Shown: positions 1 to 64,000 of the stretch, in pieces
Position numbering within the stretch: the stretch's first letter is position 1
Layout: every line of letters begins with the position of its first letter
Origin: Streptomyces paradoxus
Lineage (GTDB): Bacteria > Actinomycetota > Actinomycetes > Streptomycetales > Streptomycetaceae
DNA length: 64,000 nt
Assembly (NCBI RefSeq): GCF_014202475.1
Contig: NZ_JACHGV010000003.1
Span: 404,454-468,453, forward strand
Direction of reading: 5' to 3'
The notes under the pieces: generated by a model
Told to the model about the DNA's origin: nothing
The model's database searches: none
Seen by the model: only the letters and a program-made list of their open reading frames with translations
Position numbers and translations under genes: made by a program

Positions 1-351
1 GCGGCCGGAGTCGGGGGCGGAGAGGATGCGGACGATGGCGACGCGGTCGTCTTCGGCCTGGGCGAGGCGGTAGCCGGTCTTCAGGAACTCCCGCATGTCC
101 TCCACGGTGCCGTCGAGCGCCTCGTTGGCCTCGCGGGTGACTCCGCGGCCGCTGTCCTCGTCGGCCAGGATGCGCAGGATCGCGATCCGCAGCTCCTCCG
201 CCGACATCTGGTCCACCGGGGTGCCGTCCGCCGGTGAGGCCGCCACCACCGCGTCGGGAGCCGTGCCGGTGGCGGAGGCCGGCGTGGCGAACAGGAGGGC
301 GGGGGCGAGGGCGCCGGCGGCGACGAGCAGGGCACCGCGGGTGAGTCTCAT
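1..351 (-). CDS. Secreted ALF-repeat protein (3' end cut by window edge)
   Basis: The reading frame opens at an ATG with a good ribosome site (GGAGAGAGG, 7 nt upstream) and runs off the left edge, so the C-terminus is missing. Residues 1-28 form a signal peptide: MRLTR, an Ala/Leu-rich core, then a TPASA cleavage site. The mature part repeats a unit of the form ELRIAILRILADEDSGRGV followed by an A..AL.GT...REFL..GY.LA block and a second RVAIVRIL unit. This is the short repeat of the ALF-repeat family of Streptomyces secreted proteins, whose function is unknown. Only about 117 codons are visible, so total length and any C-terminal domain cannot be judged. Confidence 0.75.
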   Translation of the reverse strand, partial: MRLTRGALLVAAGALAPALLFATPASATGTAPDAVVAASPADGTPVDQMSAEELRIAILRILADEDSGRGVTREANEALDGTVEDMREFLKTGYRLAQAEDDRVAIVRILSAPDSGR

Positions 352-455
352 GCGTGAACCTCTCTCCATCTGTTGGGAATCGAGAGCATGTTCGCATGTC
401 CCGCGCGGCCGGACCGGTCATTTATGACGGTGGCTCAACAACCCGTGTACGAGGG

Positions 456-2021
456 TCACTTCCGGCCCTCGGGTGCGTACTCCTGCAGGAAGTGGGCGAC
501 GCGGTCGGCGTAGTCGCGGACGTCCGGGGGCACGCCGCCCGCCGTGTTCACCGTGCGGTACGACCTGCGGTACGCGGCGGCGACGAGGACCCGCCGGTCG
601 CCCGGCAGGTCCGCCTGCAGGCGCGGGGCGATCCAGCACAGGTAACGGCCCATCGCCGGGATGGACTCGGCGGGCGGGAAAGGCGGCTGGGGGACCGTCT
701 CGCCGGGGGTGCCGTCCTCGTTCATCCACCAGCGCAGGACGCGCGGGGTCCAGCGGGCGATGCCGTACTCGTCGTTCGCGGGGTCGGACAGGTCCGGGTC
801 GAAGTCGCTCTCCACCTTCAGCATGGCGGCGATCAGGGCCGGACTGACCTCCTCCTGGTCGCAGTCGTGCGCGGTCTCGACGATCAGCAGGCGATAGGCG
901 GGCGGCACGCCCCGGTCGGTGCGCAGCTCGGAGGCGCCGTACGCGGCGGCCGAGACGTTCGCGGTCGCGCCGGCACCGCTGCCTCCGGCGCCGCCGCCCC
1001 CGGCCGGGACGCCGATGCCGTAGGCCAGGGCGGCCAGGGCCGCGGCGGCTCCGGCCAGGACGGCTGCGACGGATCTGCGGCGGAAGCGGTGACGGGCGGG
1101 GCGTAGCGGAGGCAGGCGGAAGGCGCGCCGGCCCGGGCCCGCGGCCGCCGTCACGCGGCGCAGCAGCGCCGCGCCGCCGACGCGCTGCCGGTGCGTCCGC
1201 GTCAGACAGGCCCGCACGATCTCCCGCCAGTCGTCGGACAGCTCCGGCGACAGCCGCAGCTGGTCGGCGCCGCGGGCGTAGGCCGCCGCCGCGTCCCGAC
1301 GGGCTGCCGGGGTGGCGCCGGGCAGGGGGAAGGCGCCGGTGAGCACGAGGTGGGCGAGGACACCGAAGGCCCAGATGTCGGCGGAGGGGCGGATGCGGCG
1401 GCCGCGTTCGCCGATCTCGGTCCACAGGAGTTCCGGCGGGGTGTAGTCGGGGGTGGAGAAGGCCGGCGTGTAGGCGTGGGTGCCCTCCAGCTCGGCGGCC
1501 AGGTTGAAGTCGGCGAGACGGACCGAACCGTCCGCCATCAGCAGCACGTTGGCCGGCTTCAGGTCGCCGTGCAGCCAGCCGGCGCCGTGCAACTGGGCGA
1601 GACCCTCGGCGATCTGCGCGAGGAGTGCCGGACCGGCCGCGGGGCGGGGCGTGGCGGCGAGCAGGGCCGACAGGGAGCCCTCGGCCTTCTCCAGGACGAG
1701 GACCGTGGCGCCGTCCAGCTCCGGGCGGCCCGGGTCGTCGACCGTCAGCGTCTGGTACATCCGCAGCAACCGCGGGTGTCTCAGCCGCCGGTACAGCTCG
1801 ACCTCCCGCTCGATCAGTTCGCGCAGGTGGGCCAGCCGGCGGGGCGTGGCCGTCCCGGTGGGCAGGAACTTCAGGGCGGCCGTCGGCGGCAGCCCGGTGC
1901 CGGCACCGACGCGCCGGGCGGCGTACACACTGCCGAAGGCGCCCGTCGCGATGGGCTCGCGCACCTCCCAGTCGCCGACCCGGTAGCCCTTGGGCACGGG
2001 TACGGCGTAGGCCTCGGTCAC
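456..2021 (-). CDS. Membrane Ser/Thr protein kinase with extracellular lysozyme-like domain
   Basis: Protein of 521 aa. The kinase domain (about 14-295) has a glycine loop GAFGSVY (28-33), Lys51, a catalytic loop HGDLKPAN (151-158, Asp153), PPE in place of APE (195-197) and a DIWAFG motif. The metal-binding DFG is DFN (171-173), an unusual change, so activity is likely but not certain. One membrane helix lies at about 317-336. The outer part (about 375-521) has VESDFDP, GIARWTP and AAAYRR blocks, matching the lytic transglycosylase/lysozyme fold, with Glu404 in the catalytic Glu position. The architecture suggests a kinase that senses or remodels peptidoglycan. The GTG start overlaps the stop of a small upstream ORF as GTGA. 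Confidence 0.88.
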   Translation of the reverse strand: MTEAYAVPVPKGYRVGDWEVREPIATGAFGSVYAARRVGAGTGLPPTAALKFLPTGTATPRRLAHLRELIEREVELYRRLRHPRLLRMYQTLTVDDPGRPELDGATVLVLEKAEGSLSALLAATPRPAAGPALLAQIAEGLAQLHGAGWLHGDLKPANVLLMADGSVRLADFNLAAELEGTHAYTPAFSTPDYTPPELLWTEIGERGRRIRPSADIWAFGVLAHLVLTGAFPLPGATPAARRDAAAAYARGADQLRLSPELSDDWREIVRACLTRTHRQRVGGAALLRRVTAAAGPGRRAFRLPPLRPARHRFRRRSVAAVLAGAAAALAALAYGIGVPAGGGGAGGSGAGATANVSAAAYGASELRTDRGVPPAYRLLIVETAHDCDQEEVSPALIAAMLKVESDFDPDLSDPANDEYGIARWTPRVLRWWMNEDGTPGETVPQPPFPPAESIPAMGRYLCWIAPRLQADLPGDRRVLVAAAYRRSYRTVNTAGGVPPDVRDYADRVAHFLQEYAPEGRK

Positions 2022-2158
2022 CGGGTCGCCCCGGCCCGGTCAGGACGGCCGGGGACCCGGAAGGCGCCGTGCGCGAACGCGCCGTACGCGCGGGTGATGG
2101 GGGTGCGGTTTCGCTCGTCCTCCGTGGTCGGCGGAGGTACCACGATGATGCTGAACAA
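2018..2158 (-). CDS. Small ORF overlapping the kinase start
   Basis: A 46-codon frame starts at TTG, with GGGGAG 7 nt before it, and stops at TGA sharing four bases (GTGA) with the kinase start. It begins MFSIIVVPPP and is otherwise hydrophilic and Arg-rich. The arrangement is typical of translational coupling in Streptomyces, which is the main reason to call it. No family is recognised. It could equally be a chance frame in a leader. Confidence 0.38.
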   Translation of the reverse strand: MFSIIVVPPPTTEDERNRTPITRAYGAFAHGAFRVPGRPDRAGATR

Positions 2159-2291
2159 GGTGCTCTCCCCGTGCCTGAACAGCTACCACCGTCAGACTAG
2201 GGCGACGCACCAGGGCCGTGCCCCCCTCGTACGGGTGAGACACGGCCCTTGGAAGTGAATGGCGTGAACTGGTCCGGCCGACCCGGTCCGT

Positions 2292-2867
2292 TCAGTGGCG
2301 GGGCCGGTTGAACCAGGCCTTGCCATTGGCGTTGCCGACGAAGACGGCCACCAGGATGGCGAGGACCGTGTGCACCAGGCCCACGATGACGAACGGGTAG
2401 ATGCCGAGGACCGCCGTGATGATGGCGAAGACCAGGATGGTGATCCGGGCGCCGTTGCCGCCGTTCTTGAACTTCGTCGCCAGGACGGCGGCGAACACCA
2501 GCCAGGCCAGGCCGAACACCACGTAGCCCCAGATCACGCCGGTCGAGTCACCGACCAGGTCCTGGAAGGCGGTGTTGTCCTTCAGGGACTCGTCGTCCTT
2601 CGCGGCGTTCAGGGCCGCGGCGGCGAAGGCGAAGATGGCGATGCCGACGACCTGCAGACCGACGATGACCCACATCATCACGCGGGCCGCGCCCACCGAA
2701 CCGGGCATCGTGGTCGGCGCGGCGGGGCCGCCGTAGGGGGAGACCGGAGGGGCCTGCGGGTAGCCGTAGCCGGGAGCCTGACCCTGGTTCTGCGGGTAGC
2801 CGTAGCCCGGCTGCTGCGGCTGCCCCTGGGGAGCGCCGTAGGGGTTGTTCGGGTCGCCGTAGCTCAT
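2292..2867 (-). CDS. Four-helix membrane protein with Pro/Gly/Tyr/Gln-rich N-terminus
   Basis: Protein of 191 aa. Residues 1-55 are low complexity (repeated PQ.GYGYPQ and PYG units), as in many actinobacterial cytoplasmic tails. Four hydrophobic segments follow, at about 62-86, 110-132, 143-160 and 160-180, and the protein ends in a short basic tail. The ATG is preceded by GGAGGAACGT. It stands alone, with its promoter in the 275-base gap shared with folD. No enzymatic motif is visible. Function is unknown, and the helices could make it a small stress or envelope protein. Confidence 0.75.
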   Translation of the reverse strand: MSYGDPNNPYGAPQGQPQQPGYGYPQNQGQAPGYGYPQAPPVSPYGGPAAPTTMPGSVGAARVMMWVIVGLQVVGIAIFAFAAAALNAAKDDESLKDNTAFQDLVGDSTGVIWGYVVFGLAWLVFAAVLATKFKNGGNGARITILVFAIITAVLGIYPFVIVGLVHTVLAILVAVFVGNANGKAWFNRPRH

Positions 2868-3142
2868 GGGGGACGTTCCTCCGTTGGTCCTGGTGCGGGG
2901 ACGACGCGTGACATCCGCACGGAGGAAAATCTTCAGTATTGCGACCGTCCCCCCGTTGAGCTGCCCGCGGCACTTGTCGGGTCATCGTTCTTCACCACTG
3001 ACCGGCTTGTCCAGCCGCATTCCCGATGTGTTGTGCAAGTGCAACATCGCTGATCATGGGCGGATACGGGAGGAGGGGCCCCGCGGTGCCCGGATTGCGG
3101 CCGGATTGGAACCGCGGCGGGGTCATCCGCGAGGATGGGGCC

Positions 3143-3997
3143 ATGACCGCCCAGATTCTCGATGGCAAGGCCACCGCAGCCGCGATCAAGTCCGATCTGA
3201 CCGCCCGCGTGGCGGCGCTGAAGGAGAAGGGCGTCACGCCCGGCCTCGGCACGATCCTGGTCGGGGACGACCCCGGCAGCCAGAAGTACGTCGCCGGCAA
3301 GCACCGCGACTGCGCGCAGGTGGGCATCGCCTCCATCCAGCGCGAACTGCCCGCCACGGCGACCCAGGAGGAGATCGAGGCGGCCGTCCGCGAGCTGAAC
3401 GAGGACCCGGCCTGCACCGGGTACATCGTGCAACTGCCGCTGCCCAAGGGCATCGACGAGAACCGCATCCTGGAACTGATGGACCCGGACAAGGACGCGG
3501 ACGGGCTGCACCCGATGAACCTCGGGCGTCTCGTCCTCAACGAGCCCGCCCCGCTGCCCTGCACCCCGAACGGCGTGCTGACGCTGCTCCGCCGCTACGG
3601 CGTGGAGATCAAGGGCGCCGAGGTCGTCGTCGTCGGACGCGGCGTGACGATCGGCCGGCCGATGCCGCTGCTGCTCACCCGCCGCAGCGAGAACGCCACC
3701 GTGACCCAGTGCCACACCGGCACCCGCGATCTGTCGGCGCACCTCAAGCGTGCGGACATCATCGTGGCCGCCGCCGGCTCGGCCCACCTGATCCGCGCCG
3801 AGGACGTGAAGCCCGGTGCGGCCGTGCTCGACGTGGGCGTCTCCCGCAGCGCCGAGGGCAAGATCGTGGGCGACGTCCACCCCGACGTCGCCGAGGTCGC
3901 CGGCTTCATCTCCCCGAACCCCGGCGGAGTCGGCCCGATGACCCGCGCCCAGCTGCTCGTGAACGTGGTCGAGGCGGCGGAGCGCAGTGTCGGCTGA
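3143..3997 (+). CDS. folD: Methylenetetrahydrofolate dehydrogenase/cyclohydrolase FolD
   Basis: Protein of 284 aa, the usual FolD length. It converts 5,10-methylene-THF to 5,10-methenyl-THF with NADP and then to 10-formyl-THF, in the cytosol. Visible signatures are the substrate pair Tyr49...Lys53 in GSQKYVAGK, the QLPLPKG block, the dinucleotide-binding [12 protein letters not shown] segment (bacterial consensus VVGRSxIVGKP) and the C-terminal [10 protein letters not shown] motif. The ATG at 3143 was chosen over longer in-frame extensions because similarity begins at [10 protein letters not shown]. Its 3' end overlaps the start of the DUF3017 gene by 11 bases, so the two are co-transcribed. 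Confidence 0.96.
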
Positions 3998-4514
3998 GCA
4001 CCGGGCCCCGAACGGGCAGGAGACGCCGGGCGGGCTTGAGCCGCCGGGCGGGCACGAGGCGCCGGAGGACCTCAGCGTCCGGGACCCCATCAGCGCGCCC
4101 GACGCCGAAGGGCGGCCGCGCCGGGTCACCCGGCGTTTCCCGCTGTTCACCAAGGACACCGCGCGGCCCGAGGGCGGTGGCCGGGCCGCGCCCGGGGACG
4201 CTCCCGCGCCGGTGCGGCAGTGGCCCGTGCTCGCCGTGCTGGGGCTGGCCGGGCTCGGACTGCTGGTGACGGCGTTCGGCCAGTTCCGGCTCGGGACGCT
4301 GCTCATCGGTGCCGCCCTGCTGGGCGGCGGCGCGCTGCGCTGGCTGCTGCCGGACGTCGGTATGCTCGCCGTCCGCTCCCGCTTCACGGACATCGTCACC
4401 TACGGCCTGCTGGGCACCGTGATCGTCCTGCTGGCGCTGATGGCCCAGCCCGAACCGTGGCTGCAGATCCCGTTCCTGAAGGACACCCTGCACTTCACGG
4501 TCACCAACGAATGA
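3987..4514 (+). CDS. DUF3017 membrane protein
   Basis: Protein of 175 aa starting at GTG inside the end of folD. About 75 hydrophilic, Pro/Gly-rich residues come first. Three hydrophobic segments (about 78-94, 98-116, 133-150) follow, with a conserved [16 protein letters not shown] segment between them. This is the DUF3017 family, which is regularly linked to folD in Streptomyces and has no known role. A strong hairpin terminator follows the stop directly. Confidence 0.85.
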
Positions 4515-4517
4515 CGG

Positions 4518-4561
4518 GACGGCGGCCCGTCCTCTCCCCCGAGGAAGGACGGGCCGCCGTC
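4518..4561 (+). terminator. Hairpin terminator after folD-DUF3017
   Basis: Perfect 16-base arms (4518-4533 and 4546-4561, left arm GACGGCGGCCCGTCCT) are separated by a 12-base loop just after the DUF3017 stop. There is no U tract, which is common in Streptomyces. Confidence 0.8.
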
Positions 4562-4879
4562 ACGCACCACCCTCCTGCACGGCGAACGGCCTGTTCAACG
4601 GCTGTCAGTGCGCTGTGGCACGGAAGTGACAGTTCCGGTACGTCTCGCTTCCGATACCGCACAAAGTGGTGCGACGCGGGGGTTGGCAGGGACAATCAGG
4701 ACGGTCCAGGGTGTACCGCGCGCGGTCACCATGCTCCTGTGCGCCCCCCGTCAGGGAACTGAGATCCTGACTGGGCGCATCCCTGTGGGTATCCAGAACG
4801 GGGACTCGGCCAAGGCCGCCACGCGCGGGGCGAAGAAGCGCGAGAAATATCAGCACGTACGGGGGGAAGAGGGGGAGCA
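4562..4879. other. 318-base gene-free stretch before the XRE-type regulator
   Basis: After the terminator the strand holds no convincing ORF. It is less GC-rich around 4620-4700 and must carry the promoter of the regulator that starts at 4880. No clear -35/-10 pair was found. The last 15 bases are a purine run that provides the ribosome site. Confidence 0.6.
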
Positions 4880-6202
4880 ATGCCTCGTTGGAAGGCCTTG
4901 CCGGATGAGCTCGATCCGCAGATCAGGGAGTTCACCAGTCAGCTGCGCCGGCTCGTGGACCGCAGCGGTCTGAGCATCGCGTCGGTTGCGGACCGCACGG
5001 GCTACAGCAAGACGTCGTGGGAGCGTTACCTGAACGGCCGGCTGCTCGCGCCGAAGGGCGCGATCGTGGCCCTGGCCGAGGTCACCGGCACCAATCCGGT
5101 GCACCTGACCACGATGTGGGAGCTCGCCGAGCGCGCCTGGAGCCGCTCGGAGATGCGGCACGACATGACGATGGAGGCCATCCGGATATCCCAGGCGCGC
5201 GCCGCGCTCGGGGAGTTCGGCGGGCAGGACTTCACCGACCCCTCGGCCGGTGGCAAGGCGGCCTCGGCGGGGGAGGGCAGAGCGGCCTCAGCGGGCGGCG
5301 GCAAGCCCGCCCGCAGAAGCGGCGGCACCACGGTCACGCCGGGCATCGCGGGACCGGCCGGTGTGGCCCCGGCCGTGCCGCCGCAGCCGACGGCGCCCGA
5401 GGTCCAGGACTCCAGCGGTGCGGATGTGCGGGAAGGGAGCGACCGGGCTGCCGCGCCCGAGGTCAACTCGTGGGGACTGGCCGGGTACCAGGGCCCGTCG
5501 CCGGCGGGCGGCCGTTCCGCCGGGCCCGGTGCGGACCGGGGATCCCGGCCCGGCTCGGGTTCCGGAACCTCCGCGGGCTCGCCCGGCGGCCGGACTCCCG
5601 GCGCCGGGGCCGGCTCGTACGGCGAACCGCAGGACGCCGTCCCGGCCCGGGCCGGTGGCGCGGGCGGCAGTGGTGCCGGCGGGACCCGCCGCGCCCCCTC
5701 CGCCCCCGCGGGCAAGAAGCGGACGGCGACCTTCGTCGCGGGTGTCGTGGGCGTCCTGGTGGTGATCGCCGGCGCGTTCTACCTCACCGGCGGCGGTGGC
5801 GACGACGAGGCCAAGGGCGGCGCCAAGTCGCCCTCGCCGACCGTCAGCACCGACCCGAAGCTGCCGCCCGGCGTGAAGTGCAGCGGCGCCGACTGCACCG
5901 GCAAGGACGCGGAGGCCATGGGGTGCAGCGGTGACCTGGTGACCACGGCCCAGACCGCGACCGTCGGCACGACCGTCGTCGAGGTCCGCTACAGCGAGAC
6001 CTGCAAGGCGGCCTGGGGGCGCATCACCCAGGCCGCACAGGGCGACGAGGTCCAGATCAGCTCGGGCAAGGCGAAGCAGACCGGCAGCATCACCGCGGCC
6101 GGGGACACCGTCGCCTACACCCCGATGGTCGCCGTGAAGGGCGCCGCCGACGCCAAGGCCTGCGCGATCCTGACGGCCGGCGGGAAGGGCTGCACCGACT
6201 AG
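4880..6202 (+). CDS. Membrane-anchored XRE-family protein with DUF2690 domain
   Basis: Protein of 440 aa. Residues 17-62 form a Cro/C1-type helix-turn-helix (LSIASVADRTGYSKTSWERYLNGR). A disordered Gly/Ala/Pro/Ser-rich linker of about 160 residues leads to one membrane helix at about 283-304. The outer C-terminal domain (about 325-440) carries four paired cysteines (KCSGADC, MGCSGD, SETCKAAW) typical of DUF2690. The layout predicts a cytoplasmic DNA-binding head tethered to an extracytoplasmic domain, so it may relay an envelope signal. The ATG follows a GGGGGAG-type ribosome site. No partner gene is adjacent. Confidence 0.85.
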   Translation: MPRWKALPDELDPQIREFTSQLRRLVDRSGLSIASVADRTGYSKTSWERYLNGRLLAPKGAIVALAEVTGTNPVHLTTMWELAERAWSRSEMRHDMTMEAIRISQARAALGEFGGQDFTDPSAGGKAASAGEGRAASAGGGKPARRSGGTTVTPGIAGPAGVAPAVPPQPTAPEVQDSSGADVREGSDRAAAPEVNSWGLAGYQGPSPAGGRSAGPGADRGSRPGSGSGTSAGSPGGRTPGAGAGSYGEPQDAVPARAGGAGGSGAGGTRRAPSAPAGKKRTATFVAGVVGVLVVIAGAFYLTGGGGDDEAKGGAKSPSPTVSTDPKLPPGVKCSGADCTGKDAEAMGCSGDLVTTAQTATVGTTVVEVRYSETCKAAWGRITQAAQGDEVQISSGKAKQTGSITAAGDTVAYTPMVAVKGAADAKACAILTAGGKGCTD

Positions 6203-6319
6203 ACGCGAAGCGGTGCCGCCGGCCCGGGTGAGGAATTTCCGAAGGGGAGGAATGCCCGCCCGGATCGGGGGCACGCGAACCGTACCCCCACGGGAGTCCG
6301 GCATGGTCGGTATCCCCCC

Positions 6320-6362
6320 AGGCGGCCGCCTTCGTCCTCCTCTCCCGGACGGGCGGCCGCCT
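6320..6362 (+). terminator. Hairpin terminator between XRE-type gene and mdh
   Basis: Arms AGGCGGCCGCC (6320-6330) and GGCGGCCGCCT (6352-6362) pair perfectly around a 21-base, pyrimidine-rich loop. Confidence 0.6.
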
Positions 6363-6454
6363 CTTGCGTGGGGGCGGGGCGTGACCGCGGGCGGGGCGGA
6401 GTTGTGGGCCGGGCCACACCGACCCGGACGTCCGAGATCCCGGATGCGCGGTAG

Positions 6455-7537
<1,083 letters not shown>

Positions 7538-7560
7538 CCTGAGCCGCCCGTAACTCCGTA

Positions 7561-7598
7561 CGCAGGCCCCGCACCGGTTGTCCGGTGCGGGGCCTGCG
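7561..7598 (+). terminator. Strong hairpin terminator of mdh
   Basis: Perfect 17-base arms (7561-7577 and 7582-7598) are closed by a TTGT tetraloop and followed by GGGCTTTCC. Confidence 0.9.
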
Positions 7599-7733
7599 GG
7601 CTTTCCACGGGTCGGCGAGGTGATTCTCCGCACCTTTTGTTCCTGTTTGTCCACATCTCCCGTGACACAGCGCACTTTCGGCCATCGACGCGCATGCATC
7701 CGAGGGAGTCGGGCAGGCGAACTCGGTCTCTTA

Positions 7734-7751
7734 GTGACACGAATGTGACAC
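7734..7751. repeat. Helically phased GTGACAC repeats before the betaine operon
   Basis: GTGACAC occurs at 7734-7740 and 7745-7751 with an 11-base period. A third copy lies at 7662-7668. The position 40-55 bases ahead of the first gene suggests a regulator site. No known factor is assigned. Confidence 0.4.
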
Positions 7752-7788
7752 AGGGGCGCTGATCAGGAACGGAAGGCGAAGAGCGATC

Positions 7789-9309
7789 ATGGCGGTAAGT
7801 ACCGAACTTCAGGCGCGTGAAACCATCCATGCGGGAGGAGAGTGGCGGGCGGCCACCTCCGGGGCCACCCGCGAGATCCTCGACCCCGCGGACGCGCTGC
7901 CCTTCGCCGTGGTCGCGGAGGGCGACGAGAAGGACACCGATCTGGCGATCGCCGCCGCCCGGCGCGCCTTCGACGAAGGCCCGTGGCCGCACACCCCCGT
8001 CGCCGAGCGGGCCGCGCTGCTGAGGCGCGTCGCCGACCTGCTCGTACGGGACCGCGAGAAGCTCGGCCGGCTGGAGGCCCAGGACGCGGGCAAGACCGTC
8101 GAGGAGGGCCGCGTCGACATCGACTGTGTCGCCGACGCCTTCCGCTACTTCGCCGACCTGGTCGCCGGCGAGGCCCCCGGCCGGGTCGTGGACGCCGGCT
8201 CGACCGACATCCACAGCGTCGTCGTGCACGAGCCGATCGGCGTCTGCGCGATGATCACGCCCTGGAACTACCCGCTGCTCCAGGCCAGCTGGAAGATCGC
8301 CCCCGCCCTCGCCGCCGGCAACACCTTCGTCGTCAAGCCCAGCGAGATCACGCCGATGACGACCATCGCGCTCATCGACCTGCTCGTCGAGGCCGGGCTC
8401 CCCGAGGGCGTCGCCAACATCGTCACCGGCCCGGGCCACTCCGTCGGCGCGCGCCTGTCCGAGCACCCCGACGTCGACCTGGTCTCCTTCACCGGCGGCC
8501 TGGTCAGCGGCACCAAGGTCGCCGAGGCCGCCGCCCCGACCGTCAAGAAGGTCGCCCTCGAACTCGGCGGCAAGAACCCCAACGTCGTCTTCGCCGACGC
8601 CTGCGCCACCGAGGAGGGCTTCGACACCGCCGTCGACCAGGCCCTCAACGCCGCCTTCATCCACAGCGGCCAGGTCTGCTCGGCCGGCGCCCGCCTGATC
8701 ATCGAGGAGTCCGTCCGGGACCGCTTCGTCACCGAACTCGCCCGGCGCGCCGAGAAGATCCGCCTCGGCCGCGGCACCGAGGACGGCGTCGAGTGCGGCC
8801 CGCTCGTCTCCGAGCAGCAGCGCGCCAAGGTCGAGATGTACGTCGAGTCCGCCCTCAAGGAGGGCGCGGTGCTGCGCTCCGGCGGCAAGCGCCCCGAGCC
8901 GTCCCCGCAGCGGCCCGAGAACGGCTACTTCTACGAGCCGACCGTCCTCGACCACTGCCACCGCGAGATGCGCGTCATCCGGGAGGAGGTCTTCGGGCCG
9001 GTCCTCACCGTCGAGACCTTCCGGACCGAGGACGAGGCCGTGGCCCTCGCCAACGACACCGAGTACGGACTCGCGGGCGGCGTCTGGACCGCCGACGCGG
9101 GCCGTGCCCGCCGGGTGGCCGGCCGGCTGCGCCACGGCACGATCTGGATCAACGACTTCCACCCCTACCTGCCGCAGGCGGAGTGGGGCGGTTTCGGCAA
9201 GAGCGGAGTGGGGCGCGAACTCGGCCCCGCCGGACTCGCCGAGTACCGGGAGACCAAGCACGTCTACCAGAACCTCGCTCCCAAGCCGGTGCGCTGGTTC
9301 GCGGGCTGA
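7789..9309 (+). CDS. betB: Betaine aldehyde dehydrogenase
   Basis: Protein of 506 aa in the NAD(P)-dependent aldehyde dehydrogenase superfamily. It oxidises betaine aldehyde to glycine betaine, the second step of osmoprotectant synthesis from choline. Seen are the ELGGKNP motif with general base Glu258, the NAAFIHSGQVCSAGAR motif with nucleophile Cys297, and the ITPWNYPLLQ and EVFGPVL blocks. Function is supported by the next genes: a choline dehydrogenase-like oxidase and a quaternary-amine ABC importer. The ATG is preceded by GGAAGGCGAAGAG. The 113-base gap to the next gene holds no terminator. Confidence 0.92.
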   Translation: MAVSTELQARETIHAGGEWRAATSGATREILDPADALPFAVVAEGDEKDTDLAIAAARRAFDEGPWPHTPVAERAALLRRVADLLVRDREKLGRLEAQDAGKTVEEGRVDIDCVADAFRYFADLVAGEAPGRVVDAGSTDIHSVVVHEPIGVCAMITPWNYPLLQASWKIAPALAAGNTFVVKPSEITPMTTIALIDLLVEAGLPEGVANIVTGPGHSVGARLSEHPDVDLVSFTGGLVSGTKVAEAAAPTVKKVALELGGKNPNVVFADACATEEGFDTAVDQALNAAFIHSGQVCSAGARLIIEESVRDRFVTELARRAEKIRLGRGTEDGVECGPLVSEQQRAKVEMYVESALKEGAVLRSGGKRPEPSPQRPENGYFYEPTVLDHCHREMRVIREEVFGPVLTVETFRTEDEAVALANDTEYGLAGGVWTADAGRARRVAGRLRHGTIWINDFHPYLPQAEWGGFGKSGVGRELGPAGLAEYRETKHVYQNLAPKPVRWFAG

Positions 9310-9422
9310 CCCCCGCCCCGCCGGGCCGCCGACCCCTCATCCCGGGCTGACCCCCACACCCCGGGCTGAACGTCCCCGTCCCCCGAGCCCGTTCACTTCA
9401 TCCCCACTGGAGCAAGTACGCC

Positions 9423-10951
9423 ATGTCCCACACCAGCCATGAGTACGACTATGTCGTGATAGGCGGCGGAACCGCAGGTTCCGTGATCGCCTCCCGCCTG
9501 ACCGAGAACCCGGACGTCACCGTCGCCGTCATCGAGGGCGGCCCCAGTGACGTCGGCCGTGACGACGTACTGACCCTGCGCCGCTGGATGGGCCTGCTCG
9601 GCGGCGAACTCGACTACGACTACCCCACCACCGAACAGCCACGCGGAAACTCGCACATCCGGCACAGCCGGGCCCGCGTCCTGGGCGGCTGCTCCTCGCA
9701 CAACACCCTGATCGCCTTCAAGCCGCTGCCCGCCGACTGGGACGAGTGGGAGGAGGCCGGCGCCAAGGGCTGGGGCGCGGTGCAGATGGAGGCGTACTTC
9801 GCGCGGCTCAACAACAACATCGTCCCGGTCGACGAGAAGGACCGGAACGCCATCGCCCGCGACTTCGTCGACGCGGCCCAGGAGGCGCTGGGCGTGCCGC
9901 GCGTGGAGGGCTTCAACAAGAAGCCGTTCACCGAGGGCGTCGGCTTCTTCGACCTCGCCTACCACCCCGAGAACAACAAGCGGTCCTCGGCGTCGGTGGC
10001 GTACCTGCACCCGGTGATGGACGAGCGGCCCAACCTGACGATCCTGCTGGAGACCTGGGCGTACAAGCTTCAGCTGGACGGCAACCGCGCCGAGGGCGTG
10101 CACGTGCGCACCAAGGACGGCGAGGAGATCCTCGTCAAGGCCCGCAACGAGGTCCTGCTCTGCGCCGGCGCCGTCGACTCGCCGCGGCTGCTGATGCACT
10201 CCGGCATCGGCCCCAAGGCCGACCTGGAGAAGCTCGGCATCCCCGTCACGCACGACCTGCCGGGCGTCGGCGAGAACCTGCTCGACCACCCCGAGTCCGT
10301 CATCGTCTGGGAGACCAACGGCCCCATCCCGGAGAACTCCGCGATGGACTCCGACGCGGGCCTGTTCGTGCGCCGCGACCCCGAACTGGCGCACCCCGAC
10401 CTGATGTTCCACTTCTACCAGATCCCCTTCACGGACAACCCGGAGCGACTGGGCTACCAGCGGCCGGAGTTCGGCGTCTCCATGACCCCGAACATCCCCA
10501 AGCCGAAGAGCCGCGGCCGGCTGTACCTGACCAGCGCCGACCCCGAGGCCAAGCCCGCCCTGGACTTCCGCTACTTCACCGACGAGGACGACTACGACGG
10601 CAGGACCCTCGTCGACGGCATCAAGATCGCCCGCGAGATCGCCAAGACCCAGCCGCTGGCCGGCTGGCTCAAGCGCGAGGTGGCCCCCGGCCCGGACGTC
10701 ACCGGCGACGAGGAGCTCAGCGAGTACGCCCGCAAGGTCGCGCACACCGTCTACCACCCGGCCGGCACCTGCAAGATGGGCGCCGCCGACGACCAACTGG
10801 CCGTCGTCGACCCCGAGCTGCGCATCCGCGGCCTGGAGGGCATCCGCATCGCCGACGCCTCCGTGTTCCCCACGATGACCACCGTCAACCCGATGATCGG
10901 AGTGCTCATGGTCGGTGAGAAGGCCGCCGAGCTGATCGGTGGTGGTGTCAA

Positions 10952-10955
<4 letters not shown>
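9423..10955 (+). CDS. betA: GMC-family choline dehydrogenase/oxidase
   Basis: Protein of 510 aa, an FAD enzyme of the glucose-methanol-choline family. It has the N-terminal ADP-binding motif [15 protein letters not shown] (11-25), the [14 protein letters not shown] signature, and a C-terminal HPAGTCKMG...TTVNPM block holding the catalytic His and Asn. With the adjacent betaine aldehyde dehydrogenase it would oxidise choline to betaine aldehyde. Choline is inferred from context, and related GMC enzymes accept other alcohols. The stop overlaps the next start as GTGA, so translation is coupled to the ABC ATPase. Confidence 0.88.
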
Positions 10956-12060
<1,105 letters not shown>

Positions 12061-12061
<1 letters not shown>

Positions 12062-14010
12062 TGGCGACCATCACCGCGTCCCCGCCGCGTGTCGGTCTGC
12101 CCGCCCTCCTCAAGCACCGGGCCGTCCACAAGCTGCTCCTGCTCGCACTCGCCGCCGCGATCCTCGTGCCCCTGGCCAACGCCCGCTGGGCGAGCGGCAC
12201 CTGGCCGGGCGCGCTGACCGTCGACTTCTCCGAGCCGCTCGCCAAGGCCAGCGACTGGATCATCGACAACCGCGACAGCCACCCGCTGTTCCTCTACTTC
12301 TTCGGCCACGTCAGCAACGTCGTCGTCATCGCCGTACGGGCCGTGTACCTCACCCTCCTGGCCATCGGCTGGGCGGGCGTCACGGCGCTGGGCGCCCTGG
12401 TCGCCTGGCGCGTGGCGGGTGTGAAGCTGGCGCTCGGAACGGCCGCCGCGTTCCTCGCCTGCGGCCTGCTCGGCATGTGGGTGCCGACCATGCAGACGCT
12501 CGCCCTGATGGTCGTCGCGGTCCTCGCGTCGGTCGCGGTGGGCGCGCTGCTCGGGCTCGCCGCCGGGCTGTCCGACCGGATGGACCGCGTGCTGCGGCCG
12601 GTCCTGGACACCATGCAGGTGCTGCCCGCCTTCGCCTATCTGCTGCCGGTCGTGCTGGTCTTCGGCATCGGCGTCCCGGCGGCCGTCCTGGCCACCGTCA
12701 TCTACGCCGCCCCGCCCATGGCCCGTCTGACCTCCCTCGGGCTGCGCGGCGCCGACAAGGAGGTGCTGGAGGCGGTCGAGTCGCTCGGCTCCACCGCGCG
12801 CCAGCGCCTGCTGACCGCCCGGATTCCGCTGGCCCGCAAGGAACTCCTCCTCGGCGTCAACCAGACGATCATGATGGCGCTGTCCATGGCCGTCATCGCG
12901 GCCGTCATCGGCGCCGGTGGTCTCGGTGACCGCGTCTACCAGGCCCTGGCCTCGGTCGACGTCGGTGCCGCGCTCGCCGCCGGTATCCCGATCGTGCTGC
13001 TGGCCGTCGTCCTGGACCGTGTCACCGGCGCGGCGGGGGAGCGGCTCGGCGCCGAACCGGAGCCCCGCAGCGGGCGCGGCTGGCTCTACGCCCTCGCCGG
13101 CGTCGTCGCCGTGGCGGTCGCCGGGCGGCTCGCGGGCCGCCTCGACTGGCCCGACTCCTGGGTCGTCGCCATCGCCGAGCCCGTCAACCGCGCCGTCGAC
13201 TGGATGACCGCGCACCTGTACTCGGGCGTCCCCGTCGTCGGCGGCACCGCCGACTGGGCGGGCCACTTCACCACCTGGGTGCTCGACCCGATGCGTGACG
13301 GTCTGCAGGCGCTGCCCTGGTGGTCGGTCCTGCTGATCGTCGCCGCCCTGGCCTGGGTCATCGGCACCTGGCGCACCGCGCTCACCGCCGTCCTCGCCAT
13401 GGCCGCGATCGGCGTCCTCGGCGTCTGGAAGCCGTCCCTGGACACCCTCTCCCAGGTGCTGGCGGCCGTCGCCGTCACCCTGGTCGTCGGCTTCGCCGTC
13501 GGTATCGCCGCGGCCCGCAGCGACCGTCTGGAGCGGGCGCTGCGCCCGGTCCTCGACGTGTTCCAGACGATGCCGCAGTTCGTGTACCTGATCCCGGTCG
13601 TCGCGCTGTTCGGCGTCGGCCGCGCCCCGGCCGTCGCCGCCGCGATCGTCTACGCGCTGCCGGCCGTCGTCCGGATCACCACCCAGGGCCTGCGCCAGGT
13701 CGACCCGGCCGCGCTGGAGTCCTCCAGTTCGCTCGGCGCGACCAGCTGGCAGCAGCTGAGGCAGGTGCAGCTCCCGCTGGCCCGCCCGGCGCTGCTGCTC
13801 GCCGTCAACCAGGGCCTCGTCCTGGTCCTCGCCGTCGTCGTCATCGGCGGCCTCGTCGGCGGAGGCGCCCTCGGCTACGACGTCGTCTTCGGCCTCGCCC
13901 AGGGCGACCTGGCGACCGGTCTGGTGGCCGGCGCGGCGATCGTCTGCCTCGGCCTGATGCTGGACCGGGTGACCCAGCCCACCGAACGCCGTGCGAAGAA
14001 GGGAGCCTGA
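12061..14010 (+). CDS. Tandem-fused betaine ABC permease
   Basis: Protein of 649 aa made of two BPD-type permease halves. Each half has an N-terminal cytoplasmic/periplasmic stretch ending in a W.I/WMT helix region, five or so membrane helices and an EAA loop (VLEAVESLGSTARQRLL in the first, ALESSSSLGATSWQQLR in the second). Most bacteria encode one ProW/OpuAB protein that dimerises. Here the dimer is covalent. The ATG overlaps the ATPase stop by one base (TGATG). The frame is open much further upstream, but that part lies inside the ATPase gene. Confidence 0.92.
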
Positions 14011-14011
14011 C

Positions 14012-14968
14012 ATGCGGATCCGTACGACCGCCGCGGTCGCCGCGGTGAGCTCCCTGGCGCTGCTCACCGGCTGCGGCGCGGCCGACATGACCAAGCAGGC
14101 CTCGCCCTTCGCCAACGCGCAGGGCTCGAAGACCGTGACCTTGTCCGTGCAGTCCTGGGTGGGCGCCCAGTCCAACGTGGCCGTCGCCCAGTACCTCCTG
14201 GAGCACGAGCTGGGCTACCGCGTCGACACCGTCCAGGTCGACGAGGTGCCCGCCTGGGACGCCCTCAGCCAGGGCCGCGTCGACGCGCTCCTGGAGGACT
14301 GGGGCCACCCCGAGCAGGAGCAGCGGTACGTCAAGGACAAGAAGACGATCGCGCCCGGCGGCGAACTCGGCGTCACCGGCCACATCGGCTGGTTCGTCCC
14401 GACGTACTTCGCCAAGAAGCACCCGGACGTCACCGACTGGAAGAACCTCAACAAGTACGCCGATCAGTTCCGCACCCCGGAGAGCGGCAGCAAGGGCCAG
14501 CTGATGGACGGCTCGCCGTCCTACGTCACCAACGACAAGGCGCTGGTGAAGAACCTGAAGCTGGACTACCAGGTGGTGTTCGCCGGCTCCGAGGCCGCGC
14601 AGATCACGCAGATGAAGCAGTTCGCCAAGGAGAAGAAGCCCTTCCTCACCTACTGGTACTCCCCGCAGTGGCTCTTCAAGAAGGTCCCGATGACCGAGGT
14701 GAAGCTGCCGCCGTACAAGGAGGGCTGCGACGCCGACCCGGAGAAGGTCGCCTGCGCCTATCCGCACACCCCGCTGCAGAAGTACCTCAACGCGGACTTC
14801 GCGAAGAGCGGCGGCAAGGCGGCGGCCTTCCTGAAGAAGTTCAAGTGGACGACCGAGGACCAGAACGAGGTCTCTCTGATGATCGCCGACAAGAAGATGA
14901 CGCCGGAGGCGGCGGCGAAGAAGTGGGTGGACAGCCACGAGTCCACGTGGAAGAAGTGGCTGTCCTGA
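14012..14968 (+). CDS. Glycine betaine-binding lipoprotein
   Basis: Protein of 318 aa. A lipoprotein signal with lipobox LLTGC ends at about residue 22. The OpuAC/ProX-type binding domain follows (TLSVQSWVGAQSNVAVAQYLLE near the start; aromatic residues in HIGWFVP and YWYSPQW are candidates for the cation-pi cage). It is the last gene of the operon and delivers glycine betaine, or perhaps choline, to the fused permease. Its start lies one base after the permease stop, with a GAAGAAGGGAG ribosome site inside the permease end. Confidence 0.92.
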   Translation: MRIRTTAAVAAVSSLALLTGCGAADMTKQASPFANAQGSKTVTLSVQSWVGAQSNVAVAQYLLEHELGYRVDTVQVDEVPAWDALSQGRVDALLEDWGHPEQEQRYVKDKKTIAPGGELGVTGHIGWFVPTYFAKKHPDVTDWKNLNKYADQFRTPESGSKGQLMDGSPSYVTNDKALVKNLKLDYQVVFAGSEAAQITQMKQFAKEKKPFLTYWYSPQWLFKKVPMTEVKLPPYKEGCDADPEKVACAYPHTPLQKYLNADFAKSGGKAAAFLKKFKWTTEDQNEVSLMIADKKMTPEAAAKKWVDSHESTWKKWLS

Positions 14969-14974
14969 GCGTCC

Positions 14975-15694
14975 CTACCGTCGCAGCCCCGCGGCGATCT
15001 CCCGCAGTGCGCGGGTGGCCCGCCGCTGGAGCCCCGGACCGAAGGTGATCCGGGTGGCCCCTCGTTCGCCGAGTTCGGCGGGCGAGGGGCCCTCGTCCGT
15101 CAGGGCCCCGACGTTGATCGGGCCCTGGATGCCGGCCCGCAGCAGCGGCAGCACCTCCGGCGGGGCGCCGATCGGGTACACGCAGTCGGCCCCCGCGGCG
15201 ACGTACAGCGCGGCCCGCTCGATGGCCTGTGCGGGATCGTCGAAGCCGCAGGCGAAGGTGTCGATGCGCGCGTTGACGAACAGCCGGTCACCGGCCGCCT
15301 CCCGCACCTCGGCCAGCCAGGAGGCGTGCGCGCGGGGGTCCTTCAGCACCCCGTCCTCGGAGTCCTCCAGGTTGCAGCCGACCGCGCCCACCTCCAGCAG
15401 CCGCTCCACGAGGTCCTTCGGCGCGAGCCCGTAGCCGCCCTCCACGTCCGCCGACACGGGCACGTCGACGGCCCGGGCGATCCGGGCGACCGCCGCGAAC
15501 ATCTCGTCGGCCGGGACCTGCCCGTCCTCGTAGCCGAGCGACGCGGCGACCCCGGCGCTGGGCGTGGCGAGGGCGGGGAACCCGGCTTCGGCGAACACCC
15601 GCGCGGCGGCCGCGTCCCACGGCCCGGGCAGGACCAGCGGGTCGCCGGGCGCCCGGCGGTGGTGCAGGGCGCGGAACTCGTCGATCTTGCTCAT
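14975..15694 (-). CDS. Isocitrate lyase/PEP mutase-superfamily enzyme
   Basis: Protein of 239 aa. The TIM-barrel signatures LVLPGPWDAAAARVFAEAG, VSADVEGGYG and GCNLEDSEDG match the PEP mutase/isocitrate lyase superfamily, whose members make or break C-C or P-C bonds of 2-oxo acids using Mg. The KKCGH-type lyase motif is absent, so it is a small member of unknown substrate (oxaloacetate hydrolase, methylisocitrate-lyase-like or other). Its ATG overlaps the stop of the upstream AhpD-like gene (ATGA). It is third in the operon divergent from the MocR gene. Confidence 0.85.
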   Translation of the reverse strand: MSKIDEFRALHHRRAPGDPLVLPGPWDAAAARVFAEAGFPALATPSAGVAASLGYEDGQVPADEMFAAVARIARAVDVPVSADVEGGYGLAPKDLVERLLEVGAVGCNLEDSEDGVLKDPRAHASWLAEVREAAGDRLFVNARIDTFACGFDDPAQAIERAALYVAAGADCVYPIGAPPEVLPLLRAGIQGPINVGALTDEGPSPAELGERGATRITFGPGLQRRATRALREIAAGLRR

Positions 15695-16137
15695 GGTGTG
15701 TATCCCCCTGGCGGAATCCGGCGGCCGACCATCACCCGGTTCCAGTTGTTGATGGCGACGACCAGGCCGATCAGATGGGCCAGCCCGGCCTCGCCGAAGT
15801 GCCCGGCGGCCCGCTCGTACACCTCGTCCGGCACGAAGCCCCCGGTCAGCACGGTCACCGCCTCCGTCAGTGCCAGCGCGGCCCGCTCCCGTTCGTCGAA
15901 GACGCCCTCCGCCTCCTCCCAAGCGGCCAGCAGATCGAGCTGCCGCTCGCCCACCCCGTGCTCACGGGCGATCGCGAGGTGCATGTCGAGGCAGAACGCG
16001 CAGTGGTTGAGCTGCGAGGCGCGGATGACGACGAGTTCGGCGAGGGCCGGGTCGCCCAGGCCCTTCTTCGCGGCGGCGCTGAGAGCCGACATGGCCCGGC
16101 CGACCGCGGGGTCCAGCAGCCGGGTCCGGGTCGTCAC
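15691..16137 (-). CDS. AhpD-like carboxymuconolactone decarboxylase-family protein (second copy)
   Basis: Protein of 148 aa. It has the redox motif HCAFCLDMH (CxxC with trailing His) of alkylhydroperoxidase-like CMD proteins, then a second LTEAVTVLTGGFVPDEVY block. Such proteins reduce peroxides or act in detoxification as multimers. It starts at GTG sharing GTGA with the stop of the upstream paralogue, and its stop overlaps the next gene as ATGA. Three linked genes are therefore translated as one unit. Confidence 0.88.
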   Translation of the reverse strand: MTTRTRLLDPAVGRAMSALSAAAKKGLGDPALAELVVIRASQLNHCAFCLDMHLAIAREHGVGERQLDLLAAWEEAEGVFDERERAALALTEAVTVLTGGFVPDEVYERAAGHFGEAGLAHLIGLVVAINNWNRVMVGRRIPPGGYTP

Positions 16138-16643
16138 TTGTACTGGCCCGGCTCGTAGTGCCCCGGTGCCATCCGGCAGGTCACCCCGAACCGGTTCCAG
16201 GCGTTGATCACCGTGATGGCCGCGATGACCTGCGCGAGCTCCGCCTCCTCGAAGTGCTTGGCGGCGTTGTCGTAGACCTCGTCCGGCACGAACCCGTCCG
16301 TCAGGACCGTCACCGCCTCCGTCAGCTCCAGCGCGGCGATCTCTTTCGCGGTGTAGAAGTGCCGCGACTCGTCCCAGGCGCTGAGCTGCACGATCCGCTC
16401 GACGCTCTCGCCCGCCGCCAGGGCGTCCTTGGTGTGCATGTCGATGCAGAACGCGCAGTGGTTGATCTGGGAGGCGCGGATCTTCACCAGCTCGTACAGC
16501 GTGTGGTCGAGGCCCTTCCGGGCGGCGGTCTCCAGCCGGACCATCGCCTTGTAGACCTCGGGCGCGTGCTTGGCCCACTCCAGGCGGGCGGGCTGCTCGG
16601 GAACGTACTCCACGGTCGTCGGGGTGTCGGTGTGCGTCGTCAT
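16134..16643 (-). CDS. AhpD-like carboxymuconolactone decarboxylase-family protein (first copy)
   Basis: Protein of 169 aa with motif HCAFCIDMHTKDAL and the same C-terminal block as its neighbour (LTEAVTVLTDGFVPDEVYDNAAKHF is nearly shared). It is clearly a paralogue of the genes at 15691 and 18129. It is first of a three-gene minus operon. Only 47 bases separate it from the divergent MocR regulator. TAGGGT (minus strand, 16651-16656) lies exactly 7 nt before the ATG, so the mRNA may be leaderless, although GAGGGC could serve as a weak ribosome site. Confidence 0.88.
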   Translation of the reverse strand: MTTHTDTPTTVEYVPEQPARLEWAKHAPEVYKAMVRLETAARKGLDHTLYELVKIRASQINHCAFCIDMHTKDALAAGESVERIVQLSAWDESRHFYTAKEIAALELTEAVTVLTDGFVPDEVYDNAAKHFEEAELAQVIAAITVINAWNRFGVTCRMAPGHYEPGQYK

Positions 16644-16650
16644 GCCCTCG

Positions 16651-16682
16651 ACCCTAGGAGGGAAGCAGCCCAGGGGTATGGT
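16651..16682. promoter_or_regulatory. Back-to-back -10 elements between AhpD operon and MocR gene
   Basis: On the minus strand TAGGGT (16651-16656) sits 7 nt from the ATG of the AhpD gene. On the plus strand TATGGT (16677-16682) sits 8 nt from the MocR ATG, which has no ribosome site. Both transcripts could therefore be leaderless. TATGGTC recurs at 18117 before the third AhpD gene, which hints at shared control by the MocR protein. Confidence 0.45.
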
Positions 16683-16690
16683 CCATTTCC

Positions 16691-18079
16691 ATGGCGGAAC
16701 CCTGGGCCACTCTGGGCATCGACCTGCATGTGGAGCCGGCCGGGCCGGGCCTGCGGCGGGGGCTGACCGACGCCCTGCGCGAGGCGGTGCGCTCCGGCCG
16801 GCTGGCCCCGGGCACCCGGCTGCCCTCCTCCCGCGCGCTCGCCGCCGACCTGGGCATCGCCCGCAACACGGTCGCCGACGCCTACGCCGACCTGGTCGCC
16901 GAGGGCTGGCTCACCGCCCGGCAGGGGTCGGGCACCCGGGTCGCCGCGCGCGAGGTCGTCCCGCCGTCCGGTACGGCACCCCACCCCCGGGCACCCGCGC
17001 GCCCGGCCTACGACCTGCGCCCCGGCAACCCCGACCTCGCGTCCTTCCCGCGTGCGGCATGGCTCAAGGCCGCCCGCCGCGCCCTCAACGCCGCCCCGCA
17101 CCACGCGCTCGACTACGGCGACCCGCGGGGCCGTCCCGAGCTGCGGGCCGCGCTCGCCGGGTACCTCTCCCGGGCCCGGGGCGTGCGCACCGGCCCCGAA
17201 CGGATCGTGGTGTGCGCCGGGTTCGCGCACGGCCTGAAGCTGCTCGGCACGGTCCTGCGGGCCCGCGGCGCACGGACGGTCGCGGTCGAGTCGTACGGCC
17301 TCGACGCGCACTGGCGGATCCTGGCCGCCTCCGGACTGGACACCGCCCCGCTGCCCTTCGACCATCTGGGCACCGACCCGGGCGCCCTGTCCGGGGCCGA
17401 CGCGCTGCTGCTCACCCCCGCCCACCAGTTCCCCATGGGCGTACCCCTGCACCGCGACCGCCGTACGGCCGTCGTGGACTGGGCGCGGCGCACCGGCGGG
17501 CTGGTGCTGGAGGACGACTACGACGGGGAGTTCCGCTACGACCGGCAGCCCGTCGGCGCGCTCCAGGGCCTGGACCCCGACCGGGTCGTCCACCTGGGCA
17601 CCGCGAGCAAGTCCCTCGCGCCCGGGCTGCGGCTGGCCTGGATGGTGCTGCCGCCGAGCCTCGCCGAGGAGGTCGCCGCGGCGAAGGGCGGCGTCGACAC
17701 CTGCGGGGTGCTGGACCAGCTGACCCTGGCCGAGTTCCTCACCTCCGGCGCCTACGACCGGCACGTACGCGCGTCCCGCCTGCGCTACCGGCGCCGCCGG
17801 GACGCCCTCGTCGAGGCTGTCACGGCCCGGGCCCCTCAGGCCCGCGTCACCGGCATCGCGGCCGGTCTGCACGTTCTGCTGCGCCTGCCCGCGGGCACCG
17901 AGCAGTCGGTGGTCCAGGCGGCGCACTGGCGGGGCCTCGCGCTCCACGGACTCGCCCGCTACACCCACCCAGCCGCGCGGGCCGACCCCGTCGACGCCCT
18001 GGTCGTCGGCTACGGAACGCCGCCGGACCACGCCTGGTCGGGGGCGCTGGACGCGCTGTCCGCGGTACTGCCCGGATAA
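16691..18079 (+). CDS. MocR/PdxR-type GntR regulator with aminotransferase domain
   Basis: Protein of 462 aa. The GntR winged helix (about 20-85: GTRLPSSRALAADLGIARNT, then GWLTARQGSGT) is joined to a fold-type-I aminotransferase-like domain (about 110-455). PLP would be held by Lys307 in GTASKSLAPG, with the EDDYDGEFRY block upstream. MocR proteins sense PLP or amino compounds and usually control a divergent operon, here the AhpD/AhpD/PEP-mutase set. Similar proteins include PdxR, but no PLP synthesis genes are near, so PdxR itself is not claimed. Confidence 0.9.
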   Translation: MAEPWATLGIDLHVEPAGPGLRRGLTDALREAVRSGRLAPGTRLPSSRALAADLGIARNTVADAYADLVAEGWLTARQGSGTRVAAREVVPPSGTAPHPRAPARPAYDLRPGNPDLASFPRAAWLKAARRALNAAPHHALDYGDPRGRPELRAALAGYLSRARGVRTGPERIVVCAGFAHGLKLLGTVLRARGARTVAVESYGLDAHWRILAASGLDTAPLPFDHLGTDPGALSGADALLLTPAHQFPMGVPLHRDRRTAVVDWARRTGGLVLEDDYDGEFRYDRQPVGALQGLDPDRVVHLGTASKSLAPGLRLAWMVLPPSLAEEVAAAKGGVDTCGVLDQLTLAEFLTSGAYDRHVRASRLRYRRRRDALVEAVTARAPQARVTGIAAGLHVLLRLPAGTEQSVVQAAHWRGLALHGLARYTHPAARADPVDALVVGYGTPPDHAWSGALDALSAVLPG

Positions 18080-18128
18080 TCGCTTGAATTCACCCTCGGA
18101 AATGCCGTCCGGCGGATATGGTCACCCC

Positions 18129-18596
18129 ATGAGTGAAAGCCTTTCCCCATCTCGCGTGGCCCTGAAGAAAATCACCCCCGACGTCTCCGCGGCCATGGGC
18201 TCCCTGCATGCCGCCGCCGTTTGTGCGGCCCAGGAAGCGAAGCTCGAACCAGAACTGCTGGAACTGGTCAGGATCCGCGCCTCGCAGATCAACGGCTGCG
18301 CGTTCTGCCTCGACATGCACACCAGGGACGCCCGCGGACGGGGCGAGACCGAGCAGCGCATCTACACCCTGAACGCCTGGCGGGAGACGCCCTTCTTCAC
18401 CGAACGCGAGCGCGCCGCCCTGGCGTTGACCGAGGCGGTGACGCTCGTCCACGACGGCCGCGTCCCGGACGCCGTCTACGCCGAGGCGGCCGGGGTCTTC
18501 GACGAGAACCAGATCGCGGCCCTCATCTGGGCGGCCACCGTCATCAACGCCTACAACCGGATCGCGATAGCGACGCGCATGGTCCCGAAAAGCTGA
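18129..18596 (+). CDS. AhpD-like carboxymuconolactone decarboxylase-family protein (third copy)
   Basis: Protein of 155 aa with the CxxC...H motif GCAFCLDMHTRDARGRGE and the LTEAVTLVHDGRVPDAVY block. It is the third paralogue around the MocR gene, on the other side and other strand from the first two. A TTG at 18084 would extend it by 15 residues, but the ATG at 18129 is preferred because TATGGT (18117-18122) lies 6 nt before it, suggesting a leaderless transcript. A hairpin follows at 18612. Confidence 0.86.
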   Translation: MSESLSPSRVALKKITPDVSAAMGSLHAAAVCAAQEAKLEPELLELVRIRASQINGCAFCLDMHTRDARGRGETEQRIYTLNAWRETPFFTERERAALALTEAVTLVHDGRVPDAVYAEAAGVFDENQIAALIWAATVINAYNRIAIATRMVPKS

Positions 18597-18611
18597 AAAG
18601 GCAGCGGAAAA

Positions 18612-18639
18612 GGCGCCGCGTCGAATTCAGCCCGGCGCC
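18612..18639. terminator. Terminator hairpin between AhpD-3 and the aminobenzoate operon
   Basis: Arms GGCGCCG (18612-18618) and CGGCGCC (18633-18639) are followed on the plus strand by CTCTCTTTCCTCC. The two flanking genes converge here, so it may act both ways. Confidence 0.5.
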
Positions 18640-18645
18640 GCTCTC

Positions 18646-18680
18646 TTTCCTCCGATTCGGTCGGTCTTTTCCTCCGATTC
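18646..18680. repeat. 13-base direct repeat at the end of pabC
   Basis: TTTCCTCCGATTC occurs at 18646-18658 and 18668-18680, a period of 22 bases. The second copy overlaps the pabC stop codon. It may be slippage debris or a border scar. Confidence 0.6.
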
Positions 18681-19482
18681 AGCCGGCCGGAAGCGGCTCC
18701 ATGACGCTGTCCAGCCAGGTTCGCCATTCCCCGGCCCGGTCCGCCGGAGGCACCCGCATCGGCCGTCCGACCCAGCCCGTCACGGGCCGGATCCCGTGCA
18801 GCGCGTTCACCAGCCACACCTCACGGCCCTCCAGCTCCGCCACGGTCCGCTCGCGGTGCGCGATCCGCAGCCCCGAGCACAGCGCCCGCTCCTGCACCAG
18901 CCCGGACGTCACACTCGGCAGGACGGGCAGCCGCGGCGGGGGCAGGCACAGGGTGTCGTCCTCCCACCACAGGACACCGGCGGTGGCCGACTCCAGGACC
19001 GTGCCCGAACGGGCGATCAGCACCGCCTCCTCCGCGCCCTCGCCCGTGGCCCGGCGGCGCACCCGGGCCAGCGTGTCGAGGTCAGGGCCCTTGCGCCGGG
19101 GCACCGTCCGCGGATCGGACTGGCCCGCCGCCCACAGGCGCACCCCCGTCCCCAGCGGCGGAGCGGGCCGCAGCAGCAGCCGCAGCTCCAGGGAGCCCGC
19201 CGCGAGTTCCACCCGGGGGAACCACTCGCCGGTTCTCGGCAGGGCGGCGGTCACGTCCTGCCAGAACGCCGTGAGCCGGCGCGGCTCCGGCCCGCCGCAG
19301 TCACCGCAGGACCGCGAGAACCGCTCCTGGTGCCGGGCGTAGGCCCGCACCCGGCCATCGCGCAGCAGCCAGGAGTCCGCGACGAGCAGCCGCCCCCCGG
19401 CCGTCCGCTCCGGAGCCGGGGCCAGGCCACGGCCGGGCGTCCAGGCCCACAGGCCCTCCGCCACCGCCGGTCTTGTCACCAT
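18679..19482 (-). CDS. pabC: Class IV aminotransferase fold protein, probable aminodeoxychorismate lyase
   Basis: Protein of 267 aa. It shows the class IV PLP fold: Lys131 in RRKGPDLDTLAR is the best match to the PLP lysine, and AVLIARSGTVLESATAGVLWW and LPSVTSGLVQERAL match the EA..SNVF and PG..R regions. PabC removes pyruvate from aminodeoxychorismate to give 4-aminobenzoate. This role fits the PabAB gene in the same operon. Branched-chain or D-amino acid transaminase activity is the alternative. It lies 12 bases after the flavoprotein gene with GGAGAGGA before the ATG. Confidence 0.8.
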   Translation of the reverse strand: MVTRPAVAEGLWAWTPGRGLAPAPERTAGGRLLVADSWLLRDGRVRAYARHQERFSRSCGDCGGPEPRRLTAFWQDVTAALPRTGEWFPRVELAAGSLELRLLLRPAPPLGTGVRLWAAGQSDPRTVPRRKGPDLDTLARVRRRATGEGAEEAVLIARSGTVLESATAGVLWWEDDTLCLPPPRLPVLPSVTSGLVQERALCSGLRIAHRERTVAELEGREVWLVNALHGIRPVTGWVGRPMRVPPADRAGEWRTWLDSVMEPLPAG

Positions 19483-19494
19483 GGGGTCCTCTCC

Positions 19495-20673
19495 TCAGTA
19501 CCTGCGGCCCGCGACGGCGGGCGCCCCGTGCCGGGGCCCGTACGGCGCGTGCTCCAGCCAGGATCCACACCACGGCAGCACCGGCGCCAGGGCCGCCGCG
19601 GCCCGCTGCCTGACCCGGACGATCCGGCGGCGCGGCCGCAGATGGTCCAGGGCCGTACCGGCGGCGGCCATGTTGAACAGGCCCGCCGCGCGCCGCACCT
19701 CCGCGAAGTCCGCGACCGCCTCCGCGGTCCCGGCGGCGATCGCCCCGGCGGCGGCCGCCGCGTCCGCGATCCCGCTGTTCATCCCGCGCGCCCCGAACGG
19801 AGGAAAGAGATGCGCCGCCTCACCGGCCAGCAGCACCCGCCGGTGCGGATCGGTGAACGAGGCGGCCACCTTGCGCAGGAAGCGGTACGTCGACACCCAC
19901 AGGATCCGGTCGCCGTAGTCCTCCCCGACGATCGCCGGCAGCCAGCGGCGGACGGCCTCCTCGGTACCGAACTCCTCCGGCCGGTCGTCGTCGCGGCACT
20001 GGAGGTCGATCTGGAAGCCCCCGGTGAACGGCACCCGCATCACACTGCGCCCGCCCGCCCCGGGATGCTCGTAGTGGAAGACCCGCTCCAACGGCAGCTC
20101 GCCGCCCGGCACGTCGGCGACGTCCACGACGACGTGGAAGCCCTCGCCGCGGGTGCCCTCCAGCTCGATGCCCAGCCCGCGCCGGACCGCGGAGCGGGCC
20201 CCGTCGGCGGCGACGACGTGGGAAGCGCTCCACTGCCGCCCGTCCGCACACGTCAGCCGGACCCCGCTTCCCGTGCTGCGCACGCCCGTCACCCGGGCGC
20301 CCCACTCGAAGTCGACCCCGGCCCTACCGCAGGCCGCGCGCAGAAAGCGTTCGGTGTCCGTCTGGCGCAGGCTGGTGAAGGGCGGCGGGCCGGACGGGGG
20401 CGGGAAGGTTCGGGCATAGACCTCACGTCCCCGGTAGAGGGTGCGCCCGGTGTGCCAGGTCCGCCCGTACGCCGTGATCTCGGCGGCGAGGCCGGGCAGC
20501 ATCGCGTCCAGCAGGCCGAGGGTCTCCCGGTGCACGAACAGGGCCCGGCTGCCGGGCCGTTCACGGTCCTGCGGGTCGGCCTCCAGCAGCGTGACGGACA
20601 GGCCGTGGGAGCGCAGTGCGAGGGCCGCCGACAGGCCCACCGGGCCGGCCCCCACGACCACGACCGGGGTCAC
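19495..20673 (-). CDS. FAD-dependent aromatic-hydroxylase-like monooxygenase
   Basis: Protein of 392 aa of the p-hydroxybenzoate hydroxylase/TfdB group. The FAD motif VVVVGAGPVGLSAALAL is at the N-terminus, a DG motif (VVAADGARSAVRR) lies at about 156 and the second FAD motif reads LLAGEAAHLFPPFGARGMN (284-302), with Glu where GDAAH is usual. A thioredoxin-like C-terminal domain is lacking, so it is a short member. Linked to aminobenzoate synthesis, it may hydroxylate the ring, the amine, or perform oxidative decarboxylation. The GTG start overlaps the ligase stop (GTGA). Confidence 0.85.
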   Translation of the reverse strand: MTPVVVVGAGPVGLSAALALRSHGLSVTLLEADPQDRERPGSRALFVHRETLGLLDAMLPGLAAEITAYGRTWHTGRTLYRGREVYARTFPPPSGPPPFTSLRQTDTERFLRAACGRAGVDFEWGARVTGVRSTGSGVRLTCADGRQWSASHVVAADGARSAVRRGLGIELEGTRGEGFHVVVDVADVPGGELPLERVFHYEHPGAGGRSVMRVPFTGGFQIDLQCRDDDRPEEFGTEEAVRRWLPAIVGEDYGDRILWVSTYRFLRKVAASFTDPHRRVLLAGEAAHLFPPFGARGMNSGIADAAAAAGAIAAGTAEAVADFAEVRRAAGLFNMAAAGTALDHLRPRRRIVRVRQRAAAALAPVLPWCGSWLEHAPYGPRHGAPAVAGRRY

Positions 20674-22229
20674 GCCCTGACGCCTTCGCCGAGCATCCGG
20701 GCGATCTCCACCCGCTTCACCTTCCACGTCGCCGTCATCGGCAGCTCCTCGAACCGCCACTGCCGCGGCTCGGCCATCGCCGGCAGCCCGGCCGTGGCCC
20801 GCCGCCAGCGCTCCGGGTCCAGGGGCCGCTCGCCGCGCACGCACACCACCGGCACCGGCTCACGGTCCGCCCCCGGCACGATCACGACCTCCCGCAGCTC
20901 CTCCAGCCGGGACATCAGCACGTCCTCGACCTCCAGGTTGCTGTGCACGGCGTCGATCCGGTCGATCTCCCGGTCTATCAGGTACAGCGCGCCGAGGCGG
21001 TCGCGGTAGCCCAGGTCGCCCATCTCCCACCAGCCGTCGGTGAGCTGACGGTCGTAGCGCTCCGGCATGCCGAGGTAGGTGAGGATGCGGCCGCGGGTGC
21101 GCGCCTCGATACGGCCCGGTGTGCCGGGCGCGACCCGCCGGCCCTCGGCGTCGGTCACCCGGACCCGGGTGAAGCCGGGTATCCCGAACCCGACCCGGCG
21201 GCCGTCCGCCCGGGCCGCACTGCGCCGGGTCACCACCTGGAACGCCACCGGGCCCGTCTCGCTCTGCCCGTACAGCTGGACCAGCCAGGGCGTACGGCGC
21301 CGCGACGCGTCCAGCAGCCGCCGCACGGTCCGCGGATGGATCGCGTCGAACGTCGAGCCGTACGACCGGACCCGGGACAGCGGCGCCCCGGGCGCACCGG
21401 CCAGTTCCTCCCACAGCACGAAGGTGTTGGGATGCGTCTCCACGATGCCGGGCCGGTGCCGGACCAGCAGCGGGCCGACCGCGGCCGGGTCCGGGTCGGT
21501 GATCAGCACGAGCGGGCTGCCGAAGTGCAGCAGCACACCGAGCAGGTGGTAGAAGCGCGAGTGCACGAACGACATGTGCAGCGCGGCGGTCTCGCCCCGG
21601 GTGGGCCAGCCCATCGCCTGCTGCGGCACGAGCCGGTTCCACATGGTCCGCGCGCAGTGCACGGCCAGTTTGGGGACGCCGGTGGTGCCCGAGCTGTGGG
21701 TGATCAGGGCGGGTTCGCGGGGGTGGAGCCGGACCGCCGGGGGCGCTTCGGCGCCGGTGTACTTCGCCAGGGGCTCGGCACGGGGCGCGTCGTCCACGGA
21801 CAGCGTCCGCCGCACGAGCCCGGACAGGGCGACGTCCTTCAGGCCGTCCAGCGTGGCACGGTCGGTGACCAGCCAGGGCCGCCGCAGCCGTTGAAGGAGC
21901 TGCCCGGCGACCGCCGGGGCCAGCGCGGGCGACAGCAGTACGGGCACGGCCCCGATACGGGAGACGGCACAGGTCAGCAGCATGATGTCGACGTTGTCCG
22001 CCTTGTGCACGACGACCTGCTCCGAGGGCCGCACCCCGGCCTCCCACAGCCGGCCCGACAACTCCTCGACCAGCTCGGCCAGCACGGTGTAGCTCAGGTC
22101 GGTCCCGAGGGAGGGGGCGACGTCGAGCGGCCGGTCGAGGGTGACGAAGACCGCCCCGTGCCGGTCGGCCGCACGCCGGAAGACCGGTCCCAGGTAGAAG
22201 CCGCGGTCCGCGAGCAGGGACTGTCGCAT
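20670..22229 (-). CDS. AMP-forming acyl/aryl-CoA ligase, second copy
   Basis: Protein of 519 aa of the ANL superfamily. The P-loop THSSGTTGVPKLAV, the YGQSETGPVAF core motif, a WWEMGDLGYRD block and the C-terminal catalytic lysine in TWKVKR are present. The hinge reads IDREIDRID rather than the usual GR.KD. Substrate is not evident; it could activate a fatty acid to join to an arylamine, or a second aromatic acid. The ATG at 22229 has a strong site (GGAGAGG). A GTG at 22256, overlapping the upstream stop as GTGA, would add nine residues. Confidence 0.85.
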   Translation of the reverse strand: MRQSLLADRGFYLGPVFRRAADRHGAVFVTLDRPLDVAPSLGTDLSYTVLAELVEELSGRLWEAGVRPSEQVVVHKADNVDIMLLTCAVSRIGAVPVLLSPALAPAVAGQLLQRLRRPWLVTDRATLDGLKDVALSGLVRRTLSVDDAPRAEPLAKYTGAEAPPAVRLHPREPALITHSSGTTGVPKLAVHCARTMWNRLVPQQAMGWPTRGETAALHMSFVHSRFYHLLGVLLHFGSPLVLITDPDPAAVGPLLVRHRPGIVETHPNTFVLWEELAGAPGAPLSRVRSYGSTFDAIHPRTVRRLLDASRRRTPWLVQLYGQSETGPVAFQVVTRRSAARADGRRVGFGIPGFTRVRVTDAEGRRVAPGTPGRIEARTRGRILTYLGMPERYDRQLTDGWWEMGDLGYRDRLGALYLIDREIDRIDAVHSNLEVEDVLMSRLEELREVVIVPGADREPVPVVCVRGERPLDPERWRRATAGLPAMAEPRQWRFEELPMTATWKVKRVEIARMLGEGVRA

Positions 22230-22252
22230 GGGGTCGTTCCTCTCCGTGGTGT

Positions 22253-23776
22253 TCACCAGGCGCCCTTGCGCACCAGATGGCGGCGCAGCTTCCCGGTCGG
22301 TGTGCGGGGCAGCGACGGGACGAAGCTGACGCTGCGGGGGACCTTGAACGCGGCGAGGCTCTCGCGCGCCAGGCCGGTCAGCTCGTCCGCCAGACCGTCC
22401 CGGACGGGCGGGACGGGAACCACGAAGGCCCGCAGCCGGCTCGCGCCGCGCCCGTCGGGGACGGCGGCGACCGCCACCTCCCGCACCGCGGGATGGCCGC
22501 GCAGCACGGCCTCCACCTCCAGCGGGGAGACGGTGATGCCGCCGACCATCTCCATGTCGTCGGCGCGGCCCAGGTGCCGGTAGGTGCCGTCCGGTTCGCG
22601 GCAGGCCCGGTCCCGCGTGGCCAGCCAGCCGCCCACGAGGGTCCGGGCCGTCTCCTCGGGCCGGTTGAGGTAGCCGGGCGTCACCGTCGGCCCGCGCACC
22701 CACATCTCGCCCTCCTCGCCGTCCGGCACCCGGTGGCCGTCACGGTCGCGCAGCTCCACCTCGAAGCCGGGGACGGGCCGGCCGACCGTGCCCGGGTGGT
22801 TGTGGGCGAAGCCGTTGGCGCAGAACGCGTGACCGGCCTCGGTGGAGCCGATCTGCTCCAGCACCGGGGCGCCCAGCAGCGCGGTCACCTGCGTGGCCAG
22901 CCCCTCCGGCAGCCCCTCACCGGCCGACACCGCGGCCCGCACCGAGGCGAAGCAGCCCTCGTGCCCGTGGCCCCGCTCGGCGACCAGCGCGGCGTACGCG
23001 GACGGCACGGAGTACAGCAGCGTCACCCGGTGCCGGGCGACCAGCTCGTCGATGGTGGCCGGGCCGGGGCGCCGGTCCACCAGCACGGCGGACGAGCCGG
23101 AGAACAGCGGGAAGACGAACGCGTTGCCGAAGCCGTAGGCGAAGAACAGCTTGGACACCGACAGGGTGACGTCCTGCGCGGTGATCCGCAGCACCCGCCG
23201 CCCGATCAGGTCGTGGTACGTCCGTGGATCGCCGTGCGTGTGCACGACGCCCTTGGGACGGCCCGTGGTGCCGGAGGTGTACTGCACGTACAGCGGGGTG
23301 CGCGCGTCGACCTGTTGGGCGGGGGCGGGCGCGGCGGTGGGGGCGAGGGCCATCAGCTGGTCGGCACCGAGCCCCGTCCGGCCGGCGAACCGCTTCTCCA
23401 GGCCCGGCCCGGTCACGCACAGCACGGCGGCGGTGTCCTCGGCGAGGAACGCGTGGTCGGCCGCGGGGAGTTCGGGGTTGACCGGCACCGCGACGGCCCC
23501 GAGGCGGGCGGTGGCGAGGAACGCCGTCACCCAGGCCAGGGAGTCCGGCAGCGCGAGCAGCACCCGGTCGCCGGGGCGCACCCCGTGGCCGGCCAGCACG
23601 GTGGCGGCGCGGGCGGCCAGGTCGTGCACCTCGCCGTGGGTCCAGGCCCGGTGCCCCTGGTGGAAGGCGGCCCGTGCGGTCCACCCGCGGCGCTCGGCGA
23701 GTTCCGCGAGGTGGGCCGCGAGGTTCCCGGGCGTCTCGGTCTCCGGCGGGCTCAGCATGACCTGCGGACTGGTCAT
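22253..23776 (-). CDS. Benzoate-CoA-ligase-family enzyme
   Basis: Protein of 507 aa. It is an ANL adenylating enzyme with P-loop YTSGTTGRPKGVVHTH, the KLFFAYGFGN motif characteristic of benzoate/4-hydroxybenzoate-CoA ligases, EQIGSTEAGHAF, GRADDMEMVGG and the catalytic lysine in RTPTGKLRRH. Next to PabAB and PabC, the natural guess is activation of 4-aminobenzoate or a hydroxylated derivative as a CoA ester. That substrate is inferred from context only. Its ATG overlaps the PabAB stop by four bases (ATGA). Confidence 0.88.
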   Translation of the reverse strand: MTSPQVMLSPPETETPGNLAAHLAELAERRGWTARAAFHQGHRAWTHGEVHDLAARAATVLAGHGVRPGDRVLLALPDSLAWVTAFLATARLGAVAVPVNPELPAADHAFLAEDTAAVLCVTGPGLEKRFAGRTGLGADQLMALAPTAAPAPAQQVDARTPLYVQYTSGTTGRPKGVVHTHGDPRTYHDLIGRRVLRITAQDVTLSVSKLFFAYGFGNAFVFPLFSGSSAVLVDRRPGPATIDELVARHRVTLLYSVPSAYAALVAERGHGHEGCFASVRAAVSAGEGLPEGLATQVTALLGAPVLEQIGSTEAGHAFCANGFAHNHPGTVGRPVPGFEVELRDRDGHRVPDGEEGEMWVRGPTVTPGYLNRPEETARTLVGGWLATRDRACREPDGTYRHLGRADDMEMVGGITVSPLEVEAVLRGHPAVREVAVAAVPDGRGASRLRAFVVPVPPVRDGLADELTGLARESLAAFKVPRSVSFVPSLPRTPTGKLRRHLVRKGAW

Positions 23777-26472
23777 CGCCGGGCCTCCCCGGCCGCCCCG
23801 GCTCTCTGCCCCGGCGGGCTCTGCCGCCGCGACCGGCCGGCCGTGTGCTGCTGGAGGGCGCGCATCGGGGCCGCCGTCTTCAGCAGCATCTCCTCGTACT
23901 CGGCGTCCGGATCGGAGCCCAGCACGATGGCGCCGCCCGCTCCCAGGTGCGTCAGGCCGTCGGCGAAGACGGCCGTCCGGATCACGATGCTCAGGTCCGC
24001 GCCGCCACCGCAGCCGAAGTAACCGAGGGCGCCGGAGTAGACGCCACGGGCCTCGGTCTCCAGCGTGTCGATGATCTCCAGCGTGCGCAGCTTCGGCGCG
24101 CCGGTCATCGATCCGCCCGGGAAACAGGCCCGCACGCAGTCCACCGCGTCCGTGCCCTCCCGCAACCTGCCCTGCACGGTGGACACCAGCTGGTGCACGG
24201 TGGCGTAGGTCTCCGTGGCCATCAGCTTGGAGACCCGCACGGTGCCGGTCCGGCAGACCTGCCCCAGGTCGTTGCGCAGCAGGTCCACGATCATCAGGTT
24301 CTCGGCCCGGGTCTTGGCGTCCGAGGCGAGCGCGTCCCGCAGCCGGGCGTCCTCCTGCGGCCCGTCACCCCGGGGCGCGGTGCCCTTGATGGGCCGGGCC
24401 TCGGCGGTGCCGTCCCGGTCGATCCGCAGGAACCGCTCGGGCGAGGAACCGGCCACCTCCAGCTCACCGAACCTCAGGAACGCCGCGTACGGGGCCGGGT
24501 TGTCGCGGCGCAGCGTCCGGTAGAACTCCAGCGGGTCGGGCGGAGCGGGCAGCCGGGCGGCGTTCGTCAGGCACACCTCGTAGCTGGTGCCGGACCGCAG
24601 CGCCTGCCGGCACGCCTCGATGTCCGCGAGGTACGTCGCCCGGTCGCGCACCAGCCAGGGCTCGGCGGCACCGGGGTCGGCCGGGGCGGGCGGTCCGGGC
24701 AGCGGCGGGCGTTCCGTCGCCACGCAGGACAGGCCGGCCAGCACGCCCTCCAGCCAGTCGGCGGCCTCCCGCGCGGCCTGCGGGGTGTCCTCCGCCAGGC
24801 ACACGGCGTAGGTGAAGCCCTCCTCGTGGTCCACCGCGATCACCCGGTCGGCGAACAGCCACGCGGCGTCCGGGGTGGGGGAGCGGTGGCGGTTGGCCGA
24901 CCCGCAGTCGGCCTTCATCTCGTAGCCGAAGTAGCCGACATAGCCGCCGGTGAAGTCGAACGGCAGTCCGGTCGCGTCCACCCGGAGGTTGCTCAACTGC
25001 CGCTTCAGGTAGTCGAAGACACTCGCCCTGACCCGCCGCACGGGCCGTCCCGCCCGCTCGATCTCACACCGCCCGGCACCGACGTCGTACCGCACGAACT
25101 CGGCCAGCGGCCCCTGGTCGTCCCCGAGGAACGAGAACCGCGAGCGCCCCGGCTCGACCAGCGAACTGTCCAGCCAGAAGCTCCGCGGCGAACCCGCGAA
25201 CATCCGGCTGAAGACCGCCTCGGTGTCGACGGCCCCGCTGACCCTCCGGGTGTGCAGCCGGTACCCGACCCGGTCGGGCCGCCGGGGCCGGGGGATGGCC
25301 ACGGCGGCCGGCACGACCTCGCCGCGCGCCTTCCGCCCCCGGGCGGCCAGTAGCGCGGCCGCGTCCGAGGGCCCGGCACCGGGGGCAGCCGGGACGGCGT
25401 CGGCGGGCGCCCCTTGCCCGGGGACCGACGCGCCCTTGCCGGGCGCTCCCGGCTCTGCGGCCGGGAGGGTCCTGCCGGGCGGTCGGGGGGCCGAGCCGGA
25501 TGCGGCTGCCTCGGCGTCCGGACCGGCCCCCGCAGCCGGGACACCGACGGCCTCGGCGTTCGTGCCCGGTGCCGCGGTTGGGACGCCCCCGCCGGGAGAT
25601 GGAGCAGCATGGGCGGATGCCGCCGCCTCGGGGCGGGGCCCCGGGCCCGGCGGTGAAGTCGTCTTGGTGGACTCGCGGAGCGCGTTCGCCCCCGGGCCGC
25701 CGGACGGGTTCGCTGCCGCCTGTGTGACGGCGGCGACCTGGAAGACGGCCGCGGCCACCGGACGACGCAGGCCGCCGAGGCCGATAAGGCTCCCGGGGAG
25801 TCGCCGGGCCCCCGCCTCGCCCTCCGGGACGACCCGCCGCCGGACCTCCTCGTGGGAGGGCACGGCCGTGTTCTTCGTGCGCAGCTTGCCCGCCCGCTCG
25901 GCGGTGAGGTTGCGGAAGTTCACGAGCATGCGGTGCCCGTACTCCGTGAGGACCGACTCCGGATGGAACTGCACTCCCCACAGCGGCCGGCTGCGGTGCC
26001 GGAGCCCCATCAGGACGCCGTCCTCCGCCCAGGCCGTGGCCTGAAGCGTCTCCGGCAACGGCTCGCGCACGGTCAGCGAGTGGTAGCGGACGGCGGTGAA
26101 GTGCTGCGGCAGACCGTGGAACAGGTCCCGGCCGTCATGCCGGACCGTGGACAGGTGCCCGTGCCGCGGCTCCGGGGCGGGCCCCACCAGCCCGGCCTCC
26201 CCGAGCGCGATGCCCTGATGCCCCAGACAGACGCCGAGTACGGGGACCGGAGAGGTCGCGAGCAGCCTGCTCCCGATACCGAAATCACGCGCCTCGCCCG
26301 GATGCCCGGGCCCGGGGGACACCACGAGGTTGTCGAACGCCCGGAGATCGGGAAGACCGTCGACGGGAGCGTCGTTCCGGACGACCACCGGTTCCTCGCC
26401 GTTGACCTCGGCGATCAGCTGGAACAGGTTGTACGTGTACGAGTCGTAATTGTCGATGAGCAGGGTCTTCAC
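23773..26472 (-). CDS. pabAB: Fused aminodeoxychorismate synthase (PabA-PabB) with long disordered linker
   Basis: Protein of 899 aa. Residues 1-195 are a class I glutamine amidotransferase with Cys82 in GVCLGHQG and His170/Glu172 in FHPES. Residues about 400-899 are the chorismate-binding PabB domain, with the PIKGTAPRGD motif. Its Lys distinguishes ADC synthase from anthranilate synthase, which has PIAGT. Also seen are the AENLMIVDLLRNDLG and FPGGSMTGAPK motifs. Between the domains lie about 200 residues of Ala/Pro/Gly-rich low-complexity sequence, far longer than usual. It makes ADC from chorismate and glutamine. The start is GTG after GGGAGGTGGG. Confidence 0.92.
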   Translation of the reverse strand: MKTLLIDNYDSYTYNLFQLIAEVNGEEPVVVRNDAPVDGLPDLRAFDNLVVSPGPGHPGEARDFGIGSRLLATSPVPVLGVCLGHQGIALGEAGLVGPAPEPRHGHLSTVRHDGRDLFHGLPQHFTAVRYHSLTVREPLPETLQATAWAEDGVLMGLRHRSRPLWGVQFHPESVLTEYGHRMLVNFRNLTAERAGKLRTKNTAVPSHEEVRRRVVPEGEAGARRLPGSLIGLGGLRRPVAAAVFQVAAVTQAAANPSGGPGANALRESTKTTSPPGPGPRPEAAASAHAAPSPGGGVPTAAPGTNAEAVGVPAAGAGPDAEAAASGSAPRPPGRTLPAAEPGAPGKGASVPGQGAPADAVPAAPGAGPSDAAALLAARGRKARGEVVPAAVAIPRPRRPDRVGYRLHTRRVSGAVDTEAVFSRMFAGSPRSFWLDSSLVEPGRSRFSFLGDDQGPLAEFVRYDVGAGRCEIERAGRPVRRVRASVFDYLKRQLSNLRVDATGLPFDFTGGYVGYFGYEMKADCGSANRHRSPTPDAAWLFADRVIAVDHEEGFTYAVCLAEDTPQAAREAADWLEGVLAGLSCVATERPPLPGPPAPADPGAAEPWLVRDRATYLADIEACRQALRSGTSYEVCLTNAARLPAPPDPLEFYRTLRRDNPAPYAAFLRFGELEVAGSSPERFLRIDRDGTAEARPIKGTAPRGDGPQEDARLRDALASDAKTRAENLMIVDLLRNDLGQVCRTGTVRVSKLMATETYATVHQLVSTVQGRLREGTDAVDCVRACFPGGSMTGAPKLRTLEIIDTLETEARGVYSGALGYFGCGGGADLSIVIRTAVFADGLTHLGAGGAIVLGSDPDAEYEEMLLKTAAPMRALQQHTAGRSRRQSPPGQRAGAAGEARR

Positions 26473-26502
26473 CCGCCCACCTCCCTCTGTTCGTTCGCGG
26501 GC

Positions 26503-27081
26503 CTATATGGCCCGGCGTTTGTGCCGCCCGCGCAGTGCCTGGAGCGACGGGTACAGCCATTTCCGGAAGAAACGCTGGAGCCGCGGCATGAGAATCCAGG
26601 TGACAAGGGCCGTTACACACAGACACAACAACAGCGTGCGAAACAGTGCATTGAGGTCACCGAGATAGGGAAGCACCGTCAGATTGAACAGGAGCACCGG
26701 CGGGAAAACCGCGCTCATATTCACGAACCACAGTTTCCATTTCGACGGCGGAGCAGGTGGCGGGGGCGTCAGCGTCTGCGCGTCGAACCAGGCCCGGGCG
26801 CCCGGCACCCGCCTGCGCTCCGCCTCCTGGGCGACGCCCGCCAGCCGGGCGTCCCATTGTTCCCGGGAGGGTGATTTCTCCCAGGCCAGGGCCAGTCCCT
26901 CGCTGGCGAAGCGATAGACGACATGCCACTCCGCCCCTCCGTCGACAAGTACCCCACCCCCCATGAATCCCGGCTGCCGCGCGGTCGCGCCCAGCATCGC
27001 CCACCCCCAGGAGTGGAAGTCGGCTGCACGGCCCGGCGTCACGCGATAGGCCACGGTGACCGTGACGGGATTACTGGTCAC
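26503..27081 (-). CDS. ABM-domain protein with C-terminal membrane helices
   Basis: Protein of 192 aa. The N-terminal half (about 5-95) resembles an antibiotic biosynthesis monooxygenase (ABM) dimeric alpha-beta barrel: VTVAYRVTPGRAADFHSWG, QPGFMGG and WHVVYRFAS. A PPPPAPPSKWK hinge and two hydrophobic segments (about 113-136, 145-165) follow, with a basic tail. It is the first gene of the aminobenzoate operon, 30 bases ahead of pabAB. ABM-plus-membrane proteins are widespread and not proven enzymes, so a role in the pathway is unproven. The start is GTG at 27081. Confidence 0.75.
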   Translation of the reverse strand: MTSNPVTVTVAYRVTPGRAADFHSWGWAMLGATARQPGFMGGGVLVDGGAEWHVVYRFASEGLALAWEKSPSREQWDARLAGVAQEAERRRVPGARAWFDAQTLTPPPPAPPSKWKLWFVNMSAVFPPVLLFNLTVLPYLGDLNALFRTLLLCLCVTALVTWILMPRLQRFFRKWLYPSLQALRGRHKRRAI

Positions 27082-27197
27082 GCCGTCCCATACGGAAAGC
27101 GCTCACCGCGCGTTCAAGATTCAACAAACGATTTTCCGGTTGCCCGGAAGGTCACCCCGAAGATGAAGGCTCTCCGCAGGCGGGAAAGCGCATCCGC

Positions 27198-28055
27198 TCA
27201 GGTCGGGGCGACGGCGCTCTCCTCCGCCTCCACCGGCGCCTCCCCGAACCGCGACAACGCCAGCGCCCCCGCGACCGCCACCGCGAAACCGAGGATCGCC
27301 AGCCACCCCAGCCCCGGCCGCGTACGGTCCCCGAGCCACACCACCCCGATCAGCGCGGGCGCGACGGTCTCCCCGAGCACCAGACCGGCCGTCGCCGTGG
27401 TCACCGACCCGCGCTGCAACGCCGAGGTCAGCAGCAGGAACGCCGCCCCACCGCCGAGCAGCAGCGCGTACGTCGCCGGATTCGGGAACAGCTCCCCGGG
27501 TGAGAACCCGTCGATGAGCCGCACCGACACCTCCACCACCCCGAACCCGAGCCCCGCCCCCAGCCCGAGCGTCAGCGCCCGCCCCCGCTCCGGCAGCCGC
27601 CCGGCCACCACCCCGAGCAGCAGCACCCCGGCCGCCGCCCCTAGCATCGCCCACTTCAGCCAGGCCGGCCCCTCCTCGTCGCCCTCCGCCCCGGAGGCCA
27701 GCCCCAGCAGTGCCAGCCCGGCGCACACCACCGCCACCGCCGCCCACTCGACGCGGCTGAGCCGCACCTTGAGCAGCCGGGCCGCGACCACGGCCGTCAC
27801 CGCGAGGCTCGCCGCCAGCGCCGCCCCCACGGCGTAGATCGGCACCGACCGCAGCGCGAGGATCTGGAGCACGAAACCGAGCCCGTCCAGCGCGAGCCCG
27901 GCCAGATACCGCCACTGCCGCAGCGCCCGCCACAGCAGCGCCACGTCCCCGCCCGGGCCGGTCGCCGCCGCCGAACGCGCGGCGATCGCCTGCAGCACGG
28001 TCGCCGTGCCGAAGCAGACCGCCGCACCGAGGGCACACACCATTCCAAAGATCAC
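27198..28055 (-). CDS. DMT-superfamily (EamA-like) membrane transporter
   Basis: Protein of 285 aa with about ten membrane helices in two repeated halves, beginning MIFGMVCALGAAVCFGTATVLQA. This is the drug/metabolite transporter layout; substrate is unknown. The GTG at 28055 gives the full first helix. An internal ATG four codons later is the alternative, and neither has a strong ribosome site. It lies head-to-tail upstream of the aminobenzoate operon (117 bases apart), so it could be its exporter, but there is no overlap to show a shared transcript. Confidence 0.8.
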   Translation of the reverse strand: MIFGMVCALGAAVCFGTATVLQAIAARSAAATGPGGDVALLWRALRQWRYLAGLALDGLGFVLQILALRSVPIYAVGAALAASLAVTAVVAARLLKVRLSRVEWAAVAVVCAGLALLGLASGAEGDEEGPAWLKWAMLGAAAGVLLLGVVAGRLPERGRALTLGLGAGLGFGVVEVSVRLIDGFSPGELFPNPATYALLLGGGAAFLLLTSALQRGSVTTATAGLVLGETVAPALIGVVWLGDRTRPGLGWLAILGFAVAVAGALALSRFGEAPVEAEESAVAPT

Positions 28056-28117
28056 AAATCGACAGTAGGGGAGTGCTCGGGGACGGGGGGCCATGCGCGG
28101 CCGTTCACACCGATCTC

Positions 28118-28123
28118 TAGGCT
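28118..28123 (+). promoter_or_regulatory. Candidate -10 (TAGGCT) for the lipoprotein/ATP-grasp pair
   Basis: TAGGCT lies 45 bases before the ATG of the lipoprotein, in the 112-base gap shared with the divergent transporter. No good -35 is seen. Confidence 0.35.
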
Positions 28124-28167
28124 GACCGTCTGTCAGTGCACACGGGGAGATGCGGGGAGACACGCAC

Positions 28168-28518
28168 ATGGCTGAAACACGGCGGCGGTTGCGTTCGAGC
28201 ACGGTGGTGCTGGGCGGCATGGGCGTCCTCGCGGCGGCGCTGTCCGCGTGCGGCTCCGACCCCGACCGCCGCTGTGTGGACCGGGACAGCTACGACTACA
28301 TCAACGGCTACAAGATCGTCGCCGACAAGAACTGCTCGTCCGGCTCGTCCTCCGCCGGCAAGGGCCGCAAGAAGACCGGCTCGTCCAGGGCCGACGCCGA
28401 CTGGTACTACGACGCCGACGTCAGCGGCGGCTACGCCGACCACGGCACCTTCAGCCGCGACGAAGCCGTCGACCGGGGCGGCTTCGGCTGCTCCGGCAGC
28501 GGCAGCGGCGGCGGCTGA
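28168..28518 (+). CDS. YgiB-like lipoprotein
   Basis: Protein of 116 aa. A lipoprotein signal ends in LSAC. The mature part contains two Cys-bearing blocks (RRCVDRD, VADKNCSSG) and a Gly/Ser-rich tail beginning RGGFG. That RGGFG tail and the pairing with a YgiC-like gene 17 bases downstream recall the E. coli YgiB-YgiC (DUF1190) pair. The similarity is short and is inferred by eye. The ATG at 28168 has GGGGAGA before it; an earlier ATG at 28150 has no advantage. Confidence 0.75.
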   Translation: MAETRRRLRSSTVVLGGMGVLAAALSACGSDPDRRCVDRDSYDYINGYKIVADKNCSSGSSSAGKGRKKTGSSRADADWYYDADVSGGYADHGTFSRDEAVDRGGFGCSGSGSGGG

Positions 28519-28535
28519 CCGGGCGGAGACAGCAG

Positions 28536-29717
28536 ATGGAACGCCGGACCACCGAGCCCCGCCCCGGCTGGCAGCAGACCGTCGAGGAACAGGGCCTGAT
28601 CTACCCCCTGACCCGCTACCCCGACGACTCCCTGCGCCCCTACTGGGACGAAAGCGCGTACTACGTCTTCTCCCTGGAGGAGATCGAGGCCCTCGAAGAG
28701 GTGGTCGAGGACCTGCACCGCATGTGCCTGGCCGCCGCCGGCCACATCGTCGCCGAGGACCGCTTCGCCGACCTCGGCATCACCGACCCCCGCGTCGCCC
28801 GCGCGGTCGCCGAGGCCTGGCACCGCCGGGCCGAACTCCCCTCCGTCTACGGCCGCTTCGACCTCCGCTACGACGGCACCGGCCCGGCCAAGCTCCTGGA
28901 GTACAACGCCGACACCCCCACCTCACTGGTCGAGGCCGCGTCCCCCCAGTGGTTCTGGATGGAGGACCGTTTCCCCGGCGCCGACCAGTGGAACTCCCTG
29001 CACGAGCGCCTCATCGACGCCTGGAAGAAGCAGGCCGCCCTCCTCCCGCCGGGCAGCCCCCTCTACTTCGCGTACTCCTCCGCCGACGAACTCGGCGAGG
29101 ACATGATGACGGTCGCCTACCTGAAGGAGACCGCCGAGCAGGCCGGCCTGGCCACCGACTGGATCTCCATGGAGGAGATCGGCTGGGACCGCCTCTCCGG
29201 CCGCTTCGTCGACCAGCGCCTGCGCTTCATCCGCAGCGTCTTCAAGCTCTACCCCTGGGAATGGCTCACCACCGATCGCTTCGCCGACCACGTCCTGGAC
29301 ACCCTCGACAACGGCGGCGGCACCGGCTCCACCCTGTGGATCGAGCCGGCCTGGAAGATGCTCCTCAGCAACAAGGCCCTCCTGGCGATCCTCTGGGAGC
29401 TGTATCCGGACCACCCGAACCTCCTCCCCGCGTACCTGGACGGCCCCCGGGACCTGCCCGCGAAGGGCTGGGTCGCCAAGCCCCTCCTGGGCCGCGAGGG
29501 AGCGGGCGTCACGATCCACGACCCCGGATCCGCCCCCGCCACCCGCGACGAACCCTGCTGCTACCAGCAGCTCGCCCCCCTCCCCGACTTCGACGGCAAC
29601 CGGGTCGTGCTGGGCGCGTGGGTGGTGGAGAACGAGTCGGCGGGCCTGGGCATCCGGGAGTCCTCGGGCCTGATAACGGACGAGTATGCGAGGTTCCTGC
29701 CCCACGTGATCCTTTAG
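28536..29717 (+). CDS. Glutathionylspermidine-synthase-like ATP-grasp protein (YgiC family)
   Basis: Protein of 393 aa, the length of YgiC (about 386). Blocks recalled from YgiC are nearly unchanged: KLLEYNADTPTSLVEAA, RSVFKLYPWEWL, WIEPAWKMLLSNKALL, YPDHPNLLPAY and GIRESSGLIT. It has only the synthetase half of GspS, with no amidase domain. The family ligates a carboxylate to an amine using ATP, but the substrate in actinobacteria, which lack glutathione, is unknown. It follows the YgiB-like lipoprotein closely, pointing to joint action at the envelope. Confidence 0.9.
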   Translation: MERRTTEPRPGWQQTVEEQGLIYPLTRYPDDSLRPYWDESAYYVFSLEEIEALEEVVEDLHRMCLAAAGHIVAEDRFADLGITDPRVARAVAEAWHRRAELPSVYGRFDLRYDGTGPAKLLEYNADTPTSLVEAASPQWFWMEDRFPGADQWNSLHERLIDAWKKQAALLPPGSPLYFAYSSADELGEDMMTVAYLKETAEQAGLATDWISMEEIGWDRLSGRFVDQRLRFIRSVFKLYPWEWLTTDRFADHVLDTLDNGGGTGSTLWIEPAWKMLLSNKALLAILWELYPDHPNLLPAYLDGPRDLPAKGWVAKPLLGREGAGVTIHDPGSAPATRDEPCCYQQLAPLPDFDGNRVVLGAWVVENESAGLGIRESSGLITDEYARFLPHVIL

Positions 29718-29737
29718 ACGGGGGCTGGGCCACGTCC

Positions 29738-29788
29738 CTCGGGGGCGCGGGGAACTGCGCGATCAACCACAGACGACCCGCACCCGGC
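29738..29788 (+). repeat. Dispersed intergenic repeat, copy 1
   Basis: This 51-base element contains GGGGGCGCGGGGAACTGCGC and a CAACCAC core. A second copy with about 90% identity lies on the other strand at 50499-50549. From memory, this sequence recurs between Streptomyces genes. Here it sits 21 bases after the ATP-grasp gene, where it may also act as transcript-end structure. Confidence 0.75.
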
Positions 29789-29831
29789 AACGAAGAGCAA
29801 CCCGGCAGACGCTCCGCGCCCACCCCACCCG

Positions 29832-29837
29832 GTAGGC
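29832..29837 (+). promoter_or_regulatory. Candidate -10 (TAGGCT) of the riboswitch-glyA transcript
   Basis: TAGGCT ends 7 bases before the first conserved G of the ZTP aptamer, so transcription would begin right at the riboswitch. No clear -35 box is seen. Confidence 0.45.
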
Positions 29838-29844
29838 TGACCGA

Positions 29845-29918
29845 GGGCCGTGACTGGCGCGCTGGGATGGATCAACCATCGGGGAGCGGCCCGAGCAGAG
29901 AGAGCCGTGCGCCTGGGC
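29845..29918 (+). ncRNA. ZTP (ZMP) riboswitch, pfl motif
   Basis: The aptamer's conserved blocks are present in order: GGGCCGTGACTGGCG, a short hairpin GATGGATCAACCATC followed by GGGGAGCGGCCC, a variable loop, then GCCGTGCGCCTGGGC. The pfl motif binds ZMP/ZTP, the purine intermediate that builds up when 10-formyl-THF is short, and turns on one-carbon genes. It sits 40 bases before glyA, a classic target. The region between aptamer and ATG lacks an obvious terminator, so control is probably at translation. Confidence 0.92.
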
Positions 29919-29958
29919 CGTACCGTGAACGCTGAACGCAACGTCCGGAGGTCCACAC

Positions 29959-31407
29959 ATGTCAGCCGAGCCCCTCTCCACCGCTTCCACCGCCTACCGC
30001 GCCGCCCTCGACGTGATCCGCGCCGTCGAGCCCCGCGTGGCGGACGCCATCGGCCAGGAGGTCGCCGACCAGCGCGAGATGCTCAAGCTGATCGCCTCCG
30101 AGAACTACGCCTCCCCGGCGACGCTCCTGGCGATGGGCAACTGGTTCAGCGACAAGTACGCCGAGGGCACCATCGGCCGCCGCTTCTACGCCGGCTGCCG
30201 CAACGTCGACACCGTCGAGTCCCTCGCCGCCGAGCACGCCAAGGAACTCTTCGGCGCCCGCCACGCCTACGTCCAGCCGCACTCCGGCATCGACGCCAAC
30301 CTCGTCGCCTTCTGGTCGGTCCTCGCCCAGCGCGTCGAGGTCCCCGCCCTGGAGAAGGCCGGCGCCCGCCAGGTCAACGACCTCTCCGAGGCCGACTGGG
30401 CCGAGCTGCGCCGCGCCTTCGGCAACCAGCGCATGCTCGGCATGTCCCTGGACGCCGGCGGCCACCTCACCCATGGCTTCCGCCCGAACATCTCCGGCAA
30501 GATGTTCGACCAGCGCTCCTACGGCACCGACCCGGCCACGGGCCTCATCGACTACGAGGCGCTGCGCACCTCCGCCCGTGAGTTCAAGCCGCTGATCATC
30601 GTCGCGGGCTACTCGGCCTACCCCCGTCTGGTGAACTTCCGGATCATGCGCGAGATCGCCGACGAGGTCGGGGCGACGCTCATGGTCGACATGGCGCACT
30701 TCGCCGGCCTGGTCGCGGGCAAGGTCCTCACCGGCGACTTCGACCCGGTCCCGCACGCCCAGATCGTGACGACGACCACCCACAAGTCGCTGCGCGGCCC
30801 CCGCGGCGGCATGGTCCTGTGCGACGACTCCCTGAAGGACCAGGTCGACCGCGGCTGCCCGATGGTCCTCGGCGGCCCGCTCCCGCACGTCATGGCCGCC
30901 AAGGCGGTCGCTTTCGCGGAGGCCCGCCAGGAGTCCTTCCGCGACTACGCCCAGCGCATCGTCGACAACTCCCGCGCCCTCGCCGAAGGCCTGATGCGCC
31001 GCGGCGCCACCCTCGTGACCGGCGGCACGGACAACCACCTGAACCTGATCGACGTCGCCTCCTCCTACGGCCTCACCGGCCGCCAGGCCGAGGCCGCCCT
31101 GCTGGAGTCGGGCATCGTCACCAACCGCAACGCCATCCCCGCCGACCCCAACGGCGCCTGGTACACCTCCGGCATCCGCATCGGCACCCCCGCCCTGACC
31201 ACCCGCGGCCTGGGCACCGCCGAGATGGACGAGGTCGCCGGCCTCATCGACCGCGTCCTCACCACCGCGGAGGCGGGCACGACCAAGTCGGGCGCCCCCT
31301 CCAAGGCGTCCCACGTGCTCGACGCCAAGATCGCCGACGAGATCTCCCGCCGCGCCACCGACCTCGTGGCCGGTTTCCCGCTGTACCCGGAGATCGACCT
31401 GGGCTGA
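29959..31407 (+). CDS. glyA: Serine hydroxymethyltransferase
   Basis: Protein of 482 aa. It transfers the serine hydroxymethyl group to THF, giving glycine and 5,10-methylene-THF. PLP is held by the lysine in [14 protein letters not shown]. The N-terminal [10 protein letters not shown] motif, the HSGIDANL block and the [12 protein letters not shown] segment are canonical. It is longer than the 420-residue GlyA type because of an insert around residues 135-190, a feature I recall for the actinobacterial second copy. Expression is under a ZTP riboswitch. The ATG has GGAGG 8 nt upstream. Confidence 0.96.
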
Positions 31408-31420
31408 CGCCCCGGACCCG

Positions 31421-33097
<1,677 letters not shown>

Positions 33098-33236
33098 ACC
33101 CGCCCCCGCGCACAGCCGTACGACCGAACAGCGCTGTACATCACTCCGGTTGCGCCTGCCCGTAACCCGGTCGTGGCCGTACAGTCGATAACCGGGTGGT
33201 CGTATCAGCGGCCACACTGACATGACAGGAGACGAC

Positions 33237-33815
33237 GTGGGGACCGTAACGATCGGTGTTTCGATCGCGGTCCCGGAGCCTCACGGCAGCGAGCTCCAGC
33301 AGCTGCGCGCGGGCTTCGGCGACGCCGCTGCTCACGGCATCCCCACGCACGTCACCCTGCTGCCGCCGACAGAGATCGACGAGGCCTCGCTGCCGGCCGT
33401 CGAGGCGCATCTGGCCGAGGTCGCCGCCGCCGGCCGCGCGTTCCCCATGCGGCTGTCCGGCACCGGCACCTTCCGGCCCCTGTCGCCGGTGGTGTTCGTC
33501 CAGGTCGTCGCGGGCGCGGAGGCCTGCACGCTGCTCCAGCAGCAGGTCCGCGACCCCGCCGGGCCGGCCGCACGCGAACTGCAGTTCCCGTACCACCCGC
33601 ACGTCACCGTGGCGCACGGCATCGACGAGGCGGCCATGGACCGCGCCTTCGAGGAACTCGCCGGCTACGAGGCCGAGTGGCCCTGCACGGGCTTCGCCCT
33701 CTACGAGCAGGGCGCCGACGGCGTCTGGCGCAAGCTCCGCGATTTCCCCTTCGGCGGCTCGGCCGTCCCCCCGCAGGCCGGGCGGGTGGAGCGCGGCTCC
33801 GTTCCCACCCGCTGA
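33237..33815 (+). CDS. 2'-5' RNA ligase-like 2H phosphoesterase
   Basis: Protein of 192 aa. Two HxT motifs (THVTLLPP and PHVTVAHG) mark the 2H phosphoesterase superfamily, whose members act on cyclic phosphodiesters of RNA ends or nucleotides. Spacing and the LPPTEID block fit the LigT/YjcG branch. The start is the GTG at 33237, set by AGGAG 6 nt upstream; the ATG at 33222 lacks a site. Substrate is unknown. It probably has its own promoter in the 139 bases after trpS. Confidence 0.82.
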   Translation: MGTVTIGVSIAVPEPHGSELQQLRAGFGDAAAHGIPTHVTLLPPTEIDEASLPAVEAHLAEVAAAGRAFPMRLSGTGTFRPLSPVVFVQVVAGAEACTLLQQQVRDPAGPAARELQFPYHPHVTVAHGIDEAAMDRAFEELAGYEAEWPCTGFALYEQGADGVWRKLRDFPFGGSAVPPQAGRVERGSVPTR

Positions 33816-33828
33816 CCCGGCCGCGGGA

Positions 33829-34584
33829 TCAGACCGGCAGCCGCCGGAACACCCCGCGCGGCAGGTGCCGCAGCGCCGCCATCACCACGCGCAGCGTCCC
33901 GGGCACCCACACCGTCTCCGAGCGGCGCCGCAGCCCCAGCTCCACGGCCGCCGCGACCGCCTCGGGCGTGGTCGCCAGCGGCGCCTCGGGCAGCCCGGCG
34001 GTCATGCGCGTCCGGACGAAGCCGGGGCGTACGACCATGACGTGCACGCCCGTGCCGTGCAGCGCGTCGCCCAGGCCCTGCGCGAAGGCGTCGAGGCCGG
34101 CCTTGCTGGAGCCGTAGATGAAGTTCGCCCGGCGGGCCCGCTCGCCCGCGACGGAGGACATCACGACGAGCGAGCCGTGCCCCTGGGACTGGAGCGAGCG
34201 GGCGCACACCAGGCCCGCCGAGACCGCGCCGGTGTAGTTGGTCTGCGCGACCCGCACCGCCGCCTCCGGCTCCCGCTCGTCCCGGGCCTGGTCGCCGAGC
34301 AGCCCGAAGGCGAGCAGCACCATGTCGACGTCGCCCTCGGCGAACACCTTGCCGAGCACGGCCTCGTGCGAGGCGGGGTCGAGCGCGTCGAAGGTGACGG
34401 TGTGCACGTCGGCGCCGAGCCCGCGCAGCTGCCCGGCGGCCTCCTCCAGGGCGGGGGAGGGGCGGCCGGCCAGCCAGACCGTACGGGTGCGGCGGGCGAT
34501 CAGCCGGCGGGCGGTCGCCAGCGCGATCTCCGACGTGCCGCCGAGGACGAGCAGGGACTGGGGGAGGCCGAAGGCGTCCTTCAT
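33829..34584 (-). CDS. dprE2: Decaprenylphosphoryl-2-keto-ribose reductase (DprE2-like SDR)
   Basis: Protein of 251 aa of the short-chain dehydrogenase family, with LVLGGTSEIALATARRL as the NAD(P) motif, MSSVAGERARRANFIYGSSKAG holding the Ser/Tyr/Lys triad, and VRPGFVRTRMTAG. The SEIA variant of the Gly motif and the downstream position to DprE1 are typical of DprE2, which reduces the keto-ribose intermediate to decaprenylphosphoryl arabinose. It follows the oxidase by 19 bases with a TAGGAG ribosome site, so the two form one operon. Confidence 0.88.
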   Translation of the reverse strand: MKDAFGLPQSLLVLGGTSEIALATARRLIARRTRTVWLAGRPSPALEEAAGQLRGLGADVHTVTFDALDPASHEAVLGKVFAEGDVDMVLLAFGLLGDQARDEREPEAAVRVAQTNYTGAVSAGLVCARSLQSQGHGSLVVMSSVAGERARRANFIYGSSKAGLDAFAQGLGDALHGTGVHVMVVRPGFVRTRMTAGLPEAPLATTPEAVAAAVELGLRRRSETVWVPGTLRVVMAALRHLPRGVFRRLPV

Positions 34585-34603
34585 GACAGCTCCTAGAGGT
34601 TGC

Positions 34604-35986
34604 TCACAGACTGAGGCGGCGGGCCAGGTCGGACACGAACACTCCGTGCGGGTCCAGTCGGGCGCGCAGTTCGCGGAAGTCGTCGAGGCGCGGGTACATG
34701 GCCGCGAGCAGCTCCGGGCGCAGCCGGGCGTCCTTGGCGAGGTAGACCCGCCCGCCCGCGGCGGCGACCTCCTCGTCGAGTTCGTCGAGGAACGCGCCCA
34801 GGCCCGGCAGGCCCGCCGGGATGTCCAGCGCGAGCGTCCAGCCCGGCACGGGGAAGGACAGCCAGCCCGGGTCGGACTCGCCGAAGCGCTTGAGGACGGC
34901 CAGGAAGGACGGGCAGCGGCGTTCGGAGATGCGGCGCACGATGCGGCGCAGGGCGTCCTCCCGGCCGTAGCCGACGACGAACTGGTACTGCACGAAGCCG
35001 CCCCGGCCGTAGACGCGGTTCCAGTGGGGGACGCCGTCCAGCGGGTGGAAGAAGGCCGAGATCCGCTGGAGTCGGCCGGTCCGGGTGCGGGGGGCCTTGC
35101 GGTACCACAGCTCGTTGAAGAGGCCCACGGTCGTCCGGCTGAGCAGGCCCTCGGGGAGGATCGCCGGGGTGGCCGGGAGGCGGGAGGTGCGGAAGGCCAG
35201 CGGGTCCCGGCGCGGACGGGCGGGGAGCGCGTCCAGCGGCGCGTGGTCGCCGCGGGTGAGGACCGCGCGGCCGGTGGCGGCGCCCCGGGCCAGCAGGTCG
35301 ATCCAGGCGACTGAGTAGCGGTAGCGGTGGTCGGTGGCCGCCAGCCGGGCCATCAGGTCGTCGAGGTCCGTCGCCCGCTCGGTGTCGACCGACATCAGCG
35401 AGGTCTCGACCGGCTGGAGCCGGATCGTCGCGGTGAGGATCACGCCGGTCAGGCCCATGCCGCCGGCCGTGGCGTCGAAGAGGGGCGTGCCGGGGATCAC
35501 CGTGCGGATCTCGCCGTCCGCGGTGAGCAGTTCGAGGGCGAGCACGTGCCGTGCGAAGGAGCCCGAGACGTGGTGGTTCTTGCCGTGGATGTCGGCGCCG
35601 ATGGCCCCGCCCACGGTGACGTAACGGGTGCCGGGGGTGACCGGCACGAACCAGCCGAGCGGCAGCAGCACCTCCATCAGCCGGTGCAGGGAGACGCCCG
35701 CGTCGCACAGCACGGTCCCGCCGTCGGCGTCGATCGCGTGGACACGGTCCAGCGCCGTCATGTCGAGCACGGAGCCGCCCGCGTTCTGCGCCGCGTCCCC
35801 GTACGCCCGCCCCAGGCCCCGGGGGATCCCGCCGCGCGCCCCGCAGTCCCGGACGGCGGCCGCGGCCTCCTCGTACGTGCGCGGGCGGATCAGCCAGGCG
35901 GCGGTGGGGGCGGTGCGGCCCCAGCCCGTCACGGTGGTGTGGTCCATGCCCATGACGTCCGGGTCGAAATCGGTCTCGGCAGACAT
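34604..35986 (-). CDS. dprE1: Decaprenylphosphoryl-ribose 2'-oxidase DprE1
   Basis: Protein of 460 aa, matching mycobacterial DprE1 in length. The FAD-binding domain shows PRGLGRAYGDAAQNAGG, TPGTRYVTVGGAIGADIHGKNHH (His134, counterpart of M. tuberculosis His132) and FDATAGGMGLTGVI. In the substrate domain PGWTLALDIP places Ala386 where M. tuberculosis has Cys387, the residue attacked by benzothiazinones. AKDARLRPELLAAMYPR holds the conserved lysine. With DprE2 it epimerises decaprenylphosphoryl ribose. The ATG at 35986 is called; longer frames upstream have no similarity. It is divergent from the PAP2-UbiA-GtrA genes. Confidence 0.92.
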   Translation of the reverse strand: MSAETDFDPDVMGMDHTTVTGWGRTAPTAAWLIRPRTYEEAAAAVRDCGARGGIPRGLGRAYGDAAQNAGGSVLDMTALDRVHAIDADGGTVLCDAGVSLHRLMEVLLPLGWFVPVTPGTRYVTVGGAIGADIHGKNHHVSGSFARHVLALELLTADGEIRTVIPGTPLFDATAGGMGLTGVILTATIRLQPVETSLMSVDTERATDLDDLMARLAATDHRYRYSVAWIDLLARGAATGRAVLTRGDHAPLDALPARPRRDPLAFRTSRLPATPAILPEGLLSRTTVGLFNELWYRKAPRTRTGRLQRISAFFHPLDGVPHWNRVYGRGGFVQYQFVVGYGREDALRRIVRRISERRCPSFLAVLKRFGESDPGWLSFPVPGWTLALDIPAGLPGLGAFLDELDEEVAAAGGRVYLAKDARLRPELLAAMYPRLDDFRELRARLDPHGVFVSDLARRLSL

Positions 35987-36119
35987 GTCCGTGACCGTAT
36001 CGCCCAAGTGTGAGCGATTAGTTCGCGAACATGGCATCCCTCCCCGAAATGGGTGATTAATGGGATGTCGCTCAATATTGCCGGAGTTCATGCCTGATGG
36101 GCGTGAACAGTGAGTCCAC

Positions 36120-36641
36120 ATGGACGACCTCGACGACCTGCACGACATCGACCACCGGATCGTCTCGGCGCTCAGGGAGTGCGGCACCGACCCCCGCGTG
36201 GCCGGCGCCGCGCGTGCCCTGTCCTGGGCGGGGGAGCACGCGGCGCTGTGGCTGGCGGCGGGACTCGCCGGAGCCGCCGTCGACGGCAGGAGACGCGGAG
36301 CCTGGCTGCGCGGCACGGCCCTCACCGCCGGGGCGCACCTCGTCAGCGTGGGAGTGAAACGGGTCGTGCGCCGGCCGCGCCCCGCCCACGTGGAGCCCCT
36401 GGTGCGCACCGCCGGCCGGCACTCCTTCCCCAGCTCGCACGCCACCTCCGCGGCGGCCGCCGCCGTCGCCTTCGGCGCCCTGGGAGCACACGCGGTCCCG
36501 CCGCTCGCCGGACTGGTGTGCGTCTCACGGCTGGTGGCCGGCGTCCACTTCCCCACGGACGTCGCCGCCGGCGCGGCCCTGGGCGCCCTCACGGCCCGGC
36601 TCGGCGCCCGCTGGATGAGAGGAGGCGCCCACCATGACTGA
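36120..36641 (+). CDS. PAP2-family membrane phosphatase
   Basis: Protein of 173 aa with all three PAP2 motifs: KRVVRRPRP, PSSHA and SRLVAGVHFPTD. Several membrane helices surround them. Such enzymes remove phosphate from lipid phosphates at the membrane. Placed directly before a UbiA-type phosphoribosyltransferase and opposite DprE1/DprE2, it matches Rv3807c, the candidate 5-phosphatase of decaprenylphosphoryl-ribose phosphate. The ribosome site before the ATG is weak. Its stop lies inside the start of the next gene. Confidence 0.88.
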   Translation: MDDLDDLHDIDHRIVSALRECGTDPRVAGAARALSWAGEHAALWLAAGLAGAAVDGRRRGAWLRGTALTAGAHLVSVGVKRVVRRPRPAHVEPLVRTAGRHSFPSSHATSAAAAAVAFGALGAHAVPPLAGLVCVSRLVAGVHFPTDVAAGAALGALTARLGARWMRGGAHHD

Positions 36642-37578
36642 GACGGCCGTCCTGCGGCAGCGCACCCACCAGGAGCGGCCCGCGCCACCGCGCAGGGGCG
36701 GTCTCCTGGCCGGTCTCCTCAGGACCGCGCGCCCCAAGCAGTGGGTCAAGAACGTCCTCGTGGTCGCCGCCCCGGCCGCCGCCGGCGAGCTCTTCTCCCG
36801 GCACGCCCTGACCCAACTCGCCCTGGTCTTCGCCCTCTTCACCGCCTGCGCCGCCGCCGTCTACCTCGTCAACGATGCCCGCGACGCCGACGCCGACCGC
36901 GCCCACCCCGTCAAGCGGCACCGCCCCGTCGCCGCCGGGCAGGTCCCGGTCCCCGTCGCCTACGCCGTCGGCGGCTGCCTCGGCACCCTCGCGCCCGTCG
37001 CCGCGGCCTGGCTGTGCGGCCCGGCCGTCGCCGCGCTGCTGACCGCCTACCTCGCCATGCAACTGGCCTACTGCATCAGCCTCAAGCACGTCCTCGTCGT
37101 CGACCTCGCCGTCGTCACCACCGGCTTCCTGATGCGCGCGATGATCGGCGGACTCGCCCTCGGCATCCCGCTGTCCCGCTGGTTCCTGATCACCACCGGC
37201 TTCGGCGCCCTGTTCATGGTGTCGGCCAAGCGCTACTCGGAGGCCGTCCAGATGGCCGGGAAGGCGGGCGCCACCCGCGCGTTGCTCACCGAGTACACCA
37301 CCGGCTACCTCCGCTTCGTCTGGCAGCTCGCGGCCGGCGTCGCCGTCCTCGGCTACTGCCTGTGGGCCATGGAGGAGGGCGGCGTCCCGCACACCAGCGT
37401 GCTGCCCTGGCGCCAACTGTCCATGGTCGCCTTCATCCTGGCGATCCTCCGGTACGCCGTCTTCGCCGACCGCGGCACGGCCGGCGAACCCGAGGACGTC
37501 GTCCTGCGCGACCGCGCGCTCGCGCTCATCGGCGTGGCCTGGGTGGCGATGTACGGCCTGGCCGTGGCGAACTGGTGA
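36634..37578 (+). CDS. UbiA-family prenyltransferase, probable decaprenyl-phosphate phosphoribosyltransferase
   Basis: Protein of 314 aa with eight or nine helices. The first Asp motif is VNDARDADADRAHP, with ARPKQWVKNVLV before it, both typical of the Rv3806c (DPPR synthase) branch. That enzyme joins decaprenyl phosphate to PRPP, the first step of decaprenylphosphoryl-arabinose synthesis. The context (PAP2 phosphatase before, GtrA after, DprE1/2 divergent) supports this over quinone or heme prenylation. The ATG overlaps the phosphatase end by 8 bases and its stop overlaps GtrA as GTGA. Confidence 0.88.
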   Translation: MTETAVLRQRTHQERPAPPRRGGLLAGLLRTARPKQWVKNVLVVAAPAAAGELFSRHALTQLALVFALFTACAAAVYLVNDARDADADRAHPVKRHRPVAAGQVPVPVAYAVGGCLGTLAPVAAAWLCGPAVAALLTAYLAMQLAYCISLKHVLVVDLAVVTTGFLMRAMIGGLALGIPLSRWFLITTGFGALFMVSAKRYSEAVQMAGKAGATRALLTEYTTGYLRFVWQLAAGVAVLGYCLWAMEEGGVPHTSVLPWRQLSMVAFILAILRYAVFADRGTAGEPEDVVLRDRALALIGVAWVAMYGLAVANW

Positions 37579-38027
37579 CCCCGCGCGCGTGGCGGAGCCC
37601 CACGCCCCCGGGCCGCCGGGAACTGATCGGCTTCGCCGTCGTCGGCCTCCTCGCCTACGCCGTCGACGTGGCCCTGTTCACGTACCTGCGCGGCCCCGCC
37701 GGACTCGCCCCGCTCACCGCCAAGTCCCTGTCGTTCCTGGCCGCCTGCACGGTGGCCTACGCGGGCAACGCCCTCGGCACCTACCGGAGCGCGTGCGCGC
37801 CGGGCCTGCGGGCGTACGCGGTGTTCTTCGCCGTGAACCTCGCCGGGGCCGCCGTCCAGCTGCTCTGCCTGGCCGTCAGCCACTACGGCCTCGGGCTCAC
37901 CTCGCAGCGCGCGGACACCGTCTCCGGCGCGGTCGTCGGTATGGCGCTGGCCACAGTCCTGCGGTTCTGGGGTACCCGTACATGGGTGTTCCGGGCGGAG
38001 GGCAGAGTCGGATCATGGACTGGCTGA
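37575..38027 (+). CDS. GtrA-family membrane protein
   Basis: Protein of 150 aa with four helices and the GtrA pattern ELIGFAVVGLLAYAVD...NALGTYR...RFWGTRTWVF. GtrA proteins move polyprenyl-phosphate sugars across the membrane or assist their transferases. M. tuberculosis has a GtrA protein, Rv3789, beside DprE1/DprE2, so this is likely to act on the arabinosyl lipid. The GTG start overlaps the UbiA stop. Its end overlaps the next gene by 13 bases. Confidence 0.9.
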   Translation: MTPRAWRSPTPPGRRELIGFAVVGLLAYAVDVALFTYLRGPAGLAPLTAKSLSFLAACTVAYAGNALGTYRSACAPGLRAYAVFFAVNLAGAAVQLLCLAVSHYGLGLTSQRADTVSGAVVGMALATVLRFWGTRTWVFRAEGRVGSWTG

Positions 38028-38932
38028 AAAAGCTACCGGTGATCGGGCCGTGGGCGGAGCGGCTGATGATCACGCACGCGTGGCGGTCGTACGAGCGGCT
38101 GGACCGCGTGAAGTGGACGCGGCTGGCCGCGGCGATGACCTTCACGAGTTTCGTCGCGCTGTTCCCGCTGCTGACGGTGTCCGCCACCATCGCCGCCGCC
38201 ACGCTCAGCACGGGGCAGCAGGAGCAGCTCCAGGACAAGCTCGCCGAGCAGGTCCCCGGCATCTCCGACCAGCTGGACATCGCCGGCCTGGTGGACAACG
38301 CCGGCACGATCGGCCTCATCGCGGGCGCCCTGCTGTTCTTCACGGGCGTCAGCTGGGCCGGCTCGATGCGTGAGTGCCTGCGGGCGGTGTGGGACCTCGA
38401 CGACGACGAGGAGAACCCCGCCGTGCGCTACGGCAAGGACGCGGGGGTCCTGCTCGGTCTCGGCGGCGCGCTCCTCGTCACCATCGCCGCCTCCGCCGTC
38501 GCCTCCGCGATGATCGGCTGGATCACCCGGGAGCTCGGCATCGACGAGGGCGGCTGGGGAGGGGTCCTGCTGCACATCGTCGCGTTCCTGATCGCCGTCC
38601 TCGCGAACTTCCTGCTCCTGCTCTACGTCCTGACCCTGCTCCCTGGCGTCGAGCCGACGCGCCACCGCCTGCTCGTGGCGGCGCTCACCGGCGCGATCGG
38701 CTTCGAACTGCTGAAACTGCTGCTCAGCGGCTATCTGCAGGGCGTGGCCGCGAAGAGCATGTACGGCGCGTTCGGGGTGCCCGTCGCGCTGCTGCTGTGG
38801 ATCAACTTCACCTCGAAGCTGGTGCTGTTCTGCGCCTCCTGGACGGCGACGCAGAGCAAGGAGGACGAAGTCCCCGAGATCACGGGCGAGTCCGGCGGCG
38901 CACCAGATCCGGCAGCGGCCAGCGGCGGTTGA
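38015..38932 (+). CDS. YihY/BrkB-family inner membrane protein
   Basis: Protein of 305 aa. The family pattern is clear: RLAAAMTFTSFVALFPLLTV, FTGVSWAGSMRECLRAVWD, and the C-terminal LWINFTSKLVLFCASWTA, with about six helices. YihY proteins were once called ribonuclease BN in error; their function is not settled. It begins inside the GtrA gene and ends 53 bases inside the convergent carboxypeptidase gene, an overlap on opposite strands. It is probably the last gene of the arabinosyl-lipid operon. Confidence 0.9.
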   Translation: MDWLKKLPVIGPWAERLMITHAWRSYERLDRVKWTRLAAAMTFTSFVALFPLLTVSATIAAATLSTGQQEQLQDKLAEQVPGISDQLDIAGLVDNAGTIGLIAGALLFFTGVSWAGSMRECLRAVWDLDDDEENPAVRYGKDAGVLLGLGGALLVTIAASAVASAMIGWITRELGIDEGGWGGVLLHIVAFLIAVLANFLLLLYVLTLLPGVEPTRHRLLVAALTGAIGFELLKLLLSGYLQGVAAKSMYGAFGVPVALLLWINFTSKLVLFCASWTATQSKEDEVPEITGESGGAPDPAAASGG

Positions 38933-40187
38933 CCAGGAACGCACCGCCCGCGAGCAGCACCAGCACCCCGCCCGTGATGCCGAGCGCGGTCCCGATCCCG
39001 CTGGAGCCGTCCGCGGCCGGGGCGCCGGCCACCGGCTTCGAACCGGTCCCGGCCGTGCCGCCGGCACCGTCCCCGGAGCCGCCGGCCTCGCCGGAGGGGT
39101 TCGCGCCGGGCTGGGCACTGGCCTGCGCGGCACCCTTGGGCGGCACCAGCTCGCCCACCGGCTGCACCTTCCCGGCCGCCTTGAAGCCCCAGTCGAACAG
39201 CCGGGCCGTCTCCTTGTAGACCTCGTTGTGTTCGGGCTTCTCCGGGTTCATCACCGTCACCAGCAGCACCTTGCCGCCGCGCTCGGCGACCCCGGTGAAC
39301 GTGGCGCCCGCGTTGGTGGTGTTGCCGTTCTTGACGCCCGCGATGCCCTGGTAGACGGGCACGTCCGCGTCACCGGCCAGCAGCCGGTTGGTGTTCCGGA
39401 TCTCGAAGGGCTTACGAACCTTCTTGCCCTTCTTGTCCTTCTTCGTCTCGCCCGGGAACTTCGCGGTGACCGTCGAGGCGTACTCCCGGAAGTCCTTCTT
39501 CTGCATCCCGGAGCGGGCGATCAGCGTCAGGTCGTAGGCCGACGACACCTGCCCCTCGGCGTCATAGCCGTCCGGGCTGACCACGTGCGTGTCGAGGGCC
39601 TGGAGTTCCTCGGCGTGCTCGTTCATGTCCTGGACGGTGTTCTCGACGCCCTTGTTCATCGCGGACAGCACGTGCACGGCGTCGTTGCCGGACTGCAGGA
39701 ACACTCCCAGCCACAAGTCGTGGACGGTGTACGTCTCGTCCTCCTTTATCCCGACCATGCTGGAGCCCGGGCCGATACCGGCCAGGTCGGAGGGGACGAC
39801 CTTGTGCTTGGTGTCCCTCGGAAACCTCGGCAGCAGCGTGTCCGCGAACAGCATCTTCAGCGTGCTCGCCGGGGCGAGGCGCCAGTGCGCGTTGTGCGCG
39901 GCCAGCACGTCACCGGACTCGGCGTCCGCGACGATCCAGGAGCGGGCGCTCAGGTCCTTCGGCAGCACCGGCACGCCGCTCGCCAGGTTCACCTGCGTGC
40001 CCGGCTTGCCGAGCCGGGCGCCGCCCACGGTAGACATCGACGCCGGGGGCGTGGCCGAGGGGCTCGCCGACGGGCTGCCCGAGGGCTTCGGGGCGGCGAG
40101 GGCGGCGGGCGCGGCCAGGGCGAGGGAGGTCAGGACGGCGGAGGTGACCAGCAGGGATCGCCTGGTGGTCTTCTTCGGAGCGGGCAC
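38880..40187 (-). CDS. D-alanyl-D-alanine carboxypeptidase (DacA/PBP5-like)
   Basis: Protein of 435 aa. A signal peptide (about 1-31) precedes a Ser/Pro-rich stretch and a peptidase S11 domain: Ser108-x-x-Lys111 in PASTLKM, SGN at 166-168, and Lys286-Asn-Gly where KTG is standard. A low-complexity segment leads to a C-terminal helix (about 395-418) and a basic tail, so it is membrane bound at its C-terminus. It trims the terminal D-Ala of peptidoglycan stems. The GTG at 40187 was chosen because it gives a clean signal peptide. Confidence 0.9.
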   Translation of the reverse strand: MPAPKKTTRRSLLVTSAVLTSLALAAPAALAAPKPSGSPSASPSATPPASMSTVGGARLGKPGTQVNLASGVPVLPKDLSARSWIVADAESGDVLAAHNAHWRLAPASTLKMLFADTLLPRFPRDTKHKVVPSDLAGIGPGSSMVGIKEDETYTVHDLWLGVFLQSGNDAVHVLSAMNKGVENTVQDMNEHAEELQALDTHVVSPDGYDAEGQVSSAYDLTLIARSGMQKKDFREYASTVTAKFPGETKKDKKGKKVRKPFEIRNTNRLLAGDADVPVYQGIAGVKNGNTTNAGATFTGVAERGGKVLLVTVMNPEKPEHNEVYKETARLFDWGFKAAGKVQPVGELVPPKGAAQASAQPGANPSGEAGGSGDGAGGTAGTGSKPVAGAPAADGSSGIGTALGITGGVLVLLAGGAFLVNRRWPLPDLVRRRTRP

Positions 40188-40278
40188 GGTCGGAAACGTA
40201 CATGCCGTACGGGGGGAAGTCCCGCCTCCGGCCCCACCCCGCGAACGGAACCGGACACGGCTTGGCGATACTGGGTGC

Positions 40279-40518
40279 ATGAAGCTCAGCCGCCCCGTCT
40301 CCTGGTTCCTGCTCGCCTTCGGGGTGTGGAGCTGGGTCATCTGGATCACTTTCGTCAAGAACCTGGTCAAGGACAGCAGCGGGCTCGCGTTCGACGACGG
40401 TCATCCAACGGCGTACTTCTGGGTGCACCTGGTGCTCGCCGTCGTCTCCTTCGTATTGGGGACGGCCGTCGGGGCCATCGGGTTGCGTGGTCTGCGCGCA
40501 CTGCGCCGGACGTCATAG
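40279..40518 (+). CDS. SCO4848-family small membrane protein
   Basis: Protein of 79 aa with two helices (about 7-24 and 48-68) and a basic tail. The sequence MKLSRPVSWFLLAFGVWSW and the position between the carboxypeptidase and the metallophosphoesterase match the family named after SCO4848. Function is unknown. The next gene starts 22 bases later. Confidence 0.85.
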   Translation: MKLSRPVSWFLLAFGVWSWVIWITFVKNLVKDSSGLAFDDGHPTAYFWVHLVLAVVSFVLGTAVGAIGLRGLRALRRTS

Positions 40519-40540
40519 GGCGATCGGGAGACACGACACC

Positions 40541-42082
40541 GTGGTCATCGTTTTCGTACTCGTCGCCCTGCTGGTCATGGCCGTCATCGTGACGGCCAAC
40601 TGGTACGTGTGGCGCCGCCTGTTCCGCGACACGACCCGCGGCCCGGGCCTCACGCGCCGCGCGGGCGCGGTCCTGATCGCCGGCGGCTGGGTCCTCGCGA
40701 TCACGGCGCTGGTCGCCGAGCGCTCGGGCGCCCCGTTCTGGCTCCAGCAGGTCCTCGCCTGGCCGGGCTTCCTGTGGCTGGCCCTGTCGATATACCTGCT
40801 GCTGGCGGTGCTGGCGGGCGAGTTCGTACGGCCCCTCGTGCGCCGCTTCCTGGAACACCGGGCGAGACGCACGACCACCCCGGCCACGCCCTCCGGGGAC
40901 CCGGCCCGGCCCGACCACGGCGGCAGCGCGGCTCCCACGCGGCCCGGCACCGTCGGCAGGGCGACCGCCACCGCGGCATCAGCAGGCTCGCAGCCGGGCG
41001 CCGGCACCACCCGCGCCTCCGGGACGGCCCCCGCAGCCGTCTCCGAGCCGGGCCACGGCGCCGGGGCGCCCGCGACCGCGCCGCAGGCCAGCGGCAGCGG
41101 TGCGGCCTCCGCTGCGGCGGCACCGACACAGCCGGGCGTCGGCGCCACCCACGCTCCCGCGCCCGGGACGGCCCCGGCAGCCCTCTCCGAGCCGGAGCAG
41201 GTCGCCGGTGGAACGGCGCCTCCGGCCGACCCCGCCCCCCAGCTGCTCCCCGCCGGTCCCTCGCGGCGCCTCTTCGTGTCCCGGGTCGTCGCCGGGGCCG
41301 CCGCGGCCGCGGCCGTCGGGACCGTGGGGTACGGGACGTACGGCGTACTGCGCGGGCCGAAGGTCAAGCGGGTCACCGTGCCGCTGGCCAAGCTGCCGCG
41401 CGCCGCGCACGGGTACCGGATCGCCGTGGTCAGTGACGTGCATCTCGGCCCCGTCCTCGGACGCGGCTTCGCGCAGAAGGTCGTCGACACGATCAACGCG
41501 ACCCAGCCCGACCTGATCGCGGTCGTCGGCGACCTGGTCGACGGCAGCGTGAAGGACCTGGGCCCGGCGGCCGCCCCGCTCGCGCAGCTGAGGGCCCGTC
41601 ACGGCTCCTACTTCGTCACCGGCAACCACGAGTACTTCTCCGGCGCCGGGCAGTGGGTCGAGGAGGTCCGCCGCCTCGGCCTGGACCCCCTGGAGAACGC
41701 CCGCAGGGAGATGCCGTACTTCGACCTGGCCGGTGTCAACGACGTGGCCGGCGAGGAGGAGGGCCAGGGCCCCGACTTCGCGAAGGCGCTCGGCGACCGG
41801 GACACCGCACGCGCGTGCGTCCTGCTCGCCCACCAGCCCGTCCAGATCCACGACGCCGTCGAGCACGGCGTCGACCTCCAGCTCTCCGGCCACACCCACG
41901 GCGGCCAGCTCTGGCCCGGCAACCTCATCGCCTCCGGCGCCAACCCCACCCTCGCGGGCCTGGAGCGCTACGGCGACACCCAGCTCTACGTCTCGCGCGG
42001 CGCCGGCGCCTGGGGCCCGCCCACCCGCGTGGGCGCGCCGTCGGACATCACCCTGATCGAGCTGGCGTCGAAGCAGGCCTGA
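40541..42082 (+). CDS. Membrane-bound metallophosphoesterase
   Basis: Protein of 513 aa. Helices at about 2-20, 40-58 and 65-85 come first. An Ala/Pro/Gly-rich linker of about 140 residues and a further helix (about 248-268) follow. The calcineurin-like domain has all metal motifs: VVSDVHLG, VVGDLVDG, TGNHEYF, LLAHQP and SGHTHGGQ, of the YkuE/YaeI type. The family hydrolyses phosphoesters, with lipid substrates suspected. The GTG start has GGGAG upstream. Confidence 0.9.
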   Translation: MVIVFVLVALLVMAVIVTANWYVWRRLFRDTTRGPGLTRRAGAVLIAGGWVLAITALVAERSGAPFWLQQVLAWPGFLWLALSIYLLLAVLAGEFVRPLVRRFLEHRARRTTTPATPSGDPARPDHGGSAAPTRPGTVGRATATAASAGSQPGAGTTRASGTAPAAVSEPGHGAGAPATAPQASGSGAASAAAAPTQPGVGATHAPAPGTAPAALSEPEQVAGGTAPPADPAPQLLPAGPSRRLFVSRVVAGAAAAAAVGTVGYGTYGVLRGPKVKRVTVPLAKLPRAAHGYRIAVVSDVHLGPVLGRGFAQKVVDTINATQPDLIAVVGDLVDGSVKDLGPAAAPLAQLRARHGSYFVTGNHEYFSGAGQWVEEVRRLGLDPLENARREMPYFDLAGVNDVAGEEEGQGPDFAKALGDRDTARACVLLAHQPVQIHDAVEHGVDLQLSGHTHGGQLWPGNLIASGANPTLAGLERYGDTQLYVSRGAGAWGPPTRVGAPSDITLIELASKQA

Positions 42083-42267
42083 GCACGGCGACTCTGTGAG
42101 AACGCTGTGAAAACGGACGGAAACGTCCATTGGTAAGTTCTTTCCCAACTCGTCAGATCTCCCTTCCCCCTGCTCAAAATCCTGTGATTGGGTGAGCCCG
42201 CCACGAAGGGGTGTGGCATACGCACAAGGCCTCTGAGGCCGCGAAGGGCCTGGGGAGGGCACAGCCG

Positions 42268-43821
42268 ATGCGATCGGTTCGCATACGGATACTCGCGGGG
42301 CTGCTCGTCCTGGCCGCCGTGGGCGTGGGCGCCTGGCAGTTCCTGCCGTCGAAGGGTGACCCGAAGACCATCACGGTCGGCACGACGGACGGCGTCACCT
42401 CGCTCGACCCCGCCGGGGCCTACGACGCGGGCTCCTGGGCGCTGTTCAGCAACGTCTTCCAGTCGCTGCTGACCTTCGCGCCGGGCGGCACCGCCCCCGT
42501 GCCGGACGCGGCGAAGAGCTGCGCGTTCGTCCGCGGCGACCTCACCACCTACCGCTGTGAGCTGCGCGGTGGCCTCACCTTCCCGAGCGGCCGGACGATG
42601 AACGCCGAGGACGTGAAGTACTCCTTCGACCGGATCCTGAATATCAAGGCCCCGGTCGGCCCGGCGTCCCTGCTCGGCACGCTCGGTTCCGTGGACGCCG
42701 ACGGCATGACCGTCACCTTCCACCTGACCTCGCCGGACGCGACGTTCCCGTTCAAGGTGGCCACCGGCGCCGGCTCGATCGTCGACCACACCGCGTACCC
42801 GGCCGGCAAGCTGCGCACCGGCGACCGCGTCGACGGCACGGGCCCGTACACCCTCACCTCGTACGCGAAGGACCATGACGCGGTCCTCGCGCCCAACCAG
42901 CACTACCGGGGCGCCGTCAGCGGCACCGGCCGGCCGGTCGAACTGCGCTACTACGCGACCCCCGAGGCCCTGGACACCGCATGGAAGGACAAGCGGGTCG
43001 AGGTCGCAACCGACCAGCTGCCGCCCGGCGTCCTCGCCGGCCTCAACCCGAGCGACCCCACCCAGCGCGTCTACGAGGCGGACGGATCCGAGACCCGCAA
43101 CCTGTACTTCAACACCCGCTCGGGCAAGCCGCTGCACGGGGCGAAGGTCCGCCGGGCCATCGCCTGGCTGACCGACCGCGAGCGGCTGGCCGCCACCGTC
43201 TACGACGGCACCGTCGACCCGCTGTACTCCCTGATCCCGGCCGGCCTCACCGGGCACACCGCCTCGTTCTTCGACGACTACCCGAAGCCGGACCCCGGCA
43301 AGGCCCGGCAGCTGCTCACCCAGGCCGGTGTGAGCCTGCCGGTGCACTTCACCTACGGCTACGCCAAGGGCCGCGGCGCCGGTGAGCAGGAGGGCGCCGA
43401 GATCAAGAAGGAGCTGGAGGCGAGCGGCCTGTTCAAGGTCACCCTCAAGGGCTACGAGTGGACGGCCTTCCAGAAGCAGTGGGCGAGCGGCGAGCTCGAC
43501 GCGTACGCCGTCGGCTGGGTCGCCGACTTCCCCGACCCGGACACCTTCGGCGCCGCGCTCGTCGGCACCGGCAGCGCCATGAACACCGGCTACAGCAGCA
43601 AGACCGTCGACCGGCTCATCAAGGACAGCCGGCGCTTCGCGGAGCGGACCGAGGCCGACCAGGACTTCCGGTCGGTGCAGGAGACCGTCGCCCAGGACGT
43701 CCCGGTGCTGCCGCTGTGGCAGGCCAAGGAGTACGTCGTCACCACCGAGGACGTCGGCGGCGGCCAGTACCTGTCGGACGGCACGGGCGTGTTCCGGCTG
43801 TGGAGCCTCACCACGCTCTGA
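42268..43821 (+). CDS. ABC transporter substrate-binding protein, family 5 (peptide type)
   Basis: Protein of 517 aa. An N-terminal helix (6-26) without a lipobox Cys acts as an uncleaved anchor or signal. The SBP_bac_5 domain shows TSLDPAGAYD, NAEDVKYSFDRIL, DGTGPYTLTSYAKD and AYAVGWVADFPDPD. No permease or ATPase genes are adjacent, so it is an orphan binding protein or feeds a distant transporter. The ATG at 42268 has GGGGAGGGC before it; an upstream GTG would add 19 residues without hydrophobic character. Confidence 0.88.
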   Translation: MRSVRIRILAGLLVLAAVGVGAWQFLPSKGDPKTITVGTTDGVTSLDPAGAYDAGSWALFSNVFQSLLTFAPGGTAPVPDAAKSCAFVRGDLTTYRCELRGGLTFPSGRTMNAEDVKYSFDRILNIKAPVGPASLLGTLGSVDADGMTVTFHLTSPDATFPFKVATGAGSIVDHTAYPAGKLRTGDRVDGTGPYTLTSYAKDHDAVLAPNQHYRGAVSGTGRPVELRYYATPEALDTAWKDKRVEVATDQLPPGVLAGLNPSDPTQRVYEADGSETRNLYFNTRSGKPLHGAKVRRAIAWLTDRERLAATVYDGTVDPLYSLIPAGLTGHTASFFDDYPKPDPGKARQLLTQAGVSLPVHFTYGYAKGRGAGEQEGAEIKKELEASGLFKVTLKGYEWTAFQKQWASGELDAYAVGWVADFPDPDTFGAALVGTGSAMNTGYSSKTVDRLIKDSRRFAERTEADQDFRSVQETVAQDVPVLPLWQAKEYVVTTEDVGGGQYLSDGTGVFRLWSLTTL

Positions 43822-43841
43822 CGCCCCCGCCCGGCCGCGGT

Positions 43842-44588
43842 TCAGGGGTCGGCGCGCCGCCGGGCCGCCGGATCGGGGATGGCGTTCGTCATCCCCGGCA
43901 GGAACTCCGTGAACAGCTCGTGCACCTCGCGCACGAGCGGCCGCAGCACCCGGAAGCGGGCCAGGGCGACGCCCCGCGCGGTGAGCCGGGCGCCGCGCTC
44001 GGCGAGCCGGTAGCTGCGCTCGCGCCCCTCGGTACGGTCGAAGATCCAGTACAGGACGAGCCCCATCTGGGACAGCCACATCAACTCGGGCAGGATGTCC
44101 CGCAGTTCATCGGGCACCTTGGTCTTGGTGGCCCCGGCGAGCACCTCCCGGTGAACGCTGATGGCCTCCTCGCGCGCGTGCTCCGACTCGGGGGAGAAGG
44201 GGCTGAGCGGGCTGTCCGGGTCGGCGGCGTTCTTGAAGAACTGCACCGCGAACTCGTGGTACGGCGCCGCGATGTCCAGCCAGGCCCGCAGCACACCCGC
44301 CAGCCGGGCCTCCAGGTCGCGCTCCCGGTCCAGGATCTCCCGGACCGCCACCTGGTGCTCGGCGGCGATCCGGTCGTAGAAGCCCTGGATCAGGTGCTCC
44401 TTGCCCGCGAAGTAGTAGTACGCGTTGCCGACGGAGACCCCTGCCTCCTTGGCGATGGCCCGCATCGTCGTCTTGTCGTAGCCGCGCTCCTGGAACAGCC
44501 GCATGGCCGTCTCCAGGATCAGGGCGCGGGTCTGCTCGGACTTGGTCGGGGTGGCGCCGTCGTCGGGGCCGTCGTTCATCGCGGGCAC
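43842..44588 (-). CDS. TetR-family regulator
   Basis: Protein of about 248 aa. The helix-turn-helix is TTMRAIAKEAGVSVGNAYYYF near residues 43-63, and a long C-terminal ligand domain follows. The GTG at 44588 lacks a ribosome site but lies 8 nt after TAGGCT (minus strand, 44597-44602), so a leaderless mRNA is likely; an ATG three codons in is the alternative. It lies downstream of, and in the same direction as, the DCC and membrane genes, whose promoter carries two palindromes. It is the obvious candidate to bind them. Confidence 0.88.
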   Translation of the reverse strand: MPAMNDGPDDGATPTKSEQTRALILETAMRLFQERGYDKTTMRAIAKEAGVSVGNAYYYFAGKEHLIQGFYDRIAAEHQVAVREILDRERDLEARLAGVLRAWLDIAAPYHEFAVQFFKNAADPDSPLSPFSPESEHAREEAISVHREVLAGATKTKVPDELRDILPELMWLSQMGLVLYWIFDRTEGRERSYRLAERGARLTARGVALARFRVLRPLVREVHELFTEFLPGMTNAIPDPAARRRADP

Positions 44589-44620
44589 GGGAAGAGAGCC
44601 TAACGTCAGTACCGGTGCGG

Positions 44621-45115
44621 TCACCGGGGGGCGCAGGTGCCGTCGGCGCAGCCCGGCGCCGTGTGGCTCCATCCGCTGCCGGGGTCGTACGACCAGCCGT
44701 CCGCCCGCCGGTACACCTGACCGCCCCACGGGGCCGCGGCGCGCTGCCCCCGGTGCCACTGGGCCCCGCGCCACTTGGCGGCGGCGAGCACCGCGCCCCT
44801 GGCCAGCCGGGCACCGGCCGGGGTGCTCAGCCGGTGGGCGAGCGGCCGGTGCTCGCGCAGCGCCCACAGGGTGACCACCCAGGCGGCGGGGCCCCGGTAG
44901 ACCTGCCCGGCGTCGCCGACGACGGTGATCTCGTCGAGGGTGGCGCCGTGGTCGAGGCCGGGGAAGCGCCGCCGGGCCTCCTCGGAGGCGGCCGGGACCA
45001 GCTCCAGCGGCACCAGCTTCGGCTGCCGCAGGAGCCAGTCGCGCAGGAACGCGCACAGGGAGCACTCGGCGTCGTAGAGGACGGTGAGCCGGCGGACCGG
45101 TGCGGTGGCGTTCAC
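44621..45115 (-). CDS. DCC-family (DUF393) thiol-disulfide oxidoreductase-like protein
   Basis: Protein of 164 aa. The thioredoxin-like start LTVLYDAECSLCAFLRDWL carries the CxxC (CSLC) of the DUF393/DCC family, followed by an ITVVGDAGQVYRGPAAWV block. The family is presumed to act in disulfide chemistry; no substrate is known. The C-terminal tail has a Trp/Gly-rich segment and two further cysteines. The GTG follows GGAGAGCC and lies 12 bases after the membrane gene, so both are in one operon. Confidence 0.85.
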   Translation of the reverse strand: MNATAPVRRLTVLYDAECSLCAFLRDWLLRQPKLVPLELVPAASEEARRRFPGLDHGATLDEITVVGDAGQVYRGPAAWVVTLWALREHRPLAHRLSTPAGARLARGAVLAAAKWRGAQWHRGQRAAAPWGGQVYRRADGWSYDPGSGWSHTAPGCADGTCAPR

Positions 45116-45127
45116 GAGGCTCTCCGC

Positions 45128-45535
45128 TCAGGCCTGGGCCTGCGGGGCGACCCAGCCCTGCGGCGGCACCGGCGGGACCTGCTCGCGCTCCATGGCGCCC
45201 CGGCGCCGGATCCGGTTGAGCACGTAGACGTTGCCCAGGTGCATCACGCCCAGCACCAGCAGCACGACACCGAGCTTGGTCGACAGGGCCTCGAAGATGC
45301 CGCGTGCGTCGGTGATGGTCTCGTCGTCGCTCAGGTACAGCGCGACGAACCCGAGGTTGACGAGGTAGAAGCCGACCACCAGGAGGTGGTTGACGGCGTC
45401 GGCGAGCTTCTCGTTGCCGTGCAGCACGTCGGCGAGGAAGACCCTCCCGTTGTGGCTGAGCGTGCGGGCCACCCAGATGGTCAGACCGATGCTGACCAGC
45501 AGGTAGATGACGTAGGCGATGACCGTGCGGTCCAT
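45128..45535 (-). CDS. Three-helix membrane protein under palindromic operators
   Basis: Protein of 135 aa with helices at about 4-23, 50-68 and 86-106 and a Pro-rich tail. It has no recognised domain. Its promoter is readable: -35 TTGAAC, a 17-base spacer and -10 TACAGT on the minus strand. One TTGAAC palindrome overlaps the -35 and another sits between the start site and the ribosome site. It is first in the operon with the DCC gene, and probably repressed by the TetR protein encoded downstream. Confidence 0.8.
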   Translation of the reverse strand: MDRTVIAYVIYLLVSIGLTIWVARTLSHNGRVFLADVLHGNEKLADAVNHLLVVGFYLVNLGFVALYLSDDETITDARGIFEALSTKLGVVLLVLGVMHLGNVYVLNRIRRRGAMEREQVPPVPPQGWVAPQAQA

Positions 45536-45548
45536 AGCCCCACCCTTC

Positions 45549-45562
45549 TTGAACACGTTCAA
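45549..45562. promoter_or_regulatory. Operator half-pair 2: TTGAAC-N2-GTTCAA
   Basis: TTGAACACGTTCAA is symmetric apart from the central two bases. It lies about 10 bases after the predicted start site of the membrane gene and just before its ribosome site. It matches the site at 45594 in both arms. Confidence 0.75.
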
Positions 45563-45578
45563 AACGCTGTCGGGGATG

Positions 45579-45607
45579 ACTGTAGACCTACTTTTGAACA
45601 TGTTCAA
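45579..45607 (-). promoter_or_regulatory. Promoter of the membrane/DCC operon
   Basis: On the minus strand TTGAAC (45607-45602) and TACAGT (45584-45579) are separated by exactly 17 bases, close to the housekeeping sigma consensus. Predicted start is near 45572. Confidence 0.6.
45594..45607. promoter_or_regulatory. Operator 1: perfect palindrome TTGAACATGTTCAA
   Basis: This perfect 14-base palindrome covers the -35 box of the minus-strand operon and lies about 50 bases ahead of the plus-strand ORF at 45656. Its centre is 45 bases from that of the second operator, about four helical turns. A TetR-type repressor is the likely ligand. Confidence 0.78.
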
Positions 45608-45655
45608 CACGATGGCGCGGGGTGATTGTCAGTGGTGGCTCGTACGGTCCTCGGC

Positions 45656-45925
45656 ATGGGAATCGTGACGTTCGTCGACGAGACGACGGCGGGGGAGCGG
45701 CGCACGGCCTGGGGGCTGGAGATCGCCGAAGAACGGCTGACCGTACGGGAACTGATCCGGCGCCGGGTGTTCCAGGAGGTCGCGGAGTACAACGCCCGTA
45801 CCCCGGAGGTGTTCCAGGGGCTCGTGCAGCCCGAGGAGACCGAGCGCGTGCTGAACGGCTACGCGGTGCGCACCCGTCGCCGGATCGACCCCGAGACGCA
45901 GACGGCCCTGGCCGAGCGGGCCTGA
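45656..45925 (+). CDS. Short conserved-hypothetical ORF, probably C-terminally truncated
   Basis: Protein of 89 aa beginning MGIVTFVDETTAGERRTAWGL, with an ERLTVRELIRRRVFQEVAEYN block and LVQPEETERVLNG. I recall longer Streptomyces proteins with this start that continue into an F..N....LVDDRQ-type ending. Here the frame stops after ALAERA, and the same frame resumes past the stop with unrelated-looking DQYLCIVPKSAP. It is therefore likely a truncated remnant. The start has no good ribosome site. Confidence 0.55.
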   Translation: MGIVTFVDETTAGERRTAWGLEIAEERLTVRELIRRRVFQEVAEYNARTPEVFQGLVQPEETERVLNGYAVRTRRRIDPETQTALAERA

Positions 45926-45934
45926 ACCCCGAAC

Positions 45935-46095
45935 GACCAGTACCTCTGCATCGTCCCGAAGTCCGCCCCGGCGGCCCCGGCACGGGCTACCTCCCCTACG
46001 AGGGCGACCGCATGCTCGCGGTGATCCTGAGCAAGGCGATGATGCTCGCGGCGGACACGAAGATCACGGACCCTTCGATCCTGAGCCAGTTGTGA
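45935..46095 (+). pseudogene. Frameshifted C-terminal gene fragment
   Basis: From 45935 one frame reads DQYLCIVPKSAP and then loses sense. The next frame takes over and reads GTGYLPYEGDRMLAVILSKA, then MMLAADTKITDPSILSQL, to a stop at 46093-46095. The second part is well-formed protein, with periodic Leu/Ile and an ordered end, but has no start. It resembles the C-terminal end of large actinobacterial DUF proteins (DUF4132/DUF5724 type, recalled only). Read as the tail of a deleted, frameshifted gene. Confidence 0.5.
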
Positions 46096-46098
46096 GAG

Positions 46099-46719
46099 TC
46101 AGTCGCTCGTTCGCGCCTGGCCGGCCTTGAGAATCTCCGCCACGTCGAGGGTCACCTTGGCGCCGATGGAGTCGGGGAGGGTGACGAGCTCGCCGGGGGC
46201 ATGCGGACGGTGGTTCTCGTAGCCGCTTCCCACCGGGTCGGTCAGGACGTGGAGGCGTTGGTGCTTGCGGTCCACGATGACGTAGACCGGGACCTTCGCC
46301 TCGGCGTAGGCGGCGACCTTCGTCTTCAGGTCGTTCTTCCAGTTTGTGGAGGTGACTTCCAGCACGAGGCGGAAGCAGACCGGGTCGTAGGCGTTGTTCT
46401 CGACGTGGTGATCCTCGAAGTCGGCGTCCACGACCGCGAGGTCGGGGACGGCGTAGTCCTCCGGCTCCATGGGCAGCCAAAGACCGACGCCCTGAAGGAC
46501 CTCGGTTTCGCCTCCATCCAGGTCGGCCGCCATGAAGGGACGCATGAGCTTGGTCAGCGCGCGAGCATGGGCGCCGTCAGGGGACGGGGTCACGAGGAGA
46601 TGGCCTCCGATGATCTCGACGCGGTAGCCCGGATGGCGCTCCATGATCTCGTCGGCGATGGTCGTGAGGGTGACCGGCTCTTCGTCGTGGAAGGGCTGCT
46701 CGACGGAAGCTGCGGACAT
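46099..46719 (-). CDS. Uma2-family (DUF820) PD-(D/E)xK nuclease-like protein
   Basis: Protein of 206 aa. The family pattern is intact: YRVEIIGGHLLVTPSPDGAH, YAVPDLAVVDADF, LVLEVTSTNWKNDLKTKVAAYAEAKVPVYVIVD. The Asp, Glu and Lys of the restriction-endonuclease core are seen. Uma2 proteins are abundant in Streptomyces and often next to decayed DNA; function is not established. The ATG has a strong AGGAGG site. It abuts the pseudogene fragment tail to tail. Confidence 0.85.
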   Translation of the reverse strand: MSAASVEQPFHDEEPVTLTTIADEIMERHPGYRVEIIGGHLLVTPSPDGAHARALTKLMRPFMAADLDGGETEVLQGVGLWLPMEPEDYAVPDLAVVDADFEDHHVENNAYDPVCFRLVLEVTSTNWKNDLKTKVAAYAEAKVPVYVIVDRKHQRLHVLTDPVGSGYENHRPHAPGELVTLPDSIGAKVTLDVAEILKAGQARTSD

Positions 46720-46820
46720 CAGGTGCCTCCTGGGAACTGGTGTCGAGAGCATCATCGTAGGCCGGACGACCTCCGGGCGGCCCGTCCCGCTGCGTTCACC
46801 CGAGGGTGTGGCATATGCCA

Positions 46821-46853
46821 GAGGGCCCCGTCTCCAGCGGAAACAGGGCCCTC
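46821..46853 (-). terminator. Terminator of the sdh operon
   Basis: Arms GAGGGCCC (46821-46828) and GGGCCCTC (46846-46853) lie 18 bases beyond the sdhB stop. Confidence 0.7.
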
Positions 46854-46871
46854 AAGCGCAAGCGGTCGATC

Positions 46872-47651
46872 TCAGAAGCGGCGCGTGATCAGCGCTCGCT
46901 TCACCTCGGCGATCGCCTTCGTGACCTCGATGCCGCGCGGGCAGGCGTCCGTGCAGTTGAAGGTCGTGCGGCAGCGCCAGACGCCGTCGCGGTCGTTCAG
47001 GATCTCCAGGCGCTGCTCGCCGGCCTCGTCACGCGAGTCGAAGATGAAGCGGTGCGCGTTGACGATGGCGGCCGGGCCGAAGTACTGGCCGTCGTTCCAG
47101 AAGACCGGGCACGACGTGGTGCAGGCCGCGCAGAGGATGCACTTCGTCGTGTCGTCGAAGCGCTCGCGGTCCTCGGCCGTCTGGAAACGCTCACGCGTCG
47201 GCTCGTTCGTGTCCTTCGTGATCAGGAAGGGCATGACGTCGCGGTACGCCTGGAAGAACGGCTCCATGTCGACCACGAGGTCCTTCAGGACCGTGAGGCC
47301 CTTGATGGCCTCGACCGTGATCGGCTTCTCGGGGTTGATGTCCTTGATCAGCGTCTTGCAGGCAAGGCGGTTCTTGCCGTTGATCCGCATCGCGTCCGAG
47401 CCGCAGATGCCGTGCGCGCAGGAACGGCGGAACGTCAGCGTGCCGTCCAGGTCCCACTTGATCTTGTGGAGGGCGTCGAGGACACGCTCCTTGGGGTCGA
47501 TCTCCACCTGGAAGTCTTCCCACACCGCCTCCGCCGCGACCTCCGGGTTGAACCGGCGGATGCGGAAGGTGACCGTGATGTAGGGGGAGTCGGCGAAACC
47601 GGGCTCGGGCTTGCCGGCCGCGTCTTCCTTGTCCAGAACAGGGGTAGCCAT
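46872..47651 (-). CDS. sdhB: Succinate dehydrogenase iron-sulfur subunit
   Basis: Protein of 259 aa. Cysteine clusters for three Fe-S centres are complete: RRSCAHGICGSDAM plus LACK (2Fe-2S), CILCAACTTSCP (4Fe-4S) and CRTTFNCTDACPRG (3Fe-4S region). It carries electrons from the flavoprotein to menaquinone in the membrane. Its ATG overlaps the sdhA stop (TGATG). It is the last gene of sdhCDAB. Confidence 0.97.
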   Translation of the reverse strand: MATPVLDKEDAAGKPEPGFADSPYITVTFRIRRFNPEVAAEAVWEDFQVEIDPKERVLDALHKIKWDLDGTLTFRRSCAHGICGSDAMRINGKNRLACKTLIKDINPEKPITVEAIKGLTVLKDLVVDMEPFFQAYRDVMPFLITKDTNEPTRERFQTAEDRERFDDTTKCILCAACTTSCPVFWNDGQYFGPAAIVNAHRFIFDSRDEAGEQRLEILNDRDGVWRCRTTFNCTDACPRGIEVTKAIAEVKRALITRRF

Positions 47652-49405
47652 CAGTACTTACGCTCCATCGGCTGGTAGCGGGTCTGGACGACCGGCTTGT
47701 AGTCGAGACGGACGGTTTCGGAGCCGTCGGCGCCGACCTCGCGGTACGCCATGGTGTGCCGCATGAAGTTGACGTCGTCGCGGTTCGGGTAGTCCTCGCG
47801 GTAGTGACCGCCGCGGGACTCCTTGCGGGCCAGCGCGGAGACGGCCATGACCTCGGCGAGGTCGAGCAGGTTGCCCAGCTCGATGGCCTCCAGCAGGTCC
47901 GTGTTGAACCGCTTGCCCTTGTCCTGGATCGCCACGTTCTTGTAGCGCTCGCGCAGCTCCGCGATCTTCTCGACCGCCGTCTTGATCGTCTGCTCGGTGC
48001 GGAACACCATGACGTTGGCGTCCATGGTCTCCTGCAGCTCACGCCGCAGCTCCGCCACCCGCTCGTTGCCGGTGGCGTCGCGCAGCCGCTCAACCTGCGC
48101 GACCACGAGCTCCGCCGGGTTCTCCGGCAGCTCGACGAACTCCGCCTTCTGCGCGTACTCGGCGGCGGCGATGCCCGCGCGCTTGCCGAAGACGTTGATG
48201 TCCAGCAGCGAGTTCGTGCCGAGGCGGTTGGCGCCGTGCACGGATACACAGGCGACCTCGCCGGCCGCGTACAGACCGGGAACGACCGTGGTGTTGTCCG
48301 CCAGGACCTCACCCTCGACGTTGGTCGGGATGCCGCCCATGGCGTAGTGCGCGGTCGGCTGGATCGGGATCGGGTCCGTGTAGGGCTCGATACCGAGGTA
48401 GGTGCGCGCGAACTCCGTGATGTCGGGCAGCTTCGCGTCCAGCTGCTCCGGCGGGAGGTGGGTGAGGTCGAGGTAGACGTGGTCGCCCTCGGGACCGCAG
48501 CCGCGGCCCTCACGGATCTCCGTGTAGATGGAGCGGGACACGACGTCACGGGACGCGAGGTCCTTCATGACCGGCGCGTACTTCTCCATGAAGCGCTCGC
48601 CGTCCTTGTTGCGGAGAATGCCGCCCTCACCGCGGGCGCCCTCCGTCAGAAGGATGCCCATGCGCCAGATGCCGGTCGGGTGGAACTGGAAGAACTCCAT
48701 GTCCTCCAGCGGCAGGCCACGGCGGTAGACCGCCGCCTGGCCGTCGCCCGTCAGCGTGTGCGCGTTGGACGTCACCTTGAAGAACTTGCCGCAGCCGCCG
48801 GACGCGTAGACCACGGACTTCGCCTGGAAGACGTGGATCTCACCGGTCGCCAGCTCGTACGCGACGACACCGGCCGACTTCTTGACGCCGTCGACCTCGG
48901 TGATCAGCTGGTCCAGGACGTAGAACTCGTTGTAGAACTCCACGCCCTCCTTGACGCAGTTCTGGTACAGCGTCTGAAGGATCATGTGGCCGGTGCGGTC
49001 GGCCGCGTAGCAGGAGCGGCGGACCGGGGCCTCGCCGTGGTTGCGGCTGTGACCGCCGAAGCGGCGCTGGTCGATGGTGCCGTTCGGGGTCCGGTTGAAC
49101 GGCAGGCCCATCTTCTCCAGGTCGAGGACGGAGTCGATGGCCTCCTTCGCCAGGATCTCGGCGGCGTCCTGGTCGACCAGGTAGTCACCGCCCTTGACCG
49201 TGTCGAAGGTGTGCCACTCCCAGTTGTCCTCCTCCACGTTGGCGAGCGCGGCGGCCATGCCGCCCTGCGCGGCGCCCGTGTGGGAGCGGGTGGGGTACAG
49301 CTTGGTCAGCACGGCGGTGCGGCTGCGCTTCGTGGACTCGATGGCCGCGCGCATGCCCGCGCCACCGGCGCCGACGATGACGGTGTCGTACTTGTGGATC
49401 TTCAT
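47651..49405 (-). CDS. sdhA: Succinate dehydrogenase flavoprotein subunit
   Basis: Protein of 584 aa. FAD motif [15 protein letters not shown], His42 in [12 protein letters not shown] for the covalent flavin link, the active-site block [17 protein letters not shown] and [20 protein letters not shown] are present. It oxidises succinate to fumarate. It lies 19 bases after the membrane anchor gene sdhD and overlaps sdhB. Confidence 0.97.
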
Positions 49406-49424
49406 GATTCTCGCAGCCCCGTGC

Positions 49425-49907
49425 CTAGCGGATGTTCGGGTCGAAGGTGAAGATCACCAGCGTGCCCAGCAGGATGGTGAACACCGTGGCCGTGTAGAGC
49501 AGGCCCTTGAGCCACAGCCGGGTGTTCGCGCGCTCCGCGTAGTCGTTGATGACCGTGCGCAGGCCGTTGGCGCCGTGCAGCATGGCGAGCCACAGCATCA
49601 GCAGGTCCCAGACCTGCCAGAACGGGGACGCCCAGCGGCCCGCCACGAAGGCGAAACCGATCTTGGACACGCCGCCGTCCAGCACGAGCTGGATCAGCAG
49701 GTGGCCGAGGACCAGGACGACCAGCACGACGCCCGACAGGCGCATGAAGAGCCAGGCGGCCAGCTCGAAGTTGCCCCGGGTGGTCTTCGGGGTCTTCTTG
49801 GTGCGCTGGCGCGGGGCCTCGATGAAGGGCGCCGGGTTGTCGACGGTGTAGACGGCGCCGCCCTCGACGGGGCCGACGCCGGCGGCGGTCTTCTCAGACG
49901 TGGACAT
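49425..49907 (-). CDS. sdhD: Succinate dehydrogenase membrane anchor subunit
   Basis: Protein of 160 aa. After a hydrophilic N-terminus of about 45 residues there are three helices. [14 protein letters not shown] and [17 protein letters not shown] contain histidines suited to heme b or quinone contacts. The order sdhC-sdhD-sdhA-sdhB and the 5-base gap to sdhC fix the identity. Confidence 0.92.
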
Positions 49908-49912
49908 TGGCG

Positions 49913-50293
49913 TCAGCTCCCGAAGAGTTCACGAGCGGCGTGGCCGAGGACGGGGTAGATGGCCCCGAGCATCAGCACGACCCACAGGGCGACGACGGTC
50001 CAGAGCATCTGCTTCTGGTAGCGGGCGCCCTTGATCCAGAAGTCGACAGCGATGACGCGCAGGCCGTTGAGCGCGTGAAAGAGGATGGCGGCGACGAGGC
50101 CGTACTCCAGCAGCGCGACGATCGGCGTCTTGTACGTGGCCACGACGGTGTCGTAGGCCTCCGGGGACACACGGACGAGGGCGGTGTCCAGCACGTGAAC
50201 GAACAGGAAGAAGAAGATGAGGACGCCGGTGACTCGGTGAGCCACCCAGGACCACATTCCTTCCCGGCCGCGGTACAGCGTTCCAGCCGGCAC
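49913..50293 (-). CDS. sdhC: Succinate dehydrogenase cytochrome b556 subunit
   Basis: Protein of 126 aa with three helices. The SdhC signature WSWVAHRVTGVLIFFFLFVHVLD includes the heme-ligand region, and FHALNGLRVIAVDFW follows. The start is GTG at 50293, set by GGAGGAAA 7 nt upstream. A possible -10 TACGAT (minus, 50387-50382) lies about 90 bases upstream in the leader. Confidence 0.93.
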   Translation of the reverse strand: MPAGTLYRGREGMWSWVAHRVTGVLIFFFLFVHVLDTALVRVSPEAYDTVVATYKTPIVALLEYGLVAAILFHALNGLRVIAVDFWIKGARYQKQMLWTVVALWVVLMLGAIYPVLGHAARELFGS

Positions 50294-50381
50294 GGAAGTT
50301 TCCTCCGGGAGCGGGGATTGGGGCCGCGCCGGCTTGGTGTGTCGGTCGGGCCCGGCCGGGTACGGTCCACCGGCCCCCAGC

Positions 50382-50387
50382 ATCGTA
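50382..50387 (-). promoter_or_regulatory. Candidate -10 (TACGAT) of sdhCDAB
   Basis: TACGAT on the minus strand, in the 220-base gap before sdhC. No convincing -35 partner is seen at 16-18 bases. Confidence 0.3.
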
Positions 50388-50498
50388 GCGATGCGCTGCC
50401 GCTGGGCTGAGCCGGGGTCCCTGGGTGTGATCAAACTGGCACGCAAAGAGGTACTGGTGGGCTAGTGCGGCCCAGGGGGCAGGGGGTGTTCTTGGGGC

Positions 50499-50549
50499 GC
50501 CGGGTGCGAGTCGTCAGTGGTTGCTCGCGCAGTTCCCCGCGCCCCTGAG
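50499..50549 (-). repeat. Dispersed repeat, copy 2, forming the end of the OHCU-like gene
   Basis: On the minus strand this copy matches the repeat at 29738-29788 with a handful of mismatches over 51 bases, including a shared GGGGCGCGGGGAACTGCGCG core. It encodes the last residues (LRGAGNCASNH) and stop of the upstream gene, so the element seems to have landed in or replaced the gene's 3' end. Confidence 0.75.
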
Positions 50550-50987
50550 GGCGCTGACCAGCCGCACGCTCGCCAGGCGGCGGAGCTCGTCGGCCACGAC
50601 CGCGCGCTCCTCCTCGGGATCGTTGGTCAATCGTGACCGGATGGCGGCGAGGAGGCGGTCCAGGGTCTCCGACGGGGACAGGCCGTCCAGGCAGATGACG
50701 AACACGTGTCCGAAGCGGGCCTCGTAGGCGGCGTGGGCCGCGCTCAGGGCGGTGTGGGCCGCGGAGTAGCTGTCCGGCGGGAGCGTGGCAAGGGGCTCGG
50801 CCGCCAGCGCTTCCGTGAAGTCGGGCCAGGCCAGGTCGTAGGCCGCCTCGTCCGCGGCGGCCAGCAGGGAGTCCAGGTCCGGGTAGGGGCGGTGGTCCGC
50901 GACGCGCCTGGCCCAGCGGAGGCTGCGCAGGCAGGAGAGCAGGGCCTGCTCCAGCTCTTGTGCGGAGGCTGCGTTGAAGTGCTCCAC
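50514..50987 (-). CDS. OHCU-decarboxylase-like protein lacking the catalytic motif
   Basis: Protein of 157 aa. The start (EHFNAASAQELEQALLSC) and the end (AAYEARFGHVFVICLDG, RLTNDPEEERAVVADELRRLA) match 2-oxo-4-hydroxy-4-carboxy-5-ureidoimidazoline decarboxylase of urate breakdown. The segment that should carry the active-site AHPRIG instead reads LAAEPLATLPPD and is shorter. Activity is thus doubtful. No other purine-breakdown gene is near. The last 11 residues come from a dispersed repeat. The start is GTG at 50987. Confidence 0.75.
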   Translation of the reverse strand: MEHFNAASAQELEQALLSCLRSLRWARRVADHRPYPDLDSLLAAADEAAYDLAWPDFTEALAAEPLATLPPDSYSAAHTALSAAHAAYEARFGHVFVICLDGLSPSETLDRLLAAIRSRLTNDPEEERAVVADELRRLASVRLVSALRGAGNCASNH

Positions 50988-51199
50988 CGGTATGGCGAGC
51001 CGGCCGGGGAGGTCTGGGAGACGGTGCGCAGGCAGCGTGGGTCCTCGTGGGCGTCACGTGTGTCAGCAGGGCGAGCTGTGAGAGATGTGACGCCACGCTA
51101 TCGAGTACGACCATGACGTGTCCGAAGGATGCCTGAATTTCACCCGGGAGAGAGAGATTCGGCACGCGTGGTGGACGCGCGCCATCCGGGCCCGGGTTT

Positions 51200-51205
51200 T
51201 AGGTT
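51200..51205 (+). promoter_or_regulatory. -10 element placing a leaderless start for the hexosaminidase
   Basis: TAGGTT ends 6 bases before the GTG start, so the first base of the start codon is the expected transcription start. No ribosome site is present. Confidence 0.5.
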
Positions 51206-51211
51206 GGCCGT

Positions 51212-52876
51212 GTGAGTCAGCACAGGCGCCGGACTTCGGCGAAGCAGGAGAAACAGCGGCAGGTGCTGGTCGTGGCCATGGCTGTAGCCCTGGTCGTGGT
51301 CGCGGCCGGGGTGAGTCTCGGGCTCTGGGCGGCCTCGGGCGGCGACGGATCCACCGGTTCGGAGGCCGGATCCTCGCGGGGAGCCACCGCGGCCGCGCCC
51401 CCGGACCAGGCGCCGGAGGCGGCGCAGACCCCCAGCCCGACCCGCTCCTACCCCCTGTCCGAGGCGCCCCGCACCATCCCCGCCGTGCGCGACCACGAGC
51501 CGGCGCGCGGCCCGGGCTGGCAGCCCGGGAAGGGCAACCGGGTGGTCGTGGACGACCCGGCGCTGGCCGACGAGGGGCGGCTGGTCGCCGGCGAGCTCGG
51601 GATGGCCTACGCGGGCGAGAAGAACGACCGGCGGGCCGGGGACCTGCGGCTGGCGCTGAACGGCGACGAGGGCGCGAACCCGGAGTCGTACGTGATGACC
51701 GTGCGCGACGGGAGGGTGGAGATCAACGGGCCTTCCGACGCCGGGGTCTTCTACGGAACCCGCACGCTCAAGCAGGAGACGCACGACGGCGGCACGGCCC
51801 CCGAGGGGGTCGTGAAGGACGAGCCGGCCAAGCCGCAGCGCGGGTTCATGCTGGACATCGCGCGCAAGAACTTCACGGCCGGCTGGATCGAGGACCGCGT
51901 CCGGGAACTGGGCGACCTGAAGTTCAACCAGCTGGGGCTGCACTTCTCCGACGACCAGGGCTTCCGGATCGAGTCCTCCTCCCACCCCGAGATCGTCTCG
52001 CAGCAGCATCTGACCAAGGCACAGGTGCGGAAGATCATCGACCTCGCGCGGAGCCGGCACATCACGATCGTGCCCGAGATCGACTCGCCCGGGCACCTCG
52101 GCGCCGTTCTCGACGCCCACCCCGACCTGCAGCTGCGCACCGTGCAGGGGTCGGCGGTGCAGGGCGCCATCGACATCTCCAAGGCCGAGAGCGCCGAGAT
52201 CGTCGACGACCTGCTCAACGAGTACGCGGACCTCTTCCCCGGCGGGCCGTGGCACCTCGGCGGTGACGAGTACCAGGCGCTGACCCGGTCGAACCCGGAG
52301 GCGTCGTTCCCGCAGCTGGCCGCCGCGGCCCGGGAGAGGTACGGCTCCGACGCGACGGTCGCCGACCTCACGACCGGCTGGCTCAACGACCGGGCCGACA
52401 CTGTCCGGGGGCATCAGCGCGTCCCGCGCGCCTGGAACGACGGCTTCTTCCGCGGCACCTCCGTCCAGGCCGCCAAGGACATCCAGGTCGCCTACTGGAC
52501 GGGCAAGGAGATCGGCGCCCGGGCTCCCCTGGAGTACCTGGAGGCGGGCCGCAAGGTGATCAACTACAACGACGAGTTCCTGTACTACGTGCTCGGCGAG
52601 CCGCAGACCTTCGTCTACCCGACGGGCCAGCGGATCTACGAGCAGTGGACACCGCGGGTGCTGCGCGGCACCGCGGCCGTGCCGGCGCGCTACGACGGCC
52701 AGATCCTCGGCGGGTCCTTCGCCGTGTGGTGCGACCTCGCGGACTCCCAGACGGAAGACCAGGTGGCGGCCGGGATCCGGATGCCGCTGCGGGCGACCGT
52801 CCAGAAGCTCTGGGACCCGGACAGGCCCGAGCTGTCCTGGGCGGAGTTCCGGGCGCTGGCGAACAGGCTCGGCTGA
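51212..52876 (+). CDS. Beta-N-acetylhexosaminidase, glycoside hydrolase family 20
   Basis: Protein of 554 aa. One N-terminal helix (about 18-42) anchors or exports it, then a Ser/Pro/Ala-rich spacer. A GH20b-like domain precedes the catalytic barrel with RGFMLDIARKNFT, HFSDDQGFRIE, VPEIDSPGHLGA and the catalytic pair Asp-Glu in HLGGDEY. It releases N-acetylhexosamine from chitin or cell-wall oligomers outside the cell. The GTG start appears leaderless. It has no operon partners. Confidence 0.93.
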   Translation: MSQHRRRTSAKQEKQRQVLVVAMAVALVVVAAGVSLGLWAASGGDGSTGSEAGSSRGATAAAPPDQAPEAAQTPSPTRSYPLSEAPRTIPAVRDHEPARGPGWQPGKGNRVVVDDPALADEGRLVAGELGMAYAGEKNDRRAGDLRLALNGDEGANPESYVMTVRDGRVEINGPSDAGVFYGTRTLKQETHDGGTAPEGVVKDEPAKPQRGFMLDIARKNFTAGWIEDRVRELGDLKFNQLGLHFSDDQGFRIESSSHPEIVSQQHLTKAQVRKIIDLARSRHITIVPEIDSPGHLGAVLDAHPDLQLRTVQGSAVQGAIDISKAESAEIVDDLLNEYADLFPGGPWHLGGDEYQALTRSNPEASFPQLAAAARERYGSDATVADLTTGWLNDRADTVRGHQRVPRAWNDGFFRGTSVQAAKDIQVAYWTGKEIGARAPLEYLEAGRKVINYNDEFLYYVLGEPQTFVYPTGQRIYEQWTPRVLRGTAAVPARYDGQILGGSFAVWCDLADSQTEDQVAAGIRMPLRATVQKLWDPDRPELSWAEFRALANRLG

Positions 52877-52971
52877 CCGGCACGAATTGGCGCAAACGGC
52901 TGCGAACTTCCGTACGACTGTGGTGGTCTTCTGGCGCGAGTGAAACCGAATATGCCGGGGGGAACCGGGAC

Positions 52972-53478
52972 ATGGGCTACTGGGGATATTTCGTCGTGGG
53001 CCGGGGGGAGCGGCCACTGCCGGAGCTGGACGCGCTGGCGGGGGCCGGGGAGGGGCCCACGCAGCGCGCCTCGGCACCGGGCGGATGGCAGGTGTGGGAG
53101 TACCCGAGCAGCGACGGCGACATCGGGAACATGAACGCCCTGGCCCGGGAGACCGGGGCGCCCGCGCTCTTCGGGTACGTCATGAACAGCGAGTGCGTGG
53201 TGCTGGAGGCCGCGGCTCCCGAGAGCGGGGCGTGGACGACCTGCCTCGCGCGCTCCGCGATGGCCGGGTACCTGGGGGCGGGCCGCGAGGGCCCCGCTCT
53301 GGAGGACTACTTCCTCGAACCCGGTGACGCCGCCGAGCGCGCCGTGCGCTGGGCCGCCGAGGCCGGGTGCGAAGTGAACGCCGGAGCGTTGGTGGACGTA
53401 CTGACTTCAGACCCCGATCCCCTGGCCGAAAACCTGTTGTTCCGTTTCCTCGACAGACTGGGCGTGGTGCCCCTGTGA
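52972..53478 (+). CDS. Conserved hypothetical protein
   Basis: Protein of 168 aa, start MGYWGYFVVGRGERPL. No signal peptide or helix; Gly/Glu/Ala-rich with patterns WQVWEYPSSDGDIGN and LLFRFLDRLGVVPL. No family is recognised. The ATG has GGGGGAACC upstream. The two genes that follow are also uncharacterised and on the same strand, spaced 108 and 140 bases apart, so they are probably separate units. Confidence 0.7.
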   Translation: MGYWGYFVVGRGERPLPELDALAGAGEGPTQRASAPGGWQVWEYPSSDGDIGNMNALARETGAPALFGYVMNSECVVLEAAAPESGAWTTCLARSAMAGYLGAGREGPALEDYFLEPGDAAERAVRWAAEAGCEVNAGALVDVLTSDPDPLAENLLFRFLDRLGVVPL

Positions 53479-53586
53479 CACTCCGGGGCCGTCGCACGCA
53501 GTAAGGGGAAGTGCGGGTTCCGTGAGGGGTGAGGGCTGGTAGCGGCCTGATCGGGCCCCGGAGAAGGCCCGCGGAGGGAGGCGTGG

Positions 53587-54141
53587 ATGAGCCTGGTGGA
53601 GTTGATCGCACAGGCCGACGAACGCGGGCTGGCCGCGAGCGGACTGGCTTGTCTCGATCGGTGCGTGCCCCTGCTGGGCGGTGACGACGAGACCCTGCGG
53701 CCGGTGTGGGCGAGCCTCGGCGACGACGCCGGCGACGGCGAGTGGGGCGAGCGGCTGGAGCAGGCGCGCTGCAAGCTGGACGCGGCCGGCGCCGGGGACG
53801 AGGCCGTCACACTCGCCCACCGGATGCTCGAGGCCGCTCCCGCCGAGCGCTCCGCGACGGGGCTCCGGGTGTGGGCCGACGCCTGCTCCGTCGCCTCCCT
53901 CCAGATCCACCGGCTCCTGGACACCGCCCAGGACGAGGCCTCGTCCGTCGACTCCCGCCGCGAGGGCCGTACGGACGGCATGTCACCCCTCGTCGCCGCG
54001 GAACTGCGCCGCCAGGTCATCGTCCTGGAAGTCCTGGCCGGACACGGCCCGGCCGGGCTGCGCCGGGCGCTGGAGGTGTCGACCGAGGGGCGGCGGGTGC
54101 TGCGCGCGGTGGTCTCCCGCCGGAGCCGGCAACAGGGCTGA
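53587..54141 (+). CDS. Conserved hypothetical helical protein
   Basis: Protein of 184 aa, almost all alpha-helical by composition (MSLVELIAQADERGLAASG, VWADACSVASLQIHRLLDTA, SPLVAAELRRQVIVLEVL). Soluble, no known motif. The ATG follows GGAGGGAGGCG. Function unknown. Confidence 0.7.
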   Translation: MSLVELIAQADERGLAASGLACLDRCVPLLGGDDETLRPVWASLGDDAGDGEWGERLEQARCKLDAAGAGDEAVTLAHRMLEAAPAERSATGLRVWADACSVASLQIHRLLDTAQDEASSVDSRREGRTDGMSPLVAAELRRQVIVLEVLAGHGPAGLRRALEVSTEGRRVLRAVVSRRSRQQG

Positions 54142-54281
54142 GGGAGGCCGCCGATCGCTAAACCCGCTTCCTGGGAGGGTCCTGTGACTGTCCCTTGGGT
54201 GCGGTGGGGTGGTCCTGCGCCGCTTCGGGGAAGTCGCCGAATCCGGGTGACGAAACGCTTCGCCGCACCGCTTTCACGGAT

Positions 54282-54677
54282 GTGACGACTCAAGCGGAGA
54301 CCAGGCCATCGGCGGCTGCCAAGCCGCTGCGATGGGCGGCGGACACAGTGGCGACGATGCGCGAGGGAGCACGGCTGCGCCTCGACTACTCGGCACAGAG
54401 TCTGTGGAGCATCGACCGGATGATCGAGGAGATACGGCGGGAGGGAGCGCCCGAAGCAGCCGTCCGCCAGGTACTGCGCGGCTTCGGCGCCTACACCGGT
54501 GAGGTGATCGTGCGTCAGACCGGCGCCGAGTGGTGGGCGACCGGCGGCGACCACTGGATACGCACGCCCGACGGACGCCTGTGGGACCCCATCGACGAGG
54601 CCCGCCGCTGCTACGCCGGCCAGGGGTCGCTGCGGCTGTTGTGCCGGGACGCGGTGAGCGCCGGGCCCCGGCGGTAG
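54282..54677 (+). CDS. Conserved hypothetical protein
   Basis: Protein of 131 aa. It contains LRLDYSAQSLWSIDRMIEEI, VLRGFGAYTGEVIVRQTGAEWW and TPDGRLWDPIDEARRCY, an alpha-then-beta layout seen in small Streptomyces proteins of unknown role. The GTG at 54282 follows no ribosome site. It converges on the amidase gene, 2 bases away. Confidence 0.65.
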   Translation: MTTQAETRPSAAAKPLRWAADTVATMREGARLRLDYSAQSLWSIDRMIEEIRREGAPEAAVRQVLRGFGAYTGEVIVRQTGAEWWATGGDHWIRTPDGRLWDPIDEARRCYAGQGSLRLLCRDAVSAGPRR

Positions 54678-54679
54678 CG

Positions 54680-55867
54680 TCAGCGCGCGAGCACGCCCTC
54701 GTCCTCGGCCCAGAGGTCCAAGGATTCCGGAGCGGGCTCGGCCTGCTGGCCGGCGTTCGCGGCCAGGGTGCGGATCTCGGGCAGGTTGTTGTAGAGGTTC
54801 TGGCCGGGGCAGGCGGTCGGGTAGCCGTCGCGGTGCCCGGAGATCCGATGGAACGTCACCTTCTGCCCCAGCTTGTACTTGCCGTTGTCGGCACCGGAGG
54901 TCAGCACGACCGTCCCGGTCGGGTCGATGCCGTAGAGGCCGAGCTTCCACGCCGCGACCTTCGCGACCGACTTGCGCACCGCGGCGCCGGCGACCGCCGT
55001 GGAGTAGTCGCCGAGCACCGAGATGCTGCTGGTGGCGGTGTTGAACCCGTAGGTGTGCGCGCCGAGGACGGGCTTGTCGATGCCGCCCGCACGGCCCTCG
55101 AAGACGGTGCCGCACTTGTCGACGAGGAAGTGGTAGCCGATGTCGTTCCAGCCGTTGCTCTTCACGTGGTAGAGGAACACGCCGCGCACGATCGACGCCG
55201 ACTGGGAGCAGGTGTAGGCGTTGGTACCCGCCGTGTGGTGGACGAACATCGCCTTGGTGCCGCCGGTGAACGTGGGCGGGTCCTTCACCAGGGACTCGTC
55301 GGCGCCCCAGGCGGAGCGGGACGTCACGGCGGGACGCTCGGCGGCCAGCGGGCCGGCGGCCGGCCCGGCGACGTCCGGCGCGACGTCGTCCGGTTCGACG
55401 ACCTCGGTGTGCACGGCGCCCGACCCGGCCTCGGGGTCGACCAGTTCGACACGCAGCCCCGCCGGCAGGCGGGCGCCCGAGACGCGCACCTGGAAGCCGT
55501 CCGAGGGCCCGGTCCACAGCGGCTGGGTGCCGCCCCGCACACCGGGCCGGTCGCGGTCGGGACCCGTCTCGGGCGCACGGACGTCGGTCTCCAGGAGGCG
55601 CCACGCGCTCCACGCGCCGCTCTCCCGGGAGCGGGTGCGCACGTGGGCGGTGCCCTCCAGGACCGCGTCCGGGTCGTCCCAGGTGATACCGATCAGGCTG
55701 AACGGCTCGACGGTGCGCGGGGCGAGGGACCGTTCGTGGGGGTCGCCGTCCGGCACCCGGACGGTGTGCACCCCGTCCGAGGAGGTGGCCCGGGCGGGCT
55801 GGGTCAGGCCGAGGGCGCCGAGGGCCAGGGCGGTGGCGACGGCGGTGCGCAGGAGGCGGGGTGTCAT
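54680..55867 (-). CDS. Secreted peptidoglycan-recognition-type amidase
   Basis: Protein of 395 aa. A signal peptide (about 1-27, ALGLTQPARA) is followed by a beta-rich N-terminal module (about 30-175) and a PGRP/Ami_2 domain (about 180-360): SAWGADES, MFVHHTAGTNAY, IGYHFLVDKCGTVFEGRAGG, and SGHRDGYPTACPG. The two His and the Cys of the zinc site are present, so it should cut the N-acetylmuramoyl-L-alanine bond. A second ATG 10 codons upstream would add MQPLTKGERR; the one called gives a normal signal peptide. Confidence 0.9.
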   Translation of the reverse strand: MTPRLLRTAVATALALGALGLTQPARATSSDGVHTVRVPDGDPHERSLAPRTVEPFSLIGITWDDPDAVLEGTAHVRTRSRESGAWSAWRLLETDVRAPETGPDRDRPGVRGGTQPLWTGPSDGFQVRVSGARLPAGLRVELVDPEAGSGAVHTEVVEPDDVAPDVAGPAAGPLAAERPAVTSRSAWGADESLVKDPPTFTGGTKAMFVHHTAGTNAYTCSQSASIVRGVFLYHVKSNGWNDIGYHFLVDKCGTVFEGRAGGIDKPVLGAHTYGFNTATSSISVLGDYSTAVAGAAVRKSVAKVAAWKLGLYGIDPTGTVVLTSGADNGKYKLGQKVTFHRISGHRDGYPTACPGQNLYNNLPEIRTLAANAGQQAEPAPESLDLWAEDEGVLAR

Positions 55868-56085
55868 ACGGCGCTCGCCTTTCGTGAGCGGTTGCATCGC
55901 GAGCAGAGCTCCCCGGTGCGTCACTCGGCCGAAACCTCCGCGGGGCCGGGCTCCCGAGGACGGCGGGCGGGGTTGACCCGAACGGTCGCCGACGCCCGCA
56001 GCCTGACGCGCTGTGACACTTCCGCGCGGACCGGCGCTGATGACCGTGGGAGGGCGCGCGCACTTGGCACGGACGAGGACGGTAC

Positions 56086-56703
56086 TTGGGTCAGGGAACG
56101 GAACCCCGGCGCGGACAGGCGTACGACGGGGAACTCGGCGCGGCCGTTGCGCGGGCCCAGCAGGGTGACGAGGCGGCCTTCGCTGTCGCCTACCGGTTCG
56201 TGCAGCCCGGACTGCTCGGGTATCTGCGCGGCCTGGTCGGGGACGACGCGGAGGACGTGGCGTCCGACGCCTGGCTGGAGATAGCCCGGGACCTCGGGCG
56301 GTTCCGGGGCGACGGGGCCGGCTTCCGCGGCTGGACGGCGACCATCGCGCGGCACCGGGCGCTGGACCATCTGCGCCGGCAGCGGGTACGGCCCCGGTCG
56401 TCCGCACTGGAGCAGGACGTGCTGGAACTGCCCGGACCGCAGAGCACGCACGACCAGGCACTGGAGGCCCTTTCCACCGAGCACGCCCTGGAGCTGGTCC
56501 GGGGGCTGCCGCGCGACCAGGCCGAGGCGGTGCTGCTGCGGGTGGTGGTCGGCCTCGACGGGCCGGCCGCCGCACGGGTGCTGGGCAAGCGGCCGGGCGC
56601 GGTCCGCACGGCCGCCCACCGGGGCCTGAAACGCCTCGCCCGGCAGCTGGGCGCGGAGAGTGTGACGGATGACGGTCCCCGGACGCTGGGTGAGTCGACG
56701 TGA
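56086..56703 (+). CDS. ECF-type RNA polymerase sigma factor (first of tandem pair)
   Basis: Protein of 205 aa. Region 2 reads LRGLVGDDAEDVASDAWLEIARDLGRFRG...RGWTATIARHRALDHLRR. Region 4 reads LPRDQAEAVLLRVVVGLDGPAAARVLGKRPGAVRTAAHRGLKRLAR. The TTG start has GAGGAC upstream. A membrane protein follows 153 bases later. The whole pair is repeated downstream with clear similarity, so the two sigma factors are paralogues by local duplication. Confidence 0.9.
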   Translation: MGQGTEPRRGQAYDGELGAAVARAQQGDEAAFAVAYRFVQPGLLGYLRGLVGDDAEDVASDAWLEIARDLGRFRGDGAGFRGWTATIARHRALDHLRRQRVRPRSSALEQDVLELPGPQSTHDQALEALSTEHALELVRGLPRDQAEAVLLRVVVGLDGPAAARVLGKRPGAVRTAAHRGLKRLARQLGAESVTDDGPRTLGEST

Positions 56704-56856
56704 GCGGAACCGGAGATTTTGCGGACGGACCGGCCGGGTCGCGCGGCCCCGGCGCCCTGAACAGGGCGGACCGGCGGGACGTACTGGGGCCCGGCGGGCC
56801 GTACGGCACTACCGGAACATACGGATCGGTCGGAACGAGCAGGAACGGAAACGGAC

Positions 56857-57660
56857 ATGGGTGAACGGCAGAGCGACGGCGGGCTGCCCGGCCGTGGTTC
56901 CCGGCACGCCCTCCTCGACTCCGACGTGGAGGCGCTGATCGTCGCCTCCCTCATCCGGGAGGGCGTCGACGCGGGGGCCGAACAGCGGGCCGTGGCCGCC
57001 TTCCGGGCCGCCCGGGACGCCGGAGCCCTGCGGACGGGCACCCGCCGCCGGGACGACTGGCGTGCCCGGGAGCGGCGCTACCTGGGGCGCTCCCTGAGGA
57101 CGACGCTCTCCGTGCTGCTCGCCAGCCTCACGCTGGGCGGTGTCGCCGTGGCGGCGATCGGCGTGGCCGGATCGCCCGACGAGGGCACGAAGGACGCCCC
57201 CGAGCGCTCGCCCGCCCCGAGCAGCGCCCCGCGCGACCCGGCGCAGAAGCCTCCCCGCGCAAGCCACGGCCCCGGTACCGGCGCCGGCTCCTCGCCGGCT
57301 CACCCGGACCGGCCGGACCCCGCCCAGGACACCGAGGCCCACTGCAACGCCTACGAGCGGGCCGGGGGACGCGGCAGGGCCCTGGAGGCGACGGCCTGGC
57401 AGCGGCTCGTGGCCGCCGCGGGGGGTGAGAGGAACGTCACTGCGTACTGCGCCGAGCGGCTGGAGGAGCCGAAGGCCGGGAGCGGCGGTTCCGGGAACGA
57501 CGGCCCCGCCGACGGCGACGGTGCACCCGAAGCGAACGACGGCGCGGGCAACGCGCCGGGCAACGGCGCGGCCGACGGGCCGGACAACGGGGCGGGCAGG
57601 AGCGGGAGCGAGGGCAAGCGCTCGCAGTCCGACGGCCGGCCCAACGGCCGTCCCGAGTAA
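56857..57660 (+). CDS. Single-pass membrane partner of the first sigma factor
   Basis: Protein of 267 aa. A cytoplasmic segment (about 1-85) has LLDSDVEALIVASLIREG and AFRAARDAGALRTGTRRRDDW. One helix (about 86-108) follows, then a long Pro/Gly/Asp-rich outer region with a Cys-bearing core (AHCNAYERAGGRGRAL...VTAYCAERL). No zinc-binding anti-sigma motif is present. Position and layout suggest an atypical anti-sigma or signal partner, and the C-terminal Cys module also occurs in the second partner. Confidence 0.7.
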   Translation: MGERQSDGGLPGRGSRHALLDSDVEALIVASLIREGVDAGAEQRAVAAFRAARDAGALRTGTRRRDDWRARERRYLGRSLRTTLSVLLASLTLGGVAVAAIGVAGSPDEGTKDAPERSPAPSSAPRDPAQKPPRASHGPGTGAGSSPAHPDRPDPAQDTEAHCNAYERAGGRGRALEATAWQRLVAAAGGERNVTAYCAERLEEPKAGSGGSGNDGPADGDGAPEANDGAGNAPGNGAADGPDNGAGRSGSEGKRSQSDGRPNGRPE

Positions 57661-57974
57661 GGGATTCCACGAAGCGCCGACCGGCACCGCCGGGCGGGAG
57701 AGCGCGTCCGCCGGCACCTGCCTTGGCAACGGCCGAGGCCGCCACCCCCCACAGGAGAGGCCCCGGCCGTCGCGCGGCACGGGCCGCGCGGCGGCCCGTA
57801 CTTCCTACAGCGCCCGGTGTGCGTTTTCTGTCACACCCCGCCGCGTCACGGCTTAGTTGCATCTCGGACGGACATGGACGGGGAGTGGTTTCAGGTCGTA
57901 ACGTGCCATTCGCGCCAACGCGAAGGCGGTACGACCACCGCAACCACCTGCGGGCTTGTGACCGCAACCACCAA

Positions 57975-58718
57975 TTGAGCAACCACGACGGCGAGAACCC
58001 GGTCCGCGAGAGCGGCGCCGGTAGAGGCGCAGAAGGGCGCGCGGTGCTGGGGGACGACGCGGAGCTGACCGCCGCGGTGCGCGCGGCACAGGACGGAGAC
58101 GAGGACGCGTTCCGGACTGTGTACCGCACCGTTCACCCGCGGCTGCTCGGGTACGTACGCACGCTGGTCGGCGACCCCGACGCCGAGGACGTGACGTCCG
58201 AGGCGTGGCTCCAGATAGCCCGCGATCTGGAGCGGTTCACCGGCGACGCGGACCGGTTCCGCGGCTGGGCCGCCCGGATCGCCCGCAACCGAGCCCTGGA
58301 CCACATACGCATGCGCGGGCGTCGGCCCGCGATCGGTGGTGACGAGACCGAGCTGACCGGCCGGGCCGCCGAGTCGGACACCGCCGGCGAGGCCATCGAG
58401 GCGCTCGCCACCGACGGCGCGTTCTCCCTGATCTCCCGGCTGCCTCAGGACCAGGCCGAGGCGGTCGTCCTGCGCGTGGTGGTGGGGCTGGACGCGAAGA
58501 GCGCCGCCGAGACGCTCGGCAAGCGCCCGGGCGCGGTCCGCACGGCGGCGCACCGGGGTCTGAAGCGGCTCGCCGAACTGCTCGGCGACGACCCGCAGGC
58601 CGATCCGGAATCGGCAGGGGTGCTCGACGCCCTGCCGCCCCAGCGAGAACCGCGCGGCGGTGCCGTGACGTCCGCAGCTGTGACGCGTAGCGTTGCGCGG
58701 ACGCAGAAGGATGTGTGA
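57975..58718 (+). CDS. ECF-type RNA polymerase sigma factor (second of tandem pair)
   Basis: Protein of 247 aa from the TTG, or 224 aa from a GTG at 58044 with AGAAGGG before it. The codon bias is already coding-like from the TTG on. Region 2 (VRTLVGDPDAEDVTSEAWLQIARDLERFTGD...RNRALDHIRM) and region 4 (LPQDQAEAVVLRVVVGLDAKSAAETLGKRPGAVRTAAHRGLKRLAEL) are nearly the same as in the gene at 56086. The stop overlaps the next gene as TGATG. Confidence 0.9.
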   Translation: MSNHDGENPVRESGAGRGAEGRAVLGDDAELTAAVRAAQDGDEDAFRTVYRTVHPRLLGYVRTLVGDPDAEDVTSEAWLQIARDLERFTGDADRFRGWAARIARNRALDHIRMRGRRPAIGGDETELTGRAAESDTAGEAIEALATDGAFSLISRLPQDQAEAVVLRVVVGLDAKSAAETLGKRPGAVRTAAHRGLKRLAELLGDDPQADPESAGVLDALPPQREPRGGAVTSAAVTRSVARTQKDV

Positions 58719-59710
58719 TGGCCGACGAGCAGTACAGGTGGCTGGACCGCGAAACGGCGGAGCGTTTGCTGAGCGGAGAGCCACCCGGAGCTGTCGACGG
58801 CGTCGGCCGTGAGCAGGCCGAACACCTCGCCAGGGCCCTCCGCGCACTGTCCGCCGAACCCCCGCTGACCAGCGATGAACTCCCCGGCGAGGCCGCCGCG
58901 GTGGCCGCTTTCCGCAAGGCCCGCGCCGAGCGCGCGGACGCGACCGCGGCCCGTGCGGCCACCGGCGGACAGGACGCGGCCGGGATCACCGAAGCAGGTC
59001 TGGTCCGTATCGGGACCCCCGGCGGCAGCGGCGGCGGGACCGCACGCCGGCCCCGCTGGGCCCGTCCTGCGCGCTTCGCCCTGGCCGCCGTGCTGGCCGT
59101 CGGCATGGCCGGCGGGGTCGCCCTCGCGGCCGGAACCGGAGCCCTGAGGGCACCGTTCGGCGACGAGCCGGACCCCGGCGCCTCCGTCTCGGCCACCGTC
59201 ACGCACCCGGAACGCCCGCTGGTGTCGCCCTCGCCCAGCGACGCCGTACAGGGCGGCTCCACCCCCGACGACGCTCCGAGTGGCCCGCCGACGGGTGGGT
59301 CCGGTACCCGGGACCGGGACGAGCGGCGAGACGACGCGGCCCCGAAGCCGGACGGCCGTGAAGGCCGCCAGGGCGGCCACCGGGAGGAGATCACCTCCGC
59401 GTGCCGCGACCTCCGCGACGGCAGGCCGCTCGACCCCGACCGCAGGCGCGCCCTGCGGGACGCCGCGGACGGTCTGCGGGTGTGGAAGTACTGCAAGGGC
59501 GTCCTGTCCTCGGCCGCCCCCCGCTCGGAGGAGCACCGGCACGACGGCCGCGCCGACCAGGGCCGGCACCACGGCAAGGGCACGGATCGCGGCCGCGGCC
59601 AGGACCACAACCGGGACCACAACCGGGACCGGAAGCAGGACAAGGCCGAGGGGAAGAGCGACCGGAAGGCCGACCGGAAGGCCGATCAGGGCTCGGGGAA
59701 GAAGAACTGA
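58718..59710 (+). CDS. Single-pass membrane partner of the second sigma factor
   Basis: Protein of 330 aa. Cytoplasmic part (about 1-105) with WLDRETAERLLSGEPP and AAAVAAFRKARAERA, one helix (about 110-132), then a Ser/Pro/Asp-rich outer stretch, a two-Cys core (ITSACRDLRDGRPL...LRVWKYCKGVL) and a His/Asp/Arg/Lys-rich tail with DHNRD and RKAD repeats that could bind metal or anionic polymers. It overlaps the sigma stop (TGATG), so the two are made together. An anti-sigma role is inferred. Confidence 0.78.
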   Translation: MADEQYRWLDRETAERLLSGEPPGAVDGVGREQAEHLARALRALSAEPPLTSDELPGEAAAVAAFRKARAERADATAARAATGGQDAAGITEAGLVRIGTPGGSGGGTARRPRWARPARFALAAVLAVGMAGGVALAAGTGALRAPFGDEPDPGASVSATVTHPERPLVSPSPSDAVQGGSTPDDAPSGPPTGGSGTRDRDERRDDAAPKPDGREGRQGGHREEITSACRDLRDGRPLDPDRRRALRDAADGLRVWKYCKGVLSSAAPRSEEHRHDGRADQGRHHGKGTDRGRGQDHNRDHNRDRKQDKAEGKSDRKADRKADQGSGKKN

Positions 59711-59878
59711 CGGAAGCGCCTCGCACCGCGGTGACCTGCGGTTTCGCGCTCCCTGAAAAAACTCCGGCCGAGGGTGTGACGTTTTCGGCCGCCAGGGCGC
59801 AGTAATGAGTGAGCCGACTGGTCATCGGCCGTCGCACAGAGCCGGGGTTCCCCCCGTACCTACGGCTCGTGCACCTGA

Positions 59879-59915
59879 GCGCGGGCGGGACACGTTCCCC
59901 CGGTCCCGCCCGCGC
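59879..59915. terminator. Terminator between convergent genes
   Basis: Perfect 13-base arms (59879-59891 and 59903-59915, GCGCGGGCGGGAC) around an 11-base loop. It separates the sigma-partner gene from the L,D-transpeptidase and may act in both directions. Confidence 0.8.
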
Positions 59916-59936
59916 CCCAACTCCCTCTCCCCGCTG

Positions 59937-60800
59937 TCACCAGGACACGACGACCTTGTCGCCGTTGCGGACCTGCGCGTACAGCTCCGCGATCGCCGCC
60001 TCGTCCCGCACGTTGACGCAGCCGTGCGAGGCGCCCGCGTAGCCCCGGGCGGCGAAGTCCGCCGAGAAGTGCACGGCCTGGCCGCCGCTGAAGAACATCG
60101 CGTAGGGCATGGGCGAGTCGTACAGCGTCGAGACGTGGTCGCGGGACTTCCAGTAGACGGCGAAGACGCCCTCCCGGGTCGGTGTGTACTGCGAGCCGAA
60201 GCGGACCGCCATCGTCGACACGGTCCGCCCGTCGACCATCCAGCGCAGCGTCCTGCTGGTCTTGTCGATGCAGAGCACCCGGCCGGTCCGGCAGCGCGCG
60301 TCCGGCGGGTCGGCCCGCTGGCCGCCCATCAGATACAGGTCCCACCGGCCCGGCTCGCGCGTCATGCGCAGCAGCCGCCGCCAGGTGACGGCGTCGGTCT
60401 TCCCGGTGCGCGGCAGCCCGCGCTTGCCCTGGAAGCCGCTCACCGCCCGCTCCGTCGGCTCGTCGTACGTGCCCGTCGGCCCCTCGAACAGCCAGGCGAC
60501 CTGCCGCAGCCGGGCCTGGAGCTCCCGCACGTCCCGGCCGGTGTCGCCGCGGGACCACAGCACGCGGGGCGGGGCGGCAGCGGTATGGGGCTTGTCGTCG
60601 CCCGAAGGCGGAGCCGGCTCCGGCCCGCCGTCGTCACCGGCGGGCGTGCGGCCCGGGGACGGGGTGCCGCTGGGCAGCTCGATGTGCACCGGCGATCGGC
60701 GTTTGCCCTGGCCGTCGGGGGTCTGCACCGTGCAGCCGGTCAGCGCGGCCAGCACGGCGAGTCCCGCTGCGAACGCTCTCCCCATGCCCGTACTACGCAC
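59937..60800 (-). CDS. L,D-transpeptidase lipoprotein with peptidoglycan-binding domain
   Basis: Protein of 287 aa. The lipobox is ALTGC. A peptidoglycan-binding-1 domain (about 88-150: [39 protein letters not shown]) precedes the YkuD domain, with catalytic Cys in [10 protein letters not shown] and upstream His in AVHFSADF. It would form 3-3 cross-links or attach proteins to peptidoglycan. The GTG at 60800 has a G-run ribosome site; an ATG five codons later is possible. Confidence 0.9.
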
Positions 60801-60938
60801 ACGGCCCCCCGCTCGTCTCACCGGTGTGCCCGGATGTCACCTGAGATGTTCCCCGGGCGTGACCCGCCGCGAACCAGGAGGCATGGTGGTGAGCGAGGTC
60901 ACTGCTCGGGGTCACTGCTCAGCGGGAGGCAATCCACC

Positions 60939-62519
60939 ATGGCGCGTGAGTCGGAGTCCGGACTGCCCATCGAGCCGGTCTACGGGCCGCGGGCCCTCGA
61001 GGGCTGGGATCCCGCGGAGAAGCTGGGGGAGCCGGGGGCGTACCCGTACACCCGCGGTGTGTACCCGTCGATGTACACGGGCCGTCCCTGGACGATGCGC
61101 CAGTACGCGGGTTTCGGCACGGCCGCGGAGTCCAACGCCCGTTACCGGCAACTGATCGCGCACGGGACGACGGGTCTGTCGGTCGCCTTCGACCTGCCCA
61201 CCCAGATGGGCCACGACTCCGACGCCCCGATCGCGCACGGCGAGGTCGGCAAGGTGGGTGTGGCCATCGACTCGATCGAGGACATGCGGGTGCTGTTCGG
61301 CGGGATCCCGCTGGACCAGGTCTCGACGTCGATGACGATCAACGCCCCGGCGGCCCTGCTGCTGCTCCTGTACCAGCTGGTCGCGGAGGAGCAGGGCGTC
61401 GGCGCGGATCGGCTGACGGGCACGATCCAGAACGACGTGCTGAAGGAGTACATCGCCCGGGGCACCTACATCTTCCCTCCGAAGCCGTCGCTGCGGCTGA
61501 TCGCGGACATCTTCCGGTACTGCCGGGCCGAGATCCCGAAGTGGAACACCATCTCGATCTCCGGCTACCACATGGCCGAGGCGGGGGCCTCGCCCGCGCA
61601 GGAGATCGCCTTCACCCTGGCCGACGGCGTCGAGTACGTGCGCACCGCCGTGGCCGCCGGCATGGACGTGGACGATTTCGCCCCGCGGCTGTCGTTCTTC
61701 TTCGTGGCACGGACCACGATCCTGGAGGAGGTCGCGAAGTTCCGTGCCGCGCGGCGGATCTGGGCGCGGGTGATGCGTGAGGAGTTCGGGGCGCGGGACC
61801 CGAAGTCGCTGATGCTGCGTTTCCACACGCAGACGGCCGGGGTGCAGCTGACGGCCCAGCAGCCCGAGGTGAACCTGGTCCGGGTCGCCGTGCAGGGCCT
61901 GGCCGCGGTGCTGGGCGGGACACAGTCGCTGCACACCAACTCCTTCGACGAGGCCATCGCCCTGCCCACCGACAAGTCGGCCCGCCTGGCCCTGCGCACC
62001 CAGCAGGTCCTCGCCCACGAAACCGACGTGACCGCGACCGTCGACCCCTTCGCCGGGTCCTACGTCATCGAGAAGATGACCGACGACCTCGAAGCCGCGG
62101 CCCTTGCGCTGATGGCCAGGGTCGAGGACCTCGGCGGCGCCGTCGACGCCATCGAGCACGGCTTCCAGAAGAACGAGATCGAACGCAACGCCTACCGCAT
62201 CGCCCAGGAAACCGACTCCGGAGAACGGGTCGTCGTCGGCGTCAACCGCTTCCAGCTCGATGAGGAAGAGCCCTACGAGCCGCTGCGCGTCGACCCCGCC
62301 ATCGAGGCCCGGCAGGCCGAACGCCTGGCCAGGCTGCGCGCGGAGCGCGACCAGCCGGCCGTGGACGCGGCCCTGGCGGCGCTGAAGAAGGCCGCCGAGG
62401 GCGACGACAACGTCCTCTACCCCATGAAGGAGGCCCTGCGGGCCCGCGCCACCGTCGGCGAGGTCTGCAACGCCCTGCGCGAGGTGTGGGGGGCCTACGT
62501 CCCGTCGGACGCCTTCTGA
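60939..62519 (+). CDS. Methylmalonyl-CoA mutase-type large subunit without B12-binding domain
   Basis: Protein of 526 aa, only the TIM-barrel half of an acyl-CoA mutase. In [15 protein letters not shown], Tyr46 aligns with the methylmalonyl-CoA mutase active-site Tyr. In [13 protein letters not shown], Arg174 aligns with its substrate-carboxylate Arg. Isobutyryl-CoA mutase has Phe and Gln there, so a dicarboxylic CoA ester is favoured. The cobalamin domain, normally fused in about 700 aa enzymes, must come from a separate gene not in this window. The ATG has GGGAGG before it. Confidence 0.88.
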
Positions 62520-62567
62520 CCGACAGTCGGGGCAGGGATGTCGGACCCGCGTGCGACACTCTTGCGC

Positions 62568-63215
62568 ATGTTCGGCGTCATTGATCTGCCCACCTACCTG
62601 GCGGGCCTCGCCCTGATCGTCCTGCTGCCCGGTCCCAACTCGCTGTACGTGCTGTCCGTGGCCGCCCGCCGTGGCGTGCGTGCCGGGTACAGCGGCGCTG
62701 CCGGAGTCTGGTGCGGGGACACGGTGCTGATGACGCTGTCCGCGGCCGGGGTCGCCTCGCTGCTCCAGGCGAACGCCGTGTTGTTCGCCGTCGTCAAGTA
62801 CGCGGGGGCCGGATATCTGACCTGGCTGGCCGTCGGCATGCTGCGGGCCGCGTGGGGCATGTGGCGGGAGCGCGGGGAGCGGACCGCCGGTGCCGAGGCG
62901 CCCGTGCCCGCCGGGGAGCGGCCCTTCCGCCGCGCCTTCGTCGTCAGCCTGTTCAATCCCAAGGCGATCCTCTTCTTCGTCGCCTTCTTCGTGCAGTTCG
63001 TGGATCTGGCCTACGCCTATCCCGCCCTGTCCTTCGTCGTCCTCGGCGTCCTCGCGCAGCTCGCCAGCGTGCTCTACCTCAGCGCGCTGATATTCGGCGG
63101 CACCAGGCTGGCCGCCGCCTTCCGCCGCCGCAGGCGCCTGTCGGCGGGGGCGACTTCGGCGGCGGGCGCGCTGTTCCTGGGGTTCGCGGTGAAGCTGTCG
63201 CTGGCGGGTCCGTAG
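62568..63215 (+). CDS. LysE/RhtB-family amino acid exporter
   Basis: Protein of 215 aa with six helices and the family start LIVLLPGPNSLYVLSVAARRG, plus SLFNPKAILFFVAFF. It is probably an amino acid or analogue exporter. The ATG at 62568 is called because the family begins close to it; an ATG at 62538 with a G-rich site would add 10 residues. Two hairpins follow. Confidence 0.87.
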   Translation: MFGVIDLPTYLAGLALIVLLPGPNSLYVLSVAARRGVRAGYSGAAGVWCGDTVLMTLSAAGVASLLQANAVLFAVVKYAGAGYLTWLAVGMLRAAWGMWRERGERTAGAEAPVPAGERPFRRAFVVSLFNPKAILFFVAFFVQFVDLAYAYPALSFVVLGVLAQLASVLYLSALIFGGTRLAAAFRRRRRLSAGATSAAGALFLGFAVKLSLAGP

Positions 63216-63245
63216 GCCAAGCCCGGTCAGGCCCCGTCGCACCGG

Positions 63246-63270
63246 CCGAAGCGGGCCCGGGCCGCTTCGG
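63246..63270 (+). terminator. Hairpin after the LysE gene
   Basis: Arms CCGAAGCGG (63246-63254) and CCGCTTCGG (63262-63270) with a 7-base loop, 30 bases past the stop. Confidence 0.65.
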
Positions 63271-63294
63271 GCCTCGTGGGTGAGGGACGACGAA

Positions 63295-63343
63295 CGCGCC
63301 CGCCCGATGGCCGACTTCGTCCTGTCGGCCCCAGGCGGGCGCG
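63295..63343. terminator. Long two-part hairpin between convergent genes
   Basis: Outer arms CGCGCCCGCC (63295-63304) and GGCGGGCGCG (63334-63343) enclose an inner stem GGCCGAC/GTCGGCC (63309-63315, 63324-63330). It sits 3 bases from the end of the methyltransferase gene and can serve as its terminator. Confidence 0.75.
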
Positions 63344-63345
63344 CG

Positions 63346-64000
63346 TCAGGACCGTTTCGCGCGGGCCCGGCGCACGGCGCGGGTGATCACGGGCGGGAGC
63401 AGGTCCTTGGCGAGCCGGCGGGCCCGGGAGGGAGCGGGCCGGGCCGGGCGCGCCGCGGCCGACTCGGCGACCCGGGGAGCGGGGGCCGGCGCGGCCACGG
63501 GCTCCACGTAGTGCCGTGAGGGCGGGAAGGGCGGCGGCTTCATGCCCCGTGAGCGGGTCCGGATCAGCCGGTGCCCGGCCGCCTCCTGCACGCTCAGCCC
63601 GACGTCCGGGCGCTGCCGCAGCATCTCCAGCAGTTCCTCCTGGAGCGGCTCCGGATCGCCCCAGGTGGCGTACATCTTCTGCGTGCTGAGACAGATCGGG
63701 CGCAGACCGCGGTTGAGGACGGCCTCCCAGGCGGCGACCGAGACACCCGGGGTGTGCTCGGACCGGAAGTCGTCCAGGACCACCACACCCTCGGGCAGCA
63801 GGATGTCGTGGGCCGCGCCGATGTCGCCGTGCACGTGCTCGTACAGGTGCGAGGCGTCGATGTGGATGAAGCGGCAGGTGTCCGGGGCCACCTTCTCGTC
63901 CACCAGGGAGCTGGGGCCGGTGATCACCGTCGGCAGGGTGTCGTGGAAGGCGAGGTAGTTCCGCTCGAACGCCTGCTGGGTGAGCGAGGCGTACGACTGC
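63346..64000 (-). CDS. Class I SAM-dependent methyltransferase (5' end outside window)
   Basis: The open frame enters from the right edge (QSYASLTQQAFERNYLAFHD) and about 217 residues are visible. CRFIHIDASHLYEHVHGDIG...LLPEGVVVLDDF is the post-motif region of Methyltransf_24-type enzymes, which often act on sugars or glycans. The tail is Pro/Ala-rich and then strongly basic (RARRLAKDLLPPVITRAVRRARAKRS), suggesting membrane or nucleic-acid contact. The SAM-binding start of the domain lies beyond the window, so the substrate cannot be guessed. Confidence 0.8.
   Translation of the reverse strand, partial: QSYASLTQQAFERNYLAFHDTLPTVITGPSSLVDEKVAPDTCRFIHIDASHLYEHVHGDIGAAHDILLPEGVVVLDDFRSEHTPGVSVAAWEAVLNRGLRPICLSTQKMYATWGDPEPLQEELLEMLRQRPDVGLSVQEAAGHRLIRTRSRGMKPPPFPPSRHYVEPVAAPAPAPRVAESAAARPARPAPSRARRLAKDLLPPVITRAVRRARAKRS

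Follow-up and report, generated by a model that had tools for sequence, protein, structure and literature searches.

The window analysed here, a 64,000-nucleotide stretch of Streptomyces paradoxus DNA, carries a set of three genes on its minus strand. The first (45128–45535) encodes a small membrane protein of 135 aa, without a Pfam or NCBIfam match and with a poor predicted structure (mean pLDDT 57.8), whose orthologues are kept together with the operators described below. The second (44621–45115) encodes a DCC1-like thiol-disulfide oxidoreductase (PF04134) with a CSLC motif. A TetR-family regulator, which the first-pass annotation had placed at the end of the gene set, is indeed encoded third (43842–44588), and combines an N-terminal TetR_N helix-turn-helix (PF00440, 69.2 bits against a cut-off of 24) with a C-terminal ligand/dimer domain (PF17931, TetR_C_23, 93 bits against 29.1). 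Its start lies at 44588 or 44579, the GTG at 44588 being the likelier judging from a conserved TTAGGCT...GTG layout. Residues 2–242 of the 245 are matched by PDB 3c07 (E 1.9e-141), a close homologue which we take to be a putative TetR-family regulator of S. coelicolor and which by position corresponds to SCO4850. The nearest named TetR loci, 96–99% identical, all belong to Streptomyces, and the named NCBIfam TetR equivalogs (ScbR, BetI, FadR, PsrA, KstR and others) all scored far below their cut-offs among the 25 families listed.

On the plus strand, 40487–43821 encodes first a metallophosphoesterase (PF00149) and then a solute-binding protein of family 5. In three close relatives (L201, L213 and L217), the published SCO4848 primer maps on that side of tetR, about 2 kb beyond its start and, in L213, 1.3 kb beyond its end. 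The two genes are therefore probably SCO4848 and SCO4849, of which the former is the phiBT1 integration gene and the latter is co-transcribed with it. The primer has no match in the window itself. An assignment of the membrane and DCC genes as SCO4848/SCO4849 was rejected, as the primer lies on the opposite side of tetR; consequently, the reports on phiBT1-attB, sporulation and sigma-E concern, by position, the metallophosphoesterase/solute-binding pair. Between the operon and the succinate dehydrogenase-like genes, 45656–46755 contains an ORF of 89 aa that has no Pfam match, and a Uma2-family gene (PF05685).

Two 14-bp palindromes precede the membrane-protein gene, TTGAACACGTTCAA at 45549–45562 and TTGAACATGTTCAA at 45594–45607. 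Both are perfect TTGAACnnGTTCAA sites and their centres lie 45 bp apart, exactly as the first-pass annotation had reported for two 14-base sites with the same arms. Read along the minus strand, the order is TTGAAC (45607–45602), 17 bp, TACAGT (45584–45579), 16 bp, the second site, GGGTGGGG and the ATG at 45535. The first half of the upstream operator is the −35 hexamer TTGAAC, TACAGT is the −10 hexamer predicted from its sequence and its conservation in orthologous promoters, and the downstream operator, TTGAACGTGTTCAA in the minus-strand reading, follows the predicted start point and precedes the purine-rich ribosome site upstream of the ATG. The layout claimed earlier, with one site over the −35 and one between start site and ribosome site, therefore holds on this strand, the start site being predicted. 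A generic promoter scanner called no promoter in 43700–45750; it requires 9 of the 12 hexamer positions to match, and TTGAAC/TACAGT match 8, so that the promoter call rests on conservation, in 119 of 121 promoters. Rfam returned nothing at the gathering score in 43500–46900. A role of the palindromes as RNA hairpins was rejected by reasoning, since transcripts from this promoter would not include the upstream site, and elsewhere the palindrome covers −35 hexamers.

No operator is found at the putative −10 element of tetR itself, TTAGGCT at 44597–44603 on the minus strand. The exact motif occurs within 70 bp upstream of tetR in 80 of 103 TetR loci (at least 80% identity), in 77 of these 23–25 bp before the assumed start, with a GTG soon after in the examples viewed, and also in 9 of 10 TetR-containing loci without the local operon. 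This conservation makes a leaderless promoter of its own probable in the genus; in Streptomyces, tetR would thus probably be transcribed unregulated and operator-free.

Within the window, four matches to the site were found at up to two mismatches, a number reached in none of 100 dinucleotide shuffles (mean 0.23). The complete genome (8.58 Mb) contains five perfect sites compared to none for the reversed control pattern, with 0.02 expected per genome from the base composition of the window, and 18 sites compared to 4 for the control when one mismatch is allowed. The search for further genomic copies proposed in the first-pass annotation thus yields three perfect sites outside the local promoter, each just upstream of a gene: one for a 174-aa membrane protein (L004), one for a TIGR01777-type SDR (L005; 201.9 bits, just below the cut-off of 207.35) and one for a small membrane protein (L001).

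Across the genus, visual inspection assigned 41 of the 60 site loci outside the operon to five recurrent target groups, named from representatives: the 174-aa membrane protein (group A, 10 loci), the TIGR01777-type SDR (group B, 13 loci), a penicillin-binding-like protein with MecA_N (group C, 4 loci), YndJ (PF14158; group D, 9 loci, of which L123 is degenerate, without a PF14158 match in its genome) and the small membrane protein (group E, 5 loci). The remaining 19 fit no recurrent group and are either isolated cases or possibly chance sites; among them are perfect operators just upstream of genes for a lipase-maturation-factor protein, LMF1 (PF06762, L139), and for DUF817 (PF05675, L130), which are candidate extra targets. 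The SDR gene was found in 11 of 18 genomes with TetR and in 2 of 11 without (13 of 29 overall); it is preceded by an operator in all 11 of the former (10 perfect, one mismatch in G040) but in neither of the latter. Similarly YndJ, absent from the window's own genome, occurs in 13 of 29 genomes with TetR (five of them in another family, f17) and in 1 of 8 without, 14 of 37 overall, and carries one or two sites in 13/13 versus 0/1. In one YndJ locus (L121), a DUF6777 gene (PF20568; 849–2507, minus strand) runs divergently from YndJ, whose operator region it may share, and similar-looking divergent genes lie beside other YndJ loci. The earlier proposal that the palindromes control a DCC/membrane operon consequently stands for the local promoter but not as a limit to one operon, as the sites appear to serve a regulon including SDR and YndJ.

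The geometry of the sites was compared after dropping promoters with less than 150 bp of upstream sequence and counting identical ones once. Two sites (at most one mismatch) are present in 121 of 123 distinct membrane-gene promoters, the other two (L253 and L297) having one; among the 121, the spacing is 43–46 bp in 117 and a TANNNT follows TTGAAC by 16–18 bp in 119. A single site at this stringency is found in groups A (16/16), B (16/16), C (4/4) and E (5/5) and for YndJ in 4 of 5 f17 genomes. A site is placed over the −35 in A (15/16), B (16/16) and D (8/9) but not in C (0/4) or E (0/5); in all C (4/4) and E (5/5) promoters and in the four single-site f17 YndJ promoters it lies 11–18 bp after TANNNT, before the ribosome site. 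Two operator positions can thus be distinguished. Either occurs by itself at some promoters, whereas those of the membrane gene, and those of YndJ in Streptomyces, have both. With five loci of genomes lacking TetR left out, the loci examined contain 326 distinct perfect sites, 311 of them with RY at the palindrome centre, which gives the consensus TTGAACRYGTTCAA. In G119 (L025, 491–571), a third operator-like site, CTGAACATGTTCAA, lies 22 bp before the usual pair.

Over all loci, the distinct pair spacings are 22, 29, 31–35, 40–47 and 55–56 bp, with a hint of a helical preference from which the 40–41 and 29 bp pairs deviate. These numbers bear on DNA looping, in which two TetR dimers would bridge and bend the promoter, a reading that we regard as very unlikely. 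The tightly kept spacing of the membrane-gene promoters would fit a loop, as would the pairs about one helical turn away at 31–35 and 55–56 bp, but a fixed −35/−10/ribosome-site layout gives a fixed spacing as well, the 40–41 and 29 bp pairs are out of phase, and groups A, B, C and E as well as most f17 YndJ promoters show only one site. Moreover, TetR dimers are not known to bridge. As single sites are common and the spacing varies, looping is unsupported and two independent blocks are favoured. Of the looping or tight repression suggested in the first-pass annotation, the layout for tight repression is retained, while looping is not, in view of the single-site targets and spacings of 22–56 bp.

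The occurrence of the site follows that of the regulator. In a family set of 150 genomes, 124 of which contain TetR at E 1e-20, a perfect site was found in 122/124 genomes with TetR and 3/26 without (Fisher 1e-21), and in the class set of 394 genomes, with TetR called at E 1e-25, in 66/86 versus 41/308 (hand-counted; Fisher 7e-29); TetR presence rests on E-value cuts throughout, and the p-values overstate independence because the genomes are related. Within the genus, the figures are 27/28 and 0/10. The two TetR-containing exceptions in the family set are G015, whose tetR is preceded by two one-mismatch sites spaced 45 bp apart, and G056, with five one-mismatch sites against 4 for the control, little above background, one of which precedes a gene resembling group C by its first residues. 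The three genomes with a perfect site in which TetR was not called are G023, G007 and G035. In G023 (L359), the membrane gene is recognizable as a match of 48–52 residues, one site is intact and the second operator is degraded; the operon is apparently decaying after loss of the regulator. In the class set, the 20 TetR-containing genomes without a perfect site comprise nine from family f17, seven from family f36, and G056, G171, G419 and G438. Half of the f17 genomes with TetR (9/18) belong here, likewise G171 (80% complete), while G419 and G438 have one-mismatch pairs before tetR (L272 and L274). Twelve f17 loci (L240–L251) have no site near tetR though their recognition helix is unchanged or altered at a single residue. 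Conversely, all six TetR-containing named strains without the local operon that were searched keep one or two perfect sites elsewhere, 11 in total, of which eight precede group A or SDR genes (tblastn) and one a truncated group A gene (L323), and two (L326 and L330) were not assigned. At L323 (G506), the operator and the −10 are intact although the group A gene is apparently truncated.

Outside the family, 40 loci were read. Nine of these (L260–L263, L271–L274 and L276) encode a TetR of 41–48% identity followed by an SDR gene, and in all nine a site or pair with at most one mismatch is located no more than about 110 bp upstream of tetR; in these distant tetR-SDR families tetR is probably autoregulated. 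Nine others have a membrane gene with sites, L253 also an SDR gene with its own pair, the twelve f17 loci have neither, six f36 loci each contain a single site, either variant or with one mismatch, L258 shows just a site, and no site is seen in L256, L278 or L279. Among the f36 loci, CTGAACnnGTTCAG is found close upstream of or overlapping the assumed tetR start in L266, L268, L269 and L270, and TCGAACGTGTTCAG in L275, with the recognition helices GATHYHF, GTTNYHF, GTTHYHF or GTIYLAL; in L267 the helix GNAYYYF is kept and the site is TTGAACATGTTCGA. Thus, 4 of 5 TetRs with a changed recognition helix have CTGAACnnGTTCAG, and the outer base of the operator changes with the helix. At the level of sequence, this co-variation is small but direct.

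If instead another regulator, such as LexA or an unrelated factor, bound the sites and TetR were a bystander, perfect sites in genomes lacking TetR would be expected, and some do occur in the class set (41/308). Within the genus, however, the site tracks TetR, it precedes distant tetR genes without the membrane-DCC genes, and its outer base varies with the TetR recognition helix. The LexA/SOS box is GAAC-N4-GTTC, with a gap of 4 bp compared to 2 bp at both sites here. A bystander TetR is hence hardly to be expected, and co-occurrence, the sites before distant tetR genes and the helix co-variation point to the neighbouring TetR as the cognate factor, as initially proposed. Activation of these promoters by TetR is as improbable, since some TetR-family proteins are activators but the sites lie over the −35 hexamer or 11–18 bp after the −10, where a bound protein is expected to block polymerase.

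The palindromes are thus very probably docking sites of the neighbouring TetR, with the same site controlling a small conserved membrane/redox gene set in many actinobacteria. We are confident, short of certainty, that the pair constitutes two operators of the third-gene TetR, a double lock released by a ligand, in a small repressed regulon. Sequence comparison provides the site, its geometry, the co-occurrence and the regulon, from which we infer TetR binding, repression and ligand release. A TetR dimer on the upstream site would cover the −35 hexamer and one on the downstream site would sit just past the start point, each blocking RNA polymerase alone and both together forming the double lock, until a ligand releases TetR from the operators. 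The same TetR would repress the genes for the TIGR01777-type SDR, the 174-aa membrane protein and the small membrane protein in this genome, and in relatives also YndJ and others. For TetR itself, expression would probably come from its own leaderless promoter together with read-through.

The PsrA-type TetR operators of Pseudomonas are likewise short-gap palindromes read by a TetR-family protein; their arms and gap differ from this site and their targets are fatty-acid genes, and the NCBIfam PsrA model scores 37.6 on the present TetR against a cut-off of 300. The tetA/tetR system (tetO1–tetO2), as described in PMC3511530, shares the TetR-family dimer, the palindromic operators and the control of promoters by two of them. 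Unlike in tetA/tetR, the tetR gene is here third in its set and not divergent from an efflux pump, operators are found at several unlinked promoters, the local spacing is about 45 bp and the targets are membrane/redox proteins. Ahn et al. 2012 (PMC3511530) classified Streptomyces TetR genes by context, and SCO4850 is absent from the main text. Elsewhere in the searched literature, which left most subscription journals outside, SCO4850 appeared only in table entries of two papers. For 3c07, a solved structure, no source found assigns an operator or targets; the exact operator strings tried occurred in no paper of the searched literature, which likewise contained neither SCO4851–4853 nor the presumed locus tags of S. 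avermitilis and S. venezuelae. The best reading is a TetR regulon without a description in this literature, one in the journals outside the search being possible.

A TetR subfamily with a solved structure and no function assigned in the searched literature thereby gains an operator and a target list, and one regulatory code, found from Streptomyces to distant actinobacteria, would link several widespread protein families of unknown role. Tentatively, and with less than even confidence, one ancient actinobacterial regulator/operator may unite DCC, TIGR01777-type SDR, YndJ and small membrane proteins, perhaps also LMF1-like and penicillin-binding-like proteins, as a membrane/envelope response sensed via a lipophilic or redox ligand in PF17931. 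Under the shared regulatory code, deletion of tetR should switch on all targets together, which would make their shared role and inducing signal directly testable.
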